DNA from: Circinella umbellata
Lineage: Eukaryota; Mucoromycota; Mucoromycetes; Mucorales; Lichtheimiaceae
DNA: 64,000 bases
Assembly: GCA_025093555.1 (NCBI GenBank)
Contig: JAIWNF010000109.1
Coordinates: 1 to 64,000 of the forward strand
Direction of reading: 5' to 3'
Both the position numbers and the translations under genes were made by a program. Below the pieces are notes generated by a model. It made no database searches. It was not told where the DNA came from and saw nothing but the letters and a program-made list of their open reading frames with translations. This document shows positions 1 to 64,000 of the stretch, piece after piece (the first letter of the stretch is position 1; every line of letters begins with the position of its first letter).

Positions 1-1
1 A

Positions 2-793
2 TCCAGCTGTCATATTGCTATGGCTCCTGAAGCTATCTTTGTCAAAGGAGTGTGGGGACCTTACCGTTCTGTAATGGTACCTGACATGTGGCATGCTGAA
101 GGTGGACAATCGTCTACAGGCCAGTTGATTGATCACACGCTAAACACCCATCCAGCAATTGATGAAGCACGAAAACAAGCGGATTCAGAAGGAATGAATA
201 TTTATGCCTTTTTGAATCGTCATTTGGAGCAAATGCAAGAAAAAAATGGATTTAAACATTTGGAACAATTAACAAAACAAATGCATATTTATCCCGATTA
301 TCATGGAAACCGTTCCCCGTTGGCAGACCCTACATTACGTGGTATGATCATTGGTGTTTCATTGGATCATAGTATTAATGATTTAGCAACACGTTATTTG
401 GCTACGTTGCAAGCTATTTCTTGTCAAACGAGACATATAATTGAAGCACTGAACAAGGAAGGGTATACGATTGATACATTGTGTTTATCAGGTGGGTTAT
501 GCAAGAATCCAATCTTCGTTAAGTTGCATGCTGACATTACCCGATGTCGTGTTATCTTGCCTGAAAGAATCGATGCAGCTGTTGTTATTGGTGCGGCATT
601 TTTAGGTGCCCGAGCAGCAGATGCAAGCCATAGTTTATGGGAAGTCATGGTACGCATGGGTCGCGCTGGTCAAGTTATTGAACCTACACAAGATTCTGAA
701 GTGTTGGAAATGGATGAACGTCGCTACCGTATTTTCCATGAAATGCTTCAAGATCAGAAAAAATACCGTGCTATCATGGATGGCATTCAATAG
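2..793 (+). CDS. FGGY-family pentulose (D-ribulose) kinase, C-terminal part
   Basis: The reading frame is already open at the left edge, so the protein is 5'-truncated by the window; the first in-frame Met (base 20) is internal. About 263 residues remain and end at TAG 791-793. They match the C-terminal actin-fold half of FGGY carbohydrate kinases of the human FGGY/yeast YDR109C type: a DYHGNRSPLADP segment, an LSGGLCKNP ATP-binding segment, and a VVIGAAFLGARAA helix near the end. Such enzymes phosphorylate a pentulose (D-ribulose is the reported substrate) with ATP in the cytosol. No intron is seen in the visible part. The D-ribulokinase assignment rests on remembered family motifs; other FGGY substrates are possible. 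Confidence 0.9.
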   Translation, partial: SSCHIAMAPEAIFVKGVWGPYRSVMVPDMWHAEGGQSSTGQLIDHTLNTHPAIDEARKQADSEGMNIYAFLNRHLEQMQEKNGFKHLEQLTKQMHIYPDYHGNRSPLADPTLRGMIIGVSLDHSINDLATRYLATLQAISCQTRHIIEALNKEGYTIDTLCLSGGLCKNPIFVKLHADITRCRVILPERIDAAVVIGAAFLGARAADASHSLWEVMVRMGRAGQVIEPTQDSEVLEMDERRYRIFHEMLQDQKKYRAIMDGIQ

Positions 794-1254
794 ATATTTC
801 AGATTGAACTGAAAACATTTTATATAAACAAAACATATCCATCATTTTTTTTTCTTTCATATCCAAATTGTACAGATCCATCTATTTTATATACATTTTT
901 TTTTTCTTTCACCAAATAAATACCCACTCAATTTTCTTGGGTACCCAATAACAAGGGGTAGTTTTCTTTTAATTTTGTACAACAATCTGATAAGCTTGTT
1001 AAGGGCACTATAAAGTTGGGTGAGTAATGTAATACAAATCGAGCAGGGGTATTAAAATGATTGGATAGCCGATAGGAAGAGATTGAATGTTATCGTCGAT
1101 CTGATAAATAGTGAAAATCAACGGATTCATTCGGATCGATTTTTTTTTTGCTTTCTTATATATTCATCCGCTGTTTCTGTTTTTGAGTCTATTTTCCTTT
1201 TCTACTCTTTTCTTTTTTTATTTTTAATATATAACTCTTTCTTATTTTATTAAA
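794..1254. promoter_or_regulatory. Intergenic: kinase 3' flank and transporter promoter
   Basis: No coding potential seen. The first part is T-rich (likely 3' end signals of the kinase). Bases 1140-1250 are pyrimidine-rich (runs of T and TTTCTTT) and lead directly to the ATG of the transporter, a layout repeated upstream of several genes in this window. Confidence 0.5.
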
Positions 1255-3399
1255 ATGGCGTTCTCATCGCCAGCTTTGAATGCACCTATCATAGGTGAAA
1301 ATACACCTTTATTACAACACGAACGACAAACTAAAAACAACGATAAGAATAAAGGTGTTAAAATTGCATGTTGTTCTAGTAATAGACCCAATTCAACTTG
1401 CTGTCAACAACAACAAAACCCTAATAATGACGATTATTGTCAACTTGCAGAGCAACCATGGCAATATAAAATGACAGCTCTTATATGTGCGCTTTTATTA
1501 GCTGGTAAATTATGCACTCAATTTGTTGTCTTAAGCAACTAGTAAAAGAAGAAAAAAAAAGATCATTTTTAATTCATTGACCATTACATGTTATTAACCA
1601 ATATATATATATATATTTAATTAACTTGTCTTATTTAGTGGGTAGTCATTTTGCTGCTCATACACTGGGAGCCATGAAAAATACTATAAAACAAGTAAGG
1701 CATATTATTTTTTTTTATATATTTTTTGATGGGTGTGTAGAGAGAGAACCCAAGATTTATAGATGATGATGATGACACTCATCTGACACACAATTTTGAT
1801 GGATAAATAGGAATTTGGTATCAGCAACTCACAATATGGCGTGATCCAATCCACTGTTTCTATTGTAAATACTGTTCTTCCTGTGATTGGTGGTATATTC
1901 GTTGATGCTTTTGGTACTGTCCCTGGATCTATCATTACTACTATATTAGTTACCTCAGGTAACACTTTAGTTGCCATTTCAACATCTACTTCAAGCCTTC
2001 CCACCATGATTTTTGGTCGAATTCTTTATGGTATAGGAAGTGGTACGGTTGTTATCGTTCAAGAAACCATTCTAAGTCAGTGGTTTAAAGGACGCAGTCT
2101 TGCCGCCGTTATGGCTTTATTATTGACAGTGAGTCGATTAGCTTCATTTATGGCTCAAGCAACCGTTGTACCCATTGCCAATTGGACAGGTTGGTATGGT
2201 TATGGATTCTGGGTAATTATATAATGTAGTTTTTTTTTATAGAAAGGAGCCGATTTCTCTATAGTAAAATATGTAAAACTAATATGACAACAAAATAATT
2301 ATTATTAGTTTTCTGCTGGACTTTGTATGATTTCATTCTTTTTCAATCTTGTTTATATTGGGTTATTACGTACTGTGGATATGCCATCCAATGGATGTCA
2401 ACGACAAGTGAAAGCCATTGAGAGAAAAAAATCATTTAGGTGGCACAAGTTAATGTATTTGCCTCATTCATTTTGGCTTATTGCTGCGATGGAATTTTTA
2501 CTTGGTGGTTCTTGGGGTTGTTTTCTACATATCAACAGGTAAAAAAAAAGTTATGAAGAGTTCGTTTATTTAGTATATCTATAATCTAACCTTTTTCTTT
2601 TCTCATATAGTGAATTTGTGAAATTCCGTTTTGGATATAGTGATGCACATGCAGCTGCTACAGCTAGTATGGCACAGATTTTACCTGTTATTTTAATGCC
2701 ATTCCTGGGTATCTGTTTGGATAAATATGGAAAACGAACTTGGATGAGTATGTATAATTTTATTTAACCACTTAACCCCTTTATATATATATAAGCACTG
2801 AAGAGTTGCTAATTAACTTTTAACTAAATAATTATTATGTAGTGATTGGAAGTGGTATATGTATGCTTATAGCACTCGTACTTTTGGACTTTACCCATAT
2901 CCCACCTGTGGTAGGCATGTTAATCTTCAGTATTAGTCTTTCGTTGGGTCCCGTTGGTCTTGTTTCATCCGTCCCCATCATTCTTCCTTTATCACTGGTT
3001 GGTACAGGTATGGGGTTGATCAAATCCGGAACTAACATTGGTGCATCCTTGTTTGATATCACTACTGGCTTAATTCAAGATGCGGATCCCAATAAGGGTT
3101 ACAAAGGTGTCATCTTATTCTTTATTGTGATTGCAGCCTTGGCTGTTGTTGCAGGCATAGTACTTTGTATTTTGGATTATTCTATTTATGATCGATTGTT
3201 AGATCGATCTGCACGGGAAGCTATCAAAGCACAAGGAGGTGAAGATGATATTGAATATAGTAAATTAAACGATCATCGCCGTCCTAATTCTAATCCATCT
3301 CGATTAAAAGAACTTCGAGCAAATTGGTTCTATGGTGGATTATATCTTGTTTTGGCAGCTTCAAGTTGGATTTTATTTGCAAAATTCGTTCTTTTTTAA
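1255..3399 (+). CDS. Major facilitator superfamily transporter (six exons)
   Basis: Exons 1255-1541, 1646-1694, 1811-2212, 2309-2538, 2611-2747 and 2843-3399 join in phase to give 553 residues. All five introns are GT-AG and 73-116 bp. The N-terminus is cytosolic and Cys/Gln/Asn-rich, then about 12 hydrophobic segments follow. Exon 3 reads EFGISNSQYGVIQSTVSIVN and carries a GRILYGIGSG helix and an FKGRSLA loop, the MFS cytosolic-loop signature. The layout resembles the MFSD1-like group (human MFSD1 is a lysosomal peptide exporter), but the substrate here cannot be read from sequence. The junction between exons 1 and 2 is the least certain: the first AG (1637-1638) gives a stop, so the AG at 1644-1645 was chosen, which restores YHFAAHTLGAMK. 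Confidence 0.85.
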
Positions 3400-4230
3400 A
3401 AGTTTTCAACTTTATACATTTATGTTATTTTTATATATACATCCCTTTTGATTTTTATTTTTTTGTGTTAACCCTTAATATTTCCTTATAGATACCCCTA
3501 TATATCATTCTATCTAACAGACAAAAAATATGTTTTATTTTCTTTGATACTTACAACCCTCTTCTTGTATATATAAACTTGGGTTCGTATCATTACAATC
3601 GTTTTTGATTTTGTTGAATTCAATAAATTTTATTTCTTGCAGGCTTTTTGCTTTATCTTTATAATATCATACCAAATTAGTCATTAATAGATGTAGTGGC
3701 AATCAATTTATGTTTCCCCATATATAGAACATTTATTTTTGTTCTTACGTATTTAATATTCACGTCTTCTTTACATAAACATGCACTATTGATGTTTATA
3801 GTAACGATGGTGATGAAAGGATTTTAGTGATAGTAATGACAGCAGTAACAAGTAAGTAATTTATTCAATATTTATCATACGTATAAACACGAGTAAAGAA
3901 TATGTGTGTGATATGAGAATGGCTCATAAGGTTGAATTTTATAACTTAGAATAATGCTACGTATTGGGTGGCTGTAGTATAGTGAATAGATTACTGTGTC
4001 TTTTGATACTTATCACTAATTTTTCATCTCTTTAATATTTATAGATAAGACCAAAAGAAAAAGTATGCACCCAACAATCACCTTAAGCCCACATCCAAGT
4101 AGAAGCTTCTACAACAATGTATACGTATAATAAGAATAAGAATATACTTATATATAAAAAAAAATAATATAACACTATAAGACCGATAAGACAAAAAAAG
4201 AAGGTAAAAAGAAGTATACAGACAGAAGAA

Positions 4231-4263
<33 letters not shown>

Positions 4264-4508
4264 GCCTATTATAAGCTAAAAATAATTTGTTTTTAAGAAA
4301 GTATATAAAAATAAAAAAAAAGAAGGGGAGTGGGGGAGTGGGGGAAGGTTAAGAAAAAAAAAGAAGGGAAGAGGATGGGGAAAGGGGAATCATACAAATC
4401 AAATGAATAAGCGTTTTGGTTGATGTGTTTAATATGCTATACGAATAATTGTTTTTCTTTTTTTTTGTATTAGTTTGTTGACTTTGATATTATTTTGTTG
4501 TAAATTAT
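3400..4508. other. Intergenic between convergent genes; (AAT)n and G-rich tract
   Basis: Region between the 3' ends of the MFS transporter (+) and the MADS-box gene (-). It holds an (AAT)n microsatellite at about 4230-4262 and a G-rich purine tract at about 4322-4386 with runs of 4-5 G. No gene is supported. Confidence 0.6.
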
Positions 4509-5867
4509 TTATTTTTTAGGAACATTGTTTGCTGCACCTGCTACTCTCCTCTTATCATCAGTTGGTTGACCTTGATCTTGTCGTGGCCAATAATTTGCAT
4601 GTTGTTGAGGCATGTAATGGTGTGGTTGTTGAGCTCCATAGAATGGTGGAGCAGGCATTTGTCCGTATTGTTGTTGAGGGGGCTGACCTTGTTGAGGAGG
4701 TTGACCTTGTTGTTGCTGCTGCTGCTGTTGTTGTTGTTGTTGTTGTTGAGGAGGAGGTTGTTGCTGTTGTGGTTGTTGCTGCTGCTGATATTGAGGTGCA
4801 GCAGGTGTTGTCATATAACTAGGATATCCATTATTTCCTGCTGGCATTTGACCTCCATTTCCAGGCGCTGGTGCATAAGCAGCGGGTTGATAAGCACCTG
4901 GTGCGCTCGAGCCACCATGGGAATTAGCCGCAGCTGCTGCTGCAGCACCAAATGCTGCAGAGGGATGACCAGCAGAAGTATCAATCTATATATATATATC
5001 CCTATTATTTAGTCAATCGTAATTTTATTTGATTATAAAATTATATTATATTACCTTTTTATCCTCATATTCCTTCTTTTCAACAGGTCTTGGTGCTTCA
5101 TTTTTAGTATAAGCAGCATCCTATATATATATATATGTAAAAAGAGATGATTAATACTTGATCATTCTTTTTAATAATATGATATTCATATGAAATGTGT
5201 CTACTTACAGAAGAGGATTCATTAGGTACTGGATCTGGAGCATTCAAACAAGCTTGAATCAAGTTTTTACCCTCTGGTTTAGTAACAATAGGTTGTAACT
5301 TTACAGTAGTAAAAGTATAAACAAGACCCGTTTCAGATACAACAAGGAGTAAAACTTGAGTTCCTGTCAAAGTACTTAATTCGTATGCCTATTTTGAAAA
5401 AGAAAACTGCATGAGTTCTTTTCCATTTTCGTAAACGAAAGTTTTGCGGTGCTTCTATTCTTATTGTGTCTGTGTGTACAAAAGAAACATCAAACACGCG
5501 CTCTTTTTTTTTTTTTTTTTCTTCGCGTTTTTTTTTTTATTACTGTTCTTTTCTTTTAAAAAGAAAGTTTTAAAGGAAAATAAAGAATTACTTTTTTCAT
5601 AATACCAGCTTTTCGTTTAGAAAAAGTGATATGTCGACGATTCTTGTCTTCAATATATTCGATCTTGATTTTACGTCTACCCGAACGTTTGTTTGGTTTT
5701 TCAGTTTCGGAATCTTCGATAGACTCATTTTCTTCTTCGTCAAAAGGTTTATTTTTTCCAGATTTATTTTTTGTGGATGAAGAAGGTTCTGGCATACGCA
5801 TGGGTTGTTGCTGTTGTTGTTGTTGTTGTTGTTGGTGGTGGTGATGTAGATCTGCATTAACATTCAT
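4509..5867 (-). CDS. SRF/Mcm1-type MADS-box transcription factor
   Basis: Four exons on the minus strand (5867-5592, 5388-5209, 5120-5055, 4985-4509) join in phase to 332 residues. Order: an N-terminal His/poly-Gln tract (residues 8-21), an acidic Ser/Glu region, and a type I MADS domain at about residues 63-119 (GRRKIKIEYIEDKNRRHITF, then SKRKAGIMKK, intron, AYELSTLTGTQ and VSETGLVYTFTT), followed by an Ala/Gly/Pro-rich tail with a long poly-Gln/Pro-Gln stretch. The domain is split by intron 1 right after GIMKK. Proteins of this kind bind CArG-like DNA as dimers and work with cofactors in cell-type, cell-cycle and stress control (Mcm1, SRF, Rlm1 families). The KLQPIV and ACLNAPDP extension favours the SRF/Mcm1 branch over Rlm1/MEF2. 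Confidence 0.93.
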
Positions 5868-5925
5868 TATGAATATACTTTATTTGTTATAGATATATAT
5901 GTGTTGTGTGTTTTTATATTTATAT

Positions 5926-5957
<32 letters not shown>

Positions 5958-6360
5958 AATATGTGTTTGTGTATGTGTGTTATAAAAGTATATACGAAAA
6001 GAGGTTTTTTTTTTTTTGATATATAAAGAGTTTCCAAATGCAGACTTTTTGTAAGGTTGAGTTGAACTCTCCAAAAAGAGAAAGAAAGTGTTTTTTTGAG
6101 GGGCGTTATAAAAAGGAAAAAAAAAAAAAAAAAGGAACAACCAAAAAAAGTAGATGAACAAGAAAAAAAAAAAAAAAAAGTTCTCCGACAACGAAAAAAC
6201 TTGGGTGTTTCATCAGGTTTCAACCAATCAATGCTTTTAATCAATTTTTCTCACCTATCTATAAAAACTATTTTCTTCACACGCATGCGCCTTATACCCT
6301 CCCCCCCACCTTTCCCCTTTCCTTACTCTATTATTTTCTTCCTTCTCTCCTATTTAGGTT
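5868..6360 (-). promoter_or_regulatory. Likely promoter and 5' UTR of the MADS-box gene
   Basis: The stretch upstream of the MADS-box ATG holds an alternating TA tract (about 5926-5957), TG repeats and long T/A homopolymers. On the minus strand these are pyrimidine-rich close to the start codon. No individual binding site can be named. Confidence 0.4.
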
Positions 6361-9300
6361 GATTATTTTCTGTTCTAGAATATATATATATATATTTATA
6401 TATTTATATCTGAGGGAAAACAACTTTCCAAAAAAAAATCGAAATACCATTCAGAGTTAAGAACAAAGAAAAATGGTAAAAGGGTTAAAAAAAAAAGAGT
6501 TATATGAAACCATGAGTTATAAGAGAGAAGTAAATCGAAGGTCTTGTGTTACAACCTAATTTTTTTTTCATCCAATTACTTTGGGGGGAGGGGCTATTCT
6601 TCTCTTTAAACTTTATACACACAATCTTCTTTCTAAGCCATTAATCATGTTTTGATTCTCCTGGAAGTAGTATTATAATGGTTAAATAATAATAATAATA
6701 ATAATAATAAATAATAATAAATATATTTGATCGCAAATAACCCCCCCCTTACTTTTTTCTTACTGTACTATATTTTTCAGAAGCATAATTTTTTTTGAGA
6801 GTATTATTTTATGAAGTTGCTTAGAAACAACAATAGGCGTTGTCTAACTTAAAAAAAACATACTCTTAGCATATTTTTATACCAATGAAGAATGAAATTA
6901 CTTCTTTTATAGTTTATTGTTACGTAGATACTGTTTATCTTGATATCCGCAGCAACAGATGTTATCGCTTTCCTTTTTGGCAAAATCTCAGTAAACTAGG
7001 ATTTACCAAATTCATTCACTAAAATGAGGTTAAAAAGTACACTATAAACAAAATTGAGCCTAAAAAATAAAAAGATATTTTAAGCATGCAATAATTAACC
7101 TCGTGCAAACATGTATTATAATGATGATGTAGTATTAGTATAGACTGCTTAAAAGATCGGCATATTATGGTTTCGCCTTGTTCATTGGTTAAACTTTATT
7201 TCTTTTTATTTTATAATATGACTACTTTTTTGTTATGTATAAGGTTACGTATACATACCTAAATGATAAAGAAAAAGAATTTATTCATTTTTCCAATAAT
7301 AATATATCTTTTGTTAAAAGGTCAATAGTACATAGATATAAGCAATCATAAACAAAAAGGAAGAAGGAAAAAAAAAATTGCTTTGATCTATGATATAGAA
7401 TAATGTAAAAAGAAAAAAAAAAGAGAGGAGAGAGAGAGAGAGAGAGAGAAATCCTAAAAGTTGCAGATGTGCATACTGTATATTATTAATTTATTCAACT
7501 GAAAAGTTATTTTTAGCTGTTTATGGTATACTTTTGTACAAACTTTCTGCTCTCGTTGAGACTGGGTGATCCAAATAATTGAATGATCAAATCCAAAAGT
7601 AGTTTTTAGTAGTTGTTTCAATAGATATCTAGAAAAACCATCTGTCAAATTGTCTATAATAAGAAATATGTAGACTCTACAGAAAGAAAGAAAAATTCTA
7701 AAGTGGGTTTTAATTGTCAAAAGGTAAATAATGTTCAAACAAAATCTATCTTAATATCACTGATCACGTTTTCACTTACTCGTAAAAGTACTTTGATACT
7801 ACGTACTATCCCCCAGCGGACGAAAATAAACGTACGACCCCCACTACTATACTTGAAAGGGAGAACGGTATTGTCTAAGTAAATAAATAAAGCGCTCTCC
7901 TTTTTTTTTGATTATACCTGGAAGCAAATATGTAGAGAAAAACGTAGAATGGTGTTTTCAAGTTGTACAACAACAAACAAAGGACATTTGTGCATGTTTG
8001 GTTTAAGCTCTTAGAAAAAAAATTATTAAAATAAATCAATGCTTCCCTTCTGTCGATGACTACGTATTTACAAGTATTTTATATGTATTTTTTTTCTATT
8101 CCGGACATTTGTTTTCGATATAATCAATACAAATGCTGTGCTGTCAATTTATACTATATTCGTGTTTAGTACAGCATCTTGGATTCAATCATGGCAAACA
8201 ACGTAGTGATGCTGCAGTATTGTATATGGCTGTATAATAAGTTGCATTTTATTGCAATTCAGTGCTAGCTTTTGTACCTGGAACGAGTGAACATAGAATG
8301 TTTAATACAAATCCATCAAAATTAAATTGAATGGTGTATATAGTTCATCCATGTGGACATTTAATTTAGCCGGGGGTTAGTAAACTGTCTAATATTAAAT
8401 GATCGCTTTCTTTCTTTCTTTATATGTTGCCTAATTTTCTTCTACATAAATATGTTACTTGTATTAATTTTTTGCCATTTTTTACAAAAATATGAATGTA
8501 GCAACTTATGGGGAAAGTATTATTCAGGAAATAATCGGTTGTTTACTATAATAGATAATTAAGGCTGCTATAAAAGTATTAATCAACATACATGATTATA
8601 TTATATGTGTGCGTGTGCGATTCAAACTTTACTGTATATTATACTTTTATGTACCATCCCTAAACCAAGCTGACAGTGAAAGATTATTAAAATGTCAACA
8701 GTGAACGTACAGCAAATTCGAAGCGAAAAAACAGATGTAGATAAACTTATGGAATGATTTCTCTCTTTGTCTCGATGTATATGCTTGCTAATTAATATAT
8801 GAAGAGTCTAGACTTGTTACAATAAGAACTTTTCATATTTATGTACGTACGTTTACATTGAGCACGCTGTATCCCTAGATAATTTTACATCGTAATGGTA
8901 AGTCAATTAAGTCCTTGAAGAATGTTCTTTTGTACTTATATGTAATAACTGTGAAAATATTATTAACTTTTGCTCCTTTATGGATGGGTTAAATTTTTGG
9001 GTAGTGAACTTTCCTTATTTGGATTTTTGGGTACTTCGCCACAGAAGGAACCCAGAAGACATCTGAAACCACCTGAAGGAAGGTACGTTTTTTTTTGCAT
9101 TTTTGTTTACTTTTATTTGGGTACTTTGATGCACCTTATTCAGCTAGTCAATACATGTTGATGTTAAAATCTAATAAAAAACAATAACTGAAAATAACTA
9201 AAATAAGTGTAAAGCTTCAAGGGCAAAAAAAGACTCAAATATTGACTTTCTCCATTTTGCTTTTACTAGAGAAATTGACTGCTTTACTTCTATGTATTAA

Positions 9301-11750
9301 CGAAAATGAAAGTATCCAAAAATTATGATATCCCTGTTTTACATAGTCTATGCATTCTCCCAAGTTTTTCTTCCTTTAAGCAAAGAAAAAAAAAGGTTGT
9401 CGTTATTAATAGTCGCTAATAGAGTGAAATGAAATTCTGGCAGGCATTATGTTGTTAGGCGACGTTTCTTACTAGTAACAATGAATTGTTTGCTATGATA
9501 ACTTATTTTGTTGACTGTCCGCATATAAAATAAAAAGCTATTGTGGTTGTGACTATATTATATTTTATATTATTTAAAGTACTAGCGTATTAAAGTACTC
9601 TAAAAGTCAAAATAAAAGCTGATGATTACTATGTACTGAGAGAACCAAGATAGCATATTATTACCTAGTGATTCGAAGCATAAGTGTCACAAAAATATAC
9701 AATTATGAACCATTAAGAAAATATTGTTACTACTGCGAACTCCAAAAAATTCCTAGTCGTCTTTTTTGTTTCCGATACTTATCGAAGACTTTTAAGACTT
9801 TGAACCAAAGAATAAGTAGTGTACTAAACAACTAAACATATATACTATGCATCAATTAGAGGAAGGGAAATGTCTTACAAACTTTTACATTTCTTTTCAG
9901 TTATTAAAAAAGAGCATGGAAAAGGGTATTATTCTCTACTTTTGCTTTTACAAGTAAAATTGATTATTATTATTTTTCGATTCTCATGAATCAAACAATT
10001 TGTTCAACTTTTATTTATTCGATAATGATTATTACATACGTATAGTATGATATTTCATCTCTGAAATAAAAATAGATATAAGATATAGATATATATATAT
10101 ATAGTCAATCATTACACATATTTCATTACCCATATACACACATGCCTACGAATAATCATCAAAAAATTGACCGAAAGACCGACAACATACGTATAATAAA
10201 TATCAAACTTCAATTCAGATAAAACATCACCCTATGTATTTTATAATAGTAAATGATATTAATAATAATAAGGGCTTACAATTGAAAACCCAGAATTATG
10301 AGGGAACGTGTATCTCAATCGAGATTTTAATTTGGTAGTTATTATCCGAACGCCGTCATTGTCATTAGATAATTAAAAAGAAATGTCTATCTTTTTGCTT
10401 ATCAGCGATCATTTTATAATAATAAAATTTTCACATGTTAAAAAAAAAGTTGATAGTTGTACTACAATAACAAAGTAAAAGTTCAGCATTGAATGGCTAT
10501 TACATTCAGCTGATATGTAGTAATAATGTAGACGGATGAGGTAATGGTTCTGTTACTATAAATGAATAATTTTTATATGTGAAAAAAAGCAATGACATGA
10601 ATAATTATGCTTATCAAATGAAAAATATATATATTCCTTAAGTTTGTTAATTGATGACTTATAAATTTAAAATCTACAGCGATCTTGGGAAATAGCTAGT
10701 GATTGATGATAAGAAAATTTGACAAGTATAAAGTTTGTGTATATGTGTTTATCTAATATCGGAAATAAGAAAATGGATCATGTAAAAAGCATATGATTGA
10801 TATTAATATTAAAAAAATTAATGATGCAAAAGAAAAATAAATCTGATGTTTGTTACGTAAAAATTATTTTTGATGTCTTCAAAACTTTCTTTCATTAGTT
10901 AATAGATATGTTATTAATATACTACGAAAGAGAAATACTTATATCATATTTATAATATTATTTATTAAGGCTTATAAAAAATACATGGATAATAATTATT
11001 CCATTTCAATATGATTTACGTAAAAAAATAAAACAAGACGGCACCAGTATTTCGGTTTATGGTAACACCGAGTAACTTTCATTCTTGTACAATCATTTTA
11101 TGTTCTGTACGATCAAGATTATTGATGTAATAATAATATAAATGGACAACCCAATTGTTGAGTTAAGTGACATGGTAGCACATTGTTATATACTGAATAT
11201 TGCTGTTAAGAAATTATGCATTGAGAACAACTGTACTTAATACGTAATGTATTTGTTACATTACTTTTATTTATCATGACATGACTTTTATAAATAAAAA
11301 CTTATGGTTGGTAGGAAATTTTTTTTTTTTTGAATAAAGTTATAGCTGTCATTCTATTCCATTTTTAGCAAAGATCTTTTTATATATTATGATTTAGCAT
11401 GCATGTAATGCTGAAAAAATAAATTAAACATGGATTGGGATTTAAATACTAATCCATCAATTAATAGCTATTTCCACTAATTATTTTATTTTTGATCTTT
11501 CAATATGCTCTATAATCTCATTTATTTCCTTTTGTGTTTCTGTACAATAAATAATAATAATGTGAAACACTATGTGTGAAATGATTTATATTGTGCATAG
11601 TTACAAATAATAAATGACTGGGAGTTGAGGATTGGGGGAGGTGATAGATTGGGAGATGTTAAAAAAGAATAATTCGGAAATAGAAGCATTAGGGAACAAA
11701 AAAGTAAAAAAAAAAAAAAAAAGATTCCAAATCGTGATCAATAACCATTT
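6361..11750. other. 5.4-kb gene-free, AT-rich region with simple repeats
   Basis: No reading frame here shows motifs or conserved codon pattern; open frames are short and Lys/Asn/Ile/Phe-rich. Simple repeats: (AAT)n at about 6685-6722, (GA)n at about 7427-7449, TA tract near 10085-10105. Around 8990-9125 the motif TTTGGGTA occurs three times near a short open frame, which may be the trace of an old repeat. I see no tRNA or rRNA. Confidence 0.5.
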
Positions 11751-13885
11751 CTAGTGAATACACGGGAGTATTATCTCGGATAACTTGCCTAATTTTTCTA
11801 GTCGTACCAATTCATCCGATCCACCTATACTTTGACCATTAACGAAAAGGTTAGGAAAAGTATGACGACCTGAGAGTCTAATCAAGGCTTGTTTCATTGC
11901 TAAAGAGTCTTTTCGTTGATCTACTTCAACAATGAAATAATTATTTTTACAATATTTATCTAAAATTTGTTTGGCGCGTTTACAAAAAGGACTTTTTCAG
12001 GGGGGAAGACCCAGGGCAGGGAGGGGGGGCAAGGAGAGAAGGAGGGACCGAACAAAAACAATCAGAAAACAAAGGGGTAGGGGATATAATAAAGAAAATA
12101 AAAGAAGGGAGAAGTTAATATATGCAATGTAGTAATAATAATAATAGCAAAAAAAAAACAAGATTGTTTTAATGTGATGCTATCATGTAAGTTTAAAATA
12201 TAGATGCTTTTTTTAAAGTTTGTATCTAGCCCCCCCCCCTCATAACATATATAATATACTTACCAATAAGTTTTACTATAAAGTACTACTGGATATTTAC
12301 GTAAAGTATATTGAATCCATGTGGTTTGTGGATTCATCAATTTCAAAGTATACAATTTAGGTTGAATAATAATATCGACAGGTAACAGAACATGTGGATT
12401 ATGAACAAAATGCTGAAGTTGATCCAAATAAACTTTAGGGGATTTCAATTTGACAGCTTCTAAACCAAACGTTTGATCCACAAGTTGAAATTCTTGATGA
12501 TGAAACCCAGGATCACTGGTAATAAGATGTGTATACTCTGCTTCAATGTAATCGTCGGGTGTTGTGTGTGATTCGTTTTTATGATACGACCATCCTGGAT
12601 GAGCCACTTGTCCAAATCGTGATGCACCTGTCATAGCAGTTGATACATCCATATGAACTGATACTTGGGGTTGTTGACCATAAGATACATCACTATTAGC
12701 AATTTCATGAAGTCGATGCAATGCATGTCCACCAGGGTAATTTTGAATTGAAATCCAAAGCATAAACAATGAACATCCAAGCGATACCAATATACCTCCT
12801 CCCGCTATTAATATGACGAACAAAGTCTTGATTCGCGATGTTTGATAATATACAGAAAAAACATTACCCAGTAAAGCTGCAGCAGCGGCGGTAAAAATCG
12901 GGATGGTGTAAATAATAAAGCGCCATTCCTTATGCGGTAGCAGTGAAAATAAACAAATATAGATCAACATGGGACTCATAATCCGACGAACTCGTTCATC
13001 ACGTATAAATGCAATACAAGCCAATGGATATGATATCAATAGTAAGCGAGGGAGGAATAAGACAAAGTAAGCATAAAAGGGTAAAGTACCCCATTCAGAA
13101 CTTTTGTTCAAAATAGCATTGAAATAAAACACCATTCCTTCCGGCCACAATGGCCATTCTCCATTAATAATATCACGTTGCCAAAAGTAAGAATCAACCG
13201 ATACAGTCAAAACTAGGCTTACAAGAACACTTGATACAGTATGTATGAACATAAACTTGAATGATAATGTACGATATACAAGCCATTCCATTCCAAGAAT
13301 AATAACTAATAAAATGCCCGCTTCGAAACGAAATAAGATGCCAGCAATAGCCAAGTCTCGTATCATGTCACGTAACTGAGTTTCACGCCCTGCTGTTGCT
13401 ACCAAACTCTCCATCCAGTGGGAGAGACCACTTAACACCAGGGGTAAGGCAATAGTATTGGGAAGTGTACGACTTGACCAGAAGATAAAGTGAAATTGGC
13501 AACACGTCAGGAGCACAAAAGCAACCGAGGCGGGATAACCAAAAAGTCTCTTGATGGCGACTTGAATTCGAATGAGTGCTAAGTTTACCAAGGCACCAAG
13601 AAGAACTCGTACAATGATTTGCTCGGTAATGCCATCTTTAATATCAATGTGGATCCAACGAAGAATGGTAACAATAGCTTGTGCAATAGAACCGAGAATG
13701 ATAGATCCAAGAAAAGATCGTGGAACAACACCTGGGAATTCCACATGATCGTAAGCATTTATATTTCCACCGTGATGCATGACATCGTGAGCAGCTTGAA
13801 TATTAAAGCTTTCTTCAACTTTTGTATAAGGACATAAAAGACAATAGAGTATAATAAATAAAAACACGAGGAGTTTTATCAACAT
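11751..13885 (-). CDS. ALG12: ALG12 mannosyltransferase fused to a C-terminal glutaredoxin
   Basis: Exon 1 (13885-12264) encodes a GT22-family ER mannosyltransferase: PYTKVEESFNIQAAHDV at the N-terminus, about ten membrane segments, the HKEWRF motif, and the YPGGHAL segment followed by a soluble domain. ALG12 adds the eighth mannose (alpha-1,6) to the dolichol-linked oligosaccharide in the ER lumen. Exon 1 ends LYSKTY-TG at a GTAAGT donor. Exon 2 (11991-11751) starts T-CCT-TTT-TGT, so splicing makes CPFC, then KRAKQILD, a TFPNLFVNGQSIGG segment and a stop. This is a complete dithiol glutaredoxin of about 95 residues; its first strand (YPVVLYSKTY) lies in the ALG12 exon. The total is 620 residues. 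The start was taken at the Met before the first membrane segment; an in-frame Met at 13951 would add 22 residues. Retaining the 272-bp intron gives TYW-stop. An internal Met (LMNPQTTW) could start a free glutaredoxin. Confidence 0.88.
11992..12263 (-). other. Intron joining the ALG12 and glutaredoxin parts
   Basis: This 272-bp GT-AG intron (donor GTAAGT, acceptor AAAAAG) is longer than the typical introns of this window. On the transcribed strand it has a run of nine or more G about 25 bases after the donor and a C-rich tract (several runs of 3-7 C) just before the acceptor. These could base-pair. The first intron bases complete TGG and then TAA, so an unspliced transcript ends at once. Confidence 0.75.
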
Positions 13886-14524
13886 ATCAAGCAATATATT
13901 GAGAATTATGTCTTTTTTTTCTTTTTTTTTTATCCTTGAGTCGTGAAACAAAAGACCAGTGTTATTCAGTTGGTTGCCTCGTGTTTTATTATAATATACA
14001 TATATAAATAATCACATAACACAGAAAATAGAAAAAAAAAAGTAAGTAACTTGATTGCTTATTTTGAATTAGATACAGATACACACACACACATAATTCA
14101 TTGTTATTATTTATATATTTGCCCCAAAATCCATCCCTTTCTCTCTCTCTCTGTCTAACTTTTTCATTTTTTTTCACTCCCTTTCCTTTCCTTAAATAAA
14201 CCTCTCTCATTAATAATATCACTACACAAGAGGAAAAGCAATCCTTATTTTTTATAGATTTGTTATTACTATCTGTAGGAGAAAAGGGCGTTTCTCTCTT
14301 TTATTTATTTATTTATTTCTTTTCCACTTTCTCTTTCTTTCTTTCTTTCTTTTTATTCAGCTCCTTTCTTTATCTTTTCTTTCCTTTCTCTTTTTTTTTT
14401 TCCTTCTTACTCTAATTTTTTTTTAAAAGAAAGATAACAATAACAATAATATTTATATTCATTTTCTTGTGTATTCCAACTATAACCACAACAAACAACT
14501 TATTGAAACGGGAAAGTCTAAATC
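13886..14524. promoter_or_regulatory. Shared promoter region of divergent ALG12-Grx and arrestin genes
   Basis: Head-to-head intergenic region. Bases 14290-14420 are strongly pyrimidine-rich on the + strand with CTTT and TTTA repeats, ahead of the arrestin ATG. A CT repeat lies near 14139-14153. The stretch 13886-13951 is either 5' UTR or the first 22 codons of the ALG12 gene. Confidence 0.5.
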
Positions 14525-17500
14525 ATGAAAGATGCTGTCATCAAGTTTGTCGAAATCGTTCTTGTTGATCCCGTATTGGACTTTATGGGTCAGCCCAAAC
14601 CACCTAGTTCCGTAGATACAGCCGAAGACAACGACACTGATAGTCAAATAGAAGAGTCTTCAGATAGTTTGATGCTTAAAGGTGAAGCACTATTTTCTTT
14701 GACTCGCCCACTTAAAATTCGCGGAATGAGTGTCAAGTTTAAAGGTGCGTCTCAAACCAGTTTACGTGGTGGCAATATTCAAGCATCCATCTTACCTAAA
14801 CTCAAGCAAATCTTATTTGGAAAAACTACTTTACCTGCTGGAGAACATATTATACCCTTTTTATTGGAAGTTCCAAATATATATCCAGCAACACTATCCA
14901 TTAAACGTGCCATTATATCTTACAAGGTGGAGTTATCTATTATCGGTATCTTTGGCTTACAAAAAAAGTCAATTACCGCCGAACATCCTGTTGAAATTCG
15001 TCGGCATCTATTGCGGTGTAAAGAAATGGCGCCACTAGTCGAAACGCAGATCATTGAAGATACAGTACCTGCAAAGTTTCATTACGAAATTGACGCTCCT
15101 CAAATTGTTTGTCTTCAACAAGGTAGCATCCCTTTCTCAATCAAATATTTGTGCTTTGCGTCTCAGAAGCCCGTGCGGAATATTCGAACCCAGTTAAAAC
15201 AGATTGAGCTTTACAGGTAATTTTTTATTCTTATTAAGGGATAGTCTCATGGTTATAATTTTTTTTTTCTTGGGGGGAGGGAAAAAGAAAATGTATAAGG
15301 CTGTCCTGGGAGATATTTATGTCAATACTATAATTATGGTTACATGATGTATATGCCTATATTGTTCCATGTGTAACTTTTTTGGTGACGGATGGAGAAG
15401 ATTTATGAAAAAACTTTTAATTGTATGACAAAATTAATGAAAAAGGTCATTTTCTACTATTTTGAAAAAATCAAAAATCTACTATCAAATAATAGTGCGG
15501 ATGCAAGAACAGCAAACCCATATCGAAAAATTCAAAACATTGCTGATACATTGATCATGTCAACACGGCCTCATAAAAAATATATTAAACGCACTATTCC
15601 AGCCTTATTACATAGTGTGGATAATTCACAAGAAAAATCAACATGGAAACGACCTTTAATTCTTCGACACAAGTTACAAAAGTTGTTATCACCGACACTT
15701 GACTCCCCACTCGTTACCATTTGTCATGAATTGGAAATTATTTTCCAATTTGAACATGCATTCGAGAACATCAAAGCTAAAGTCCCTATTGTCATTGCAT
15801 CTATTCCACCACCGAACGGTAGCAAAAATCTTTTGTCATTTCAACCATTAACGCATGGTATGCCACAGTATCATTTTGAACGAGATCAATCGCGACTACA
15901 TGATTCATTTGTTTCAGTAGTTATCGAAGAACCAACACGAGTGGAAGAAGTCGATCATATTGATGATAGCGATAGTATACAACGAGGTGCTCATTATAGT
16001 TTGTTGGGCGAACCTCGATTAACGGTGACTTCATCTACTATTAATTTACTAAAAATATCTATGGATGATTCTTACTATCATCATCAACAACATTTACATA
16101 TTCAAGGGAATACCAATCATAATGTGACGGGTCATCCCCTTCGAAAACAAGATACACTTGGCAGATCCATACGAAAATTCGCCTCCGCTAATGAGCTGAG
16201 TAGTCTTTCTCGTCGAAGCGAGGAATATGATGTTGATTATTCCATGATGTTACCACTTGAAAGACCGCGCACAACCACTCCTCTTGTACAGCGTCGTCGA
16301 GAAGCGGCTCACCAACATCTTCGACAGCCATGGTTACGACCGATCGACGTTGACTTGGCCAATGGATTGAGAAAACCAGTAGAACAAAATAAAAAACAAC
16401 AGCAGCAACAACATCGACAAGAAAATCTTACAACAGTTGATATTAACTTAATTCGAAGCAAAGCGCGGTTGCAACAAGTTCAACGAAACAGTAAACGTAC
16501 AACTGCACAAGAATTACAAGTAGCAGCAATAGCTTCAGGAACAATTTTACCGTCAATAACAACAGCAGTAAATAAAAATCGAGCAACTGTGAATGATGCC
16601 AAGAAGAATATAATTCCTGAGGACACGGGTTCTACAGGGTCTGACAATACATCACAATCCAGTCAATTTGCACCAAGTTCTATTTCATCCACAACGGATC
16701 GCAGCATGGATGATGATATATGTACATTAAAAACACGTCCACCTTCCATTGTATTTGGTACAGCACCAGGTCTACCAACAGAGACAGAACTACGTCCTCA
16801 AAATGCAATTAATGTTTCACTAGTAGAAGAACAATTTTTGACAGATGTTGATGATCTAACTTTCAATAATGATGACAATAATACAAATGGCGAAACTGTC
16901 TTGATATCCCCAACCGTAGCCACCCTTGCTTCATCTACATTATTATCACCAAGAACAAGTTATGCATTACAACGGAGTCGAGGTAGCAATAATGGGATTC
17001 CATTATCTACTGCAACTATGTCCGGTGGATATAAAGCAACTCGTAGTAGCAGTATGAATACACATGAATCATCGACATTAGATGCTCATGATGAAGTATT
17101 AAGGCGTATTGCATGTACACAAGAGCGGCAACAACAATCAATGACAGAAAAACTTTGTCTTCAACCTCAACCTCCTGCCCCGTGTTCTCCATTACCACCT
17201 TTACCTCTATTACCAAATCAATTACCATCTCGACCATCAACAGATACCATTACCAGCATTGATGTCAATAAAAATAATCACAGCAAAAAATCATTCGACA
17301 AACAAGATAACCCTTACGAGTATCTTGAACTTCCTCCAATACCAACAATTGTTAATAAAAATTCATCTTCTCCCATCATTTCATCATTACAAGCAACAAC
17401 AACAACAAAGGCACCTTTATCTGTAGCTCCACCACCACCTACTATACCCTTACCTGACATTCCTCCTCCTTCTCTTCCAACAACTACAAGTCGAACAGTA

Positions 17501-17746
17501 CAACCTCGTCGACGAAAACCTCAATCATCCGAAAAACTGTCTCGTCGAATGACCAAATTATATGTTGAAGATAGTGATGATGAAGTATTAGATCCATCTC
17601 CTCCAGTATCAGCACGATATGATCAACATCATAACGCTATAAATGATGATGATGATGATTATGGTGTTGTTGCAGAAAGTGCACCTTTATTACCACGACT
17701 TTCACTTGGTACAACATTTGGCTTTTCATTGGATATTGAACAATAA
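14525..17746 (+). CDS. Alpha-arrestin-like protein with long disordered tail
   Basis: Exon 1 (14525-15216) encodes an arrestin N-domain fold: KFVEIVLVDPVLDF, a SLTRPLKIRGMSVKFKGASQ segment, then LPAGEHIIPFLLEVPN and IKRAIISYKVELS. It ends in phase 2 at a CAG|GTAATT donor. The best phase-compatible acceptor before clearly coding sequence is 15495, giving exon 2 at 15496-17746 and 980 residues in total; sequence between 15392 and 15495 is also open but AT-rich and was treated as intron. The second half is Ser/Thr/Gln/Pro-rich with an acidic stretch and a terminal leucine-rich APLLPRLSL. Fungal alpha-arrestins act as ubiquitin-ligase adaptors for membrane transporters, usually through PPxY motifs; I see none here, so this could be a divergent member. 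Confidence 0.78.
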
Positions 17747-18617
17747 TGTATATTTCTCTACCCTTTTTTTTAAAAAAAAATACAAAACAATATATTTTTT
17801 TCATTTTCATTTCTCTCACCCCTCTTTTTGTCATTAAATGTTACCATTCTTTTTTTTTTTAATTAAAAATCTTATACTTATTTTCAAATTGTGTAATATT
17901 TATGTGAGTCTGTGTATACGTAGTGTGTACATGTGTATTCAAAATGGTTGGATTAACTTTTTAGTGTGTGTGTGTGTGTGTCTGTGTGCACGGCTTCTAA
18001 ATTGATAAAAAACGTGCTATTTTCTACAACAATATAAATTATTTTATATTATAACTAATTCTAGTATAGTCTGACCTGTTTCATATAATTAGCAATGTAA
18101 TACTATATGCCACAGATTAGATTTTCTCCCGATTATACCCAACTTTGTAGCTCCTTAATATTCACATCATTATACTTCATTCATGCATCATTCACGACAA
18201 TTATCTATTAATATTATTATTATTGGATTTTGCTTCTCTCCTTCCACTAGTAGCAATTCCAAACCATCGTTCAAAAATTTGTTTGTGGTGGTTTTTTTTA
18301 TTATTACTACGAGTTATAATAGTTATTTGTTATTTTTTTTTGGAGAAAGTTTATATGATTTATACGATTTGTATGTTATGTATATATAAATATATATTTT
18401 TTTTTATATATATAAGAAAATAATTCATAATGAAGTTATTTTTTTTTAATATGTGCAGATTGTGTGTTTGTGTGTGCGGGAGGTGGATTGGTTCGAATAT
18501 AAAGGTTTTTTCTTTTCTTTTCTTTCAAATAATGGATTTTGGAGCTTTAAAAAAAAAAGAAAACGAAAAAGAAAGAAAAATATAATAGTTATATATTTAT
18601 ATTTCTTTTTTTTCTTC
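17747..18617. other. Intergenic between convergent arrestin and BET genes
   Basis: AT-rich, with poly-T runs, a GT repeat near 17965-17980 and TA tracts near 18380-18415. No gene is supported; both neighbours end into this space. Confidence 0.55.
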
Positions 18618-21600
18618 TTATTCCAAATCCATATCTTGTTCTTCTTCTTCTCTTTCTTGAGTATGCTGATCATCTCCATTTTGTTGTTGATTTCTGTCAC
18701 GAAAACGAATAGCACTACTTAATAAAGCTGATTTTATATCAGCAATCGTTTTATCAGAACGATTTCGAATAAAAGCAGGCTTTTGAAAGTGACGATAATC
18801 CACGGTATCTCTTTGCCATCGAACTAATTCTCGCCATTCAGGGTCAAATTGTAATTTCCTTTCAAATGCAGAGCATGCTATTTTATGCTTGCTAATATCT
18901 ATGGTGGCAGTTGCAGTCTGTAATATACAATATATATATAATATAATATAACCCAATACGTATAGTAAAGGGGGTGTCAACTTTCTTAACACCTTCTTTA
19001 CCTTTTTGTTTTTTTGCATATGCATGTTGGTAATAATAATTTATAAAACTAAAAATACTCACCAATTGGTCAATTCTACGTTGACGATCCATCTTTTTCT
19101 GTTTACTTGTTCGTTCTTGCCATTCTCTGAAAAAATTAGTTGTGAGTTAAACCTTGTATATAAATAGTATATATTTATATATAATACATACTTTTGTTGT
19201 CGTTCATTTTCTTGTTGCTTACGCAACTCCATTTGTTTTTGTGCACGGTATTTTTCTTCATTGGCTTTTCGTTGTTCTTCCACCTAAGAAATAAATGAAT
19301 AGGTGTGAATATATACATAATGGAGATAAAATAAGCATAATATATATATATATATATATATAACTTACCTCCTGAGTACGCAAATTACTTTCTTTTCTAA
19401 TTGTACCAATGACCGAATCAAGATCAAATGGTGCAGGGGCTGGTGGTGGAGATATTGGAGTTGTTACTTGAGATGTTGATTGTGAATATTGTTGTCGTGG
19501 ACGTTTTCCAGGCAGGTGTTTGGAAGCAGGGTGTTTGCCCGCAGGATGCTTACCAGCAGCAGGGTGTTTGCCAGTAGCAGCAGGACGTTTTCCGGAAGCA
19601 GATGGGTATTTTGTTGCGTGCTATAATTATAAATATGATTAATAAGTAAACATAATAACAGAATATTATTATATTAGTATTTACCTCAGGTCTTCGAGTT
19701 TCTGGTATTCGGTTACTATCATCAGAAGATCGTCTTTGGTTATTTAAATAGGACGCAGAGAATGATGATGCAGATTTATTGTTTGTGGCGGGTTTTGTGG
19801 CGGATAATGCAAGAGATTTAGTTGGTTGAATGTATGATTGTTGTTGTGGCGGAGGTGCTTCTTTGGATATGGCTAATGGTCTCGGTTGTTGTAATGATAA
19901 TGATGGTACTGATGAAGATGCAATGGATGATGATGATGTAGGTGTTGGAGGAGAAACCTAGATGTGTGTATATAGTTAGATATTTTTCTTACGGTATTGT
20001 TAAATAACAATCAAACAAAAAAATTAATATCAAACCTGATCCTCGGGTCGTTGTTCTTTTTTAGGCTCATTATGGTTGGTAACTGAAAGTTTAAGACGCA
20101 ATATAGTACCTATTTATTATTCAAACATATTAGAATTATTTGTTTTTAAATTATTTGTTGCCATAACAACCATCAAATAAAAAATAAAAAATACCTTTTT
20201 TATTAGCGTTCGTATTATTATTATTATTATTATTATTAGCGTTGTTATTGTTATTGTTGTTATAATTAATATTATTTTGATCTCGATTATCATCAAGATG
20301 ATCAGAAGTACGTTTTTGACTAATAGTAGCTAAATAAATAAATCAAGTGAATAATATAAATAATGAGTTGATATTTGATATTAAATATAATAATAATTAG
20401 TAATATATATATATATATATAAACAGTTTACCTTCTGCTTCTTTCACTTTTTCGGGTCGTTCAGCAACAGATCTCTGTGGTGATAAAGAAACTGAAGCTG
20501 ATATTGAGGATGTTTCATGATGATGTTTTTTTGCTGATGAGTTTTATTTTTAATATACCATCATTAGCAACAGAATCAATTATACATTCACATATATTTT
20601 TTTTTGTTTTAGTTATGTATCCCCCAAACATATATATATATATATATGTATATAAACACACACCTTTAGAAGATGATGACGTCTTATGAGCCTTCTTCTT
20701 CCAATATGTATCAAACACTTTTTCAAGTGCTTTTGCGTTTTGGTGTACTGGGTGAGTAGGGGCATTATAGGTGTAACAATTTTGAAACATTAATCGAACG
20801 TCTGCAACAAATTCATCTTCGTTTCCATATTTAAGTTCGTTTAATTTTTGTTCAATTGTTGAAAGGTCCATTGGATTTTTTATAATATCGTAATAATCCG
20901 TTGCACCCCATGCTGATGCGTCCACAGGTTGTTTAAATGCCCAGTTAATTCTGTCGTATTTTTTTTTGTTCATTTCAATTAGTGCATTATTACAAAGGCG
21001 AATTTTGTCATCGGACATGAGTTCGTCTGAATCCGTTACTATAATAGTCTATAATATTTATACACATGTATAATATACATTTTTAAATGAATGCGAAAAT
21101 AAAAATAAAAAGATGAATAAATTAGAGTTGATTTGAAACAGCTGTGTTCAAGAAATTTATAACTTACTGATGATGGTCTTTTTAATAATAAACGATCAAA
21201 AACTTCTTCTAGTTTTTTACCCGATTGAGCAACAAAATCATGGGGATTGTTATATTTGTGACAATTATCAAGAATCAATCGAATATCATCAATAAACGCG
21301 TCCACAGTTTTATATTGATCATTATTGAATTTTGATTGTACGGTTGAGAGATCCATTGGTTGTTTTATAATATCAAAATAATCGGGGCAATTTAAAGCAA
21401 TTGGATCAACTGGTTCTCGAAAATAAAGAGAATGTTTATTTTTTTTCAAAGATGATAATGTCGAAGAAATAAATCGTTTATCAGCAGGTGATAATATTGT
21501 TTTGGATACATTATTATTGTTGAATTTTCGTTGTTGGTGTTGTTGTTCTGTTGAATTAATTGTTGAATTAATTGTTGAATTAATGGTCGATGTGGCTTCT

Positions 21601-21647
21601 GTCTCCATGCTTGCTGGTGAAGGTAAGCAGACAGAATTGCCGAGCAT
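18618..21647 (-). CDS. BET-family double bromodomain protein
   Basis: Ten exons (21647-21168, 21048-20664, 20533-20432, 20329-20195, 20109-20036, 19957-19685, 19620-19369, 19283-19192, 19126-19063, 18917-18618) join in phase to 718 residues. Bromodomain 1 (about residues 50-155) has FREPVDPIALNCPDYFDIIK and the acetyl-lysine Asn in NCHKYNNP. Bromodomain 2 (about 165-280) has FKQPVDASAWGATDYYDIIK and NCYTYNAP. Then come Ser/Asn/Pro-rich linkers, a GKHPA-type short repeat, a basic coiled region (EEQRKANEEKYRAQ onward) and a segment reading RRIDQLTATATIDISKHKIA. I see no ET domain. BET proteins bind acetylated histones and recruit transcription machinery. The last segment resembles the C-terminal P-TEFb-binding motif of BRD4, but about 80 more residues follow. 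A downstream Met (codon 14) is an alternative start. Confidence 0.93.
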
Positions 21648-22293
21648 CGTATCTTTTTTTCGAAAAAAGAAGAATTATTGCAACCCAATTTTTTTTTATT
21701 ACTCACACAACTTTTTTTCTTCTGAAAGTTTGAAAACCACGTCATCAATTTTCAAGCGGTGATTGAAAAAGGAATATTTTTTTATATAGAAATAAACTTT
21801 TTAGTATATTTTAAAAGTATCTTGGTAGCAAAATGTTATTATCAAAAGGTTTCTATAGCTCTAAATAAAATCGTCATATTCTTCAAAAACCTTAATGGCA
21901 TGTTTGATATATAATCAATAATGAATCAAAAATAAAATGTGTCTATATTGGGCAATAAGAAAATAGTTTATCTAGTTTGTAACATAACAACCAAATGAAT
22001 GTTAATTATATTTTTTTATGCACAAGTAATTATAGCAAATTCTAATGATACTTCTTCTTATTCTTACTATAATACTTTTATAAAGGAATATGTGAATTAT
22101 TGTTTCTATGAAATAACAAAAAGTATAGTATAATAACATAAATTCCCAACCAAAAAAAGAAAAGCATGTGTTTCACTGATATAAATGAATAGCATGAATT
22201 GTAATATAAAAAAAGCGGTATTTGAAAAATGAAACAACATAATATTTTTTTTGTTTCTTACCACTTTCTCTCTTTAATTTTTTTGTGTTACTT
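21648..22293. promoter_or_regulatory. Divergent promoter region, BET gene and STK19 homologue
   Basis: Head-to-head region with T-rich stretches next to both start codons. Just inside the BET start (about 21550-21583) is a threefold GTTGAATTAATT repeat, which is coding (INST repeats), not promoter. No specific site is named. Confidence 0.45.
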
Positions 22294-23568
22294 ATGAATC
22301 AAACAAGAAAGCGAGGCAGAGAACAATACGCAGCAGTCGCTAATCAAGTAAACAATGTACCTGATGTCTATGGTATAAAAAGGCGAACATTAGAAAAAAG
22401 AATTCGTAATGACGTGCTACATGACAACAATGATCATGACGAATTTGACGATTTAGAAATACCTGCCATTATTTCGGACACTGTCGCTACTGCGCAATAT
22501 CTTATAGATAAATTATCGTTTACAGAAAAAACAAAACATACAGATACAGCGAAAAGACTTCCACGTGTATGTTTTCTTCATCAAATATATAGCATTTTAT
22601 CAGATAATACAGCAGTAGATCGAGAATTGGTAACAATTACTTATATGTTTGAGTTGTGTTTCCATGACTATAAAATAATTATAACTCATGCATAAAAGAA
22701 AATGATATTTATTATATATAGCAAGAAGCAATAAATGAAGGAACATGGAGAAAGTTCTATATTCTTGGAACATTAGAAGATGAATTTGCTATAATGAATA
22801 CGACTGATTATCTTTCAACCATTCATGATGCAAAGAATGAATTTATTGACGATGAAGAAAAAAATCAAGATAATAATAAAAAGAAGACAATAATTACTGC
22901 GGATCTTTTTGGTAAAGAAATAAATTAGTCAACTTTTTATAAAAAGTATTCATCTTTTACTTATAATTTTTTTTCTAATTTAGATCGGTTTAAAGATTTT
23001 GTATTGGATAAGAAACATAACGATGTATCAGTATCCCAAAAGTCAGAAGGGTTTACATTTAATGATAAAGAAATATCTTGTTTAATCAAATATGGATTAC
23101 TGCTACCTCAAATGCACAATACCGATACTTATTGGTTTGCTATTCGACGTCAGGGAGTATTCATGTCACATTATTTGAAAGGAAGAATTGAAATTCTTCG
23201 AATATTAAAAAAGCGGCCGACCCATGATATATTTGAAAAGGTACATTATATGTGAAAAATTATATGTAATTTTTTATGTTGTCAAGAGGAAAAAAAGAAA
23301 TGGATAGTATGTGTTCAAAACTAATTATATATATATATATAGCAATTGGCTGCAAAAAGAGTGCGATCTATATTTCGATATGAGTTTATATTACATGATC
23401 TTGTTGGAAGTGGACGGGCAGAAAGGTATAATAAAAACTTAAATATGAATTAACAGACGGATAAATGTGATTAAATAGACTAAACGAATTGAGTGATATA
23501 TTCTTAGATACAAAACGACCATGGGTAATTTGATTCGATTAACAAAAAAAGGAGAGCGATTGCAATAA
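22294..23568 (+). CDS. STK19-like winged-helix protein
   Basis: Five exons (22294-22629, 22722-22911, 22984-23240, 23343-23425, 23508-23568) join in phase to 308 residues. After a basic, disordered N-terminus (RKRGRE, IKRRTLEKRIRN), the protein follows human STK19 along its length: LPRVCFLHQIYS, VDREL-QEAINEGTWRKF, a DRFKDFVLD segment, FNDKEISCLIKYGLLL, WFAIRRQG, HYLKGRIEILRIL, YEFILHDLVGSG and TTMGNLIRLT. STK19 was first called a kinase but is now understood as a winged-helix DNA-binding protein acting in transcription-coupled repair; no kinase motifs are present here. The start at 22294 is the first true ATG. An alternative acceptor at 23480 would add a short different ending; the chosen one keeps the conserved TTMGNLIRL. 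Confidence 0.85.
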
Positions 23569-23657
23569 GGAAGAAAAAAAGAAGTATATATATATACTAC
23601 TTATTGTAAAAAAAAAAAAAGAAAAAAATGTAGGTAACCTTAAATTAAAAGCCAAAC

Positions 23658-24440
23658 TTATTTTTGTCGCTTTTTCTTGAGTTTCCATATCTCAATATCC
23701 TCATTTTCTATTAATTGTGTACGTAACAGTTTTTTGGGTATCATACGAGTCTCGAATCCAACTTGTTTTGCTTTATCAAGGAATGCATTCACCACAATAT
23801 CATCTCGATGTTCAAGTGCTACTAATGTTGTCGTTGTTGGTGATGCAAGATGATAACATGATAATAATAAAGGTTCCAAAAACTCGGTAGAATAAATACA
23901 ATCGGCAGCAAGAATGTAATTATAAGGCGGATCAAGACCGTTCACCTGAACAGCACTGGGTGATACACTATATTGAAGCCAATCCAATGGTTCAACACGT
24001 AATCGAGGCCCTTCTAACGACATTGTTGAGTCATGGGTCGATTGTTCCAAAAGTTGATACCACCAATCCTTTATATGTCGTTCATTTTGACGTTTATTTA
24101 CTTCCAGTACTTGTTCTACTACTGATGGTAAGTCGGTCATTATTGTATCAAAACCAAGGGCTGACATTGTTAATCCGCCAAGACCACATCCACTACCGAG
24201 TTCAATACATTTTTTTGCATTTTGTATTTCTAATTTTCCATCAACCATATTCCATGAAGGTCTTTTCATTGTATCCATTAAATAAAATGCGAGTACTTTA
24301 GCACTATCCCATACAGTTGTACCATGATTTTGTGTATTGTTGAGTTGACATAGATCCAATCTTAAAGAGGGACAAAGGTTGATGGAAAAAGTGGGAAGAC
24401 CTTTTGTATCCCTTAAATCTTCTGGCTGTTGCTGGTCCAT
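23658..24440 (-). CDS. METTL21-like (family 16) protein methyltransferase
   Basis: A single-exon gene of 260 residues, 89 bp from and convergent with the STK19 homologue. It has the seven-beta-strand SAM-binding fold of family 16: TVWDSAKVLAFYL (post-I helix of the METTL21 type), motif I ELGSGCGLGGL, a DLP acidic-loop residue in IMTDLPSV, and the post-IV ADCIYS sequence typical of lysine methyltransferases, then LVALEHRD and a final IWKLKKK strand. Family members methylate lysines on elongation factors, chaperones or ribosomal proteins in the cytosol. The exact substrate cannot be read from the sequence. Confidence 0.88.
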   Translation of the reverse strand: MDQQQPEDLRDTKGLPTFSINLCPSLRLDLCQLNNTQNHGTTVWDSAKVLAFYLMDTMKRPSWNMVDGKLEIQNAKKCIELGSGCGLGGLTMSALGFDTIMTDLPSVVEQVLEVNKRQNERHIKDWWYQLLEQSTHDSTMSLEGPRLRVEPLDWLQYSVSPSAVQVNGLDPPYNYILAADCIYSTEFLEPLLLSCYHLASPTTTTLVALEHRDDIVVNAFLDKAKQVGFETRMIPKKLLRTQLIENEDIEIWKLKKKRQK

Positions 24441-24556
24441 TTAATAAAGAGAGAAACAGAGAGAAAGAAAGAGAAGAAAAAAAGGTAGAAAAAAAAGTTT
24501 TGTGCTTCCGTGGATCATTGTGGCTTTAAACCCAGCATAAAATAATGGGCTGAGAT

Positions 24557-24862
24557 TCATAGTTTATCTTCAACAATTGAATGACATGACGGACAAGTTA
24601 TGAAAAAGGTCTCTTCATCCAATTTTTTTTCAGCCACCAATTTACTCTACGTACTAAATTCATCTTGTAATAATATTAATCATGTCGTTTTTATTATAAA
24701 CTCCTCAAATTCTTTTGCTGAAACCCCTTCAACAAAGAAATATCTCTTTGCACTCTCTGTTGTTACGTGCGTAATATCGATCTTGTTTATTTTTTTAGTT
24801 TGTCTGGGAAGTATGTTGCATATATATATATATATATATAGCGCTTTATAAATCTTTGCCAA
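24557..24862 (-). pseudogene. Short coding-like remnant with two in-frame stops
   Basis: One minus-strand frame reads ITHVTTESAKRYFFVEGVSA and KEFEEFIIKTT, then TGA, a further 10 codons, TAG, and SKLVAEKKLDEETFFITCPS with CHSIVEDKL and a stop. The codon pattern looks like old coding sequence, and the C-x-x-C could be a metal site. Both internal stops could come from TGG by one transition. No GT donor is found that would splice them out. Family not recognised; it could be chance, given the AT-rich setting. Confidence 0.35.
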
Positions 24863-26014
24863 AGATAAAGAAGAATGCTCGAGATTTATTATATTATACT
24901 ATTTTCGTTGTGGATATAGATATATATAGATGTCTAATATTTACTATATATATCAAGGTGTATTATCGCGTATCCTATTAAGCCACAGTAATCTTCTTTG
25001 TCTATATTGTCTATATTTTCTTCTATTTTAATTGTTTACATGGTGCTATTTGTGCTTTACGTATTCTTATTAAGAATGTGTGCACTCACTGAGTTTTTCA
25101 CTGAGCCAGTCAGTTCAATGAAACTTTGCTAATGTACTTGTTCTCGTCGTGTAGGTCCCTTGACAGTGATAGCAGATAGTAACAAAAAGTAGTATTATAA
25201 AAAAGGAAACTAAAGATACATGGCTTACAGCTTACAATATTTCCACTCCCTCTACGACACTTAGGTAATTCCTTTTTTCCTATCTATATAGTCCAAAATT
25301 TTACAACAGCTCGTCGACAAGTTCATTAGCAATGGTACTTTATCAACTTTATATGATATTCACTATAAGCCTGCTGCCACCCTTTAGATTATCGAAGGGT
25401 TTATTTTTGCATAAAATACGGTTTTTTTTACTAGATGAATCAAGTATGAATTATTATTTTTTGCTGGTTATTATCATTGTGCTTGGTAAAAAAGAATTAT
25501 AATGGCATTGGCGATTAATGGATGATATTGTAGATGACAAGATGTATAGTTTGAAATGTCAAAAGGAAGAAGGAAAAGAACACCTTTTGGACGTTCACAA
25601 GAAGGAAGAAAAAGGCACATAATAAATGATATAAGTTGTAGTTTTGCATTTTTTTACTCTTCTTTCGTACACTATTCTTACCCTACAACTATTCTTCTTT
25701 TTGTATTTGTATTAACAAGTAACAAACGATAGTACACTTAATAATAACTTATTATGGACAATCAAAATATTTTCTATATTACACATAGTCTTTTAAGATA
25801 TATAAAGTCTATTTTTCGCGCATAAAATGAAATAGATAAAGTGGTATATAACTTGATTGTTAGTTTATTGGATGCACAAAGTAAACAAACTACTTCCTTT
25901 TCTAGCTTCCTTCTAATGTCTGTTGCATAGTAACACAGGCTAAAACCCCAAACTACTCCGCTTTTTATTTTCAACTTTTTCTTTCTTTTTATCGTTTCCA
26001 AAAAATATAAAGCC
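24863..26014. promoter_or_regulatory. Intergenic upstream of RED; no further gene seen
   Basis: AT-rich sequence with short open frames only. The 3' part is the promoter and 5' UTR of the RED homologue. Confidence 0.45.
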
Positions 26015-27824
26015 ATGGGTGATTCTGGGTAAATATGAAAGGAAGTGCATTGCTTCTTAGAATCCTGTTGTAAATTAACACTTATATATATTTTTCTTCT
26101 TGTAGATTGAGTCAAGACGATTTTCGAAAACTTTTACAAACACCACGACCCAGTTCAAATGATGATTCAGAAACAACAACAGCACAAACACCACGCTTCA
26201 AGGCACCTGCACCAAAAGCACCGTAAATACTTTTTTTTCCATTATACCTTTTTTTTTTGATAATCTAATTGTCAATTTCTTTTTTTAAAAAAAAGAACAG
26301 TTACAAGTTTTAACACTCTCTTCTTTATTTTTTATTTGAAGACGAAATACAGGCGCTGTATTTGCTACACCACAAGCCATTCGAAAAAAGAAATCTCAAA
26401 AACCATCTTCAACACCTTCCAACTATCGCGATCGAGCTGCTGAGCGACGTAACAATGAACAACAAGATGAATTATCTACCGAAGAATTGTTACAGAAGAC
26501 AACAAGAGAACAAGATGAAACTCTAGACGCAAAGCAACTATATGAACAATCCAAATATCTAGGTGGTGATGTAGATCATACCCATCTTGTCAAGGGTTTG
26601 GATTATAGTTTGTTGGAAAAAGTTAGAAATGATATTGGAGTAAAGTTAGCGGATGCTAAAAGTGAAGCAGTATTGGATAATGCATTGGATCGATTAGGTC
26701 AAGAAAAAGGAACCACTCGTATAATTGATCAAGATGAGGATGAAGATGAAAACGATGAGGATGAAGTGGAGCGGATTGCTGTTCGATCGATATTAGCAAA
26801 AAATCTTGTTCACTTAATAACAACACCAAAACCAACAACTAATGAATTATTCACACCAGGACGTATGGCATTTGTTTTTGAATTGGCAGATGAGGTAGGA
26901 CATTATACGGATGCATTCGCTCTACCCACAACTGTCATTCGTAGTAAAGCAGATGTAATACGAAAGAGAACGGACATGCAACAAGAAACAGAATTAGTGA
27001 TTAATAAAATTTCACAAATTATGCGACCTCAACAACAAGAACCAGAAATAAAGAAAGAAGATAAGAAGAAAAAGAAGCAGAATTCAGAATCTATAGTCGC
27101 ACCACCGCCATTACCACCTGCTGATTCAGATGATGATATTTTCTCAGATGCAGGAACGGATTATGAATTAGATGAAGAAACATTGACAAAAGATAGAAAT
27201 GAGGTTGATGACGATGATGAAGTGGAAGAGAGTAGTACTGTACGAAAGAATTATTTTGGAAAAGAAGAGGAACATGAAGAAGAAAAAGAAGGAGATCAAA
27301 TGCAAGAAGTATCAAAATTATTGTCGCAGGCGACACAGCAAAACGAAATTCAACAGAGTGCGCCATCTCAACAACAAGAACAGGAGCAGGAGCAACCGGC
27401 AAAACGTCGAAAATTCGACCAAGAGCAAGAAGATGCGGATGCAATGGATATCGATATGTATGGTTTGGGAACAGCCGCACTTCCAACATCTTTTGAAGAT
27501 CGACAACGCACAATTGCTTATGATTCTGATGACGATGATGAAGAGGATGGAGGAAGTCGAGCAACTACATCATTAGTAGATCAAGGAACAAATCGTAACA
27601 AAAAAGCACAATTAACTCGATGGGACTTTGATGATGAAGAACAATGGCAAAAATACAAGGATACAATAGAAATCCACCCAAAAAGTGCATTTCAATACGG
27701 TGTTAAACTGGGAGATGGACGAAAACGAAATCGTGATCAACGACGTGGAATGTCTGATAAACAAAAGCTTAATCGAGATTATCAAATGGTTAAAAATATT
27801 ATGGATAAGAAATATGGTAAATAA
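26015..27824 (+). CDS. RED/IK homologue, spliceosome B-complex protein
   Basis: Three exons. Exon 1 is only 14 nt (26015-26028, ATGGGTGATTCTGG), exon 2 is 26106-26222 and exon 3 is 26342-27824; together 537 residues. The N-terminus reads MGDSGLSQDDFRKLLQTPRP after joining, and exon 3 has YRDRAAERRN, then SKYLGGDVDHTHLVKGLDYS, the hallmark RED segment. The middle is very acidic (DEDEDENDEDE). The C-terminus has TRWDFDDEEQWQKY and KSAFQYGVKLGDGRK. RED (IK) works with Smu1 to activate the spliceosome B complex in the nucleus. Presence of RED fits the intron-rich gene style here. The micro-exon start is inferred from phase and from the conserved LSQDDFRK. Confidence 0.9.
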
Positions 27825-27955
27825 TAAAAGAAAATATTGTTATTAACAGTATTATATATTATTTGTTACTATTATTATTATTATTTTACACAATTTGTTA
27901 TTTGTTTGTATATCCCATCATAAAAAAAACATCATTATCATCCATCCATCATCAA

Positions 27956-33525
<5,570 letters not shown>

Positions 33526-36500
33526 ATCTAAGCTACTATTGAATTATTATCCATTTTAGCTTTCTTTTTTTTTCCTCTTTTTCCCTCCAACCCAATTTCC
33601 TGCACAAATACACTCATTATGTATATATGTATATCTGCGTATCCATCGATCTATCTTTACCCTCCCTTCTTTGGTTTCACTCGTATTTTTTTTTTCTTTT
33701 TGGGATCATATATTACCTTGTTTGCTATTATATTATTTATATTTTTGTTGTTCTTGTTATTAATCGTTGTGTAGCAATAAACTAAAAGAGAGAAATAAAT
33801 AACTTATTTTTCATGTCAATATTTTTTTTTCTTTTACTATAAATGACGCTATGTTATTCTTATTACTATCTCCTTTCAAATACTTGCCTTGGAAAACGAG
33901 GGGGTGGAGGAAATAGAGAGATAGAAAGGGGTAAACAATAGAAACAAGAGAGGGCCCAACAAAATAAAAAGCGAGAGAGGAGGTCGATGTTCAGAGTTGA
34001 AAACAATAAGTTATGCAGGATGTGTTTTTTTCTTCAATTCAATCGGCGAAATCAACTTGACTTCATTTACGCACTTCTTTGTTGAAAATGAATCGTTCGT
34101 TTATATTATGTCGGGTCAAAGCAAGGAGTAAAACGATGGAATGAGAAATCAAAAGAAAGAGAGAGGAAAAAAAAAGAGATAATGTAAAATTAATATGTAT
34201 ATATAAAAAAAACTACCTTTTCAATAAAAGGGAAGAAGGGGCCAGAGGAAGGAGAGAGTGGCAAAAAAAATGAGCGTCAATGAATTTTTGATTGGTATAT
34301 TGCCTATATAATAATAAATCCCTCAGAATGTATATAAAAAAAAAGAAAAATGAGCGTTATATTTTTGTAAAATTGTGAAGTGAAGGTGGAGAAGAGAGAG
34401 AGAGTGAAGAAGAGAAAAGTGACAAAAATTCAAGGAAGAGACGTAAGAAAAAAAAGGTACAAGGGGTTTTTTTTTTCGTTAATATGATGATTGTTTAATA
34501 ATAATAATAATAATAATAAGCAAGCAACGAAGTTTGATAATTACTATAAATATAAAAAAAAAGCTTTGCTTGCTTATAATAATAATATAAATTACACATA
34601 ATGAAAACTCTTTTCTACAATATGTCTCAGGTGGTACAAGTTTTCCCTTTTTTAATTCTCAGTGTGTAAAATGATCATGATATGTTTTTCTGTTATATGT
34701 TCATATAAAAATGCTCAGCAAAAAACTATGTTGCAAAATTATGCATATTAGTTAATTATATCTGTTTTTCTTCTCGAAGTTGGTGGATTGTAGAAAAAAA
34801 AAGGGGAGAGTATTTATATCTATTTTATAATATAAATATTTACATCTGAGGGAAAATATAACACAAATTATTTTGTCAACTTTTTTTAAATTGACATACA
34901 ATATTATAAAGTTATGCAAGGTTATAATTATCATTTTTACACGTTGTGCATGTCATTGGTTTGCTCTTTTATGTAAATAAAAATATGATGCACGTGATCT
35001 AATTGACTATAAATATATAGATTGTCAGCTACGTAAACTCATCATGTTGCTCTGCAACAAATTCCATGGTTACCACCTGATATAGTTATTGTATTAAAAT
35101 AAAAGCATAGTTTTAATAAGCATTTAGCAATACGTACACGCACACACACACATGTATATATTTATTTAAAAGAAGGAAAAGGCAGTACTCGGCGCACACA
35201 ACACGCATAATAATGTAAATCATGCCTGCCCGCTCTGAACTTGGTAAATTAAGGAGAAATCCAAACTTGATCCATAAGGGATTGAACAAATAAAATATAG
35301 TACCAATAACCCATGTTATGCACATACGTAATGTTGAGTGCGACTTGATATTTGAAAAAAGAAAAAGTAAACAAAGAGAAATATTTTGGCACGAGCGTTG
35401 ATTTATCTCCAATTATATAGTCCCATTCCATGAAGTCGGGTTTTCTCTCTCTCTCTCTTTCCGCCTACTGCCAACATTTTCAGCTCTTTTCAATAAGGTT
35501 CAGACCTTAATCATCAGATTTTTATTAAAGCTTATTTTATAAACTATGTGATTAGATAAATTTATTAAATGTTTTGATACTATTTGAATCTTATTAATAT
35601 AATAGTTCTATTTACTTTATCATAAGACCAGAAAAAAAGAAATTATATTATTATTATGTCCAAGGTTACTAAAACTTAGAGACGGTAAGGAATATTGCAG
35701 TAATTTATCAAATTCAGTAATAAATTTGAAGTAGAAGATTTGGGTTGGACATTATTGGTGAGTAATTTTTTTTTATCTCTCATCATTATCACTTAAGTTG
35801 ACAAGGAGTTCTTCCGCACGTACTTTTTGCTTTTGGGCAAATGTAATATAAAATACACAAAATACATATCCCCCGCACCCATTCCCTCTCCCTGCTTCCC
35901 CGCATCTTATTTGTTCCCTGTCATTTTCGCTACTCTTTCATTGTACCCAAAAAATAAAAAAAAATTATTGCATATTTTTCCATATCGTTTTCTTTACGTA
36001 TTTTTAATTTCTCTTACATATCGGCTTTTAGTAAAGGGGACGATTAAATATCATTACAACATCATGTAAGGTTGTATTTTTGAATTTACAGCAAATAAGA
36101 AACATATGATGTAGATTACAATTTTTTTTTCTTTTCGAGTGATTAGAATTAGAGTCAATATCGTGCGATGGCCTTTTATTCAAAAATCGCATGTATAATC
36201 AATATGACTACTAACAACACTATGGGTCTGAAGTATTCTACATATACAGGGGTATTTTAAAGGGTGAAGGGGGAACGATAAGCAGAAAGATGTTTTGACA
36301 AGTATGTCATCAAATTGATAATAAACTTGATTACTTTTGTAACATTATAACATTTATATATGCTACTTATTATCAGGTCAGTGTTTTTCATCTTGACAGC
36401 GATTATACGTAACATGCGAGCTTTTGTTTTGTATATATAGTAGACCTATATACTGTATGTAAATTAACAGAAGGATATTTTCCGCCAAGGAAGAGTCATG

Positions 36501-38321
36501 GATCTTTCCTCTTTTAACAACAATTGTCTATCTCTGTGTATGGCAAATAAAGCGCTATTATATTGAAAAGAAGATGGTACGTACAAAGAGACTTTCTCAC
36601 ACGTAGCCTACTTCATCATACACTATGATACCTATTTATTCAACGTTGGGATTGCAGAAACAGAAAGACATCATCTACGTATAATAAACGAAGCGCCGAG
36701 ATCGACCTAAGCGAATTATTTTATCAAATTATATACAAGCATATGTCAATACACAGAAAGTCGATATTGTTAGTGAATAAAACAGCGCGTCATTTATTGT
36801 TTTACGTAAAAGAGAAAGAAAACCATTTTTGCTATCAATTTTCAAGAAAAAAAAAAGCAGAAAGATCGAGAGAACGAAGGTTACAATTGTCATAATTTTG
36901 GGCGTCCCAATTTTTTTTTAAAGTCGGATGTGGTAAGTAATCACCCCGTTCGGCCGCGTTAAAAAAACGCCAATACATCTGTATAAGTTCCATAGAAGTT
37001 CTATTTCAATATAATCTGCTGACTATATAGAAGACTAGAAATTCTTCATATTAAACCCGCCACATTTTAGTCGGAACGCTATCGGATCTGCAGCGTGTAT
37101 CAATTTTCGTTGCCAACAATATTACAAAAGGGGAAGATAAATTATAAAAGACAACAAAACTTTAATAATCTATTCTATTATAGTATTATTTTATTAATAT
37201 GAACGAAAGAAATTGTCATTATTAAATAAAATTACTAATAGCCTACAACTGAATAATAGGCTTTTTGATTGCTTAAAAAATAATTTGAATAACATACAAA
37301 ATAAAATAAAATAAAATAAAAAGAAGAACTTTTTCTTACCATAGTTCTAAACTCACTATTTCTCTGTAGTAATACAGTTTATATACTTGATACACCCAAA
37401 ATGACTCTTCTTTACCTTACCCCCTATTTTTGTTCTTTTTTGCCTTTATCCTACGTACGATATTCGCAGCAGTTGTAAATACTAATAATAACGCGGGTCA
37501 TGTCATGCTCTCACGAACCCAGTCACTTTAAAAAGTATTTGTATAGCTGATGTTTTTGATTTAATTGTTTTTGTTTTTGTTATTGTTATTGGTCTATAAT
37601 AAAGAAAAAAAAACCCAGTGCTAATCAGAATTTACAGCTCAACACATGGATAGTAAACCCGTCAACAAAGTAGTTCATTTGTGCAGACCGTTTTTTATGT
37701 TTATATATCTTTTCTTACTCCCCCCCCATACTATCTCTCTCCGATGCACCTACGGTGATGAATCCCGTGTGTATGGGACAATCATTGACAAACACGTCCC
37801 TCTCTTTATTTCCTCGTATCGCGCGTACTTGTATATAAATATATGATTAGGCATATTGCCACGGTGAAGTACATAAAAAGCTATGCATACTTGTAATAAG
37901 TTGGATCATTTAACTCCTTACACTGGATGGCCAGCAAAAAAAAAAAAAGAGAGATCAACAAGAGTTTATCATCATAATACACTTGAAAGACAAATATTTT
38001 TCTTCTCTTTTCTCTTCTTTTATTTTTCTCTTATATTTACCCGTACACTTTTCGTCCCTTCTCTTTTGTTTCTTTTTTTTTTTTTTGGTTATTGGCTTCT
38101 TGGGAAAGTATTAAGCCAAAATAATAATTCATTTATTAAGAATTGAAGAAGCTGATTGTCCTTCCTCCTTCTTCATAACCTCCCCCCAGAAAATAAGAAT
38201 AATACATAATATATATATATATATATATCAATTAGAGTCAATAACCATAATATATTTTTTATTATCAATTTCTTATCACCTTTTTCCTTCTTCACCTTCT
38301 TCTTTCTCTCTTCAACTCTTG
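33526..38321. other. 4.8-kb region without a supported gene
   Basis: Starts with the promoter and 5' UTR of the kinase (purine/pyrimidine-rich tracts to about 34450). It holds an (AAT)n repeat near 34496-34520 and an (AAAAT)n repeat near 37299-37321. Small open frames (for example about 35113-35412 minus) look like chance. The last 200 bp before 38322 are T/CT-rich and are the likely promoter of the Zn2Cys6 gene. Confidence 0.5.
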
Positions 38322-39573
38322 ATGTCTTTTCCGTCAAATAGTAGCAACTCTTTCCCACAATATATTAAAAAAGAAGATCCTCGTTTTGCTGCGATTCATC
38401 GAAGTATGATGAAAGATCAACAACAGCAACAACGTCGATTACCTCAATCGTTAAGTCGATCCAAAAGTACGGGTTCGTCTTCTTTGGCGTATACCTCTGC
38501 CAATGTCTCTACTCGACGACTAAGCTCAGGTTCAGCATGTGAAGTATGTCGTAAACGAAAAACTAAATGTGACGGCGGTAATCCTTGTGGATTCTGTGCA
38601 GTCAATGGCATTGAATGTGTTCATCGAGCTACGCGTCGAAAAAAGACTTCATTAGCGATCGGAAGTAGTAATATCACGGCCGCTATTAATAATAATAATA
38701 ACAATAGTAGTAGTCTAGCTATTAATACTATTGATACAAGAACAGTCACGACGATGATGTTCAACGATAACGGCAACAACAATATCAATATCAATGACAA
38801 TACTATAAATGGTGATACTACTGGCATTGCTACTTCTCCGATAAAAACGTTAAATAGTGCCTCAAATATAGGTGGTGGCGGTGGTGTTGCTACAATTAAT
38901 AATAGTAACTATAATAATATACCTAAAAATGCCCCTTCGTGGGTCAAGCAGCTAGGTATGCAGTGTCATATACACAGTTAATATAAATAACAACATCTGA
39001 TGATGTTTGGACTCACCATTTCAACCCTGATTTGTTTGATAGAAGGTCCCAGTAGAAGCAATCTTTCAAAACAAACCAGTTGCCCGTCATTGATGGTCGC
39101 AGCCCATTGGTCACCAACAAAAACCCCTCCTCTACCGTCATCAACTTCAACAAATAATAATGATCCAACTTCTGGAGTAAGAGAAGCTTATATGAATACG
39201 ACAATGACAAATCATTCACCAGGTTCAAATAGGAGAAATGTTGTCCATCGTGGAAAAGAAGAAATACCAAGTATGATGGGTAATTATTATTTTTTTCTTT
39301 CTTTTGTTTATACTATCTCCCTTCACCCATTCTTGATCGCTTGTTTTAACACACGCAATACTTATACACATATACACTTTGGTTTTGGGTGTAGATCAAC
39401 TTTCATGTAGGACTTTTTCAGCAGCTGCATTTGTCGATCATAAGACAAACTATCCTATCTATCCACTGTCGTCTTCTTCTGCAGCCAACAACAACAACAA
39501 ATCAAATAATATACCTGCGTCTCCTTTACCGACAAATACTTCAAAAGATACTTTCTCTTCTTTCAAAAATTAA
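38322..39573 (+). CDS. Zn2Cys6 fungal transcription factor
   Basis: Three exons (38322-38955, 39043-39279, 39395-39573) join in phase to 349 residues. Near residue 72 there is a binuclear zinc cluster, ACEVCRKRKTKCDGG then NPCGFCAVNGIECVHR, with C-x2-C-x6-C-x5-C-x2-C-x6-C spacing. Around it the protein is Ser/Asn/Thr-rich (several poly-Asn runs) and no fungal-specific middle-homology domain is visible, so it is short for the class. Zn2Cys6 proteins bind CGG triplets and control metabolism or development in fungi. The ATG at 38322 is the first in frame; the pyrimidine-rich leader supports it. Confidence 0.85.
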
Positions 39574-40460
39574 TAACATTCATTTATAGTAACAATAACT
39601 TTCTCTCTTATCCCTACTTTTTTTTCTGTACAGCAATTCTTTTTACGTATGCACTTTTCTATTCTTTCTTTCTTTCCTTTCTTTTACTTGCAATAAGTAC
39701 TTCTCCCCCTTTTCTTATTCATTATTAGTTTCTCATACTGAAACAACCCCACGATTATTTTACTAATGCATTCTACTATTTACACAAAATGTTTTTTTTT
39801 TCATAAATTGAAAATTTTCTATATTTATAAACAACTCTACAAGATTTAATAACAAACTGTAAGATAAGAATCGATCATGCTATATTCCTACTTCCTACTT
39901 ACGTATTATAGCAATAATAACTATCACTTTTATAAGTGTGGCATGTTAAATAATTAAAGTTCTTCCCTCTCTCGTTTTATTAAAAAATAAAGCTTAAAAA
40001 GAATAATTATATCTTAGATAAAAAGATGTACGTAGGTGAGTTTTAAACCCATTAGCTAACCAAACTATTGGAAGGTATTGTAGAAGATTTTGTTTTTCTT
40101 TTTTAAAAAACATCTTAAATGTGCAAGAACTAATCACAATGAAAAGGATTCTTTTTATCTGTTGTAACTTTTCATTATCAGAAACAAAACTGTATTGATG
40201 CACAAAAAAAAATTATGCAGCAGTACCACCCAGTCTATCGGATGGCATGTACATACACTTAACTAAAAAGAAAGGTTATATATCTTGTAATTATAGTTTA
40301 TATTTAGCAACTAAATGCAGAAGTAAGCTTCTAAAATAAGACTTTTTGGTTAAAAAAAACAATGATGTATATGTACTAGAAATAGAAAAAGATTTCAATT
40401 TTCAATAGGGGGTTTTCTAGGGCATATTTGACATATCCACCTTTCTCAAGTTTTTTTCTG
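39574..40460. other. Intergenic, AT-rich, no gene seen
   Basis: 3' flank of the Zn2Cys6 gene followed by AT-rich DNA with only short chance frames. Confidence 0.5.
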
Positions 40461-40462
40461 TA

Positions 40463-40780
40463 CAGTAGACCTCCTGGTTTGTGCACTTCCGCTACTTTGA
40501 AAATACAGTGTTCCGCAACTTTTGGAAGGAAGTGTCACAAAACACTTAATAAACCCTGCAAATTGCAAACGATATTTTGTCGATTTGCATAAACCAGGGG
40601 AAATTTATAATGTATTTTAGACATCGATAAAAAAAAGGAGATATTCACATAGTATATAGATTGGAATTGTCACCTATAAAAATACAAACTGTGGAATATT
40701 CACTCCAGCTAAATTAAAAACCCCAAGTTGCACAACTTTTTTGAAGGAAGTATCACCTTACAACAACCGGAGGTCTACTG
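40463..40780. mobile_element. Pogo-like MITE, 318 bp
   Basis: Perfect 12-bp terminal inverted repeats, CAGTAGACCTCC at the left and GGAGGTCTACTG at the right, are flanked by TA on both sides (40461-40462, 40781-40782), the target duplication of the Tc1/mariner superfamily. The CAGTA start is typical of pogo/Fot1 elements. Inside each end a second shared motif occurs in direct orientation: ACTTTTGGAAGGAAGTGTCAC near 40517 and ACTTTTTTGAAGGAAGTATCAC near 40737. There is no coding capacity, so mobility would depend on a transposase elsewhere. Confidence 0.85.
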
Positions 40781-40782
40781 TA

Positions 40783-43700
40783 TTTCCTTTATTTTTTATT
40801 TTTTTGAAGAATGGTTAACAGAAGGGGGGGGAGAAGTAATGCAAAAAATGTAGTAAATTACTTTATCCTTTTGTTAATGGATTAAAAGCTTCTTTTCATT
40901 TCTTTTCTTATTCTTCGACTGTTATTTATTATGCTTAAACGATCGGATATAAAGGAGATGAAGAATACAACACTTGAAGTGAAAAGTATAAATCGGTACA
41001 ATGCTTTTGAAAAATACGTATGGTTGATCCAATTCTATACTTACCAGCTTATTCGTGAATTCTTCATCAACTAGTCAAATGGCAGATGTATTGGCTATTT
41101 TCTTACACTCTTAAAAATTGTAGATGATGAGTTTGTACGTAGCAGCTAACTGCGAACTCGAATATACTTTCTGCCAAATACTTACACGCTTTTAAAAATG
41201 TTTAAGTCTGCATCTGTGATATTCCACTTTTACCATACATACGAGATTCAAGCACTAGGCTTTACTAAAAAGTTCTTCCACACTCAGAATTTGGCCTGTC
41301 GCTCCTCAGATGATATAAAGTCTTGCCCCTGCTTTTCTGTGTTATCCGTGAAATAGACCACTTGAGTTATTCTGACAAAGATTTCGACGACAATGAACCA
41401 GCCATATTCAGAGGATTACTTTACACTCTTCGATTACTTTCCATACACAATATCAAACAAGTACCTCAAATGTCTTACTTATTTCTGCGTCCAAATCTTT
41501 TTTCTTCTTCTACTAATTATCTTTCCTGCCATCACAATATTGATACTCCCTTCGTTAACATTGATTTTTTTCCTCCCTGGTTCTTTTTTTTTCAGTTAAT
41601 CCTTTTCCTTTCTATTTGATATGTTTATATAACGTTTCTTTTACAATGTACCGGAAGGAAGCGACCATATGCTCAAAGGCGCCGGTCAATCCAGTGTTCC
41701 ATTTGATAGATACAAAAATTTTAATCTATATAGTATACTTCGATTTAAACATATCATTATTTACACAATAATAACACCTCGTAGGCTACATTGCACAAGT
41801 GCACCCTCTTTTAACACCTTTCATATGAGGACTAACATCAATTCAACGATATGTGTCTGGGGGAGGCGTGTCCGTAAAAATATACATTCATGTGAAAGTG
41901 AAAGAAAGAATCTATACGAAACGTGGTGACCCAATCCGTTAATCAAGATAACAATAATGTATTGTTTTGATAGCATAAATAAATATAGTAACACGACAGG
42001 GAACGGAACTTTTGGCAGTCAAGAGCAAAATTTCTTCACTTGTTTTAGGTTGTCATGGATATGCTTATTTATTACGTTTGTAAATTAAAAAAAAAATGGA
42101 AAGTACTCTATGGATCTAGTATAGTTACTTAATGAAGGATATATCTTTAAGAAGTAACCTTGTCTTGAATAATCTAAATAAAAAATATAGGATCCAATTG
42201 CTGTTTAAAGAAAGTTTATTGATCACTGACTTGTTGACAGGTTAGATAATTCATCCACACAAACACACAGACGTAATTGTTTAACAACAACAAAAAAAAA
42301 AGATAGATACACACATATAATAAGCTTCAAAATTATTATCCTTGAATTACCTTATTAGCTTTTCATCTAACTGTTGTAACACGAAGATGACCCATTTTTT
42401 TTCTTTTTGATAAATGGAGTAAAATTGATACATCCGAAAGTTATTTAGAAGTGAGACTGGGCTCAGTTCCGAGGAAAGGGTTCGGTGTATTCGCTTTTTC
42501 TTCCGGTGACAATCTGTGGGGTTGGGGTGTACAGTTTTTGGAACATTTCATGTATTTTTTTAAAAAAAAAAAACTCGGCTAAACGGGGCAATCACTTCTT
42601 CCATCCGTCTATTAAACAAATATGCTACCTGTATGTAATTCTTCTTCTATTCTTTCATAATAATAAGTGACGTTTTGTTTTATTCAGTCTCTATATTATT
42701 TGGTGAGCTGACTAGTAGAGTAGATCTCGGCTTTTTCATTTATTATTACAGTAGTTGATCTTCTTTCTTTTGACAATATATTTTCAGCTATAATACCTAT
42801 ATAAAGAGCACACCACAAGATGCAATAATTCTCGGGTTTTTTTCCGAGACGTTATTGTCTTTTACTGAATTTGAAAATTATTTCTTTAAGTTGATATAAT
42901 ACCGGTTCTCTTTCTGCCAGATCTCTCTCATTTTCAATTTTTCAAGACTGGTTCTCACTAATATATAAAACAGCATGTAACACAGCTTTCATTTTTATTA
43001 GCAAAACTATGATCATGGATTTAGTTATTGTTAACATACTAACTTAGCATATAATTCTAAATTTATGACGGGTCTTTTTTTTATTAATGCAAACGGTGGT
43101 ACATTTGCCTCACACCACCAGCTGTGTCAAACCGTAGGCTATTCTAAAAAATCATGGACAGGTGGATACGTAACGAATGTGATTAATCTTTTTGCATACT
43201 TTTTTTTTGTTCTATATAAATGTTGGGGACTGTTATTTTATCACTCAGTCGAAATACTGCGTATGTCTATATCATGTAAGTCTGATAATCAATTTGTTGA
43301 GAAAATCTTTTTTTATATGTACTGTTGACTCCACGGGGCTCTTATTGTTATACTTATAGTGTAGCGAAGTTAAATTTTTTCTTTTACTGATTCTCTTCTA
43401 TATATTAGCAAACACAACAGTAAAAACAGCCTGCCCCTAAGAACTATCTTTTTTTAATAATAAGAAAGCATCTCTTCAAAGCATTTTTTAAAGGGATTTC
43501 ATCATCATGCATACTTAAAAACAGGTTTGTCGTTTCTCGAAAGTTGTCCTACAGAGTAAGGGAGATGATAAAATACAAGTTTTATCAAAGGATCTCAGTT
43601 TTAATTGGTTCTAAAGATCTATTTTTTACAAATATGGAATAAATCAAATAGTATAAGAATCAATTTTATCCCATTTCTTTTGAATTGCATTGTAAATAAA

Positions 43701-44239
43701 GATAATCTTATCTGATGTCGATTCATCAACATTTTCAATGACATATTTATTAATATGAACTAGTGTTTCGTATAGTAATCTTTCTTTCTTTTTATTATGT
43801 TATGTATTATATTTTTTGAAAACTACCTATATACAACTGGATGGCTTGTTTAAAATGCTTTGTGATACCATGAATGGTGTGTTTGTGTGTTTACGCATGC
43901 TTTATATGTACAAAAACGAGAAATACTACCACTACCACTACTTAGTACTCATTAAAATCACCTGGGAAAAAAAAGGGGGCGTGAAGAATAAGTTCCTTTG
44001 GACATAATAAGTCATTCTTTATATCTTTTATATGTATGTCATACTAATAAAGAATTTTGATCGTGTTTGAAATAAAAATATAATATTTCAACTGAATTCA
44101 TTATTTATGTTCTCTTATAGGCTGTTAACTTTTAAGGTTTCACTCTGTGGAACTGTGATACAAGTACCATCCATTTTTCTTTTTATATGACGAGAAGAAA
44201 ATATTGGATTTTTCTTAAATATTTGCAGCCCCCTTATTT
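40783..44239. other. 3.5-kb AT-rich region, no gene supported
   Basis: Several open frames of 60-98 codons (for example 41323-41619 plus, 43065-43328 plus) lack motifs and are Phe/Leu/Ser/Ile-rich, as expected by chance in T-rich DNA. No structural RNA recognised. Confidence 0.45.
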
Positions 44240-44432
44240 TCAGTTTTGTGCGACTTGAATTTTGAGCTTCGCGTATTAGAATGTTTTTTACTTTGCGCCA
44301 CGTTTTTTTTCAACTTTGCGCCTGAATTTTTTTTACATTTGCGCCCCATTATTACCATCTTTGCGTCTTACTATCATCATTTTTGCGCCCCACTATTGTC
44401 ATTTTTGCGCCCAATAGTATTATTTTTGCGGC
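44240..44432. repeat. 22-bp phased TTTGCGCC array
   Basis: TTTGCG begins at 44292, 44315, 44338, 44360, 44382, 44404 and 44425, a spacing of 23, 23, 22, 22, 22 and 21 bp. Five of the seven are followed by CC, and the later spacers resemble CCACTATTNTCATTT. Two weaker copies (GTGCG, TTCGCG) precede the array at about 44248 and 44268. The GC core stands out in very AT-rich surroundings. Confidence 0.8.
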
Positions 44433-44549
44433 CACATAATCATTTACTCATATGAAATGCTACACTGTTATGTTCAATTACAGTATAATGGAAACAAATA
44501 AAAGTGAATAATAATTAAGTTACAATATACTAGATAATACATAAGCTAC

Positions 44550-44635
44550 ACTGTGGCACTGTCTCGATTCCTCTCTGCATTTTGCAGATGTACACCATAG
44601 CATTGTCCCGATCCCTCTCTGCATTTTGCGATTTT
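44550..44635. repeat. Two-copy imperfect tandem repeat, about 45 bp
   Basis: GCACTGTCTCGATTCCTCTC and GCATTGTCCCGATCCCTCTC, each followed by TGCATTTTGC, occur about 45 bp apart. They differ mainly by transitions. Confidence 0.65.
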
Positions 44636-46077
44636 TAACTCCATGCAATATTGTGACAAATTAACCCAAGAACAAGTAGATGATGAATATTAGATGTACT
44701 GATGACATGTTTAGGAATAATACTTGATATGATGATCCTAGTAGTTATTAAATAAACAGTATAGGCCTTTTGTAACAAATTGGAACACATAGCTGGTTGG
44801 TCATGTCAAGTTACCAAGTTACCAGGTGTCGATTATTATTGGGTGGTATGGCGTATTGATAGCGGTTGTTGTCCGGTATAAATATCAGGTATATAGATCT
44901 CACTGGAGTTCATTGGCTCTAGTAGTATTGGATGGGTTTCCATAGTGTTATGCTGTTGCTAATGTATTTACCAGTATATTGCTAAGACAGTGAGTTTACG
45001 ATCGAAGAACCTGTTTTATCCTTCTCAAAGCTAGCATTTTGAATATCATATATAATAATAAACATTGTTCTTTTAAAGAGTTAAAAATTTAAACTATACT
45101 ATTGATGTAACAAGCACTATATAATGGTGGCATTGGTTGCTTTAATTCAAAATGTGTAATAATATTGGGATCTCTTGGAAATCTTAGTTCCTTATTGTAG
45201 CAATATATTTTATATTATGATGATACAATATAAAGCCTAAGCTGCCTTGTATTAATAATAATAATGGTTAATTCAAAGGACCCGATACAATGGTTAATCT
45301 ACTGTACATAAAGTTATATTATGATATATTTTGGCAGATCAGTACCAAAGCCAAATAAATAAAGAATAACAAAGAATAACAAAGAATAACAAAAATATAG
45401 AAATAAAGAATAATGTAAAGATAATGTTTATTTAGAATAAAGACAAGAGGAGATTATATATTTTCGAATTATACTAAAGAAATGATGAATGGTGATAATA
45501 TAAAAAGAATAATAGTATAATAAGAAATGCTGTGAAGGAGCTATCACAGTAGTATCTTAAAAAGGAGAAGATGATGACAATTAATTTTAGTTCGCAAGTA
45601 TCCAAAAAGGAAAGAGGTAGCACAAAATAATTTAATTATGACAGTTATCAACAAAGCTCACACCATTCTAAAATAGAAAATATAGTTGTAAATGCAATAT
45701 CCATCTCTATTAAAAACCTATAATAATCGGGTTTTGTCCATTGATCTTTTATCTCTTAATTTCTTAGTTCTAATTATATTCAAAATACGTCCGTTTTCAT
45801 TTCTGTTTTTTATTGATGATAGAATCAAGGATCAAATGGTATTGGTACAATGTTGGAATATGTAAATGGATGCTTTTAGAAGTTGGAAATATAAAAAGAA
45901 GACTTGATAAAAAAACATATGGATGGGAAATATATAACAATGATTGAAAAAAAATAAAACATGAAAATACTATTTGTGATATAAGGATAAAATTGGATGG
46001 GGTAAAGAAAGCTGAAAAAAAGTGTAGAGATCAAGGTGAAGAAAGTGGGGACCATACAATAGTGTTGGAGAAAGTGA
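44636..46077. other. 1.4-kb AT-rich spacer
   Basis: No gene seen. A threefold AAAGAATAAC repeat lies near 45361-45391. The right part is the 3' flank of the decayed gene that follows. Confidence 0.45.
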
Positions 46078-46378
46078 TTATTCATTGTCACCTAACTTTC
46101 GTTTTTTTGATTTTAGTAAAGAGAGATACCCAGGGATGGGACAAGCAGGAAGATTGTCAAATGATGGTAGGGTAATGGTATCATCCAACCAAATAACTTT
46201 TACTGTATTTTTCATAAGACGTTTTACTTGCCAAATTAAGGTGAGAATTGGTATTATCTTTTTTGAAAACATATCAGGTGCATCAGGATAATTCAATGGA
46301 CCAAATCTTGAAGCATGTGTAACCCCTCCTCTAGGGCAATCCATTACCACTAAAGATAAAAGCAAGCCTGTATATATA

Positions 46379-48012
46379 CACTCAGTCAAAAAAGTGTCCC
46401 AATAACTATAACTTTAGAACATTTTGCTCTGTTACTCATTAGGATATTGACCAATCAATGTGAAATTTTCAGTGGATACTAGTATATATTATATTAGTAT
46501 TACATACTAAGAGTATAATTGTGATTGGATAAGAATTTAAAGCTCCGTCAAGGAATTTGAAAATATAAGCATTAGGATACTTGTTTTGGCCATTAAAAAT
46601 TTATAAAATCAATATTTAGTCTATAACCCTCTTGCATCAATAACTTGCTTTACACGTCGTGGCATAGATTCAATATACTTTTGACATTCTATAGCATCAA
46701 TCTTATACCAGCATTCACCAACTCTTTTGAAGAGTTCATCCTTATTTTTAGCTGGTTGGGAATAGTTCTTTTTCAACATTTTTTTTAACTTGGCCTACAT
46801 ATTTTCAATTGGGTTTAAGTCTGGAGATTGTGGTGGCCAGTCTATTACTTCAAATTGTTGCTGATTTAACCAATCCATTACTAGTTTTGCCTTATGCTTA
46901 GGATCATTATCTTGCATAAAAATAGCTCTGTTATTATTTAAATTATAATAATTTAAAGAATTCAAAAGATCAGATTTTAGGATATCTAGATAATCTTCTT
47001 TTACCATATTATGGTTACCAATATCACAGATATAGCCAACTCCATCCCATGTAATACAGCTCCAAACCATTAAGTGACCACCATCTCCTTTACTAGTTTC
47101 ACGGACATCTTGTTTAGTACGCTTATTTTGAGGATTGCGCTATCTATAAAGATCACTATCAGACCCAAAACGATTTATTCTTGTTTCATCTGACCATACA
47201 ATACGCTTCCAATCCTCAGATGTCCAGTTTTTGTGCTCTTGTGCCCATTTTAAATGTTTCTTACAATTCTTTTCACTTATAATTAGTTTTTTTGGTTTCT
47301 TAAATGCCTTGAGTCTACCTTTATATAGCCTATTACGAACAGTTTGAGGAACCACATCAATGTTATAATAAGCCTTAAGATATTTAGAGCCTTGTGAAGC
47401 ATTCCTTAAATCATATTTTTTAAATTGCCTTACTAAAAGCTTGCTTGTAGAGGAATTAGCTTTTACTGGTCTTCTATTTTTTGAATTTTTAGGTATATTT
47501 GGTGTTTTCTTGTAAATTCTTCCAACTGTACTATGTCCAACAGATGTCTTTTTAGCTGTCTGACGAATCAACATGCCCTTGGAAAGGTAGTGAACAATTT
47601 CTTGATGCTTTTCTAAAGATATTTTTTTCATCTAATAGCTTTATGAGATTTTTTTATCTCTAATAATAAAAATATGTTCATTCTTATTAGTACTTACTTC
47701 AAAAGATGCAGAAAGAGGAAAAGAGGAGAAAATATTAAAAAAATAATGATACTTGTTATTAAAAAACTTTTTCAGTGGCTTAAGTTTCTAACTCCTAAAA
47801 GTGCCCCAAAAAAGTATCCCAAGGCTTATATTTTCAAATTACTTGACGGAGCTTTAAATGCTTATCCAATCACAATTATATTTTTTATATGTAATACTAA
47901 TATCCACATTAGTGTGCACTCAAAATTTCACATTGATTGGTCAATATCCTGGCAAGTAACTGAGCAAAATGTTCTAAAGTTATGATTATTGGAACACTTT
48001 TTTGACTGAGTG
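46379..48012 (-). mobile_element. Tc1/mariner element, complete ends, 1634 bp
   Basis: Terminal repeats begin CACTCAGTCAAAAAAGTG at 46379 and end with the complement at 48012; both ends are flanked by TA. The inverted repeats are unusually long, about 46379-46590 and 47803-48012, with high similarity. Each of them is itself bordered by an inverted motif: the outer AAAAAAGTGTCCCAATAA is mirrored at the inner border (TTAGGATACTTGTTTTGG). The transposase gene in between is disrupted. The element sits inside an intron of the surrounding pseudogene. Confidence 0.9.
46621..47631 (-). pseudogene. Tc1-type transposase with two internal stops
   Basis: One frame of 336 codons runs from ATG 47631 to TAG 46621. 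It starts with a helix-turn-helix region (LEKHQEIVHYLSKGMLIRQT, then STVGRIYKK), then the catalytic DD34E set: WSDETRIN, MQDNDPKHKA and SPDLNPIEN. In-frame TAG codons at 47140-47142 and 46795-46797 interrupt it; the second lies where related copies have Trp (ENMWA). The end QVIDARGL is intact. Transposases of this family cut and paste DNA at TA; this copy should be inactive. Confidence 0.88.
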
Positions 48013-48764
48013 TATGTTAATCACCATCACCCATTATACAAAGAATAATACTAAACAAAACAAGTGACAATACCTGACGTAATGAATCCAGATACCTTGG
48101 CTTCTCATAACTTGCTTGGGCTTTCCAACAACAATTCATGCAGCATATCTTTCAAAACACGAGGGAGTTTTAGGTTTCCTTCTTGCACTGCTTTCGAACT
48201 ATTTTTATTGCCTTTTACTCTAGATTTAGTACATCCGTATTCTTGCTAATTATAAGTGAAGAGGAGATCAACCTTATGACCAATTTGCTTTCTACCCATA
48301 TTCTCTTACCATTGACTTGATTTGAAGTAGCTGAACTAACTTTTCCCTTACTATCAAAAAGAAAAGAAAAGAGACATGTTAAAAAGAAGTATTAAAAACC
48401 ATGGATATAGTATATTATAAGATACTAACCTTCTGACTTTAATCTTGGACTCATCAAAACATTCTTCAATGCAATCCCACACATAATGAATGATAATATC
48501 TGACTCAGATTGATTAACAATAGGGAAGAAGTTGTAGAAATAAAGATCTAAAGCATCAGTAATAATCTTTTAGGCCCAATAAAATCTGCTTCTTTAGTAG
48601 GATGAAAATTTCTGGTGTTGTGATGGTCAAACAGCTCTTCTTCAGTATGCTAACTAAGGAAAAAAAAAGAAAACCTATTAGTGAATGATGTTTATTTCAG
48701 TTAGGATATTTGAATCATGTACCTTGCCAATATAAGAATCCAAATATGCTTGCAAATCACTTGG

Positions 48765-49184
48765 TGTTATATCAATCAAATATAATAAAATAAAGAGACG
48801 TTAAAAAGTCAACGAGACCCAAAAGAACAATAATTGAACTGAAGTTTATTAAAATAAAATATTATCTCTATTTATATGAATCTTATTATCAGTGGGATAT
48901 ATTGATATGTGTATACGTAAGATTTATATTTGTCATGGCCGTGTGAATTATGAATATAAGATTAATGATATTAAGATTAGACTTTGAGCGGTTGACGATA
49001 TGATATATCTACGCAGCTGTAACCTTATATCATTATAGAAGACGGACTTCTGTGTTCTTATAAATCATGGTCCAAATAGGGAAATACACGAAATGTCAGC
49101 AAAGCATAATTAAAGATACGCTATACTTTAATAATTAGAATGACAAATAATTATCTTTATGAATAATATGTGTTGGATACAACA
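48765..49184 (-). repeat. 3' LTR of gypsy element, 420 bp
   Basis: Begins TGTTATATC and ends ATACAACA on the + strand. I find one difference in 420 positions from the LTR at 54237-54656 (C at 49012 against T at 54484). The element reads on the minus strand, so this is its 3' LTR. A G-rich polypurine tract (GGTGGGGGGTAAT on the minus strand) directly precedes it. Confidence 0.95.
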
Positions 49185-49326
49185 TTACCCCCCACCAGGT
49201 TGGAACAACCGTTAAATAAGATAGATGCAAGCACTTGTCTTTGATAAAAGTATATATCGATAAAACTCCAGTTAAAAACCCATGGGTCGATAGTTGGGAA
49301 AAAATAAGTTTTGGAGAAAGACATAT

Positions 49327-51363
49327 TTAAGTGCGTCTGCGTTTATTATTGATGCGTGATGATCGACGTGGTAGTGATACACGTTTCAGATTTTTGTTTG
49401 AAATCTTTTCTTGATTCCGACGTTGCCAATATCTTTCAATTTGTATAAGGTCATTGAAATGTTCAATGGGTTCCTAAGTATCATCATCAGGACCGTAACC
49501 TTTCCATCGTACAAGATATTTATAATTTCCTGGTGTTCCTTCATGATCAATGATTGATTGAACTTCAAAGAAGTCATCGCCAGAAGCAATGGTATCCTGA
49601 GAAATTAATTTTATTTGATGTGGAGGAACATCACGTGAGTGAAGAGCACCAGTTGCGTCAGTAAGAACGTATTGGCCATTGCCTTTATTCTTTCCATGAA
49701 CTGTGTAAGGGCCTTCATAACGAACGTCTGTTTTAGAGCGGCGAGTCATATTTTGAATCATCACTTTGCTGCTAACAGGAAATTCTTTAATAATTCGGAA
49801 TTTTTTAGAAAATTTTCCTTGCTGGGCTTTTTGTAAAGCATCCATACGATCACGGATGGCTGGTATAACAATGTTAGCCATGTTTTCTTCTCGTTTGTCA
49901 TTGAAGTGTATTTTATTATTTACTTCAGTTGAGTTTAAATAATTGTAGTCTTCCCATAAATTTGGTTGACGTGCAAAGAAAAGAGAAAAAGGACGGCTGT
50001 TGTGTAACTTTGCTATTTTATTATTAATGCTCAGTTGTGCAGCAGGTAAGAAAAGATCCCAATCGTCTTTTTTACCATGTAATCGTTTAACGATAATGCT
50101 TTTCATAGCCTTAACTTTTGTTTCGCAAACTCCATTGGCCATCGGATTATAGGAAGTAAGAAGCCGTAAGTCGATTCCACAGTTATCAAGAAGATGTTTA
50201 ACAACTTCGTTTACGAATTCTGTGCCACGATCATTTTGGATGATTTTAGGAAAGCCTAAATCGGCAAATACTTGAATAAGTGTTTTTGCGATCGTGAGAC
50301 CTGTTTTGTCCGGTATCGGGCGTAAAAGTGTGTAGCGGGAATAAATATCAACAATAACAAGAATATAATTATTTCCTCTTGGAGTAGTACAATTAAGGTC
50401 ACCTGTGTCAAGTGCAATATGATCCCACGGTTTATCAGCATAAATGCTACGCATAGGATGAAAACCCTGTTTTGCGAGTGTGAATCTTTGACAGTCAGGA
50501 CAACCAGATACAATATTTTGTGCATCCGTTTTAATTGAAGTCCAGTGTATATGTTGACTATGTAATTCATCAACTATAGCATCGATTCCGAAATGTCCGT
50601 GAAGATGAGCTTGTTGTAATAAGTTCGTACGTTCTTCAACAGGCGGAGTCATGAAGTCAGTATAGTCATTACGAATTGTAGCGGCGCATTGAACATGTGT
50701 AGAATTATTAAAATTCTTTTTATGTAAAGAGCGAGTATCACCCAAATAAGGTGCAGAAGCGAATAATTGTTTTTGTATAATATTACCCCCCTCCAGCTTC
50801 TGCGAAGACCAAAGACGTGATATAGTATCAGGAATAATATTATCAATACCCGGAATGTGAACAACTTCGAAGTCATAATCACAAATCATATCAAACCATA
50901 TAACCATCATAGGATTAGCAATCGGTTGAGTATGTAGGTATGTTAAAGCTTTATGATCGCAATAAATAGTAAACTTTGGTTGACCCCATAAAAATTTATG
51001 AAAGCGTTTAAGTGCAAAAACTATGCTTAAAAGTTCACGTTTTGTAGTAGAATAATTACGTTCAGCCTTATTTAAAGAGCGTCCCATAAAACCAATGTAT
51101 TTATATTGATTGTCAACAACTTGATAAAGAACACTGCCAATTCCAGTGGATGAAGCATCAGTAGCAAGATTGAGTGGAAGCGATTCGTCATATTGACTTA
51201 AAATAGGAGCAGATTGTAACGCAATTTTAATATTATTAAAAGCAGTGGTGTGTTCATCGGTCCAGTGTTCAGAAAGATTCTTTACTGTACGCAATTTATC
51301 CAATTTGCTGGTAAGCATTTGGACACCGGGAATATGATTCCGTAAATAATTAATATAACCCAA
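49327..51363 (-). pseudogene. gypsy pol, C-terminal part: RNase H, integrase, chromodomain
   Basis: Reads from GYINYLRNHIPGVQML to a TAA at 49327-49329, with one in-frame TAG at 49474-49476. Domains: end of reverse transcriptase, RNase H (TTKRELLSIV, IYCDHKALTYL), zinc-binding HHCC of integrase (HLHGHFG to CPDCQRF), DDE core (IALDTGD, QNDRGTEFVNE, NGVCETK), then a chromodomain (VQSIIDHEG, KYLVRWKGYGPDDD). The TAG falls in the chromodomain where a Trp is usual (DDTWEPIEHF type), so it truncates the part that directs insertion to heterochromatin. Confidence 0.9.
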
Positions 51364-54111
51364 ATACAGTACCTTTGTAATGAGGTAGTATCTTTAGGAA
51401 GAGGCCATTCTTGAACGTTAGAAATTTTCTTTTTGTCAACAGAAATGGAACCACTTTGAATATTAAAACCCAGTAATGAAACGGATTGTTGTGCAAAAGA
51501 GCATTTTTCATGGTTAACAGTAAGGTTCACGGATGATAAGCGACGAAGCGTTTCTTGTACATGATGTGTATGTTGCATCATATTATTTGATGCAATAATG
51601 ATATCGTCAACATAGACCGAAACATATGGTACATCGTGAAATAATATTTGCATACATCGTTGTACATGAGCAGAAAGAAACTTTATCCCAAATGGCGATC
51701 CAATAAAACAATATTGTTTATTCATAAAAGTAAATGACGTGCGATTTTGATGATCTTCAAAAATACGGAATTTATGAAAACAGCTTTTTAAATCGAGAGT
51801 AGTAAAAATAGATGCATTTTTCATTTTATGGAAAATATCCCGAATTAAAGGAAGTTCATGATTATCATGCGTAATGTCAGGTAATAATAAATTTAAAGGT
51901 CTCATATCCATGCAAAACCGTAATTTTGTCATATTACCATTACTATCCTTTTTAGGTACACATAAAATAGCATTATTATAAGGAGTTCCTGGAGGAGCAA
52001 ATTTGATTATACCATCTTGTAACCATTCATCAATTTGTTCTTGAAGTTTAGGTAAGACTTTATTTGGCAAATCATATTGACGACGATAAACAACTTTACC
52101 AGAAGGAATATTTAAATAAACCATAGATTCCGGTATAGTGCAAAAGTCATGTGAAGGAATGTTTATATTTTCCTGTACAAAAGGTTTAATTTTGTCCATA
52201 AATAGTTGATGTTCCACAGATGTACCAGCAGGGGGATTATCCGGTTCAGGCATATCAACAGGTTGAGGAACAGAAGGGATTGAAGGTTTGTGCCAACAAT
52301 ATGCTAACCCTTTTAAATAAATACCAATGTGGGGCATTAAATCAGCGCCAATAGACACATCAGCAGAACAATTTAAATTCATTATTTCAAAATTGTGAAA
52401 AGCAGTAATTCCGTTATGTATAATCTTTGTTTTATTTGTATGACCACTTCTATCTATGCTAAGCCCAGGGGCAGCCATACCAATCTTGCCGGGACAAGAG
52501 GTAAACTCCAAACCAAGAGAAGAGCGCAGACCAGGTGTAATTGCCGTAAATGTTGAACCGGGGTCCACAAAAGCAAAAATGTCATGTCCCTCTAAGGTAA
52601 TTGGTACATAGTATGATTTAGTATTTTTGAAAAGATGTTTTGTAAAATCATGAGAATGATTGGACTTACAGTTAAAGCAGGCTTTGACTAGAGATTCTTC
52701 AACCTCAGACATCAATGTATCCTCATTTGCAGGAGGAACAGCAGCAGGTGCAGCCAAATTCGGACGGACCGAAGAAACAGAATTATCATCCTGTACGGGT
52801 ACAGGCAATGATGATGGTGGTGGTGGCGTGACTGGTACGGAACCAGAAGCCGAAGATGATGATGATGATTGGAGGAGAGAGGCAGAGCGGATTGCCAAAT
52901 GATTGACCTCACAAACATGACCTTGTTTCCAGGGAACGAAGCCACACTTGAAACAGTTTTTCTTCCCAGAAGAAGACGAACCAGCAGACGAACCAGCAGC
53001 ACGAGCACCAGACGACGAACCAGCAAACTTCGCAACCTTACCAGTATTACCACCAACTTGTAATGAAGACAGAGCGCGACATTCTTCGGAAGAATGACGG
53101 CCTGTTCCATGTAAGCGGCAGTGTTTGGCGTCGGCTCTCTTCTTTCCTTTATTTTTCTTGCCGGAAACAGCAAGCGACAGACCACCAGCAGCAGAAACAG
53201 CAGAACTTGACAATGACGAGTCGGAACTCGCAGCAACTTGCTTGCTATGCTTGGAATGAACAACATTACCATATAATCGGCGAGCAAGGTTGGCAGCATG
53301 GTCGATGGTGGCACGTTTGTCCGGAGACAAGTGAGCTTGACCCAAGGTTACGTGTTGACCTAATTCAGGTAACAACGAATTTATGAACAAGGCAGCCATA
53401 ACACGGTTGTCTTCACAGCCTGCCTCACGACGAAGCTTATGAAACCGGTCGGTATACTGCTCCACCGAGTCATCACGACCCATCCGCAACGAAAAAGCTC
53501 TTGCATGAATTGTGCTTGGCGATCAGCATCTTGTATACCATACTTGTTAACGAGCGTCTTGCGAGCGAACGACCAATCCAAAGCAGCATGAGGTTTTAAA
53601 TGGTCAATAAACCAAGAACGTTGGTCCAGAGACAACATACGTGGCAGCAAACGGCACCAATTAACATTAATATTTTGACCGTATGATTCAAGAATATCCT
53701 CAAATCGGTCAAGGCATTCGTAGATGGAGGCAAACACGGTCTTGGAGCTATCATAACATTACCGGTCCATTGTAAAGACGGCAAGTCTGAAGGAACAATA
53801 ACCTTAGATGACGAGGTAGTAACAGCAACCTTCTCCTTTTTGGATAATCTTTGTGTACATCTAAGATCATGTCTAAACTCTTAGAATGAATGGAAAACAA
53901 GCCTTGAATTTTGACGAGCTCTTGTTCGGATAAGTCATCACGCACCATTTCTTCTTCCAAGAAGGCAAGCTTGGCAACTAATTTCGCTATTCTTGGTGGC
54001 AAGCGAGAAGATGAAGTGGCAGACACATGAGAACCGGTTCGCTCATTACATCATCTTCAAGATGATGATCAGCATTGGCAGATGGAATAGATTTTCTTGT
54101 TGTTGAGACAT
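51282..54111 (-). pseudogene. gypsy gag-protease-reverse transcriptase, frameshifted
   Basis: The gag ATG is at 54111. Several frame changes follow: near 54050, near 53830, between the pieces ending at about 53740, and near 53480, where the change is consistent with one missing T in a T run. From about 53489 one frame of 735 codons holds the gag C-terminus, a Cys-rich knuckle-like segment (CFKCGFVPWKQGHVC), a protease with FVDPGSTFTAI in place of the D-S/T-G core, and reverse transcriptase (DLKSCFHKF, VYVDDIII). The frame is lost at 51363 by what looks like a 4-bp insertion before LGYINYLRN. Confidence 0.87.
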
Positions 54112-54236
54112 AGTGTAGTTAAAGTAAGGTAAGTGGATAAAAAAAATTAAAATGTGGTGTGTGTGTGTTTATAAAAAATATAAAATAAAATGAGAATAGA
54201 GATTTCGATAGAGAACGAGGAATTCGTTGAAAAAAA

Positions 54237-54656
54237 TGTTATATCAATCAAATATAATAAAATAAAGAGACGTTAAAAAGTCAACGAGACCCAAAAGAAC
54301 AATAATTGAACTGAAGTTTATTAAAATAAAATATTATCTCTATTTATATGAATCTTATTATCAGTGGGATATATTGATATGTGTATACGTAAGATTTATA
54401 TTTGTCATGGCCGTGTGAATTATGAATATAAGATTAATGATATTAAGATTAGACTTTGAGCGGTTGACGATATGATATATCTATGCAGCTGTAACCTTAT
54501 ATCATTATAGAAGACGGACTTCTGTGTTCTTATAAATCATGGTCCAAATAGGGAAATACACGAAATGTCAGCAAAGCATAATTAAAGATACGCTATACTT
54601 TAATAATTAGAATGACAAATAATTATCTTTATGAATAATATGTGTTGGATACAACA
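54237..54656 (-). repeat. 5' LTR of gypsy element, 420 bp
   Basis: Same length and sequence as the LTR at 48765-49184 except T for C at 54484, in a CG context. By element orientation (minus) this is the 5' LTR. The gag leader (54112-54236) follows on its left and holds a short GT repeat. LINE-like sequence starts directly at its right end. Confidence 0.95.
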
Positions 54657-55208
54657 CACAGATAATAACAGTAGCGGTACTCATGGAAATGACAATAAAA
54701 ATGAACCGAGCAACGTCATCAACAGTAACGGCAATAAAAAGGAAAAGAGCATCGTCATCAGCAGCAACAGCATTGAAAAGGATTCGAGCTTCGTCATCGA
54801 CAACAACGACAACAGAAAGGAAATGGGCATCGTCATCAACAACCACCAAAACAAAAAAAAAAGACCGACGATAGTCATAGTGCACTTGATAGTGATTCGA
54901 CTGACATAGAAAATAATGATGAGATTGATGCACAGACTGATAGTGAAGATGACACTATAATGGATCTCGCTTCAACACCTAAATCTTCTTCAGTACGACC
55001 AAGCCTGATAACCCGACGCCCACATCGTACTGGCAGTACTAAGCCTAAAGAACAAAAAGTTAGTAAGAAACGCCAGGATAAACAAAAACAGGTCAACTTG
55101 GGATCTTCTCGTCCAGTCGAACAACATCCTCTGAACAACAATAGTCAACAAACTCCCAACAAAGAGATTATTTCTTTGTCAACAGGGAATGACGACTCGT
55201 GCCAATAA
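54657..55208 (+). pseudogene. LINE ORF1, C-terminal part with 39-bp repeats
   Basis: Four in-frame repeats of 13 residues lie at about 54704-54859: RATSSTVTAIKRK, RASSSAATALKRI, RASSSTTTTTERK, WASSSTTTKTKKK. After an A run the frame changes to an acidic stretch (LDSDSTDIENNDEIDAQ) and then a basic, Pro/Gln-rich tail ending in DDSCQ-stop at 55206-55208. ORF1 proteins bind element RNA; the basic repeats would suit that. The frame change in the A run means this copy is not intact. Confidence 0.6.
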
Positions 55209-55227
55209 TTAATCTCCAACATTTATA

Positions 55228-58200
55228 ATGATGAACGAAAACAATCAACCACCACTTTTAACATTTGCCTCACTCAATTTTCGAGGCCTTAAAAAAACAA
55301 AAACACAAAAACACAAAAACACAAACCATATTTTCATCAAATTCGTTCTCGGTCATATGATATCATTGCACTCCAAGAAACACAACATTTTTTTGATTTA
55401 TCATTCCATGAAGCCTTCAATACTTGGACTAAACACTGTGGATTAGTTTCTTTTAATGAAAACCTTCTCATTTTACCATTATGGTCATCCATTGATGGTC
55501 GTATTCTTGCAGCCACCATTACTCATCGACAACATTTTTTCTCCCCTATTACTATTTATGTCATATATGCACCTGCTCAACGCATTGATCAACCACCTTT
55601 TTTTAATCAATTATACTCTCTTTTCAATTCACTTCATCAAACCGTCTCATGTAATATTATATTAGGCGACTTTAATTATAATCTCCATTCTACTCATCGT
55701 CATTCTCTTATCAACCGCCATTGGACACAGTGGCTACATGAATCCTGGTTCGACCCTTTTGCACAGGAGCCCCATATCATGCATGCTCCAACCTTTTTTG
55801 GTCATCAAGGCACCTCTAATATTGACTTCATTTTACTTTCTGGTGATTTAATTGCTCGCGCTAAATCCCCCCAAATATCTTTTGTCTCCAATCGAACTGA
55901 CCATCATGCTGTCTCTATCAAATTACATCTTTTTGATCAGCAATTTGGCCTAGGCATATGGAAAATTAATCCTTATCTGGCAGATAATAACAATATTCGT
56001 GATAAACTTTATCATTTTCTTAATGAAGGCATGAAGCACTTACCTTCCACTTATGCTTGCCTCCAATGGACCACCTCAAAAGTCAAGTCAAAATGTTTGC
56101 TAAAGATTTTCATGAAAACAACATGCTCAAACAAAACGCCACCTACAACAACTACGTCGATCACACCGTCAGTTACAACAACTCCAACATTCTTATATTA
56201 CTTGTAATACACCAATTATCACCAATTCCGAACATACTGGATCTATTCGTAACACACTACAGCATGAGCTTGCCAGTATGGAAAAAGAGATTGACCAGGT
56301 CACTGATCAGGAAGGAAACATCCTTGCCCTTCGATCAGGTCATAGATGGCGTGAATTGGGTGAACGCTCAAATAAATATTTTTATCGCTGTCTTTGGGAA
56401 CGACATCAACGTCAGAACATAACAGCTTTACAGACCCAGGAAGGTCTCTTAGTACATAATAATAATGATCTTTTGGATTGTGCTCATTAGTACTATCATC
56501 AGCTTTATACTGCCACTCCTGTACAAGACCACCATATTAATGAACTATTTCGCTCTACCCCATCTTCTGCAAAATTATCCGCCAATGACTGTGTATATCT
56601 GACTAGTGACTGGAATGATGATGATCTTACTGCATGTTTAAAAAAAGTACCTTTCCACAGTAGCCCAGGTATTGATGGTATTCCTTATACAATTCTCAAA
56701 GTCATTCTTCGCCATCCTGGCTGTCGCTCTCTTTTTCTTCAAGTACTTAATGAAGCCTCCAAATATAGTCGTTTTCCTCCTACCTGGCAAAGATCTGTTG
56801 TTACTCTTCTTCCAAAGAAAGGAGATCTTATACTTCTAAAAAACTGGCGACCTATTTCACTCTCATGTACGGATGGAAAAATCTTCACATGATTATTAAC
56901 CACTCGCCTCATTGGCCCTTGTCAACAAATAATACAGAATCAACAAACCGGATTTTTACCTCAACGTTTTATAGCTGATAATGGTCTGGCCACTCGTCTT
57001 ATTATAGATATCGCTCACCATTACAACATCCCTGGAATCGCCTTAGCTATCAATATGGAAAAAGCGTATGATAGGGTTCATCCCCAATATCTACGTTCTA
57101 TTTTTACTCTATTTGGCTTTCCAGATACACTGGCTAATAATCTTTCCTCTTTATTTTTTAATACTTCGCTTTGTATCAATGTGAATGGGTATTTGTCAAC
57201 TCCATGTCATCAAGGGAGAGGTTTACGCCAAGAAGATCCGCTGTCACCTCTTCTTTTTAATCTCGTTCTAGAACCGTTTCTGCGAGCAATTAACTCTCAT
57301 CCAATGATCAAGGGGTTCACTTTTGCCAGTCCTCGCCGTAATATACCCAACATTCCTGACAGTACACCACCACCACTTAAATATCTTGCTTATGCTGATG
57401 ATACATCAGTCTTTTTATCTCGTCCTTCTGAACTACTAGCTTTACTCGATCTTATACAGCTTTATAATAATGCATCGAATGGCAAGATTAATAGAGAAAA
57501 AACAATGGCAATGTCTCTTTCAGGTAAGAGACAATTATCTTGGATTGCCGCCCTAACTAGGGCTGGTATTGGGGGATGACATGATTCCTCTTCTCCCCAT
57601 CCAGTTATATATCTTGGTTTTCCACTTTCAAGTTCTAAATCTCAATTAAAATACTTTCTAGATGCTCTTTTGGATAAAACTGTTTCTTATGCTCAAATGC
57701 TATCATCCCGGTCACTATCCATCCAAGGTCGTGGTCTCGTTTCAAACTCTCTATTACTAAGCAAAATATGGCACTGTATACAGATATTACCTATTACTAA
57801 GTCATATTTACAACAACTACAATCCATTATATACCAATATGTCACTCAACAAGCTTTTCCACCAGTTAGCTTTGCAACATGTTCACGACCGCGAAAAGAA
57901 GGGGGCCTTGGTATTCTTGATCCTATTGCTCACCATTCAGCTTTACAGCTACGATGGATAACGCCACTTTTGGACCCAACAACTGATGCGGATGCATCCT
58001 TTCTTACACCTATTATTAAATTCTGCTTGCAACTTTTTTCTCAATCTTCATCATTTCTATATCCACTTGTTTTTCCGCAACGCCAGCTTCGTCCTTTATC
58101 TAGTTTTGGTTCTTTCAAATCTTTCTTTCGATGTATTGATACACTTCACCTCAAAGTAGATTGGACCAACATAACTAGTTTAACTGTTCGTGACTTCCCC

Positions 58201-59055
58201 CTTTCTTTTATTGTTGTCAAAGGTCACGATATATCGCATCAAGAGTTCTTACACCATCAACAATTGTGGCACGAAATATTAGTAAAAGATGCCTTTCAGT
58301 ACAACGTACCAACACAACAGCTACATCGATGTAACCCTCAACAATGCAGACGACACCAGCATCGAGTAAAAGATTTTTTTGACCTTTTGGATGCTGGCAA
58401 ATATGTTTTGACACACGAATTTTCTTGCCTAATTGACTCATCATCTACTACGCTTCCTATCCAGCAACCCATAACCTTATTTATATCCGCACAATTTCTT
58501 AATAATATTCCAATTATCAATATTACTACCAAACTATATCGCGCACAATTCTTACCACACTTCAATCAGTTGCCTGATTGGTATCCCCGTGCTTCTAAAG
58601 CAAAGTGGAAAACCTTTTGGAATAGTTCTTTTCCACATAGGGCACACACAATCTGGTGGCGCATATTGCATCAAGAACTATCTTGTAAACAATGCCTCCA
58701 TCAACTGATACCACACGTATTTACCACACCTACCTGTGTTTTCTGTGAATCAACTGATACACCTCAACACTTTGTGTGGGAATGTTCTATCAAACAATCA
58801 GTCTGGAAAAACATTGCATCTCGCTATTTGGTCTCTCCTCATGAGCTCACCATTGATCACATCATCTCTTTTTCACTGCCTGATTTATCAGTACGTCCTG
58901 AATTCAACCTTACGTTTTTTGACATTATTGCCACCACTCTATTACAAATTTGGTCCGCTCATTGGCAATTTGTCTTTCACCAAACAACCTTCTGGTCAAC
59001 CGGTGTCATGGCCAAAACAATTCTTCACCTTCGTAAAATCCATTTGGAACAATAA
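55228..59055 (+). pseudogene. LINE ORF2: endonuclease and reverse transcriptase, degenerate
   Basis: Starts MMNENNQPPLLTFASLNFRG, then a frame change at an (ACAAAAAC)n repeat. APE endonuclease pieces follow: DIIALQETQ, ILGDFNYN, SNIDFILLSGD and NRTDHHAVS. From about 56400 to 59055 a single frame carries reverse transcriptase (PGIDGIPYTILK, WRPISLSCTDGK, MEKAYDRVHP, LRQEDPLSPLLFNL, YADD at 57391) and a C-terminal zinc region (WWRILHQELSCKQC, CVFCESTDTPQHFVWEC). Stops interrupt it at 56488 (TAG), 56890 (TGA) and 57577 (TGA). Motif A has Asn (AINMEKAYD) where the catalytic Asp is expected. The copy should be inactive. Confidence 0.9.
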
Positions 59056-59220
59056 CACGCATTCAGCCAGCATGTTTAATTAATCATATTCCTACATTAT
59101 TTCTTTAATAACTTAGTTTTTTCTTCTCTTTAGTAATTGGTTAATATATAGAATTTCTTTCATCACATCCCTAATTTTGGGACAATAAATTTTCTTCTAC
59201 AAAAAAAATAAAAATAAAAC

Positions 59221-59570
59221 AAAGTATGACGTATCTTTAATTATGCTTTGCTGACATTTCGTGTATTTCCCTATTTGGACCATGATTTATAAGAACACAG
59301 AAGTCTGTCTTCTATAATGATATAAGGTTACAGCTGCGTAGATATATCATATCGTCAACCGCTCAAAGTCTAATCTTATATTCATAATTCACGCGACCAT
59401 GACAAATATAAATCTTACGTATACACATATCAATATATCCTACTGATAATAAGATTCATATAAATAGAGATAATATTTTATTTTAATAAACTTCAGTTCA
59501 ATTATTGTTCTTTTGGGTCTCGTTGACTTTTTAACGTCTCTTTTATTTTATTATATTTGATTGATATAAC
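59221..59570 (+). repeat. Truncated LTR fragment in opposite orientation
   Basis: The sequence is the reverse complement of the 420-bp gypsy LTR, lacking about 70 bp at the end next to the LINE tail and a 16-bp internal segment, with several single-base differences (for example ACGCGACC against ACGGCC). It is therefore from an older insertion than the full element. Confidence 0.9.
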
Positions 59571-60808
59571 AAATACTAATTATACTTTTTTTATACTGTA
59601 GCTTCTTTTCTCATTTATTACTATCAGTTCATTCCTTTTTTGCATATGATTTAAAAAAAAACATCAATGCACACACAATAAAAACAATTCTCAATACGCG
59701 AACAAGTTTAACAATAATAATCGCCCCAAAACAATGCATTAAATAACCAGAAGCATCTATCGCTCTATTTATTCATCATCTGGAGATATTGCACCTCTTG
59801 ATATTGGAAAACACATACAAACTACAGATTATTCTCACTCAATTAATCCCAGTCTGTTTTTTTTGAAACAACATCAATTATGACGAATCATTCTACTATT
59901 TTCAATGCCATCAAACAATTTCATTCAGCTCATCTTCTTGGTGTTCAACTTCGTTTCAAAGATAAACAAGTAGGCATTGAAATCACACCACGCGATACTG
60001 GTCAACGTCCAACCTTGTCTACTACTGGTTTTATCATCAAAGGTCAAACTATCCTTGGTACTCCTGCATTACATAAAGGCTCTGGTTTTATGATCATCAA
60101 CTTATATGACCTCCCTCACGTTCCAATAAATGATTTGATTCAAGCTATTCAACATATACTTCAACCCTATGGATGCATCTTAGACATTAGTCTTTTCCTG
60201 TCTACTCCTCATAATTTTTTTATGGGCCAAGGATATATCTCCCTCAATGTTACATACTCTGATGAACCATTGTCAACACATACTTTGCTTTACCCTAGTC
60301 TTAATCATAAAGTCAGAGCTTTTTGGAAAGGCTCTCCTCCATATTGTCATATATGCCATGAAGATACACACGAAGAAGAAGTCTATCCTAAAGCCAAGTC
60401 TCATAATGTTCAAGCTTGCTCTCTTTATGGAGATTATGGTCATCTATCTATCAACTGCCCCCAATAAGAAGTAGTTGAGGTAGCTCAGTAACAACATATA
60501 GGTTCCACAACAGGTTCGGTGCGGTGCCACCTGAATTAAATGAAGGTTCACTTGGTGTTGGTCTCAGTTCAAGCAGTTTATTTGGTAATGCTGATCAAGA
60601 CAGTGATGACGATTTTTCTTCAGCACTACCATCTCCCAACATAGAAATTGACCAAGAGGGATCACTTAATACTAATCCTTCTTTGAATAATGCCCAACAA
60701 AAATAAGCCAAAGGACTTACTGCTGCCGTTATACCAATGATTCCAACTTTCTCTCCCTTGGAATCACCAACTATTACTTTTGGTACTACAGGTAACCATA
60801 TCTCCACT
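59571..60808 (+). mobile_element. Second LINE fragment: 5' UTR and ORF1 N-terminal part
   Basis: Reading frame 59880-60467 gives MTNHSTIFNAIKQFHSAHLL to YGHLSINCPQ, ending in a degraded double zinc knuckle (CHICHEDTHEEEV and CSLYGDYGHLSINC). Sequence upstream (SSGDIAPLDIGKH) is in a different frame, with the change at a T run near 59857. A further frame at 60524-60706 (GSLGVGLSSSSLFGNADQDS) continues ORF1. The piece is cut at about 60808 by a Tc1-like end. It may or may not be the same LINE family as 54657-59219, as they do not overlap. Confidence 0.65.
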
Positions 60809-61373
60809 GGCTCACAAAAGTGTTCGTCACTCTATCACTTTTCTCTTCTTACTTCTCTATCTCAGTAACTACTAACACCAAAGAGACATAATATATACCA
60901 AAAGAATCACAAATTAAATATGAATCTGAATTTTAATTGGAAGCGGAGATTAAATAATAATATTTTTTAAAAACAGCTACCAAAGATAAATATACTGACG
61001 AACACTTTTGTGAGCACCTTTTAAATATTAGAAATAATGATAAATAATTTTTTATTTAGTAGTCTGTCCATAATCCTTTTTGCTGAATAACTTGTTCTAC
61101 TCGTCGTGGCATTGTATATATGTATTTTTGGCACTCTTCAGCTGTAATATCATACCAAATTTTGGATGAACGCTCAAATAACTCATCTAAATTTGCAGCT
61201 GGCTTATTATAGTTATTATAAAGTCTTCTTTTTAATAATGCCCACATATTTTCAATTGGATTCAAATCAGGTGACTGGGGAGGCCATTCCATGACCTTAA
61301 AATCTTGTTTTTGTAACCATTCTTGTACAATTTTAGCTGTATGCTTGGGATCATTATCTTGCATTGCAGCCGG
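60809..61373 (-). mobile_element. Second Tc1/mariner element, one end only
   Basis: The left end CTCACAAAAGTGTTCGTCA (about 60810) is mirrored by TGACGAACACTTTTGTGAG at about 60993-61011, so the terminal 200 bp form a large inverted repeat, as in the Tc1 element at 46379. The transposase C-terminal half follows on the minus strand. The element is cut at 61373 by the LTR of the next retrotransposon. No TA was found directly outside the left end. Confidence 0.75.
61056..61373 (-). pseudogene. Tc1-type transposase, C-terminal half
   Basis: Open frame reading AAMQDNDPKHTAKIVQEWL, then SPDLNPIENMWALLKRRL and a C-terminal EECQKYIYTMPRRVEQVIQQ with a stop at 61056. It contains the second catalytic Asp and the Glu of DD34E. 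No stop interrupts this half. The N-terminal half lies beyond the inserted LTR element, outside the window. Confidence 0.85.
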
Positions 61374-62092
61374 TGTGGATGTTTTTATATTAAATTTATA
61401 AGTAGATATATTTATTCAGCTACAACAGATGCTTATGTATTTTTATAGTGAGCACCAGTAATATTATCGTATATTACAACGTAATTGTTTATTAAGATTT
61501 CTCAAGTTCTTTTGAGATAATATATGTTAAGCGATAATGATTTTAATATAATCAAATCTAGTACAGAGATATTATGTCTGTATGTATTGAGTCTTTATAA
61601 TGTGAATTTAGTTGTTATCAAATTCAAATACTACGTTTAATATGTAGTCAACAAATAAATATATAAAATAAGTAAGATAATGATCTTAAGTTAATCCCTT
61701 GGATAAATAAAATAATTAAAACAACCCAATATACGGTGTTGAGTGATCAATAGAAAATAAATTTAAAATAAAGTCAAATTGATTGAATAACAGATTGATG
61801 ATTTTTATTTGGTTTAAAAAAGTTGGGGTTTATATATCTTTTACAATTGTTCCGCAGTAACTTTCTAATGTTACGCAGTTAAATCCGCAGCAACTGTTTA
61901 ATGTCGCGCAGTTATTACATGTGATTGTTTAATTAATTAATTGGGGGGATATTTATATTAAGTTGTTGTACAATATATTGATTCGTGTAAAAGGTAATAG
62001 AAATGAGAATATTCTTATATGAATAATTATTCTGAATATTCGTGTATAAAAATAGAAAATAAGAAATGTTGTTTATGTAAGGGTTACACACA
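61374..62092 (-). repeat. Probable 3' LTR of a second gypsy element
   Basis: About 719 bp bounded by TGTG at 61374 and CACA at 62092, with a polypurine-like CACGGGAG on the minus strand just before its start and a gypsy pol end further upstream. Only one copy is inside the window, so the borders are inferred. It contains a 33-bp tandem duplication at 61852-61917 (CCGCAGTAACTTTC... and CCGCAGCAACTGTT...). Confidence 0.6.
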
Positions 62093-62457
62093 CTCCCGTG
62101 GTCGTTTTAAAGTGGTCCCTCACTTTACATTGTTGATATGTAAATAAACATTTGTATTTATTTTGACAATCTTAATGAATTAAGATTTATTGTGAATATG
62201 GTAATAAATAAAAAGGGGTGAGATAAGATAATATAATAAGTTATAATGTTATGATGACTTGAAGGTAGTATAAGATATTATAAGAATAATTGTTTAAAGT
62301 GAATATATATGAAAATAGATAATGGATATTGAATAGTGGATAATGATATAAGTATTGTAATAATAAGGATTTTGTAATTTTTTTTTTTTTTTTTAAGTTA
62401 TTTTAACTGTTGATTTGATAATTGATATTGATAATTGTTTAATAATAGTAATAATAA

Positions 62458-63036
62458 TTATGGTAATGGTTCTTGCTTTAACCATTCTTCTTGGTGTTTT
62501 TGTCCTTGTTGTTGTTGAATCAAATGTTCTAGTTCTTCTTGTTGCTGTTTTCTTTCTGCCTCATACGCGGCTTCTTGTCTTGGAATCCACGTTCTTGGAT
62601 TGTAGAAAATTCCTTCTTCCGCTCCGTTTGCTACTAACGTTCCATTGCAACTGATGCAAAAGGGTGTAATTGGGTTTGCCAGGTACGCGTCTTGAATTAT
62701 AGTTTCAATCATTCCAGAACGATACCAGCGTTCGAGATGCGCGTTTTCTGTGTGTCTGATAGGTGCATTGTTGACTAGCATGATTGTTTTTTTGACCAGT
62801 TCATTTATGTTTTCTTGAATTTGTGACCTTGACTTAATTAGAGATTGAATTTGAGCCTGTAAACGTAAGAGATGTGCTTCTTCGTAGGTAGTCAGAACAA
62901 AGTCGTTGTCCATTTGCGTGTAGAGATCTACTATATCTTGTTCTGGAAAGTCTGCATCAACTTCCATGGGTTGATCTTGACGGTCAATGGGCCATGTGTA
63001 TTGGTCGGTAATTTTATTATCTTGTTGGGATTGCAT
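62458..63036 (-). CDS. Unknown 192-residue ORF between gypsy pol and LTR
   Basis: An intact frame starting MQSQQDNKITDQYTWPIDRQ. It has a helical, probably coiled-coil region (TYEEAHLLRLQAQIQSLIKS), a C-x-x-C pair (PFCISCNGTLVANG), an NPRTWIPRQE segment and a Gln/Glu-rich tail. Its place, 3' of pol and before the LTR, is where env-like or accessory ORFs of some gypsy elements lie. No signal peptide or membrane segment is visible, so env is unlikely; a displaced gag-like or RNA-binding protein is possible. Not recognised. The lack of stops in AT-rich DNA suggests selection or recent age. Confidence 0.6.
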   Translation of the reverse strand: MQSQQDNKITDQYTWPIDRQDQPMEVDADFPEQDIVDLYTQMDNDFVLTTYEEAHLLRLQAQIQSLIKSRSQIQENINELVKKTIMLVNNAPIRHTENAHLERWYRSGMIETIIQDAYLANPITPFCISCNGTLVANGAEEGIFYNPRTWIPRQEAAYEAERKQQQEELEHLIQQQQGQKHQEEWLKQEPLP

Positions 63037-63571
63037 TGTAGATTTGTAGATTATAAGATGTGTAAGGTAGAGTCTGAAGGTATTATGATAATAATGAAGA
63101 TTTTTATTTTTGTTCGAGTTTTGTTGCCTTTATATATCTTTTTTTTTTTTTTTTTTGTTATTGTAATTTATTTATGTTGATTTGTGTCGTTGAATTATTC
63201 CTTTGTTGGATATTGATATTGTAATGTTGTGACACTGGATAGTTGATTGATTGATTGATGATGTAATTTTTGTGTTTGATGTTGTGTATATTAAGATCGT
63301 GTTGATTAATGTATTACTGTATATTTTGTTTTGTGATTTTTATATTGTATTTTTGTATTGTATTTTGTGTTGTCTTTTGTATTGTATTTTTGTGTTGTCT
63401 TTTTGTATTGTATTTTGTGTTGTATTTTGTGTTGTATTTTTGTGTTGTATTTTGTGTTGTATTTTTGTGTTGTATTTTGTGTTGTATTTTTGTGTTGTAT
63501 TTTTGTATTGTATATTTTTTTTTGTTGATGTATGTGTTGTGTAATTGTAATGTTGATTAATTTATGTTGTG
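63037..63571. repeat. T-rich spacer with 12-13-bp minisatellite
   Basis: From about 63336 to 63520 the unit TGTATTTTTGTGT varies between 12 and 13 bp over more than ten copies. A T15 run lies near 63141. Open frames on the + strand here are only the translation of the repeat. Confidence 0.8.
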
Positions 63572-64000
63572 TTATTCGTAAAAGATGCGTTTTACTGGTA
63601 TTTGTATATATGGTGTAACTTGTCGTAATTTGACGTTTCTTCTGTTTTGATGTACAAGATCTTGTTGATCATTTCTTGTATTGTATTTTCTGTCAACTCG
63701 TGTTTGTCTTGTGTTGTGATTTTTGTATGTTGGATCTTCATCATGTGAATTTGATGTACTTGTATCATCTTCTTCATTAGATTTATTGAGGTTGTTGCTG
63801 GAATTTTCATCTTTTAAATTTAATGCACGTTCTTTTTGTTTAGTGTGGGTTCCTTGGTCATTCGTAATCATAGATGATGATGCTTGATAACTTGGCATTC
63901 TATACTCCGTGTTTGGCATTCGATAAATTCGTAATCGGTTCCTGTGAATACTTTGGTTCAGTATTTGGCCATTTAATTGTTTTAGTTTGTAAGTTCCTCG
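63572..64000 (-). CDS. gypsy pol C-terminus (partial)
   Basis: The frame enters from the right edge as RGTYKLKQLNGQILNQSIHR then NRLRIYRMP, the end of integrase in gypsy pol proteins (the GxYxLxxLDG...HxxRLK region). A Ser/Asn/Asp/Glu-rich tail of about 115 residues follows and ends in VKRIFYE-stop at 63572. No chromodomain is seen, unlike the element at 48765. Confidence 0.75.
   Translation of the reverse strand, partial: RGTYKLKQLNGQILNQSIHRNRLRIYRMPNTEYRMPSYQASSSMITNDQGTHTKQKERALNLKDENSSNNLNKSNEEDDTSTSNSHDEDPTYKNHNTRQTRVDRKYNTRNDQQDLVHQNRRNVKLRQVTPYIQIPVKRIFYE

Follow-up and report, generated by a model that had tools for sequence, protein, structure and literature searches.

A gene of Circinella umbellata in which the mannosyltransferase ALG12 appears to continue into a glutaredoxin (Grx) raises two questions, namely whether the joint is real and what a thiol oxidoreductase could do at the end of an enzyme of lipid-linked glycan assembly. 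ALG12 is the alpha-1,6-mannosyltransferase that puts a late mannose on the lipid-linked glycan, with Man7GlcNAc2-PP-dolichol as its substrate, and its pathway is conserved across eukaryotes. Both halves of the protein belong to known families. The initial annotation had stated that no described example of the combination was known, which holds for the titles and opening parts of abstracts in the open-licence literature, where no paper on a fusion of an ALG12 or Alg9-like mannosyltransferase with a glutaredoxin was found, but not for the sequence databases, in which many public gene models already have the joined architecture. In a study of glutaredoxin domain combinations, a term search of the text available found neither 'mannosyl' nor 'glycosyl' (PMC2679010).

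Gene structure of the ALG12-Grx locus

The window, meaning the whole stretch of 64,000 nucleotides that was analysed, lies on contig C12 of a 50.8 Mb genome. Its minus strand holds an open frame that starts with the ATG at 13885 and extends to 12264, reaching YPVVLYSKTY and then the donor TG|GTAAGT, while the acceptor GAAAAAG|T places the first base of exon 2 at 11991 and the stop lies at 11751. The reading frame and the GT-AG intron proposed from the raw sequence were reproduced, with the splice site at 12264/11991 correct, and the joined product has 620 amino acids and ends in LPCIH. If the intron is left unspliced, translation stops immediately (TGG TAA). The features of the locus are the following:

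12264..13885, minus strand: exon 1, encoding residues 1-516 (complete ALG12), then Grx helix 1 and strand 1, up to the TG of the Cys541 codon
11992..12263, minus strand: intron of 272 nt, phase 2, GT-AG, within the codon of the catalytic Cys541
11751..11991, minus strand: exon 2, encoding the last base of Cys541, PFC, TFPNLFVNGQSIGG, the C-terminal helix and the stop
12338..13885, minus strand: ALG12 portion, residues 1-516 (GT22), from Pfam and the structure model, with coordinates derived by hand from the translation
11982..11991, minus strand: remainder of the active site C541-P-F-C544, codon positions 1 and 2 of Cys541 being at 12265-12264
11949..11951, minus strand: Cys555, first member of an extra cysteine pair, from cysteine counts across the fusions
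11760..11762, minus strand: Cys618, second member of the extra pair, from the same counts

A Pfam scan of the joined protein places both domains far above their cut-offs, as the fusion proposal had anticipated, with PF03901 at residues 6-396 (136.5 bits against a cut-off of 23.8) and PF00462 at residues 533-596 (61.3 bits against 22.9). By similarity comparison, the PF03901-bearing protein of the window is nearer to ALG12 than to ALG9. A second, unfused ALG12 was considered as well and rejected, as a search of the genome with a Rhizophagus ALG12 query at E <= 1e-5 matched the ALG12-Grx locus alone; further PF03901 loci are found on contigs C138, C158 and C113.

Elsewhere in the window, a divergent neighbour at 14522-17743 (plus strand) is an arrestin-like gene, with Arrestin_N in its first frame and a below cut-off Arrestin_C in its second, and a gene at 26340-27821 (plus strand) encodes a RED-like protein in which the RED_N and RED_C domains are both present. 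Two stretches have the character of mobile elements: a retrotransposon at 49477-53522 (minus strand), whose two overlapping frames carry reverse transcriptase, RNase H, integrase and chromodomain matches (Pfam for all of these genes), and a reverse transcriptase frame at 56893-57576, between long frames at 55293-59052 (plus strand), which may form one element, perhaps of the non-LTR kind.

Conservation of the joint

A protein search in which 8000 candidates were scored gave 2357 matches, and among the best 120 of these, 38 rows carry both domains, 36 of them being named and representing 30 genera. One of these genera is Umbelopsis (P0023 and P0027), the other 29 being, as we take them, Mucorales, and none of the 38 two-domain rows among the best 120 of the 2357 matches falls outside Mucoromycotina. 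A region search gave 12 matches among 168 shared-word candidates, 11 of which are named and presumably all from Mucorales. The closest comparison is with Circinella minor (P0001), whose protein likewise has 620 residues and is 98% identical, with 14 differences from the window protein, two of them within the Grx domain. Across 15 full-length fusions, the mean pairwise identity is 0.55 for the membrane part, 0.53 for the Grx domain and 0.50 for the lumenal tail, so that the Grx domain is as well kept as the enzyme.

The intron position can also be followed in relatives. In a hand-picked set of 32 related rows without a Grx domain, 25 have Trp at the place of the split Cys codon, and 21 of these terminate there. 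Such a Trp is what the TG of exon 1 and the donor give when read unspliced, which indicates that the relatives have the intron at the same position; the 25 rows include P0043 and P0049, which by eye are near Umbelopsis. The seven other rows either stop earlier (P0045, P0063 and P0066), have no trace of the domain (P0059 and P0065) or carry Ser in place of the Cys (P0068 and P0078). P0021 is a frame of 579 residues that reads across the junction; its contig has 1,823 bases, so that no more than 86 could belong to an intron. Its C-terminal residues, IGRAHV, are presumably a translated sequencing adapter, and with this ending P0021 may be a cDNA.

The alternative that two neighbouring genes were joined through a false splice or an assembly error draws on the fact that certain public models, such as those of Mucor lusitanicus (P0035) and Apophysomyces (P0011), stop at the donor. 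It is contradicted by the 38 two-domain rows, by the common intron position and by the read-through frame P0021, as well as by the arrangement of the gene, in which Grx helix 1 and strand 1 are encoded in the ALG12 exon and the intron interrupts the Cys codon, as had been argued against two adjacent genes. The protein rows of relatives examined contain no case of two separate full-length genes. Conservation thus rules out an artefact, whose probability is practically nil, and confirms from comparison of sequences that the ALG12-Grx joint is real and conserved in Mucorales and Umbelopsis.

Distribution and probable history of the fused domain

The fusion can be regarded as a character common to Mucorales and Umbelopsis. 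Outside this range, PF03901 stands alone in Jimgerdemannia (P0065), Bifiguratus (P0080), Rhizophagus (P0072) and a Mortierella-type row (P0082), all of which end before Grx helix 1 in the alignment. Within it, the Grx domain is absent from Rhizopus microsporus (P0059, with 11 member sequences) while R. arrhizus (P0019) has one, the Sporodiniella model (P0066) ends early, and two Cunninghamella rows (P0068 and P0078) have a Grx-like tail that has Ser at the first catalytic Cys, is devoid of the GG motif and gives no match to PF00462 at E <= 0.001. The simplest history that these sequences suggest would be one gain before the split of Umbelopsis and Mucorales, after which the domain decayed or disappeared in a few lineages; the losses are provisional, because gene models could hide exons. 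Taken together, the decay in Cunninghamella and the absence in R. microsporus make catalysis look dispensable in some species.

Active site and class of the glutaredoxin domain

The criteria that separate class I from class II glutaredoxins, and the role of the activator Lys, have been described (PMC7138851, seen in part). The window protein has the motifs SKTYCPFC, TFP (within GRHTFP) and GGSD, as expected of a class I site, and its sequence carries neither of the class II marks, the WP motif and an elongated loop before the Cys. By the criteria in the part of that source consulted, the Lys, the basic residues past helix 3 and the missing WP motif and long loop agree with an enzymatically active class I protein (PMC7138851).

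These features are retained throughout the fusions. The first catalytic Cys is present in 37 of the 38, the exception being a mis-spliced model from Syncephalastrum (P0006), and the Lys preceding the site, GGxD and either TFP or TVP are found in all 38. The active sites are CPYC (30 fusions), CPFC (four), CPYS (two, Cokeromyces P0009 and Benjaminiella P0064) and CSYC (one), in addition to the mis-spliced P0006, so a C-x-x-C site occurs in 35/38. In a tree of 45 rows, the fusions lie on the class I side and are split from two class II outgroup rows at 100/99. The assignment as a class I dithiol glutaredoxin with intact catalytic and glutathione-site residues is therefore supported, and the dithiol identity first read from the CPFC motif is backed by conservation and structure alike. 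Chlamydomonas Grx2 (7ncv) and human GLRX2 (2fls) share with the fusions the fold, a CPxC-type site, the preceding Lys, TxP and the GG motif. In contrast to these free class I proteins, the fused Grx is tethered to a polytopic glycosyltransferase and has the extra residues Cys555 and Cys618.

Both of these cysteines are present in 35 of the 38 fusions; the Rhizopus-type rows P0019 and P0022 have neither, and P0021 stops before the second. The pair does not occur together in any of the 120 listed free glutaredoxins, a set with many plant rows in which the last site per row was scored, and 116 of the 120 have neither cysteine. In Cunninghamella, P0078 has both extra cysteines although the first catalytic Cys is lost, and both are absent from P0068, in which the tail stops early. 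That the two cysteines occur and disappear together suggests a structural disulfide between Cys555 and Cys618, which would fit an oxidising lumen.

Predicted topology and structure model

In the structure model of the C. minor protein P0001 (pLDDT 93.4), residues 1-518 match chicken ALG12 (9s6t) and residues 517-620 match class I glutaredoxins. The linker between the two is a short, confidently predicted two-residue turn. Unfused ALG12 proteins resemble the first part up to that point: the listed fungal rows (Rhizophagus, Mortierella-type, Jimgerdemannia and Bifiguratus), compared together with chicken 9s6t, end near fusion residue 516, whereas the Circinella protein continues into the Grx.

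ALG12 has been modelled, in a mainly predictive paper seen in part, as a protein with 11 transmembrane segments and its C-terminus in the ER lumen (PMC6801728). The membrane helices of the fusion can likewise be grouped as 11, in a grouping of our own from the model and hydrophobicity, with the orientation taken from the published model (PMC6801728). The lumenal position that had been proposed for the Grx agrees with this topology in so far as prediction and homology can place it. A conserved sequon (NES at 437) was dropped as proof of the lumen, since in the alignment K436 and E438 are invariant with or without the sequon.

Other glutaredoxins of the genome and origin of the fused domain

Besides the fusion, the genome contains two free dithiol Grx genes (L001 and L005) and, named by eye in all five cases, a Grx5-like locus (L002), a Grx3/4-like locus (L003), two SH3BGR-like loci and one GST-like locus. 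A further gene, L025, encodes a CPYS glutaredoxin with an N-terminal hydrophobic segment and is located in the region C142:266500-271000 (contig positions 268825-269434). Its presence refutes the idea that ALG12-Grx is the sole secretory glutaredoxin, and the fusion is thus not the only candidate in this genome. The public model of L025 (P0188, 119 aa) omits the upstream frame with the N-terminal hydrophobic segment.

L025 resembles RiGRX6, which has a CPYS site, a putative transmembrane segment and, according to the part of the source consulted, an ER-like pattern in yeast (PMC4765768). Proteins of the Grx6/Grx7 type (ScGrx6, RiGRX6 and L025) would be expected in the same compartment as the fused Grx. 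They differ from it in having their own N-terminal membrane segment (PMC4765768, in the part seen, and L025), where the fused Grx follows the lumenal tail of ALG12, and in being monothiol with C-x-x-S (same sources), where 35/38 fusions have C-x-x-C and the window protein CPFC.

The phylogeny of the domain depends on the sampling. In the tree of 45 rows, the fusions are not grouped with Grx6, Phycomyces and Spinellus stand apart, and ScGrx6 forms a very long branch. ScGrx6 and the genome's own Grx5 and Grx3/4 were removed after this result, and in the second tree, reduced to 42 rows, one side of a branch at 99/95 holds 22 fusions together with two Grx6-type rows, the latter nested within the fusions; a clade of fusions only is not rejected on this tree (p-AU 0.233). 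On these trees, an origin of the fused domain from a Grx6-type protein is likely, and the captured domain would then have been lumenal already. Introns near the active site occur in three of the four class I genes, after base 2 of the Cys codon in the fusion, after base 1 of the Pro codon in L005 and after base 2 of the Pro codon in L025, the last having the phase of the fusion intron one codon downstream. Given these differing bases, introns do not prove a single origin.

Possible functions of a tethered glutaredoxin

The protein is probably one polytopic ER protein that combines ALG12 with a lumenal and active class I Grx held by an extra disulfide, most likely acting in trans. In this model, the C-terminus of ALG12 would run through the two-residue turn into a full class I dithiol glutaredoxin, which, exposed to the lumen and folded with its additional disulfide, would work as a glutathione-dependent oxidoreductase. 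Its substrates would be disulfides or glutathionylated thiols, either in newly made glycoproteins or in adjacent components of the glycosylation and quality-control machinery, close to the place where the lipid-linked glycan is finished, and ALG12 would serve as the anchor of a secretory-pathway Grx, replacing a signal anchor of its own.

The cysteines of the window protein bear on whether the Grx acts on a partner or on ALG12 itself. A redox switch in cis, in which the Grx senses lumenal glutathione and tunes the mannosyltransferase through ALG12 cysteines, would profit from the physical tether and agrees with two enrichments: a Cys directly before the HKEW loop (the column of P0001 residue 315), which is taken to be lumenal, is present in 14/37 fused and 1/26 unfused rows, and Cys129, in a membrane segment, in 17/19 fused against 7/26 unfused rows. 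However, kinship differs between the two sets of rows and may by itself account for the enrichment, a Cys in the lumenal tail is found in just 3/37 fused rows, and the window protein has no Cys before the loop, its non-Grx cysteines (15, 18, 128, 129, 290, 311 and 371) all lying within hydrophobic segments, with Cys18, present in 7/19 fused rows, at the edge of the first. This placement makes a trans partner the likelier target in the window protein, with a cis target possible in other species, and we regard the switch as improbable.

It is also unlikely that the Grx fold is a lumenal structural or docking surface on ALG12 with catalysis incidental. The persistence of the Cunninghamella tail without the first catalytic Cys, with both extra cysteines in P0078 and neither in the early-ending P0068, would suit such a scaffold, as would the short and confidently predicted junction, by which the domain may be rigidly held, but a scaffold would need neither the first Cys kept in 37/38 fusions nor the Lys, TxP and GGxD kept in all of them. 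Regulation through retention of the intron, with the spliced form giving ALG12-Grx, the retained form a plain ALG12 ending in SKTYW, and their ratio acting as a switch, is suggested by the immediate stop upon retention and by the 21 of 25 Trp rows that terminate exactly there. Yet a TG followed by a GTAA donor yields TGG TAA without any selection, and the Trp rows, being gene models or sequence read without splicing, are no proof of a protein; this switch, too, is improbable.

Returning to the reading in which the Grx acts in trans, its role could be drawn more narrowly. It is possible, and proposed here tentatively, that the lumenal Grx is part of lipid-linked glycan assembly and acts on cysteines of glycoproteins or of OST or ERAD partners at the step that completes the glycan, tying N-glycosylation or glycan-based quality control to lumenal glutathione. 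Oxidoreductases attached to the N-glycan machinery are known from Ost3/Ost6 in OST and from the Htm1-PDI pair (PMC7563561, seen in part). As in the fusion, Ost3/Ost6 (MAGT1/TUSC3) have a thiol-oxidoreductase domain physically within the N-glycosylation machinery (PMC7563561, same part), but they are thioredoxin-like OST subunits, while here a PF00462 Grx is attached to a GT22 enzyme of lipid-linked glycan assembly. If the proposal is true, the fusion would be a second, independent solution to the role of Ost3/Ost6 in OST. The retention of an ALG12-redox fusion across a whole group of fungi hints at a link, at this step, between glycan assembly and the thiol chemistry of the lumen, and the protein offers a natural construct for testing whether a lumenal Grx helps glycosylation or glycoprotein folding.

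Public gene models

Several public ALG12 gene models in Mucorales and Umbelopsis are truncated at the intron, which should be kept in mind when they are used. P0035 ends in SKSYW and P0011 in SKTYW, at the intron donor, and the Grx exon is probably missing from both models; Mucor lusitanicus has a second model that includes it (P0052). At the other end of the gene, the fused models P0002, P0005, P0020, P0041 and similar rows begin inside ALG12; they are 412-471 aa long, their coverage of the query is only about 70-75%, and these short forms are probably annotation errors of the start site.
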